Origin: Alphaproteobacteria bacterium
GTDB taxonomy: Bacteria; Pseudomonadota; Alphaproteobacteria; SMXQ01
Reading direction: 5' to 3'
DNA: 36,776 nt
Assembly (NCBI GenBank): GCA_027292975.1
Contig: JAPUGG010000136.1
Span: 1-36,776, forward strand
The notes under the pieces are model-generated. The model was not told the DNA's origin and did not search any database. It worked only from the letters and a program-made list of their open reading frames with translations. Shown here in pieces: positions 1 through 36,776 of the stretch. Within the stretch, counting starts at the first letter, position 1. Every line of letters begins with the position of its first letter. A program made the translations under genes and the position numbers.

Positions 1-80
1 ATCGCGAAGGCGATGATCAACAGGCCAAGCAGGATCTTGATCACCCAGGAACTGGCTTTTTCACGAAGGAGCTGAAGCAT
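1..80 (-). CDS. ppiD: Peptidylprolyl isomerase, PpiD/SurA-N family (N-terminal fragment, runs off window)
   Basis: Reverse complement of 1-80 reads MLQLLREKASSWVIKILLGLLIIAFA, typical of the cytoplasmic tail plus TM anchor of PpiD-like proteins; adjacent to tpiA. Confidence 0.75.
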   Translation of the reverse strand, partial: MLQLLREKASSWVIKILLGLLIIAFA

Positions 81-170
81 CTTTCACGAAACCTGCTAAG
101 TTCTTGAAAGCAAAGGGCGGGTGCTCCCCGCATGGGGAACGGCCGCCATTTCCGCGGCATCATAGAAGGG

Positions 171-255
171 GCCATCGGCGCCTGCAATACCGTATTGGCG
201 CTATTTGTATTGGCGCCATCGGTGCCGTCGGGTGGAATTGGCGCCATTGGCGCCC
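171..255. repeat. Cluster of ATTGGCGCC/ATCGGCGCC-type short repeats between ppiD and tpiA
   Basis: gccatcggcgcc, attggcgct, attggcgccatcggtgcc and attggcgccattggcgccc within 85 nt. Confidence 0.7.
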
Positions 256-334
256 TTGTCTTGGACCCTGGCGCGGGCCGTGCTAAAAGCCCGGTGACGG
301 GAGCAATGGGGGTCGAACCCGAGGGGAGAGAAAG

Positions 335-1084
<750 letters not shown>

Positions 1085-1172
1085 GCGGTCGCGGCAAACT
1101 CATCGGACTCACGCATTTGGCCTTTAAAATTGCCTCCCATGACCTTATGTTCAGGCCAACTTCCGGAACGCC

Positions 1173-1493
1173 ATGACCACCATTATTCTCACCATCCACC
1201 TGTTTTTGGCGCTTGCCCTGGTGATTGCCGTGCTGCTGCAACGGTCCGAAGGCGGCGCGCTGGGCATCGGCGGCGGCGGCGGTGGCGGCGGCTTCATGAC
1301 GGGCCGGGCCCAGGCCAATCTGTTGACCCGGGCGACGGCGGTGTTGGCCGCCGCGTTCATGGCGACCTCCCTGACCTTGGCGATCCTTGCCTCTCAGGAC
1401 CGCACACCTCGTTCGGTGCTGGACCAGGCCGTGACGCCGGTGCCAAGCGCCCCCGTGGCGCCGGCGCGCCCGGCGGTGCCCCTTGGCCGCTAA
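1173..1493 (+). CDS. secG: Preprotein translocase subunit SecG
   Basis: About 106 aa with two TM segments, LLQRSEGGALGIGGGGGGGGFMTGR and LTRATAVLAAAFMATSL; between tpiA and pyrG. Confidence 0.93.
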   Translation: MTTIILTIHLFLALALVIAVLLQRSEGGALGIGGGGGGGGFMTGRAQANLLTRATAVLAAAFMATSLTLAILASQDRTPRSVLDQAVTPVPSAPVAPARPAVPLGR

Positions 1494-1612
1494 AACCGAC
1501 CGGTGGGCCGTGACGTGGAGCAAAGGGCGGTGACCGGTTTCCCGCCCCTGTTTGATGCCATGGGTACGTTTTGTTTGGGTCGGCGATAACCAATGATGTA
1601 TTGTAACGTCCC

Positions 1613-3241
1613 ATGACGCGGTTCATCTTTATCACCGGCGGCGTCGTGTCTTCCCTGGGCAAGGGCCTCGCATCGGCGGCGCTGGGCGCGCTTCTTCAGG
1701 CCCGGGGATACAAGGTCCGGCTGAGAAAACTCGACCCCTATATCAACGTCGATCCGGGGACCATGTCCCCGACCCAGCATGGCGAGGTTTTCGTCACCGA
1801 TGACGGTGCGGAGACGGATCTCGACCTCGGCCATTACGAGCGTTTCACCGGCGTGCCGGCGCGCCAGAGCGACAACATCACCACCGGGCGCATTTATTCC
1901 ACCGTCATCGCCAGGGAACGCCATGGCGATTATCTTGGCGCGACCGTCCAGGTCATTCCCCATGTCACCGACGCCATCAAGGAGTTCATCGCCGCCGATT
2001 GCGGGGATGCCGATTTCATGCTTTGCGAGATCGGCGGCACCGTGGGAGACATCGAGGGCTTGCCGTTCTTAGAGGCTATCCGCCAGTTCGGTAACGAGGT
2101 CGGGCGCGACCGCGCCATGTATATCCACCTCACCCTGGTGCCCTATATCCCGACGGCGGGGGAGCTCAAGACCAAGCCCACCCAGCATTCGGTCAAGGAG
2201 CTTCTATCGTCGGGCATTCAGCCCGACGCGCTGTTGTGCCGCTCCGACCGGCCGCTGCCGCCCGAGGAACGGCGCAAGATCGCGCAATTCTGCAATGTCC
2301 GCGCAGATTCCGTGATCGAGGCGCTGGACGTCGACACCATCTATCAGGTGCCCATCAGTTACCACCAGCAGGGCTTCGACCAGGTCGTGCTCAGGCATTT
2401 CGGCATCGATGACGCACCGGAGCCCGACCTCACGATCTGGTTCGATATCCTCGAGCGCATCCACAAGCCCGAGGGCGAGGTGCGCATCGCCGTGGTCGGC
2501 AAGTACACCAAACACCGGGATGCCTACAAGTCGCTTTCCGAGGCCCTGACCCATGGCGGCATCGCCAACAACGTGAAAGTCAATCTCGACTGGATCGAAT
2601 CGGAGATCTTCGAGCAAGAGGGGACCCTCGAAAAGCTGGAGGATTTGAACGGCATCTTAGTGCCGGGCGGCTTCGGCGAGCGCGGCGCCAAGGGAAAGAT
2701 CGAGGCGGTGCGTTTCGCCCGCGAACACCGGGTGCCGTATTTCGGCATCTGCTTCGGCATGCAGATGGCGGTGATCGAGGTGGCCCGCCATTTGGCCGGC
2801 ATCAAGGGCGCGGGGTCGACCGAATTCGGTGCCGTGAAGGAGCCGGTGGTGGGGTTGCTCACCGAGTGGATGCACGGCGATGAATTGGAACGGCGCACGA
2901 CAGAGGACAATTTGGGCGGGACCATGCGCCTCGGCTCCTATGAATGCCGCATCACGCCGGGCAGCAAGACCGCTGAAATCTTCGGCGTCGACACGGTGTT
3001 CGAACGCCACCGCCACCGCTACGAGGTCAACATCAATTACCGCGAGCGGCTGGAAGCCTCGGGGCTCAAGATCGCCGGCCTGTCGCCCGACGGCAAGCTG
3101 CCGGAAATCGTCGAGCTCGATGGGCATCCATGGTTCATCGGCGTCCAGTTCCATCCCGAGCTGAAGTCGAAACCCTTCGACCCGCACCCGCTGTTCTCGG
3201 CGTTCATCGGCGCGGCGGTACAGCAATCGAGGTTGGTCTAG
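1613..3241 (+). CDS. pyrG: CTP synthase
   Basis: 542 aa; [29 protein letters not shown]; glutamine amidotransferase motif [10 protein letters not shown]. Confidence 0.99.
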
Positions 3242-3245
3242 GATC

Positions 3246-5400
<2,155 letters not shown>

Positions 5401-5519
5401 GAAAGAAGCCGGCTGTTTCCCTGGTCCGGCCGGGCGTGAGCCGTCGTGGGCCCTAGATTCCAGATTCTAATGCAATTTTTCTGTTGACGCGGCGGGGCGG
5501 CCTGTGATTCCCTCCCGCC

Positions 5520-5930
5520 ATGGATCTTCTCGGCGAAATCAGGCGCCGCGCGCGTCACATCGTCGGTCCCGTTGCGGGAATTACCCTTTTTGGCTATTTC
5601 GCCTACCACGTCGTCCAGGGCGACCGCGGCCTGATCGCTTGGCTGAAGCTCAGCCAGCAGGTCGAGACCGCCCAACTCCAATATGACGAAACCGTCGCCA
5701 GGCGAACCGAATTCGCCCACCGCGTTGAACTTCTCCAACCCCAGAGCCTGGATCCCGACCTTCTGGAAGAGCGCGCGCGAGCCGTGCTGGGCCTGGTCCA
5801 CCGCGATGACATCATCATCATGGGCGGCGCGCGGTCTCCCACGCCAGCCGCCAGCGCCGCGCCGGCGCCATGGCGCGGGGTGGATCGCCGCGCGCTGGAC
5901 GATCTTGTCACCACCACCCTTGAGCGCTGA
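5520..5930 (+). CDS. ftsB: Septum formation initiator family protein (FtsB/DivIC-like)
   Basis: Small protein with N-terminal TM (ITLFGYFAYHVVQGDRGL), coiled-coil-like region and LDPDLLEERARAVLGLVHRDDIIIM; located between eno and pdhA as in other alphaproteobacteria. Confidence 0.85.
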   Translation: MDLLGEIRRRARHIVGPVAGITLFGYFAYHVVQGDRGLIAWLKLSQQVETAQLQYDETVARRTEFAHRVELLQPQSLDPDLLEERARAVLGLVHRDDIIIMGGARSPTPAASAAPAPWRGVDRRALDDLVTTTLER

Positions 5931-6017
5931 GCGTTGAACTGGGTGGCAATCTGTCGTGTTTTTGCGGTTATGATCGTCAATGTTACGCTGCGAGTGCGAA
6001 TCGCGCCTTTAAATTCC

Positions 6018-6044
6018 ATTATTAACTGCAAGTAAGTTAATAAT
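6018..6044. promoter_or_regulatory. Perfect 10-bp inverted repeat upstream of pdhA (candidate operator)
   Basis: ATTATTAACT-gcaagta-AGTTAATAAT in the AT-rich ftsB-pdhA intergenic region. Confidence 0.6.
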
Positions 6045-6205
6045 TCATATCCCTTTGAATTCTCAACATTATTTGTTCTTTTAACGTTAACGAAAAGAAG
6101 TGTATGATTCTTTCGCTGACGGCATTGGACCTTCGCGACCGAACCCCGGTCGAACAAGACCCGCTTCAACGGGCGCGGCAACACAAGGGCGGAAACGGGA
6201 ATCGA

Positions 6206-7300
6206 ATGATGGCACGAGCGACAAGCAGACCCCGGAAGGCGCGTTCATCGGGCAAGCGTTCCAGCCGGGCCAAGGGCGCGGCCAAATCGGCGCGCACTGC
6301 CAAGGTCAAAACCAAGGCCAGAATCGAGAAACCCAAGGAAAGCCGGCAACAACTTCTCGGCCTTTACGAGGGCATGCTGCTGATCCGCCGCTTCGAGGAA
6401 AAGGCGGGACAGCTTTACGGTCAGGGCAAGGTCGCCGGATTTTGCCACCTCTATATCGGCCAGGAGGCGGTTGCGGTCGGCATGCAGGCCAGCATCGAGG
6501 CCAAGGATTCGGTGGTCACGTCGTATCGGGATCACGGCCACATGCTGGCCCGTGGCGCGGATCCCAAGGGCATGATGGCCGAGCTGACCGGGCGCCGCGG
6601 CGGCACCTCTCGTGGCAAGGGTGGCTCCATGCACATGTTTTCCAAGGAAAAGAATTTCTATGGCGGCCACGGCATCGTCGCCGCCGGGGTGCCGATCGCC
6701 GTCGGGCTTGCCTTCGCCCACCGCTACCGCGAGGACGGCGGTGTCTCGCTGACCTATTATGGCGACGGCGCCGCCAACCAGGGCCAGGTGTTCGAGAGCT
6801 TCAACATGGCCGCGCTCTGGAAGTTGCCGGTCGTCTTCGTCATCGAAAACAACCACTACGGCATGGGCACATCGGTCAGCCGCGCCTCGGCCAGCCCCGA
6901 TTTCTTCCGCCGTGGCGAGCCCTTCGGCATTCCCGGGCACAAGGTCGACGGCATGGACGTGTGCGCGGTGAAGGAGGCGGGCGCCGCCGCCGTGGCGTAT
7001 TGCCGCGCCGGCAAGGGGCCGCAAATCCTGCAGATGGAGACCTACCGCTATCGGGGACATTCCATGTCCGACCCGGCGCGCTATCGAACTCGCGACGAAG
7101 TCCAAAAGGTGCGCCAGGAACGCGATCCCATCGACCACCTTTCGGACCTGTTGTTCGAACATAGTCTGGCGAGTGCCGAGGATCTCAAGAAGATCGATAT
7201 CGATGTCAAACAGCGCGTCACCGAGGCCGCGGAATTCGCCGTCACCGATCCCGAACCCGATCCACGGGAACTCTATACAGACGTTTTGGCGGAGGCCTGA
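6206..7300 (+). CDS. pdhA: Pyruvate dehydrogenase E1 component, alpha subunit
   Basis: EMLLIRRFEEKAGQLYG-type motif, GFCHLYIGQEAVAVGMQ, YGDGAANQGQVFES TPP motif; start chosen at ATG 6206 (MMARATSRP), the ORF continues upstream to 6104. Confidence 0.96.
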   Translation: MMARATSRPRKARSSGKRSSRAKGAAKSARTAKVKTKARIEKPKESRQQLLGLYEGMLLIRRFEEKAGQLYGQGKVAGFCHLYIGQEAVAVGMQASIEAKDSVVTSYRDHGHMLARGADPKGMMAELTGRRGGTSRGKGGSMHMFSKEKNFYGGHGIVAAGVPIAVGLAFAHRYREDGGVSLTYYGDGAANQGQVFESFNMAALWKLPVVFVIENNHYGMGTSVSRASASPDFFRRGEPFGIPGHKVDGMDVCAVKEAGAAAVAYCRAGKGPQILQMETYRYRGHSMSDPARYRTRDEVQKVRQERDPIDHLSDLLFEHSLASAEDLKKIDIDVKQRVTEAAEFAVTDPEPDPRELYTDVLAEA

Positions 7301-7303
7301 ACC

Positions 7304-8704
7304 ATGGTGGTTAGCGTATTGATGCCGGCGCTGTCGCCGACCATGACCGAGGGCAAGCTCGCCAAGTGGCTGAAGCGGGAAGGGGACGTGGTTCGTTCCG
7401 GCGACCTGTTGGCCGAGATCGAGACCGACAAGGCCATCATGGAGATCGAAGCCACCGACGAGGGGACGCTGGGCCGGATTCTGGTCGCCGAGGGGACCGA
7501 GAATGTCGCCGTCAACGCGCCCATCGCGGTGTTGTTGGAGGTTGGCGAGGATGCATCCGCCGCCGAGGCCATGGTCGCTAAAGCCCTGGCGCCTGCACCC
7601 GCGGCCGCCCCGCCTGTGGCCGCCCCGGCCGAAGGCGGCGAAGCCCAGGTGCCGGCGCCCCGCCCGGCGGCCCCGGCCCCACAGGTTTCAGGCGATGTCG
7701 ATCCCGCCTTCTTGGAGAACACCAGTTCGATCACCGTGCGCGAGGCCTTGCGCGATGCCATGGCCGAGGAAATGCGCCGCGATCCCAAGGTCTTCCTGAT
7801 GGGCGAGGAAGTCGCCGATTACCAGGGCGCCTATAAGGTGAGCCAGGGCCTGTTGGACGAGTTTGGGCCCATGCGGGTGGTCGATACGCCGATCACCGAA
7901 CAGGGATTCACCGGGCTCGCTATCGGCGCGGCCTTCGGCGGGCTAAAACCCATCGTCGAATTCATGACCTTCAATTTTTCCATGCAGGCCATGGACCAGA
8001 TCATCAACTCCGCCGCCAAGACGCGGTACATGTCCGGCGGCCAGATGGCCTGTTCGATGGTGTTCCGCGGCGCCAACGGCGCGGCGGCGCGGGTGGCGGC
8101 CCAGCATTCCCAATGTTACGCCAGCTGGTTCGCGCATATCCCCGGCCTCAAGGTGATCGCGCCGTTTGCCGCCGACGACGCCAAGGGGCTGTTGAAAGCG
8201 GCGATCCGCGACCCCAACCCGGTCATTTTCCTGGAAAACGAAATGCTCTACGGGCACAGCGGCGACGTTCCCGTGGACCCCGATTTCGTCGTCCCCATCG
8301 GCAAGGCCCGGGTGGCGCGCGCGGGCACCGATGTCACCATCGTCGCCTTTTCAATCATGGTGGGGCTCGCCTTGCAGGCGGCGGACCAGTTGGCGGGGGA
8401 GGGGATCGACGCGGAAGTGATTGACTTGCGCACCCTCCGGCCGCTCGACCGGGAGACCATCGCCGCCTCGGTGGCGAAGACCAACCGCATCGTCGCCGTC
8501 GAGGAAGGCTGGCCCTATGCGGGGATCAACGCCGAGATCGCGGCGATGATCATGGACACCTCGTTCGATGATCTGGACGCGCCGCTTTACCGGGTCGGGG
8601 CCGCCGACGTGCCGCTTCCCTACGCCGCCAATCTCGAAGCCCTGGCCCTCCCCAAGGTGGAAGACGTGGTGGCCGGCGTCCGTGCCGTCACCTACCGCGA
8701 CTGA
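7304..8704 (+). CDS. pdhB: Pyruvate dehydrogenase E1 component, beta subunit, with N-terminal lipoyl domain
   Basis: Lipoyl motif [17 protein letters not shown] at N-terminus, Ala/Pro linker, then E1-beta ([42 protein letters not shown]). Confidence 0.96.
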
Positions 8705-8717
8705 GGGGGTCCGATCC

Positions 8718-10046
8718 ATGCCCGTCACCATTAGAATGCCGGCGTTGTCTCCGACCATGACCGAGGGCAAGATCGCCCAGTGGCTCAAGAAGGAAGGCGA
8801 GGCGGTGCGCTCGGGCGATCTCTTGGCCGAGATCGAGACCGACAAGGCGACCATGGAGGTGGAAGCCACCGACGAGGGGATTCTGGGCAAGATCCTGGCC
8901 GCTGCCGGCAATGATGCCATCGCCGTCAATGCCCCCATCGCCGTGATCGTCGAGGAGGGCGAAGACGAATCCGCGCTGATTGAGGCCGTCAAGTTAGCCC
9001 TTGCCGAGGCCGAATCCGCGCCCCAGCAGGCTCCCGCGCCGGTCGCCGCTGCGCCTGCGCCAGCGGTCCAGCCCGCGCCTGCGCCCCAGGCTCCTGCGCC
9101 CCAGGCTGCTCGGGCCCAACCAAAGCCGGCGCCCGTCAGCACCCCCGCCCGCACTCCCGGAGCACGCGTCATCGCCTCGCCCCTGGCCCGCCGCATGGCC
9201 AGGGCGGAAGGGATCGATCTCGCGCGGATCACCGGCAGCGGTTCCGGTGGGCGCATCGTCAAGGCCGACGTCGAAGCCGCCATGGCGTCGGTTGGTGCCG
9301 GCGGCATTTTCGCCGGGCTCGGCCAGAGTTTCCCGGCCGCCGCGGCGCGGGCCGAGCCCCATTCCATGATGCGCAAGGTGATCGCCCAGCGTCTCACCGA
9401 ATCGAAACAAACCGTGCCGCATTTCTACCTCACCGTGGACTGCGAGATCGACGCCTTGCTGGATCTCAGGCGCGAGATCAACGACGGCGACGAGGCTTTG
9501 CGCGTTTCCATCAACGATTTCATCATTCGCGCCGTGGCGCTGGCCTTGGGGGAGGTGCCCGCCGCCAATGCGTCGTGGAGCGACGAGGCCATGACCCTCT
9601 ATGGGGCGGCCGACGTGTCGGTGGCGGTGGCGACCGATGGCGGGCTGATCACGCCCATCGTGCGGTCGGCGGAAAAGAAGGGGATCGCCACCATTTCGGC
9701 CGAGGTCAAGGACCTCGCGGCGCGCGCGCGGGACGGCAAGCTGGCCCCGGAAGAGTACCAGGGCGGGACCTTCACCATTTCCAACATGGGCATGATGGGG
9801 GTGCGTGAGTTCGCCGCCGTCATCAATCCGCCCCAGGCCTGCATCCTCGCCATCGGCGCCGGGGAAGAGCGGGTAGTCGTGCGAAAACGCGCCGACGGTG
9901 ATGGGCGTGATGGCGAGATCGCCACGGCGACGCTGATGACCTGCACCCTGAGCTGCGATCACCGGGCCGTGGACGGCACCGTCGGGGCGCAGTTCCTCGC
10001 CGCCTTCAAGGGGTTGGTCGAGCATCCGGTGCGTCTCATCCTCTAA
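8718..10046 (+). CDS. pdhC: Dihydrolipoamide acetyltransferase (E2) of the pyruvate dehydrogenase complex
   Basis: Lipoyl domain EIETDKATMEVEATDEG, E3-binding domain RVIASPLARRMARAEGIDLARITGSGSGGRIVKADVE, C-terminal catalytic motif CDHRAVDGTVGAQFL. Confidence 0.97.
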   Translation: MPVTIRMPALSPTMTEGKIAQWLKKEGEAVRSGDLLAEIETDKATMEVEATDEGILGKILAAAGNDAIAVNAPIAVIVEEGEDESALIEAVKLALAEAESAPQQAPAPVAAAPAPAVQPAPAPQAPAPQAARAQPKPAPVSTPARTPGARVIASPLARRMARAEGIDLARITGSGSGGRIVKADVEAAMASVGAGGIFAGLGQSFPAAAARAEPHSMMRKVIAQRLTESKQTVPHFYLTVDCEIDALLDLRREINDGDEALRVSINDFIIRAVALALGEVPAANASWSDEAMTLYGAADVSVAVATDGGLITPIVRSAEKKGIATISAEVKDLAARARDGKLAPEEYQGGTFTISNMGMMGVREFAAVINPPQACILAIGAGEERVVVRKRADGDGRDGEIATATLMTCTLSCDHRAVDGTVGAQFLAAFKGLVEHPVRLIL

Positions 10047-10059
10047 GGCGCGGGAGAGC

Positions 10060-11487
10060 ATGGTGGCTGAAACGAATTTCGATCTGATCGTCGTCGGCGG
10101 CGGGCCCGGCGGCTACGTGGCCGCCATCCGCGCCGCCCAGCTCGGCCTCAAGACCGCACTGGTCGAGCGCGAACATCTCGGCGGCATCTGCCTCAACTGG
10201 GGCTGCATCCCCACCAAGGCGCTGTTGCGCACGGCCGAGCTCGCCCATCTGATCGGCCGCGCCGATGAATTCGGCCTCAAGGCGAGGCTGGACGGCATCG
10301 ATCTGAAGAAGGTGGTGGCCCGCTCGCGCGCGGTAGCCGCGCGGCTCACCGAGGGCGTCACGGGGCTGATGAAGAAAAACAAGATTCCGGTCATCGAGGG
10401 CGAAGCCCGGCTCGACGGATTGGCGGCCGGCGGCTTGCGCCAGCTGGCCGTCACCGGCGCCGACGGCAAGGCCTTGGACGGGCTGACCGCCCAGAACGTG
10501 ATCCTCGCCACCGGGGCGCGTGCGCGCACGCTTCCCGGTTTGGAGCCCAACGGCAAAACCATCGTCACCTACAAGGAAGCCATGGTGCCCGAAACCATGC
10601 CTTCGAGCCTCCTGGTGGTGGGTTCCGGCGCCATCGGCATGGAATTCGCGAGCTTCTATTCCGATCTCGGCGCCCAGGTGACGGTGGTGGAGGTGCTCGA
10701 CCGCATCCTGCCCGTCGAGGATGCCGATATTTCCAAGTTCGCCGCCGAGGCGTTTAAGTCCCAGGGCATGAATCTGATGACATCGGCCACGGTGGCTAGC
10801 CTCAAGGCGGCCCGCGGCAAGGTCACCGCCGAGATCGCCCCGGCCGACAATGGGAAGGCTAAAAAGCTCGCCTTCGACCGCGTCATCCTGGCCATAGGCA
10901 TCACCGGCAATGTGGAGCAGCTCGGGCTCGAGGGCACCAGGGTGAAGGTAGCTAACGGCCATATCACCATCGGCAAATGGGGCGAGACCGGAGAGCGGGG
11001 CGTTTTCGCCATCGGTGACGTGGCGGGCCCGCCCTGGCTGGCCCATAAGGCGAGCCACGAGGGCGTCACCTGCGTCGAGCATCTGGCGGGGCTCAATGAC
11101 GTCCATCCGGTGGATGCCGACAATGTTCCCGGCTGCACCTATTGCCGGCCCCAGGTGGCGAGCGTCGGGCTGACCGAGGCCCAGGCCAAGGAACGGGGCC
11201 ACGCGGTCAAAATCGGGCGCTTTCCCTTCATGGCCAACGGCAAGGCGATTGCGCTGGGCGAGGCCGAGGGCTTGGTCAAGACCGTGTTCGACGCGGAGAC
11301 CGGCGCGCTTCTGGGGGCGCACATGATCGGTGCCGAGGTGACGGAACTGATCCAGGGCTTCGCCGTCGCCCGGACGCTCGAGACCACCGAGGCCGAGCTG
11401 ATGGCGACCATATTCCCCCATCCGACGCTGACGGAAATGATGTACGAATCGACGCTCGCCGCCTACGGCCGCGTCCTGCATATGTGA
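10060..11487 (+). CDS. lpd: Dihydrolipoyl dehydrogenase (E3)
   Basis: [33 protein letters not shown] disulfide motif, C-terminal [13 protein letters not shown]-like [21 protein letters not shown]. Confidence 0.98.
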
Positions 11488-12419
11488 TGATGACCATGAG
11501 CAACGTCGAGAACATCAAGGGTGATAAGGGCCCAAAGCTTCCCAAACCCGATTGGATCCGGGTCAAGGCGCCGACCTCGCCGGAATATTTCGCCACCCGC
11601 AAGCTGATGCGGGATTTGTCGCTCAACACCGTCTGCGAGGAAGCGGCCTGCCCCAATATCGGCCAGTGCTGGGCCAAGGGCCATGCCACGGTAATGATCC
11701 TGGGCGATACCTGCACCCGGGCCTGCGCGTTCTGCAACGTCAAGACCGGCAAGCCGCGCCTGGTGGACCCACTGGAGCCCCAACACCTGGCAACCGCCGT
11801 GGCCGAGCTTGGCCTCACCCACGTGGTGATCACCTCGGTGGACCGCGACGATTTAGCCGACGGGGGGGCGGACCAGTTCGTGAAATGCATCGCCGCCATT
11901 CGGCGATCCGCGCCCGGCGTCACCATCGAGGTGTTGACGCCGGATTTCCTGCGCAAGCCCGGCGCCATCGAGGCGGTCGCCCGGGCCGGCCCCGACGTCT
12001 TCAACCACAATTTGGAAACGGTGCCCCGGCTCTACCGATCGATCCGCCCGGGCGCGCGCTATTTCCATTCCCTGAGATTGCTGGACCGAGTCAAGGAAAT
12101 GGACGCGGCCATGTTCACCAAGTCGGGCCTGATGGTAGGCCTCGGCGAGGAGCTCGGCGAAGTCCACCAGGTGATGGACGACCTGCGCGCCGCCGATGTT
12201 GATTTCCTGACCATCGGCCAGTATTTGCAACCGACCCCGCGCCACGCAACTGTGGCGCGGTTCGTGACGCCGGACGAATTCTCAGACCTGGAGAAAATGG
12301 CCTACGGCAAGGGATTCTTGCTCGTCTCGGCCTCGCCACTGACGCGCTCGTCCTATTTCGCGGGCGACGATTTCAAGCGCCTGCGCGCCGCCCGGGAAGC
12401 AAGCCTAGCTGAGAATTAG
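11487..12419 (+). CDS. lipA: Lipoyl synthase (radical SAM)
   Basis: [13 protein letters not shown] and [10 protein letters not shown] Fe-S motifs; ATG overlaps the lpd TGA (ATGA); alternative starts 11490 and 11496. Confidence 0.97.
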
Positions 12420-12430
12420 GCCGGCCCCCG

Positions 12431-12928
12431 ATGCACCGCCACGCGGAAACCCGCAGCGTCCCCTATGCCCCTAAACAGATGTTCGACCTGGTCGCCGATA
12501 TCGGGCGCTACCCCGAATTCCTGCCCTGGTGCCTGGCCGCGCGGGTGACCGGCTTTGAGGACGGCGTGCTCCGGGCCGACGTGGTGGTGGGCAAGGGGTT
12601 GTTCCGGGAAACCTTCCATTCCAAGGTGACGCTTCATGAGGGCGGCACCGGGGCCGGCAATGGCGAGGGCGATGCGCCGCCCCGCATCGACGTCGAATAT
12701 ATCCGCGGCCCCATGCGCGAGATGGCCAACCACTGGGTGTTCCGCGCCGTTGATAGTGGCACCGAGATCGATTTCCTGGTGGAGTTCGATTTCCACTCCC
12801 GCCTGCTCGACGCGGTGATAGGCGCGGTCTTCGACCACGTGGTGACGCACATGGTGGACGCCTTCGAGGCGCGTGCCGATGTGCTCTATGGGGCGGGGTC
12901 CGCCCCGGATGGTCCACGCCGGCCCTAA
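12431..12928 (+). CDS. Coenzyme Q-binding protein / START-like RatA-Coq10 family
   Basis: MHRHAETRSVPYAPKQMFDLVADIGRYPEFLPWCLAARV and C-terminal FDHVVTHMVDAFEARADVLYG; usual position after lipA. Confidence 0.9.
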   Translation: MHRHAETRSVPYAPKQMFDLVADIGRYPEFLPWCLAARVTGFEDGVLRADVVVGKGLFRETFHSKVTLHEGGTGAGNGEGDAPPRIDVEYIRGPMREMANHWVFRAVDSGTEIDFLVEFDFHSRLLDAVIGAVFDHVVTHMVDAFEARADVLYGAGSAPDGPRRP

Positions 12929-13118
12929 AAATCCTAAGAATATTTTATGGTTGTCAGGAGTTCTTGATGAACTACTTCAAGATTTATGCTGCACTGCACC
13001 CATAACTAGCAAATTAAATATAGATACATCTATCAATCGGGGATACTGTTCGACACCCTAGAAGCGAATGCCATTCATTCGCAATCCATGACACGAAACC
13101 GGTGGAGAGGATGTTGCG

Positions 13119-14447
13119 ATGAAAGATGCCACGGGGAAGGTCGTTGCAAGGGGCGCTCAAAAGGGTTTGTGGCGAGCGGTCCTTCTGAGCGCCGTCATTC
13201 TGCTGGCGGCTGGTTGCACCGTGCCCGAGCACATGGAGGTCAGGGCCGGTGTCGATCCGCGCAACGTGGATGACGACGTCCGTTTCCGCACCACCTATTA
13301 TTTCCGGGTCTTCGACCTTTGTGAGTCTTTATCCGGCGACCGAAAAAAAGACAGGATCATTCCACAAACCGATTCGCTTTACCGTTTCCGCATGACCGGA
13401 AAAGCATTCGCGTTGTTCACCAACGTGCATTTCGAGGCCGGGACCCTCAAAAGTTACGAAATTGACCCCTTCGGCGCCAATGTCGTCTTCGACAAGAAAA
13501 GCAACCGCTTCCGTTTCAAATCGCGCCGCCAGACCGAGCAGGAGGCAGGGCGCGAGGACGCGCAGCAAGAACTCCAGCGTCTGATGACGATATATGAGAA
13601 GCAAAAGGATATTTTGCCCCAACCGATCGTCAACAAGATCTTGGATGCTATCGGGCTACAGCTTGATCTTCTGGCGGGAAAGACCCTGACAGGCCAGCCT
13701 CTATTGGTGCCTTACACGGCCGAAAATAAGCGCGGGGACATCAAAATTCTGGCCAAACAGTACAAGGATACGACCACGGCAGAGGACAAAAAGAATAAAA
13801 CCGACACCGTCAAACGGGCGCTGGCACAGTTGGAACAGGCGCTGGCACAGTTGGAAAAGGCCGTCCTATGGGAGGTCGCCGTGAAACGGGCGAGTAAGGG
13901 CGAAGACTCTGCACGAGGTGAGTGGGACGATCAGATTCGTCTACTTGGAGGACTAAGAGACGCCAATCCGATCAAGGGTCTGGCGCATGTAAAAACTCTT
14001 GTCAACAAAACGATAGGGCGATTGAAAGCCTCCAAGAGCACGAGCGCGACGGTGGACATGGCCGCACCACGCGCCATTGGCAACGGCGGCAGGGACCGAT
14101 CCCCGATTTGCGATTCCGGCCAAGCGGGGCGGCGCGGTTTCCAAATTCTTGGCCCCGAAGGTTGGCGAACCTTCGACCAGGACGAACGCCTGATCCTCGC
14201 CATGTCATCGAGCGGCGAGCCTCTGATCAGTACGCTTCGGGAGCTCTCGAGCCGGGTCCTTGCCGAACAGCCGGACCGGGCGGCGCTCCTATTGCCCCTG
14301 GTCAAAGAGCGCCTGCGCATTTCCCGGACGTTACGCACCATCGAAGGGCTGGAAAGCGACGCAGCCAAGAAAGCCGCGGCCGAGAAAAAAGAAGCGGCAA
14401 AGAAAGCGGCCCTCGACATCCTGAAGGTCTTCAAGGAGGAGAATTAG
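13119..14447 (+). CDS. Predicted lipoprotein of unknown function
   Basis: 442 aa ORF with signal sequence and lipobox (VLLSAVILLAAGC); central ALAQLEQALAQLEKA heptads; A/K/E-rich C-terminus. No family recognised. Confidence 0.8.
   Translation: MKDATGKVVARGAQKGLWRAVLLSAVILLAAGCTVPEHMEVRAGVDPRNVDDDVRFRTTYYFRVFDLCESLSGDRKKDRIIPQTDSLYRFRMTGKAFALFTNVHFEAGTLKSYEIDPFGANVVFDKKSNRFRFKSRRQTEQEAGREDAQQELQRLMTIYEKQKDILPQPIVNKILDAIGLQLDLLAGKTLTGQPLLVPYTAENKRGDIKILAKQYKDTTTAEDKKNKTDTVKRALAQLEQALAQLEKAVLWEVAVKRASKGEDSARGEWDDQIRLLGGLRDANPIKGLAHVKTLVNKTIGRLKASKSTSATVDMAAPRAIGNGGRDRSPICDSGQAGRRGFQILGPEGWRTFDQDERLILAMSSSGEPLISTLRELSSRVLAEQPDRAALLLPLVKERLRISRTLRTIEGLESDAAKKAAAEKKEAAKKAALDILKVFKEEN
13819..13860 (+). 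repeat. 21-bp tandem duplication inside the first lipoprotein gene
   Basis: GCGCTGGCACAGTTGGAACAG followed by GCGCTGGCACAGTTGGAAAAG; encodes ALAQLEQ ALAQLEK heptads. Confidence 0.85.
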
Positions 14448-14450
14448 GCC

Positions 14451-15788
14451 ATGGCGCGCGGCATCTTCCAATCCCTTCGTTCGGTGGCGGCGCCGCTTGG
14501 CGTTGCGCTGGCGCTGGCGGGCTGCGGCGGGGCGTTTTCGGTGTCGTCTTCGATGCGCGTGGAAGTCGAGGTCTACAAGGGTCCCCTGACGAAGGAACCC
14601 GAGGCCCAGTGGGCCGAACTGATCGGAATCGTCGATGAAGCGCGCGAAATGCTGAAGAAATACGAACTCGGCCTGCGGCAATTCGTGATGCCGACAAAGG
14701 ACTGCCGTGACGATCCGGATTTCGAAATCAGGACTGAAAAAACGTTTAATGAACTTTCATACATTCCAGATTTCGATTTATCGATAGCTAATTCCAGAGA
14801 CTGGACCAAAACGGCATGCCTACAATTGAACAACCTGTCGAGAGACGTGGCGGCCTTGATGGATATTTATAAGGAGATGGTGGCACTTACTCCCATAATA
14901 GGCGACACCTTAAAGAGTTACCATGCAGGTAACGGAAAGGAAAAAAGTGCTCTCCTGGTCGAACTCACGCGCGTCGCCACCACCCTGAAATCCAAGGCCC
15001 TTTTCTGGGCCAACGTCCATGCCGCCGTCGCGCCGGACTCGTTGCTGGCGCGAAACATGATGACCAACTTCGCCAATATGACGTCCCAGATCAGCAATCA
15101 GCTTTCCTCGCGGGCCGATGCGCTTCTCAAACAGTTGGCCCGCGGAATATCGCGCAAAAATCTCCCCCTGAGCGTCTATTTGCGCGACACCAGCATCACC
15201 GATTTTCCCAACCTTTTCGTCTGGAACCGCGCCGCCGCGCCGGCGCTGCTGTCGGAAATGTTCCTGCACCCCCTTCACGCATTCAGTTCCGAGGAGACGA
15301 CCGACCGCATCCGCGTCCTCGAACGCCTGTTCGCCGATCACTACTGGACCAATATCAACACGGTCTACGCCAGCGGTCAGGGCACCGTGCGCATGGCGCT
15401 GATCAAGGACGACATCGGTAACTGGAACCTCAAATCCTTCGACAGCAACCCGGCCAAGTTGCTCAACGCCTATAAGGAGTTGACCCTGGCGGCGGTGAAA
15501 GCCGTGACCGACGCCGCCACCGGTGGCGTGGACAAGGCGGCGTTGGACCTCGCCAGCCGCCTGACGCGCGGGCGAATCGGCACCGAAGGCGCCAAGGCCG
15601 GCACCTTCAATGTCGAGGCGCTGAGAAAACGCACAGTAGTAAAACTGGAGACGCTCGAGAAAAAGGCCAAGGATCCGAATGCTAATCGCGAAGAAATCCT
15701 CAAAGAAGCGCGGCGAATCGTCGAGGACTACGAGGCCGTGATCGACGTCTTGCAGGAATCGGTGGTGGCCGAAAGCCCGAAGCCCTGA
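14451..15788 (+). CDS. Predicted lipoprotein of unknown function
   Basis: 445 aa ORF with signal sequence and lipobox (LGVALALAGCGG); begins 3 nt after the previous stop; no family recognised. Confidence 0.8.
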   Translation: MARGIFQSLRSVAAPLGVALALAGCGGAFSVSSSMRVEVEVYKGPLTKEPEAQWAELIGIVDEAREMLKKYELGLRQFVMPTKDCRDDPDFEIRTEKTFNELSYIPDFDLSIANSRDWTKTACLQLNNLSRDVAALMDIYKEMVALTPIIGDTLKSYHAGNGKEKSALLVELTRVATTLKSKALFWANVHAAVAPDSLLARNMMTNFANMTSQISNQLSSRADALLKQLARGISRKNLPLSVYLRDTSITDFPNLFVWNRAAAPALLSEMFLHPLHAFSSEETTDRIRVLERLFADHYWTNINTVYASGQGTVRMALIKDDIGNWNLKSFDSNPAKLLNAYKELTLAAVKAVTDAATGGVDKAALDLASRLTRGRIGTEGAKAGTFNVEALRKRTVVKLETLEKKAKDPNANREEILKEARRIVEDYEAVIDVLQESVVAESPKP

Positions 15789-15824
15789 TCCACGCCGGAA
15801 GGCCGCCTTTAGCCGCCCCCCCCC

Positions 15825-16934
15825 TCAATAACTCACCACGGCGCGGATCGATTCGCCCCGGTGCATCAGCTCAAATCCCTTGTTGATCTCGTCCAGGGTC
15901 AGGTTGTGGGTGATCATCGGGTCGATCTCGATCTTTCCCTCCATGTACCAGTCCACCATCTTGGGCACGTCGGTGCGGCCGCTTGCGCCGCCGAACGCGG
16001 TGCCGCGCCAGACCCGGCCGGTGACCAGCTGGAACGGGCGGGTGGAGATTTCGGCGCCCGCGCCGGCGACGCCGATGATCACCGATTCGCCCCAGCCCTT
16101 GTGGCAGCATTCGAGAGCCTGGCGCATCACCTCGGTGTTGCCGATGCACTCGAAGCTATAGTCCGCCCCGCCACCGGTGAGGTCCACCAGATAGGCCACG
16201 ATATCGTCCCCGGCCTCGGCCGGGTCGACGAAATGGGTCATGCCGAAGCGTTCGCCGAAGGCCTTCTTGGCCGGGTTGGTATCGACGCCGACGATCATCG
16301 CCGCGTCGGCCAGGCGCAATCCCTGGATGACGTTGAGGCCGATGCCGCCCAGGCCGAAGACCACGCAGTTGGACCCGGGCTCGACCTTGGCGGTGTTGAT
16401 CACCGCACCGATGCCGGTGGTGACGCCGCAGCCGATGTAGCAGACCTTGTCGAAGGGCGCGTCGGCGCGGATCTTGGCGACGGCAATTTCCGGCAGCACC
16501 GTGAAGTTGGAGAAGGTCGAGGTCCCCATGTAGTGATAGAGCGGCGCGCCGTTATGCGAGAAGCGTGAGGTCCCGTCGGGCATGACTCCGGCGCCTTGGG
16601 TCTCGCGGATGGCCTGGCACAGGTTGGTCTTGGGGTTGCGGCAGAATTCGCATTCCCCGCATTCCGGCGTATAGAGCGGGATGACGTGATCGCCGGTTGC
16701 GACGCTCCTCACCCCGGGGCCGGTCTCGACCACCACGCCCGCCCCTTCATGGCCGAGGATGGCCGGGAACAACCCTTCCGGGTCGGCGCCCGATAGGGTG
16801 AATGCGTCGGTGTGGCAGATGCCCGTGGCCTTGATCTCGACCAACACCTCGCCGGCTTTCGGGCCGTCGAGGTCGATCTCGGTGATCTCCAAGGGACGTC
16901 CCGCCTCCAGGGCCAGGGCCGCGCGTGTTTTCAT
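15825..16934 (-). CDS. S-(hydroxymethyl)glutathione dehydrogenase / class III alcohol dehydrogenase
   Basis: [58 protein letters not shown] zinc site, [16 protein letters not shown]; start at ATG 16934 although the ORF extends further upstream. Confidence 0.96.
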
Positions 16935-16984
16935 GTTTCCCTCCTGAATTGGCAATGAGGACGGCTTAGGACCCCGTCCGCCGA

Positions 16985-17692
16985 TCAGGCCCAGGCCACC
17001 TTGGCGATGGTCAGCGCCGACAGGGTGCCGTTGGCGACGATCGCCGTCCACAGCGATCCCGAGCGGACGAAAAGCAGGCAAAACACGGCCCCCTGAACCA
17101 CGCTATAGGCCATGTAGACGGGAATCGACGGGTTGAAGAACAACAGGCCGTAGACCAGGGCCGACACGCCGATGGCCGCTTCCAGTCCCAACATGGGGCG
17201 CAGGAAGTTGAACAGCACGCCCCGGAAATAGATCTCCAGCGAGATCGGCAGGATGATGGCGAGCACCGCCATGAGGCCGATCAGTCCGACCTCGCTTTCC
17301 AAGGTGGCCGCGTAAGAAGCCCGGGTGCTCTCCATGATGCCAAAGCCCATCAGCGCGTCGAGCCGCTCGCCGGCGAAGAACAGCGCCGCCGCCACCGACA
17401 CGGCGATCAGCACCCAGCGCGCCTCGGGGCGCGTGAGCCCGATGATCGCCCATCCCATGGCGGTGCGCGAGGCCAGCACGTAACCGGTGGAGGCCAGAAC
17501 GCCGACCGACGCCAGCAGCGAAAACCACAACAGATTGTCCAGCAGCGCGCGTTCCTTGGTGAAGATGCTGGGGTCCAGCCTGACCACGATGACGCCGCCG
17601 ATGACGAAGATCAGGACGGACATCAGGGTGATGCCGATGAAATTCCTGATGGTGATGCGATAGGAAAGCGTGGGGTCGGGGTGCGGGGGCAT
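16985..17692 (-). CDS. CPBP-family-like intramembrane protein (motifs degenerate)
   Basis: Multi-TM protein with [21 protein letters not shown] resembling CPBP motif 1 and a downstream [14 protein letters not shown]. Confidence 0.7.
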
Positions 17693-17737
17693 GGAAGAGG
17701 GTCCGCGAGGTTGGTTCTTGGGACGGCTCGGGCACCC

Positions 17738-18247
17738 TCAATCGCGGGCCGGCGCAGTTTCGGCCTGTCGCAGCAGAAGCGCAAGGGCAGCGTCCACCGC
17801 CTGGCCCCGCACCGCCTGGCGGTCGCCGGCGAACTGGTCCGCCCGGTGGAGCGTGTCGCCGCCGCGCCGGGCCGCCGCCATGTGCACCAGGCCCACGGGT
17901 TTGGTTGGGGTGCCGCCGCCGGGCCCGGCGATGCCGGTGGCGGACACCGCGATATCGGCGCGTGCGCGCTCGAGCGCGCCCTCGGCCATGGCCCGGGCAA
18001 CCTCTTCGCTGGTGGCGCCGTGCTCGGCTATCATGTCCGCGGGCACGCCCAGTTGATCGGTCTTGGCAACATTTGCGTAGGTGACGAAGCCGCGCATGAA
18101 GACCGTCGAGGCGCCTGCCACCTCGGTGAGACACGCGGCGATCAGCCCACCGGTGCAGGATTCCGCCGTGGTTAGGGTCAGGCCCTTGTCCTGGGCGGCT
18201 TTGATGATGCCCTGGGCCAATTCCAGCGATGATCTAGAAAAATACAT
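17738..18247 (-). CDS. CinA C-terminal family protein (nicotinamide-nucleotide amidase, PncC-like)
   Basis: LTTAESCTGGLIAACLTEVAGAS, SATGIAGPGGGTPTKPVGLV; start likely at ATG 18247. Confidence 0.94.
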   Translation of the reverse strand: MYFSRSSLELAQGIIKAAQDKGLTLTTAESCTGGLIAACLTEVAGASTVFMRGFVTYANVAKTDQLGVPADMIAEHGATSEEVARAMAEGALERARADIAVSATGIAGPGGGTPTKPVGLVHMAAARRGGDTLHRADQFAGDRQAVRGQAVDAALALLLRQAETAPARD

Positions 18248-18776
18248 GAGGCCGTCCCGACAAGAGGAAAAATACCGCCAATACAACCGACGCGTATAGG
18301 GCGGCGGCGATGTCGTCCGCCATGACGCCAAGCGCCCCGTCGAGGCCGCGCTGGAGCGTCTTGATGGGCCAGGGCTTGAGGATGTCGAACAACCGGAAGG
18401 CGATGAATCCGAGCCCGAAGGCCAGCGGATCGAGCCCGGCGGGGGCTACCGCCAGCACCTGGCCCGCCACTTCATCGATGACGATGGCGCCGGGGTCCCG
18501 GTCCGGCGTTTTGGCGAGATAGGCCTTGACCGCCCACAGGCCGAGGCCGAAAAGCACGCTGGCCGCAAGGATCACGGCGGCGGGCCCGAAGCGCGCGCCC
18601 AGCACCCAGGCCAGGGGCAGCGCCGCCAGCGATCCCCAGGTCCCGGGCGCCTTGGGCAGCAACCCGGTTCCGAACCAGGTACTGATCAGGGCGGGGGGGC
18701 TCCAAAACGTTAGGCCGGGAGGAAGGCCCGGGGGAAGGGAGTCCCGCGCGCCGGGGGAAGTGGGGGGGCCGCTCAT
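18234..18776 (-). CDS. pgpA: Phosphatidylglycerophosphatase A
   Basis: STWFGTGLLPKAPGTWGSLAALPL, DPGAIVIDEVAGQ, FRLFDILKPWPIKTLQ; start at 18776 gives an ATGA overlap with the ispDF stop. Confidence 0.94.
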   Translation of the reverse strand: MSGPPTSPGARDSLPPGLPPGLTFWSPPALISTWFGTGLLPKAPGTWGSLAALPLAWVLGARFGPAAVILAASVLFGLGLWAVKAYLAKTPDRDPGAIVIDEVAGQVLAVAPAGLDPLAFGLGFIAFRLFDILKPWPIKTLQRGLDGALGVMADDIAAALYASVVLAVFFLLSGRPHVFF

Positions 18777-19966
18777 GGGACCGGTCTTTTCAGGCATATG
18801 GTGGCGACGGCCTGGGCCGCTATGCCTTCGCCACGGCCCAGCGCGCCCAGTTTTTCGGTGGTGGTCGCCTTGATAGCGATGCGATCGAGGCTGAGGCCGA
18901 GGATGCCGCCCAGGCGCGCGCGCATGAGCTCAAAGTGGGGGGCGATCTTGGGGTATTCGCAAATGATGGTGACGTCGAGATGGATGATGGTCCCGTCCCT
19001 GGCTTTGAGCAGACCCAAAGCGTGCTTTAGGAAGGTCGCCGAATCGGCGTCTTTCCAGGCAGCATTGGTGGGCGGGAAATGGCTGCCGATGTCGCCTTCG
19101 GCCAGGGCGCCCAAGAGGGCATCGGTGACGGCGTGGAGCCCTGCATCGGCATCGGAATGACCTTTGAGGCCGCGCTCATGGGGAAGATCGATGCCGCAGA
19201 GCCGCACCGGGCCGCTCCCTTCCGGGCCGAAGGCATGGACGTCGAAACCCTGTCCGGTCCGGGTTTCGCCGCCCCCCGCGAGCAGCCGTTCGGCACGGGC
19301 GAAATCTTGCCTGGTGGTGATCTTGAAGTTGTCTTCCGAGCCCGCCACCAGGGCCACCTCGATCCCGGCGGCGACGGCGAGCGCGGCGTCGTCGGTATGG
19401 GCGTCGGCGCCAAGCGCCGCCGCCTTGCGGTGGGCGTCGAGGATAATGTTGAAGGAAAACCCCTGGGGCGTCTGCGCCCGCCACAACTCGGTTCGGTCGA
19501 CCGCATCAACGATGAGCCCGCCGGCACCACGTTTGAGGCTGTCGGCCACGGCCAGGGCCGGGACGGCGCCGGGGTGGGCGGCCAGCGCTTCGATGATCCG
19601 GGCGATCAGCGCGTCGTCCACCAAGGGTCGGGCGGCATCGTGAATGAGCACCGTATCGAAGCCCTCCCCGGCCAAGCTTTCAAGCCCGAGCCGCACCGAA
19701 ACCTGGCGCGTCGCGCCGCCCTGGACCGGGTCCAAAAGGCTTAGATGGCCGACCGCTTCGTCGTAGCGCGCGCGGTCGTCGGCGTGGATCACCACGCGCA
19801 CGGCGGCTACCGCGTCGGAATCTTGGAATGCCGCCACCGCATGGCTCAGCATGGGCCGGCCGCAAAGGGGAGTGTATTGCTTGGGAAATGGTGCGCCCTG
19901 GGTCCCATCCCCGCCGAGTCGCGCGCCGCGGCCCGCGGCGACGATCAGGGCGACGCAGCCGGCCAT
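18773..19966 (-). CDS. ispDF: Bifunctional IspD/IspF (MEP pathway cytidylyltransferase / MECDP synthase)
   Basis: N-terminal IspD ALIVAAGRGARLGG, VLIHDAARPLV; C-terminal IspF GQGFDVHAF, GHSDADAGLHAVTDALLGA, KATTTEKLGALGRGEGI. Confidence 0.97.
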   Translation of the reverse strand: MAGCVALIVAAGRGARLGGDGTQGAPFPKQYTPLCGRPMLSHAVAAFQDSDAVAAVRVVIHADDRARYDEAVGHLSLLDPVQGGATRQVSVRLGLESLAGEGFDTVLIHDAARPLVDDALIARIIEALAAHPGAVPALAVADSLKRGAGGLIVDAVDRTELWRAQTPQGFSFNIILDAHRKAAALGADAHTDDAALAVAAGIEVALVAGSEDNFKITTRQDFARAERLLAGGGETRTGQGFDVHAFGPEGSGPVRLCGIDLPHERGLKGHSDADAGLHAVTDALLGALAEGDIGSHFPPTNAAWKDADSATFLKHALGLLKARDGTIIHLDVTIICEYPKIAPHFELMRARLGGILGLSLDRIAIKATTTEKLGALGRGEGIAAQAVATICLKRPVP

Positions 19967-20118
19967 GTCGATTCCTCATCCATGGAGAGCGAGGGTAGCC
20001 GCGCTTCCCCCGCCTGCCAAGCGCCATCGCGCCCGGTCGGGACCAGGTGGGTGCCCGATCAGGGAAAATCGGGCGACCCCAGGGCAGCCCGGCCAACCGA
20101 CCGCCAAGAGCGGGTGGG

Positions 20119-20628
20119 CTAACTCATGATCTTCCAGCTACCGTCGGACTGGCGGCAGGCCGTGCCATAGGCCCGTTCGGTCCGTCCGTCGATGGTCACG
20201 GTCTGCTGGAATTCCCGGCACGTTCGGCCGTCGTCCCGGCGATAGGCAGGTTGCGGGGTCACGGTGCCGGAATGCCGGTTGTCGGGGTTCTGCCAGGTCG
20301 AGGGCTGTCCCGATCGCTGGGTTTCCAGGGAGCTCTGGGTGGTGCGGTGCATGTAGGCGCGGTCGGCCCGGTCGAGGGATTTGCCGACCTCCGAACCGAC
20401 GATCCCGCCGAGCACGGCGCCGATGCTGATGGCGATGACCTTGCCCGATCCCTTGCCGATGGTCGAGCCCAGCAACCCGCCGGCGATGGCGCCGACCAAT
20501 GTGCCGCCCCTTTCCTTTGGGCCCTGGTTCTCGGCGCAGGCGATTAAACCAAGGCTGATGATGGCGATGGCGGCCACGGTGCCGAAATTTCGATGACGTG
20601 GCGCACAATGTTGGTGGCTTGAAGACAT
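20119..20628 (-). CDS. 17 kDa surface antigen / glycine-zipper 2TM lipoprotein (RT0821/Lpp0805-type)
   Basis: Lipobox-like SLGLIAC; GGTLVGAIAGGLLGSTIGKGSG...GAVLGGIVGSEVGKSLD; C-terminal CREFQQTVTIDGRTERAYGTACRQSDGSWKI. Confidence 0.9.
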   Translation of the reverse strand: MSSSHQHCAPRHRNFGTVAAIAIISLGLIACAENQGPKERGGTLVGAIAGGLLGSTIGKGSGKVIAISIGAVLGGIVGSEVGKSLDRADRAYMHRTTQSSLETQRSGQPSTWQNPDNRHSGTVTPQPAYRRDDGRTCREFQQTVTIDGRTERAYGTACRQSDGSWKIMS

Positions 20629-20694
20629 GACGGTACTCCGATGAGACGAGGACTTTTATTAGTGTAGGACGATTGGCGACAAAAATAAAAGGGT

Positions 20695-20742
20695 GAGAGC
20701 ACTTTCCGGTCAAGTGGTTCAATTTGGCCGGATAGTGCTCTC
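20695..20742. repeat. Imperfect 19-bp inverted repeat, 10-nt loop, in divergent intergenic region
   Basis: GAGAGCACTTTCCGGTCAA / gtggttcaat / TTGGCCGGATAGTGCTCTC; two non-Watson-Crick positions. Confidence 0.85.
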
Positions 20743-20805
20743 GCGTGGGGCCAAGGCATAAGCCACGGCACCCGGAATGGTGATCGGTGATATACTCCGC
20801 GCGCC

Positions 20806-21618
20806 ATGAACCCGCTGGTCTTCAATTTGTCGGCCCTCGCCGCGCTGGTGCCCTCGGCGCTGCTGCTCTACCGCCGGGGCCCCGGTCCCGAACCCGATGT
20901 CCGCGATGCCGTATTCTGGGGGGTTTTGGCGGTGGCGGTGGCGGGCGCCGTGGCCTGGACCTCGGTGCTCTTCGCGTCGGCTTGGCAGACCGGAATCGCG
21001 GCGAGCCTATGGGTCACAATTTCCCTTTCCCTGGTCTTGTTCGCGGTGATTTCTGCGGCAAGCAGCGCGTTCGCCCGATTGCTCGTGGTGTTCGGCCCCT
21101 ATGCGGTGGTTCTCGGTTCCATCGCCACGTTCTGGGCGCAGGCACCGGGCCGCCCGGCGACGGCGACCCTCGCCGGGCCCTGGCTCAACCTGCATATCGG
21201 GATTTCGGTGACGACCTATGCGCTGATGACCTTGGCGGCGATGGCGGCTTTGGGCGTTTTTCTTCAGGAGCGGGCCTTGAAAGCGCGGCGACCGACGCGC
21301 CTGACGGCGATCCTGCCCTCGGTGTCCGAGGGCGAGACGCTGCAGCTCCGTGTTCTCGCCGCGTCGGCGGTGGTGCTGGGCCTGGGGCTTCTGTCGGGCA
21401 TGGTCATCGAGGTTCTCGAGCGCGGCGTCATCCTCGTTTTCAACCACAAGACCCTGCTTTCAATTCTCTCCTTCACGGTGATCGCCGGACTGCTGATCGT
21501 GCATCGGGCGAGCGGCCTGGCCGGGCGGCGCGCGGCGCGCTATGTGTTGCTTGCCTATCTGCTGCTGACCCTCGGTTACCCCGGGGTCAAGCTGGTGACC
21601 GATGTGATTTTGCGTTAA
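20806..21618 (+). CDS. Cytochrome c assembly-type membrane protein (CcsA/HemX/YpjD-like)
   Basis: Multi-TM; LNLHIGISVTTYALMTLAAMAALGVFLQERALK and FNHKTLLSILSFTVIAGLLIVHRASGLAGRRAARY match the YpjD/CcsA-like layout. Confidence 0.82.
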   Translation: MNPLVFNLSALAALVPSALLLYRRGPGPEPDVRDAVFWGVLAVAVAGAVAWTSVLFASAWQTGIAASLWVTISLSLVLFAVISAASSAFARLLVVFGPYAVVLGSIATFWAQAPGRPATATLAGPWLNLHIGISVTTYALMTLAAMAALGVFLQERALKARRPTRLTAILPSVSEGETLQLRVLAASAVVLGLGLLSGMVIEVLERGVILVFNHKTLLSILSFTVIAGLLIVHRASGLAGRRAARYVLLAYLLLTLGYPGVKLVTDVILR

Positions 21619-21652
21619 CCCGGCGCCTGCCCTGAAAACCAATTAGTGCCCA

Positions 21653-21691
21653 TCAAATTGATTCCATTTGGCCGGAGTGTGCTCTAGTGTG
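21653..21691 (+). repeat. Second copy of the TTCnATTTGGCCGGA-n-GTGCTCT intergenic repeat
   Basis: TCAAATTGATTCCATTTGGCCGGAGTGTGCTCTAGTGTG aligns with 20710-20747 with one gap. Confidence 0.65.
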
Positions 21692-21727
21692 CCCATCTCA
21701 TAGCCAGATCTGGAAATTGCACAAATT

Positions 21728-22750
21728 ATGACCATTCATATCGGCCCGGTGGCCGTAACAGATCCGGTGTTTCTGGCGCCCATGTCGGGGGTGACCGACC
21801 TGCCGTTCCGGCGCATGGTCAAACGCCTGGGGGCGGGGTTGGTGGTCTCGGAGATGATCGCCAGCCAGGCCATGGTCCGCAAGACCGCCCAGTCGATCAA
21901 GCTCGGCCGGACCGAGGCCGAGGAATTCCCCATGGCGGTGCAACTCGCCGGTTGCGAACCGGAAATCGTCGCCGAGGCGGCACGCCTCAACGCGGATAGG
22001 GGGGCGGCGATCATCGACATCAACATGGGGTGTCCGGTGAAGAAAATCGTCAACAAGCAGGCCGGCTCCGCGTTGATGCGTGACGAGCGGCAGGTCGGCC
22101 GTATCCTGGCCGCCGCCGTCGGGGCGGTTGATCTGCCGGTGACCCTGAAAATCCGCCTGGGTTGGGACGATTCCAGCCTGAACGCACCGCGCATCGCGCG
22201 CATCGCCGAGGATTCGGGGGTGCGCATGATCACCGTCCATGGCCGCACGCGCTGCCAGTTCTATACCGGGCAGGCCGATTGGCGCGCCGTCGGCCGGGTC
22301 AAGGCGGCGGTGTCCCTTCCGGTCATTGTCAATGGCGACATTACCGGTTTGAACGATGCCGCGGAGGCGCTTTCGCGGTCCGGCGCCGACGGCGTCATGA
22401 TCGGCCGCGGCGCTTACGGCCGACCGTGGTTCCCGGCCCAGGTCGCCCGCTTCCTGAAAGATGGCGTCCGCTTGCCCGACCCCGATATTGCCGCGCGCTG
22501 TCGCCATGCGCTCCGTCATTTCGAGGACATTCTCGCCTATCATGGCGTGGCGCGCGGCGTCCGCGTTGCGCGCAAGCACCTTGGGTGGTACGTGCAGGGA
22601 TTGCCGGGCGGCGCCAAGTTCCGTGCGACGTTGTTTCGCCTGGAGCACCCGGCGGCGGTCAGGGTGGCGGTGGCGGCGTTCTTCCATCGCGCCGCCGATG
22701 AGGCGGGCGGACCCAAAGCCTGGGGCCGGTTGCGCGAGGCCGCGGCATGA
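21728..22750 (+). CDS. dusB: tRNA-dihydrouridine synthase (DusB type)
   Basis: FLAPMSGVTDLPFRRMVKRLGAGLVVSEM, INMGCPVKKIVNKQAGSALM, VHGRTRCQFYTGQADW; immediately upstream of ntrB. Confidence 0.96.
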   Translation: MTIHIGPVAVTDPVFLAPMSGVTDLPFRRMVKRLGAGLVVSEMIASQAMVRKTAQSIKLGRTEAEEFPMAVQLAGCEPEIVAEAARLNADRGAAIIDINMGCPVKKIVNKQAGSALMRDERQVGRILAAAVGAVDLPVTLKIRLGWDDSSLNAPRIARIAEDSGVRMITVHGRTRCQFYTGQADWRAVGRVKAAVSLPVIVNGDITGLNDAAEALSRSGADGVMIGRGAYGRPWFPAQVARFLKDGVRLPDPDIAARCRHALRHFEDILAYHGVARGVRVARKHLGWYVQGLPGGAKFRATLFRLEHPAAVRVAVAAFFHRAADEAGGPKAWGRLREAAA

Positions 22751-23868
22751 AGGGCCCCGGCGCCCGAGCGCGGCAGCAGCCCGGAGATGGCGCCGAGGGG
22801 CGCTTCGAAGCGGTGCTGAATTCGCTGTCAGATCCGGTGCTTGTGGTGGGCGGCGACGGCGCGGTGCAATACGTCAATCAGGCCACCGAACTATTTTTCG
22901 ACGCCTCTCAGTCGTGGCTGGAATCGCGGAAACTTGCCGATCTCGTTCCCGCCGATGGGCCGCTGTTTGCGATGATCGACCAGGTGCGAAAGTCTGGAAG
23001 CAGCCTTTCCGAATACGGCGTGACCCTGCAAACGCCGCGCTCCGGGACCCGGCTGCTGACCATCCAGGTGGCGCCCATCAATGACCAACCCGGTTCGGTG
23101 GTGGTTTCGCTTCACGACCGCACCATCACGTCCAAGATGACCGGCGAGCTCAGCAGCCGCAGCGCCGCCCGTTCCCTCACCGGCATGGCCGCGGTGCTGG
23201 CCCATGAAGTGAAGAATCCGCTGTCCGGAATCCGCGGCGCCGCGCAGTTGCTCGAGCAGGGTGCCGACGACGAAGACCGCAAGCTCACCCACCTGATTTG
23301 CGATGAGACCGACCGCATCTGCGCGTTGCTGGACTCCATGGATGCATTTTCCGGGCAGCCCATGATCGGCCAGGGGGAAGTCAACATCCATCAGGTGCTC
23401 GAACATGTGCGCAAGCTGGCGGAGAACGGCTTCGCCCGTTCCGTGGGTTTCCAGGAACGCTATGACCCCTCGCTGCCGCCGGTGGCGGGCGACCGCGATC
23501 AGTTGATCCAGGTGTTTCTCAACCTGGTCAAGAACGCGGCCGAGGCGGTGGCCGACCGGGGCGGGGAAATTACCCTCACCACCGGTTACCAGCACGGCCT
23601 CCGTGTGGCCCGTCCGGGATCCGACCGGCGGACCCAGCTGCCCCTGGTGATCGCGGTGATCGATAACGGCGAGGGTATTGCTGAAGATATCCAGGCCCAT
23701 CTATTCGATCCTTTCGTCACCACCAAGTCGGGTGGAACCGGTTTGGGGCTTGCCTTGGTGGCGAAGATCATCGGCGATCATGGCGGCATGATCGAATTCA
23801 CAAGCGAACCCGGAAGCACCGTATTTCGGGTCTATCTCCCGGCTTACCGGGAAGCGGAGATCACTTAA
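22747..23868 (+). CDS. ntrB: Nitrogen regulation sensor histidine kinase NtrB
   Basis: PAS domain, [22 protein letters not shown]-box, [25 protein letters not shown] overlap with dusB. Confidence 0.96.
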
Positions 23869-25313
23869 TGGCGGAGAGTACGATTCTTTTGGCCGACGAT
23901 GATCAGGCTATCCGCGTGGTGGTGACCAAGGCCTTGACACGGAACGGGTATTCGGTGCGGGCGACGTCCAATGCCGCGACGCTGTGGAAATGGATCGAGG
24001 ACGGCGAAGGCGATGTGGTGATCACCGACGTGGTCTTGCCCGATGAGAACGGGCTCGATCTGCTGCCGCGGATCCGCAAGCTCAGGCCCAATCTCAAGAT
24101 CATCGTGATGAGCGCACAGAACACCTTGTTGACGGCGGTCAAGGCGGCCCAGCGGGGCGCTTTCGAATACCTGCCCAAGCCCTTCGACCTGGTCGAGCTG
24201 GTGGCGGTGGTGAAGAAGGCGCTCGCCCAGCCGGCCGCCCGGGTCGAACGGCGCGACGACAAGGGCGGCGATGAAGAGCAATTGCCGTTGATCGGCAGTT
24301 CCCCGGCCATGCAGGAGATATACCGGACGCTGGCACGGCTGATCTCGACCGACCTGACGGTCATCATCAGCGGCGAATCGGGGACCGGAAAGGAATTGGT
24401 GGCCAAGGCGCTGCATGATTACGGGTCGCGCCGCACAGCCTCCTTCGTCGCCATCAATATGGCGGCGATTCCAAGGGATCTGATCGAAAGCGAGCTCTTT
24501 GGCCATGAGCGCGGCGCGTTTACCGGCGCCACCCAGCGTCACATGGGACGCTTCGAGCAGGCCGAAGGAGGCACCCTGTTCCTCGACGAGATCGGCGATA
24601 TGCCGGTGGAAGCCCAGACCCGTTTGCTCCGGGTTCTGCAGGAAAGCGAGTATACCACCGTCGGTGGGCGCACGCCGATCCGCACCAATGTTCGGATCAT
24701 CGCCGCCACCCATCATAATCTTCGTCGCTTGGTTGCCCAGGGACTGTTCCGCGAAGACCTGTTCTACCGCCTCAACGTGGTGCCCATCCGCCTGCCGCCG
24801 CTGCGCGAACGGAGGGAGGATGTGCCCACCCTGGTGCGCCACTTCCTGGCCCAGGCGGAAAAGGAAGGCTTGCCCGGCAAGCGGGTGGACGAGTTGGCCA
24901 TGGAACGTCTAAGCGCTTACCGCTGGCCGGGCAATGTTCGGGAACTGGAGAACCTGGTGCGCCGGCTCGCCGCCCTTTACTCCCAGGAGGTGATTGGCGC
25001 CGACGTTATCGAGGCGGAGCTTTCCGAGGTGCCGGCCCTGGCCGGAACCGCCGATGAGCGCGACAGCGAAAACCTCGGGTCCGCCGTGGAGCGCCACTTG
25101 CGGGATTATTTTTCCGCCCACAAGGACGGTTTGCCGCCACCGGGTCTGTACGACAGAATCATCAAGGAGGTGGAGCGTCCGCTCCTGACCGTGTGCCTGG
25201 GCGCGACCCGGGGCAATCAGATCAAGGCCTCGGAATTGCTCGGCCTCAATCGCAACACCTTGCGCAAGAAACTACGTGAGTTGGACATCCAGGTCGTTCG
25301 GGGCGTAAAATGA
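23868..25313 (+). CDS. ntrC: Nitrogen regulation response regulator NtrC (sigma-54 activator)
   Basis: Receiver domain, GESGTGKE Walker [14 protein letters not shown] loop, C-terminal Fis [26 protein letters not shown]. Confidence 0.97.
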
Positions 25314-25331
25314 TAATGTCAAGCGTCCGGC

Positions 25332-27656
25332 GTGGGGTCGCACCCGGCGCCGGCCATGCATTACGCGCTTGATGTTCGGATGACAGAGAACGCAGCCAAG
25401 ACCGCTTCCTGGACCATCGGCGAGTTCGTACGTTGGGCTACCCGCGTGGGCTTGGCGGGCAAGCTCGCCGTGGGACTCGCGGTTTGTTCGGCGCTCTCGG
25501 GCGTGGCGACTTATGTCGCCTTCACCCAACCATCGGGCGACGTGCCGAGGGCGACGGACCTCGTGGTCAGCCTGCTTTATCTCGATCTCTTTTTGTTGCT
25601 GGCCCTGGGCGTCCTGGTGGTCCGGCGCATGCTCCAGGTCTGGGCCGAACGGCGCCGCGGTTCGGCGGGATCGCGGCTGCACATCCGTCTCGTTGTGCTG
25701 TTCAGCCTGGTGGCCCTGACCCCGGCCGTCATCGTCGCGCTTTTTTCGGCGCTGGTTTTCAATTTCGGGGTGCAGAACTGGTTCAGCGACACGGTCCGTA
25801 CCGCGCTCACCCAATCCCAGGCGGTCGCCGATTCCTACCTCAAGGAACACCGCCGCAACATCACCGGCGACATCATCGGCATGGCCAGCGATCTCAACCG
25901 GCAGGGGCCGGGTCTGATCAACGACCGCCGGGCGTTTTCCCGCGTCGTGCAGGTTCATACCGAACTGCGCGGGCTCTCCGAAGCGGTCGTGTTCGACAGT
26001 TCCGGACGGATCTTCGGGCGTTCGAGGCTGAGCTTTTCTCTCGCTTTCGAACGAACCCCCCTGGAAGCCATGGAACGCGCGCGCCAAGGCGGTATCGTCT
26101 ATCTTTCCTCCGACGATGACGATCGAATCCGGGCGCTGATCCGGCTGGAACGGTTCGTCGATACCTTCCTGATGGTCGGCCGCTTCGTCGACGCCAAGGT
26201 CCTGGACCACGTCCAAAAGACGCGGTCGGCGGTCAGCGCGTATCAGTCTCTCGAACAGGTGCGTAGCGACCTGGAGATGCTTTTTGCGTTGATTTTCGTG
26301 GTGGTGGCCCTATTGCTTCTATTCGTCGCGGTCTGGGTGGGGCTCAACTTCGCCATTAAGCTGGCGAAGCCCATCGCCAGCCTGGTGGCGGCTACCGACA
26401 GGGTCCGCGCCGGCGATCTGACGGCGCGGGTGGAGGAGCAGGGAACCGATGAACTGGGTTCCTTGAGCACCGCCTTCAACCGCATGACGAGCCAATTGGA
26501 AAGCCAGCGCGCGGAACTCGTCGAAGCCAACGAGCAGATCGATACCCGTCGGCGCTTCATCGAGGCGGTCCTCTCGGGCGTTTCGGCGGGCGTGATCGGC
26601 CTCGATCACCTTGGGCGCATCAAATTCCCCAATCAGACCGCGTCGGAACTCTTGTCCACCGACCTGGCCCTCGACCTGGGGCGCCCGATCACCGATTTCG
26701 TGCCGGAACTGGGGGAATTACTGGAGCGCGCGCGCCGCAGCCCCGCTCAGATGGTCAACGCGGAGATCCAGGTTTTTCGTCGGGGCCGGCCGCGGACGCT
26801 GCAGGTCCGGCTCGCGGTGGAGGGGGAGACAGACCAAGACCGCGGCTTTGTGGTGACCTTCGACGACATCACCGAACTGATCTCCGCCCAGCGCAAGGCG
26901 GCATGGTCCGACATCGCGCGCCGGTTAGCCCACGAGGTCAAGAATCCGCTGACTCCGATCCAGTTGGCGGCGGAGCGGCTGAAGCGCCGTTATCTCGACG
27001 AGGTAAAGTCGGATCCCCAGACCTTCTCGACATGCATCGACACCATCATTCGCCAAGTCGATGACATCGGTAACATGATCGGCGAATTTTCCGCCTTCGC
27101 CGAGATGCCGTCACCGACCCTTGACCGGCACGACGTCGCCGATATGGTGCGCCGCGCGGTGTTCCTGCAACGGAGCGCCAATCCGTCGATTGCCTACGAC
27201 CTCGACCTCCCCGACGTTGGGGTGGAACTGGTTTGCGACGATCGCCAAGTCGGCCAGGCCTTGACCAATCTTTTGCAGAACGCCGCCGACGCCATCGCCG
27301 GTAAATCGGGGGCCGGTAAATCTGGGGATGGCCAGGACGGCTTCGGCCATATCAAAGTGGAGGTGGGCCATGACAAAGAGCGGCAAATCGTCATCGCCGT
27401 CACCGATGATGGCGTAGGGCTGCCCAAGGACCATGACCGGGACATCACCGACCCTTACGTCACCACCCGTACCCAGGGTACCGGGCTTGGCCTTGCCATT
27501 GTGCGGAAGATCATGGAGGATCATGGAGGAACGCTTGTTTTGGAAGACGCCGACCAAGGTGGCGCCCGGGTGAGCCTCATATTCCAGGCCGATGGCGCGC
27601 CCGGCGTTGCGCCACAGGTATCGCAAACCGGCAATCCTGAAGAACGCGCAAAATGA
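25332..27656 (+). CDS. ntrY: Sensor histidine kinase NtrY
   Basis: TM region, [57 protein letters not shown]; true start may be ATG 25356 or 25380. Confidence 0.95.
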   Translation: MGSHPAPAMHYALDVRMTENAAKTASWTIGEFVRWATRVGLAGKLAVGLAVCSALSGVATYVAFTQPSGDVPRATDLVVSLLYLDLFLLLALGVLVVRRMLQVWAERRRGSAGSRLHIRLVVLFSLVALTPAVIVALFSALVFNFGVQNWFSDTVRTALTQSQAVADSYLKEHRRNITGDIIGMASDLNRQGPGLINDRRAFSRVVQVHTELRGLSEAVVFDSSGRIFGRSRLSFSLAFERTPLEAMERARQGGIVYLSSDDDDRIRALIRLERFVDTFLMVGRFVDAKVLDHVQKTRSAVSAYQSLEQVRSDLEMLFALIFVVVALLLLFVAVWVGLNFAIKLAKPIASLVAATDRVRAGDLTARVEEQGTDELGSLSTAFNRMTSQLESQRAELVEANEQIDTRRRFIEAVLSGVSAGVIGLDHLGRIKFPNQTASELLSTDLALDLGRPITDFVPELGELLERARRSPAQMVNAEIQVFRRGRPRTLQVRLAVEGETDQDRGFVVTFDDITELISAQRKAAWSDIARRLAHEVKNPLTPIQLAAERLKRRYLDEVKSDPQTFSTCIDTIIRQVDDIGNMIGEFSAFAEMPSPTLDRHDVADMVRRAVFLQRSANPSIAYDLDLPDVGVELVCDDRQVGQALTNLLQNAADAIAGKSGAGKSGDGQDGFGHIKVEVGHDKERQIVIAVTDDGVGLPKDHDRDITDPYVTTRTQGTGLGLAIVRKIMEDHGGTLVLEDADQGGARVSLIFQADGAPGVAPQVSQTGNPEERAK
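27297..27326 (+). repeat. 15-bp in-frame tandem repeat inside ntrY
   Basis: GCCGGTAAATCGGGG followed by GCCGGTAAATCTGGG; encodes AGKSG AGKSG. Confidence 0.8.
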
Positions 27657-29059
27657 CGGAATTGACCCACGAAATTCTGGTGGTTGATGACGAAGAGGAC
27701 ATCCGCATGTTGATCGCGGGCGTGCTCAGGGACGAGGGCTATTCGACGCGCGAGGCCGGGGATTCGAAAGCGGCATTGCGGGAGATCGATCAGCGCCGGC
27801 CGAGCCTGGTGATCCTGGATATCTGGCTCCAGGGCAGCGAACTGGACGGGCTTGAGATTCTCAATGTCCTGAAGGAGGACTATCCGGAGATTCCCGCGAT
27901 CATGATCTCCGGGCACGGCAATGTCGAGACGGCGGTGGCGGCCATCAAGCAAGGCGCCTATGATTATATCGAAAAACCGTTCAAGACCGACCGTCTGCTG
28001 CATCTTGCCGAACAGGCCATAGAAACCGCCCGGCTGCGGCGCGAAAATTTGGACTTGAGGCGGCGCGCCGGCGGCGAAATCGAAATGGTGGGTAGCTCGC
28101 CCGCCATGTGCCAGGTGCGGGCCGCGATCAGCCGGGTTGCGCCGACCAGCAGCCGGGTGCTGATCGGCGGTCCCGCCGGGGTCGGGAAAGAGGTCGCCGC
28201 CCGCCTCATTCACGCCGAATCGGGCCGCGCCCAAGGGCCTTTCGTCGCCATAAATTGCGCCTCGATGCATCCCGATCGCCTGGCCGAAGAGCTGTTCGGC
28301 ACCGAGGGCGAGGACCGGCCGCTGCATACCGGGTTGTTCGAAGCGGCCCATAACGGAACTCTATTTTTCGATGAAGTGGGCGACATGCCGCTGGAGACCC
28401 AGGGCAAGATCGTTCGCGTCCTGCAGGAGCAGACCTTCGAAAGGGTGGGGGGCAGCAGCCTGATCGAGGTCGACGTCCGCGTCATGGCCGCAACCAGCCG
28501 CGATCTCGAAGAAGAGATCGGCCTGGGCCGCTTCCGCGAAGACCTCTATTACCGGTTGGCAGTGGTCCCCATTGCCATTCCGCCTCTCGACAAGCGGCGC
28601 GAAGACATCGCCGAACTGGTGGACCATTTCATGGAGCGCGCGGCCCGCTCCTCGGGACTCACGGAACGGGTTATCGGCGACGATGTCCTGGCGGCGCTCA
28701 GGGCCCACGATTGGCCGGGCAATGTACGTCAGCTTCGCAACGTCGTGGAACGGCTCCTGATCATGGCGCCGCGGGACGAGGACGGCATGATCCACGCCGA
28801 TACTCTGCCCCATGAGATCGGTGCGGCGGCGCCCGTCGTCCTGCGCGGCGAGGGCGGCAGCCGCATGATGGGGCTCGGCCTAAGGGCCGCCCGGGAAATG
28901 TTCGAACGGGAATACCTCGCCGCCCAGATCACCCGCTTCGGCGGTAATGTGTCACGGACCGCCCAGTTCGTCGGCATGGAACGCTCGGCCCTTCATCGTA
29001 AGCTCAAGACGCTCGGCCTCGGCAGCGACAGCGTCCAGCGCGAGAAAACGGGCACATGA
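27653..29059 (+). CDS. ntrX: Response regulator NtrX
   Basis: Receiver VVDDEEDIRMLIAGVLRDEGY, AAA+ domain GPAGVGKE, C-terminal HTH; ATGA overlap with ntrY. Confidence 0.96.
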   Translation: MTELTHEILVVDDEEDIRMLIAGVLRDEGYSTREAGDSKAALREIDQRRPSLVILDIWLQGSELDGLEILNVLKEDYPEIPAIMISGHGNVETAVAAIKQGAYDYIEKPFKTDRLLHLAEQAIETARLRRENLDLRRRAGGEIEMVGSSPAMCQVRAAISRVAPTSSRVLIGGPAGVGKEVAARLIHAESGRAQGPFVAINCASMHPDRLAEELFGTEGEDRPLHTGLFEAAHNGTLFFDEVGDMPLETQGKIVRVLQEQTFERVGGSSLIEVDVRVMAATSRDLEEEIGLGRFREDLYYRLAVVPIAIPPLDKRREDIAELVDHFMERAARSSGLTERVIGDDVLAALRAHDWPGNVRQLRNVVERLLIMAPRDEDGMIHADTLPHEIGAAAPVVLRGEGGSRMMGLGLRAAREMFEREYLAAQITRFGGNVSRTAQFVGMERSALHRKLKTLGLGSDSVQREKTGT

Positions 29060-29103
29060 CGGTCATGGCGGCGCAAACGAAACGTCGGGGATAGGCGCAA
29101 GGC

Positions 29104-30480
29104 ATGAAGGTGATAGTCTGCGGAGCCGGTCAGGTGGGAACGAGCATTGTTCGCCACCTGGTGACGGAAAATAACGACGTTACCGTCATCGACCACTCGG
29201 CGGAGCAGATCAAGAAGATCGGCGATTCCATGGATGTCAAAGCCATGGAAGGATTCGCCTCGCACCCCCAAGTGCTCGAGGCCGCCGGGGCGGGCGACGC
29301 CGATATGATCATCGCCGTCACCCGTGCCGATGAAGTCAACATGGTGGCCTGCCAGGTCGCCCATTCGCTGTTCGAATTGCCGACCAAGATCGCGCGGGTC
29401 CGCCATCAAAACTATCTTCAGCCGATCTGGGCGGATCTATTCAGCCGCGACAACATGCCCATCGACGTGATCATCTCGCCCGAGATCGAAGTGGGGCGAG
29501 CCATTTCACGGCGCCTTCACGCGCCGGGCGCGTTCGATAGCCTTACCCTGGCCGACGGCTTGGTGCAGTTGCTGGGCGTGCGCTGCGCCGATGATTGTCC
29601 CATCGTCGACACGCCGCTGGGCCAGCTTCAAGAGCTTTTCCCCGATCTCAACAGCACCATCGTCGGGATCGTCCGCGGCGGCAAGGGGTTCGTGCCCGAT
29701 TCGTCCGAGCATCTGTTGCCCGGCGACGAGGTCTATCTCATCGCCGACGCCAAGCATGTCCCCCGGGTCATGGCCGCCTTCGGTCACGAGGAACCGGAGG
29801 CGCGCCGCGTCATCATCCTCGGTGGCGGCAATATCGGCAGCTATCTCGCCCGCGAGATCGAAGAGCATCATCCCGGGGTCACGGCCAAGATCATCGAATT
29901 CAACCGGGAACAGGCCGAACGCGCCGCCAACGCCCTGGATCGCACGGTGGTCATCCACGGCGATGCCCTCGATCCGGAAATACTGGAAGAGGCGAACGTG
30001 TCGGCCGCGGAAGCGGTGGTGGCGGTGACCAACGAGGACGAGGTCAACATCCTCGCTTCCTTGCTGGCCAAGCGCTACGGCTGCGAGAAAGCGATGGCCC
30101 TGATCAACAATTCAACCTACTCGCCGCTGGTCACCACCCTTGGGATCGATGTCGTGGTATCGCCGCGGGCGATCACGGTTTCGACGATTCTGCAGCATAT
30201 CCGCCGCGGCCGCATCCGCGCGGCTTACGCGATCCACGAGGGCTTCGGCGAGGTCATGGAGGCCGAGGCCGTGGAGTCATCGGATCTGGTGGGCGCGCCC
30301 TTGCGTGAGGTCAAACTTCCCTCGGGGCTGATCATCGGCGCCCTGGTGCGCGACGGCGAGGTGATCATGCCGCGCGGCGACACCGTGGTGCGGGTCCATG
30401 ACCGGGTCGTACTTTTCGCCAAAACCGATGTCATCAAACAGGTCGAGCGCATGTTCGCGGTCGGCCTCGAATTCTTCTGA
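29104..30480 (+). CDS. trkA: Trk system potassium transporter TrkA
   Basis: MKVIVCGAGQVGTSIVRHL, second Rossmann VIILGGGNIGSYLAREIE; downstream of ntrX. Confidence 0.96.
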   Translation: MKVIVCGAGQVGTSIVRHLVTENNDVTVIDHSAEQIKKIGDSMDVKAMEGFASHPQVLEAAGAGDADMIIAVTRADEVNMVACQVAHSLFELPTKIARVRHQNYLQPIWADLFSRDNMPIDVIISPEIEVGRAISRRLHAPGAFDSLTLADGLVQLLGVRCADDCPIVDTPLGQLQELFPDLNSTIVGIVRGGKGFVPDSSEHLLPGDEVYLIADAKHVPRVMAAFGHEEPEARRVIILGGGNIGSYLAREIEEHHPGVTAKIIEFNREQAERAANALDRTVVIHGDALDPEILEEANVSAAEAVVAVTNEDEVNILASLLAKRYGCEKAMALINNSTYSPLVTTLGIDVVVSPRAITVSTILQHIRRGRIRAAYAIHEGFGEVMEAEAVESSDLVGAPLREVKLPSGLIIGALVRDGEVIMPRGDTVVRVHDRVVLFAKTDVIKQVERMFAVGLEFF

Positions 30481-30530
30481 TCCCCCGGCGCGCCCGAAGC
30501 CCCGTTTCCGACCCCAGCCGATCGCCGCAG

Positions 30531-31394
30531 ATGTCAAGAATCGCATATGTCAATGGCCGTTACCTGCCCCACCGACGGGCTGCAATCCATGTCGAGGATC
30601 GCGGCTTCCAGTTCGCCGACGCCGTGTACGAGGTGATCGGGGTGCAGGGGGGGCGCCTGGTGGATGAAGGTCCGCATATGGAGCGGCTTTCCCGGTCGCT
30701 GGCGGCGTTGTCCATGAAGGCGCCCATGGGGGAGAGGGCGCTCGCCCATGTCATGCGCGAGACCGTGCGCCGCAACCGCGTGAGGACCGGCATCTTGTAT
30801 CTCCAGATCACCCGTGGCGTGGCTTCCCGCGATCATGCCTTCCCGGCGGATGCGGAGCCGTCCCTGGTGATGATGGCGCGCGCGTACGCGGGGCCGGCAC
30901 CGGGCTTGGTGGAAAAGGGCTGCGCCGTCATCACGGTGCCCGATATCCGCTGGAAGCGGTGCGACATCAAGACCGTTTCCTTGCTGGCCAACGTGCTGGC
31001 CAAGCAGCAGGCGAAGGAAGCCGGAGCTTACGAGGCCCTTCAGGTGGACGAAGACGGTCTCATCACCGAGGGCAGCGCCACCAATGCCTGGATCATCAGC
31101 CAAGACGGCGTGCTGGTGACCCGGCCGGTCGATCACGCTATCCTCGACGGGGTCACGCGCCGCGCCGTGATCGCCCTGGCTGCACGGGCGGGGCTTGCCT
31201 TCGAGGAGCGTTCCTTCAGTGTCGATGAGGCCAAGGCGGCGGCCGAGGCGTTCTTGACGGGAACCACGGCTGACGTGATGCCCATCACGCGGATCGACGC
31301 CACCCCCATCGGCGGTGGTGTGCCCGGCCCCTTTGCCCTGAGACTGCTGGCCGATTACACGGTCCACACGGCGACCGGCGGAGACCATCGGTGA
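30531..31394 (+). CDS. D-amino-acid aminotransferase (class IV PLP aminotransferase)
   Basis: YVNGRYLPHRRAAIHVEDRGFQFADAVYEV, RWKRCDIKTVSLLANVLAKQ, EGSATNAWI. Confidence 0.94.
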   Translation: MSRIAYVNGRYLPHRRAAIHVEDRGFQFADAVYEVIGVQGGRLVDEGPHMERLSRSLAALSMKAPMGERALAHVMRETVRRNRVRTGILYLQITRGVASRDHAFPADAEPSLVMMARAYAGPAPGLVEKGCAVITVPDIRWKRCDIKTVSLLANVLAKQQAKEAGAYEALQVDEDGLITEGSATNAWIISQDGVLVTRPVDHAILDGVTRRAVIALAARAGLAFEERSFSVDEAKAAAEAFLTGTTADVMPITRIDATPIGGGVPGPFALRLLADYTVHTATGGDHR

Positions 31395-32095
31395 AGGCCG
31401 GCAACGGGTCGGGGCCGCCGCGGGCGATCATCTTCGATTGGGACAACACCCTGGTGGACGTTTGGCCGGCCATTCACGACGCGCTCAATACCACCTTCGT
31501 CGCCATGGACCACCCCACCTGGAGCTTTGAAGAAACCCGATCCCGGGTGCGCAAGTCGCTGCGCGACAGTTTTCCCGAATTGTTCGGGGCGCGCTGGACT
31601 GAGGCCCGGAAAATCTTCTATGACCGCTACGCCGCGGTCCATCTCGATCACCTCAAACCCCTGGCGGGGAGCGCCGAGGGATTGGCCTGGCTCGCCGGCC
31701 TTGGGCTCTACCTCGGGGTCGTCAGCAACAAGGCGGGCGACTATCTCCGCCAAGAGGCGGAGCGGCTCGGCTGGGACGGTTTTTTCGGCAGGATCGTCGG
31801 TGCCACCGATGCCCAATCCGACAAGCCCGATCCCGCGCCGGTCAACATGGCGCTGGACGGCAGCGGCATCGATGCCGGACCGGACGTTTGGTTCGTGGGT
31901 GATGGCGCCATCGACGTCCAATGCGCGTTAAATTCGGGTTTGACCCCGGTCTTTTTTCTCCGCGACGGCACCGAAGCGGAGCTTGTTGGTCATAATCTCG
32001 TCCAATTTGTGGACGCACAATGCCGCGTGCGGGGTATGGAGGGGTTGAAAAAACTTGTACAGGATCGATTCGCTCCCATATCCGGACGGTATTAG
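31391..32095 (+). CDS. HAD-family hydrolase (phosphoglycolate phosphatase-like)
   Basis: [48 protein letters not shown]; overlaps the previous CDS by 4 nt. Confidence 0.9.
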
Positions 32096-32181
32096 GGTGG
32101 AAATATGACGGTTCCGGCGCCTCTGCACGCGCCGCTGGATCCGGCACAACAATAAACATAATTGATGGAAAGAATCATAAA

Positions 32182-32463
32182 ATGGCTGCTGATAAAACAC
32201 AGAATCTTCAGGATGTGTTTCTCAACAACATCCGCAAGAACAAGACCCCGGTCACGATCTTTCTTGTAAACGGCGTAAAACTTCAGGGTATTGTCACTTG
32301 GTTCGACAATTTCTCGGTCCTGTTGCGCCGCGATAATCACTCCCAGCTCGTCTATAAACACGCCATTTCCACGGTCATGCCGGCAACGCCGGTCCAACTC
32401 TGGGAGGGCGATGAGGACGAGGCGTCCGACGCCGCCGAGGCGGAGGCCGATGTCGAGGCCTGA
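32182..32463 (+). CDS. hfq: RNA chaperone Hfq
   Basis: [58 protein letters not shown]; start at ATG 32182. Confidence 0.98.
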
Positions 32464-32489
32464 GCCCGCGCAGATGCCAAGTCTCCATC

Positions 32490-33872
32490 TTGCCTTCTGA
32501 GTCGATTCCAAACCGTCGTTCAAACGGCAGGCCGCCGGGACCGGGCGATCCCGGCGCTCCCCTTTCGGGGCGCGCGGCGGTGGTGGTGCCGATTTTGCGC
32601 ACCCGAAAATCCATCGCGCGGGATGCCCCCGCACGGCTGGAGGAGGCCTGCGGCCTGGCCGAGGCCATTGAGTTGGAGGTGGTTCTGGCCAAGGCCTTAC
32701 GGGTCGCCCGTCCCCGCGCCGCCACCCTCTTGGGCGCCGGCGTGGTGGAGGCGCTCAAGCCCGAACTCAAGGATCTGAGGGTCGACGTGGTGGTGGTCGA
32801 CGGGAGCTTGACGCCGATCCAGCAGCGCAACCTGGAGCTCGCCTGGAAATGCAAGGTGATCGACCGCACCGGCCTGATCCTGGAAATTTTCGGCGCCCGC
32901 GCCCGGACCCGGGAGGGCAGCCTCCAGGTGGAACTGGCGGCACTGAGTTATCAACGTTCGCGCTTGGTCAAGTCCTGGACCCATCTCGAGCGCCAACGCG
33001 GCGGCTTCGGTTTCCTAGGGGGACCCGGCGAAACCCAGATCGAGGCCGACCGGCGCCAGATCGACATCCGGATCTCCCGCATCAAGGCCGATCTCGAGAA
33101 TGTGGCGCGCACCCGTGGGCTCCACCGCGCCGCGCGCCGCCGGGTGCCGTTTTCGGTGGTCGCCCTGGTCGGCTACACCAATGCCGGAAAATCCACCCTT
33201 TTCAACACCCTCACGCGGGCTTCGGTGCGGGCCGAGGACGTCCTGTTCGCGACCCTGGATCCCACCATGCGGGGGGTCCAATTGCCGTCGGGGCGCAAGA
33301 TCATCCTGTCGGACACCGTGGGGTTCATCTCCGACCTGCCCACCGACCTCGTCGCCGCCTTCCGCGCGACCCTGGAAGAGGTGCTCTCCGCCGATCTCGT
33401 CATCCATGTCCGCGACATCTCCCATCCCGACTCAGAAGCCCAGAAAAAGGACGTCCAAGACGTGCTCCGCGAATTGGGCCTCGAGACCGAGGGTAGCGGC
33501 GCGCTGATCGAGGCGCTCAACAAGACCGACCTGCTGGCGCGCGGTGAACGCGAGGCCCAAATTGCGCGCGCCCGGCGCCATCCGGACCTTGCCGCGGTCT
33601 CGGCCCTGACCGGGGAGGGGATGGACGGGCTGCTCAAAGCCATAGACCGGCGGCTGGCGGTCGACCGGCGGGTCTATCACTACCGTCTCGGGCCGGCCGA
33701 CGGCGCCGCCATGGCCTGGCTCTACGAGCACGGCGAGGTGCTCGAGCGCACGGAGGCCGACGACGGGGGCGTGCGCCTCACCGTCGGCTTGGGGCCCGCC
33801 GATGCCGAGCGCTTCGGCCACCATTACGGCGGCGTGACCGAGCTCGCCCGGGGCGAACGCGCCGCCCAATAG
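32490..33872 (+). CDS. hflX: GTPase HflX
   Basis: GGFGFLGGPGETQIEADRRQI, VGYTNAGKSTLFNTLT, DTVGFISDLP; TTG start inferred, so the 5' end is uncertain. Confidence 0.95.
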   Translation: MPSESIPNRRSNGRPPGPGDPGAPLSGRAAVVVPILRTRKSIARDAPARLEEACGLAEAIELEVVLAKALRVARPRAATLLGAGVVEALKPELKDLRVDVVVVDGSLTPIQQRNLELAWKCKVIDRTGLILEIFGARARTREGSLQVELAALSYQRSRLVKSWTHLERQRGGFGFLGGPGETQIEADRRQIDIRISRIKADLENVARTRGLHRAARRRVPFSVVALVGYTNAGKSTLFNTLTRASVRAEDVLFATLDPTMRGVQLPSGRKIILSDTVGFISDLPTDLVAAFRATLEEVLSADLVIHVRDISHPDSEAQKKDVQDVLRELGLETEGSGALIEALNKTDLLARGEREAQIARARRHPDLAAVSALTGEGMDGLLKAIDRRLAVDRRVYHYRLGPADGAAMAWLYEHGEVLERTEADDGGVRLTVGLGPADAERFGHHYGGVTELARGERAAQ

Positions 33873-33944
33873 GCTTTTGCCCCCCGAATTCCCGAAATAA
33901 TCGCGAATCATGCTGTTCGGCGCCATTTTTTTGCCAAGCCCCGC

Positions 33945-33973
33945 TTGACAGTGACGGGGGCAGTTCGTATATC
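33945..33973 (+). promoter_or_regulatory. Sigma-70-type promoter for groESL
   Basis: TTGACA (33945-33950), 17-nt spacer, TATATC (33968-33973), directly before the CIRCE element. Confidence 0.75.
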
Positions 33974-33974
33974 A

Positions 33975-34001
33975 CTGGCACTCACTTGAGGTGAGTGCTA
34001 A
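33975..34001 (+). promoter_or_regulatory. CIRCE element (HrcA operator)
   Basis: CTGGCACTC-N9-GAGTGCTAA, versus the consensus TTAGCACTC-N9-GAGTGCTAA; upstream of groES. Confidence 0.93.
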
Positions 34002-34060
34002 CAGCCCCCAGGGAAGCCCCTGTAAGGTATTGAATTAATAATGTTTCAAGGGAGAGGGTC

Positions 34061-34438
34061 ATGAACATCAGGCCTTTGCACGATCGCGTGATCGTCCAAG
34101 CGCTGGACGCCGAACAGAAGACCGCAGGCGGCATCATCATCCCCGACACGGCCCAGGAAAAGCCTTCGGAGGGCAAGGTTATCGCCGTCGGGCCGGGCGC
34201 GCGCGACACCGAGGGCAAGCGTCACCAGCTTTTGGTCAAGAAGGGCGACCGCATCCTTTTCGGCAAGTGGTCCGGCACCGAGGTCAAGGTCGACGGCAAG
34301 GACCTTCTGATCGTCTCCGAAGGCGACATCCTCGGCATTCTGGACCGCAAGGCGGTGGTTCAGGCCAAGGGCAAGGCGGCCGCGGTCGCCGGCACCTCGT
34401 CGGATCACAGCCATGTGCCCGACATGGACTGCTGTTAG
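34061..34438 (+). CDS. groES: Co-chaperonin GroES, copy 1, with C-terminal extension
   Basis: [35 protein letters not shown]; after DILGIL continues [31 protein letters not shown]. Confidence 0.96.
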
Positions 34439-34499
34439 AGCCGGCGATCGATCAATCCAGCAAAAGTTGAACAGTTTGAACATCAAGGAGAATCGTCAA

Positions 34500-34787
34500 A
34501 TGAACATCAGGCCTTTGCACGACCGTGTGATCGTCGAAGCGCTGGACGCGGAACAGAAGACCGCGGGCGGCATCATCATCCCCGATACGGCCCAGGAAAA
34601 GCCGCAGGAGGGCAGGGTTATCGCCGTCGGGCCGGGCGTTCGCGGCGACGACGGCAAGATACAGAAGCTCGACGTCAAGAAGGGCGACCGGATCCTTTAC
34701 GGCAAGTGGTCCGGCACCGAGGTTAAGCTTGACGGTAAGGACCTTCTGATCATGAAAGAAAGCGACATCATGGGTGTCCTGGAATAG
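34500..34787 (+). CDS. groES: Co-chaperonin GroES, copy 2 (canonical length)
   Basis: 95 aa; [24 protein letters not shown]...DIMGVLE. Confidence 0.97.
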
Positions 34788-36482
<1,695 letters not shown>

Positions 36483-36528
36483 CCAGCTTTTTTCTGGTGC
36501 GGGTTCGGCCCGCTAAGCCGCTAAAAAT

Positions 36529-36561
36529 AAGGGGTTGGGCTAATAGGTCCAGCCCCTTTTT
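36529..36561 (+). terminator. Rho-independent terminator after groEL
   Basis: AAGGGGTTGG / gctaataggt / CCAGCCCCTT followed by TTT (run of five T overall). Confidence 0.8.
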
Positions 36562-36776
36562 CTGTCATAGGTGCATTATAGGTGCAGGGAGCGCGCGCTA
36601 GGGGCGTCCTCTGTCTCGCCGGTATCTAGGTGGCCCGCTCACGTACGAAACGCGCCAGGGGGCCCCTTGCGCCCCGATCCTATGATCTGGCCCGAGGGAG
36701 GTAACTCTCATCCTGCTAATACGACGAACAGCCATAGGCGTAGGCAAGTCACGTGACGCTCACTCCGACATTCAGC

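Follow-up and report, generated by a model that had tools for sequence, protein, structure and literature searches.

Two adjacent genes for exported proteins, A and B, in a 36,776-nucleotide stretch of an alphaproteobacterial contig (JAPUGG010000136.1; hereafter the window) belong to a family that has no name in the curated databases searched. Judged from sequence comparison, the two proteins very probably act jointly, since the pair travels together in every genome found. With moderate confidence, we propose an accessory envelope module, spread by horizontal transfer, whose obligate core would be these two genes and in which A would serve as an anchor docking the helical protein B.

Two coupled genes encode exported proteins

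A sequence-only reading of the window had described two ORFs of 442 and 445 aa with a 3-nt gap, and coordinates, lengths and gap all proved exact (Table 1). It had also credited both products with a signal peptide and a lipobox; both indeed possess hydrophobic signal segments, with the lipobox LLAAGC33 in A and LALAGC25 in B. The pair is flanked by a COQ10/SRPBCC-like gene (12431-12928) and by a convergent alcohol dehydrogenase gene (adh). Shine-Dalgarno-like candidates for ribosome binding precede both A (GGAGAGG) and B (AGGAGG). The leader upstream of A probably holds the promoter of the cassette; no consensus site was found in it, and the search returned no sigma-70-like promoter on the + strand. 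Terminators did not exceed chance expectation.

Separate profile searches detected one copy each of A and B in the window genome. On comparative evidence both are real genes, since homologues in many genera keep both frames and dN/dS, calculated between the congeneric species of L035 and L036, is 0.13 in A and 0.31 in B. These ratios show that, as far as codon comparison can tell, both genes are under purifying selection.

Table 1. Positions of the cassette and its parts in the window
Feature	Coordinates	Strand	Description
Gene A	13119..14447	+	442-aa predicted lipoprotein, lipobox Cys33
Gene B	14451..15788	+	Exported protein of 445 aa, mainly helical, with lipobox Cys25
AT-rich leader of cassette, upstream of A	12926..13118	+	G+C 0.40
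Segment missing from the corresponding site in G003, a genome of the same genus	12898..15821		COQ10-like gene and adh adjacent in G003

A and B occur as a pair of fixed order

A scan of GTDB species genomes for B identified 14 loci, in Alphaproteobacteria, Gammaproteobacteria, two Nitrospinota bins and one bin titled Deltaproteobacteria that is assigned to Myxococcota; further loci came from profile searches. A lay directly 5′ of B at all 24 loci where both could be read, often with a 4-nt overlap and otherwise nearly touching. At L013 the start of the contig cuts A, the C-terminus of which is still visible before B, and in genome G289 the pair is split over two contig ends (L086, L032). A second, divergent pair, likewise in the order A-B, is present in each of the L011 and L012 genomes. 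When the N-core of A and the core of B (both described below) were searched with separate profiles, these matched the identical five of 385 alphaproteobacterial genomes (G000, G011, G066, G289 and G342). A was detected in 21 of the 22 B carriers, the exception being the L013 genome with its cut contig. Co-occurrence across genomes, proposed as a check when only the sequence had been read, was thus without exception in the sample.

The pairs fall into two subfamilies. In subfamily I, which includes the window, A has 229-663 aa and B 431-1246 aa, and in subfamily II (L003, L021, L033, L086/L032, L087, L088) A has about 215-290 aa and B about 1,240-1,520 aa. Common to both are the A cores (YYxxxxD ... 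YR ... GPEG ... RL) and the B elements V-x-V-Y-x-G-P ... D-x-G-N-W-x-x-K. The invariant columns of the two proteins appear to point to no catalytic site.

At L013, which lies in a Silicimonas bin, genes resembling a type I restriction-modification system follow directly 3′ of the pair (L013:2482-9473), the first of them matching type I restriction enzyme models of PADLOC and Pfam.

Distribution and mobility of the pair

The pair is carried by about 1% of genomes (5/385 in Alphaproteobacteria, the class of the window). None of 10 other sampled genomes of the window's family carries it; among other families, it was found in 4 of 18 genomes of one and in 1 of 140 in the family of Thalassomonas. 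In the same-genus genome G003, whose flanks align with the window at 85-89% identity, the COQ10-like gene adjoins adh and leaves no room for A-B. The G+C content of A and B is 0.57-0.58, versus 0.63-0.69 for most neighbours. The simplest reading is that the pair was inserted in the window genome, loss in G003 being less likely because the pair is absent from the rest of the sampled family. The initial placing of the pair among housekeeping genes therefore needs revision: the neighbourhood is housekeeping, but the pair is best read as a recent insert there, given the empty site in G003 and the low G+C.

The 10-nt sequence TCCACGCCGG occurs as a direct repeat on both sides of the cassette, at 12913 and 15789; it suggests a recombination scar but is within chance. 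We did not accept it as a transposition scar, an equally long repeat having been found in 8/300 random window pairs. Genome G006, of the same family, has another ORF of 262 aa at the COQ10-adh junction (L049:2546-3334). Since this ORF differs from A and B, the junction may be a hot spot of insertion.

Well-supported groups common to the A and B trees were L008 with L009, L035 with L036, L003 with L033, and Kordiimonas with three Gammaproteobacteria. The last four also have in common the gene order hydrolase-A-B. As Kordiimonas is an alphaproteobacterium, this group indicates transfer. On the grounds of patchy distribution, absence from the family, low G+C and the empty site in a same-genus genome, we conclude that the pair is an accessory, horizontally moved two-gene cassette.

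A cassette so clearly mobile on the evolutionary scale might consist of two unrelated lipoproteins merely hitch-hiking on a mobile element. We strongly disfavour this explanation and regard it as very improbable: co-occurrence is exact and the order fixed in both subfamilies, in several phyla and amid neighbourhoods that have nothing else in common, and the cassette carries no mobility gene. Being compact, patchy and horizontally moved, as defence modules are, the pair could also protect the cell at its surface, against phages or through superinfection exclusion, and the L013 pair does lie beside a type I restriction enzyme. However, PADLOC models match A and B only as coiled-coil noise, that enzyme is the one clear defence gene among the neighbours of 24 loci, the others being mixed and mostly housekeeping, and no relatives of B were found in the viral contigs or plasmids searched. 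A defence role thus seems improbable, if less so than hitch-hiking.

Constant and variable parts of A and B

Conservation in A is concentrated in an N-core (residues 34-136; DVRFRTTYYFRVFD ... LYRFRMTGKA ... FEAGTLKSYEIDPFGA) and a C-core (residues 336-408; RRGFQILGPEGWRTFDQDERLILAM), between which lies a variable helical insert that is mostly missing from the minimal A of subfamily II. The AlphaFold2 model, of low confidence, predicts a beta domain (strands 54-134 and 339-363) split by the helical insert, and a helical C-terminus. The impression from the sequence that both proteins are helical and coiled-coil fits B, while A is mixed beta/helical in this low-confidence model. A lipobox is present in nearly all relatives of A, as shown by a lipobox survey. 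Within the gene, a 21-nt tandem duplication with one mismatch (window 13813-13854) repeats an ALAQLEQ-type heptad, a helical repeat inside the variable insert.

B is marked by an N-terminal motif, SMRVEVEVYKGPLTKEP, and by a conserved core (residues 168-345) that ends in YWTNINTVYASGQGTVRMALIKDDIGNWNLKSFDSNP. Its length ranges more than threefold across relatives, from 431 to about 1,520 aa, with the N-terminal YKGPL motif and the KDDIGNW core retained throughout. In most lineages the survey found a lipobox in B, which is then a predicted lipoprotein; B of at least five relatives (L010, L014, L017, L018 and L019) has an ordinary signal peptide only. In the Nitrospina relative L021, B is broken into three ORFs (L021:5715-8792). 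Likeness to Calx-beta proteins is confined to this locus, where the last fragment contains three Calx-beta repeats (E 3e-33); the domain was not seen in the window's B or in the other B proteins scanned.

Searches for known families and folds

Neither A nor B reached any curated family in Pfam, NCBIfam, PADLOC or PHROGs. Scanning 20 A and 21 B sequences singly against Pfam reached no curated family either, envelope families included, with the exception of Calx-beta in L021. Below-threshold matches in NCBIfam, PADLOC and PHROGs were chance, weak or coiled-coil; those of Gammaproteobacterial B to SMC, JetC and LmuB were discarded as coiled-coil compositional. A sequence search of the PDB with profiles returned nothing significant (best E-value 0.27). 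The AlphaFold2 models have a mean pLDDT of 60.5 for A and 62.6 for B, and Foldseek with these low-confidence models gave 0 matches at E<=0.001; its matches to GPCRs and helical bundles were rejected as noise. The string IKDDIGNW was not found in published literature. Four libraries, PDB profiles and Foldseek with low-confidence models, all without a confident match, thus bear out the initial view that neither protein could be assigned to a known family.

A and B might still be divergent members of a known lipoprotein complex, for secretion, efflux or outer-membrane assembly, with a similarity too remote for sequence profiles to detect. In A, a lipobox followed by a split beta domain gives a generic resemblance to small envelope lipoproteins, and the AlphaFold models are too poor to rule out a known fold. 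Still, 0/20 A and 0/21 B match a Pfam envelope family, the PDB profile and Foldseek searches gave no match at the levels above (the latter with low-confidence models), and recurrent secretion or transport genes were not found near the loci. We consider this explanation unlikely.

A serine hydrolase adjoins some pairs

Across all loci, the only recurrent neighbour family linking unrelated genomes besides A and B was an alpha/beta (serine) hydrolase. It adjoins the pair in 6 of 22 carriers, on either side: upstream at L017, L018, L019 and L020, where it has hydrophobic segments and a length of about 450-480 aa, and downstream at L008 (272 aa) and L021 (305 aa). All copies keep the motifs YxGD, HSLG (the nucleophile elbow) and a C-terminal H-x-x-YW; an HGxG oxyanion motif is also found. 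An N-terminal export signal is not evident. HGxG, the HSLG elbow and the C-terminal His motif are features of PGAP1, DUF676 and LCAT-like hydrolases, and there is weak Pfam similarity to LCAT, PGAP1, DUF676 and DDHD, but it falls below the curated cut-offs of all four, and the gene accompanies only the 6 carriers.

The hydrolase was found in 1 of 372 genomes of the window's class versus 6 of 22 carriers, a contrast biased by a profile built from pair-adjacent copies. That it adjoins the pair in different phyla, now upstream and now downstream, can hardly be coincidence. Carrier hydrolases all adjoin the pair, save one extra copy in Kordiimonas; this second hydrolase (L089:3784-4602) is unlinked, of the IHGMGD type, and resembles the short form beside the L008 and L021 pairs. 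By profile search, the hydrolase is absent from 16/22 carriers, the window genome included, and is therefore not essential to the pair.

These observations bear on a possible role in lipid or ester remodelling, in which a PGAP1/DUF676-like hydrolase would process a substrate (a lipid, a lipoprotein or a secreted molecule) that A and B bind or present to it, with an unlinked hydrolase taking over where the pair has none beside it. This reading fits the position of the same rare family, which precedes the pair in Gammaproteobacteria and Kordiimonas and follows it in L008 and L021, and also the weak similarity of the hydrolase to LCAT, PGAP1, DUF676 and DDHD. Yet 16 carriers lack such a gene, and an enzyme with no evident export signal may fail to encounter A and B in the periplasm. 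As a general account of the pair, we judge remodelling doubtful.

A model for the A-B module

Our preferred explanation remains an accessory envelope module with A and B as its obligate core. The early suggestion of a co-expressed pair, possibly an envelope complex, gains support from unbroken co-occurrence and from the absence of a confident family or fold match, and we propose that A and B would form a physical complex. In this complex, A would be the membrane anchor on the periplasmic side, in keeping with its nearly universal lipobox. Its beta domain, formed by the two cores with the helical insert as a dispensable interruption, may dock the helical B, a step drawn from low-confidence models (mean pLDDT as above). 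B would act as a periplasmic helical scaffold, held via A where it has only a cleavable signal, as in at least five lineages. The YKGPL motif and KDDIGNW core of B probably contact A or the envelope. Since B varies so widely in length while these two elements stay fixed, its helices could provide an adjustable spacer, the middle and C-terminal parts lengthening the protein. In some lineages the serine hydrolase may work with the pair, and where linked it suggests that the task in the envelope may concern lipids or esters.

The pair resembles operon-encoded envelope lipoprotein complexes in export, lipoboxes, coupled genes, helical and beta domains and obligate co-occurrence. Unlike those complexes, it includes a component, B, that need not be lipidated and that varies more than threefold in length, and the searches linked it to none of the named members by sequence or fold. 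More tentatively, and with clearly less confidence than for the module itself, A and B could constitute an envelope machine that has not been named before and performs a task unlike any described so far. Its two widely transferred components would be a beta-domain lipoprotein serving as anchor and an exported helical partner of variable length, in some cases joined by a hydrolase of their own.

Taken together, the pair represents a conserved, selected and mobile envelope module, present in at least two bacterial phyla and without a name in curated resources. The constant elements and variable length of B, the near-universal lipobox of A and the optional hydrolase provide handles on its role, and cultured carriers (Thalassomonas, Pseudoalteromonas rubra, Kiloniella spongiae and Aestuariibacter) make the question testable.
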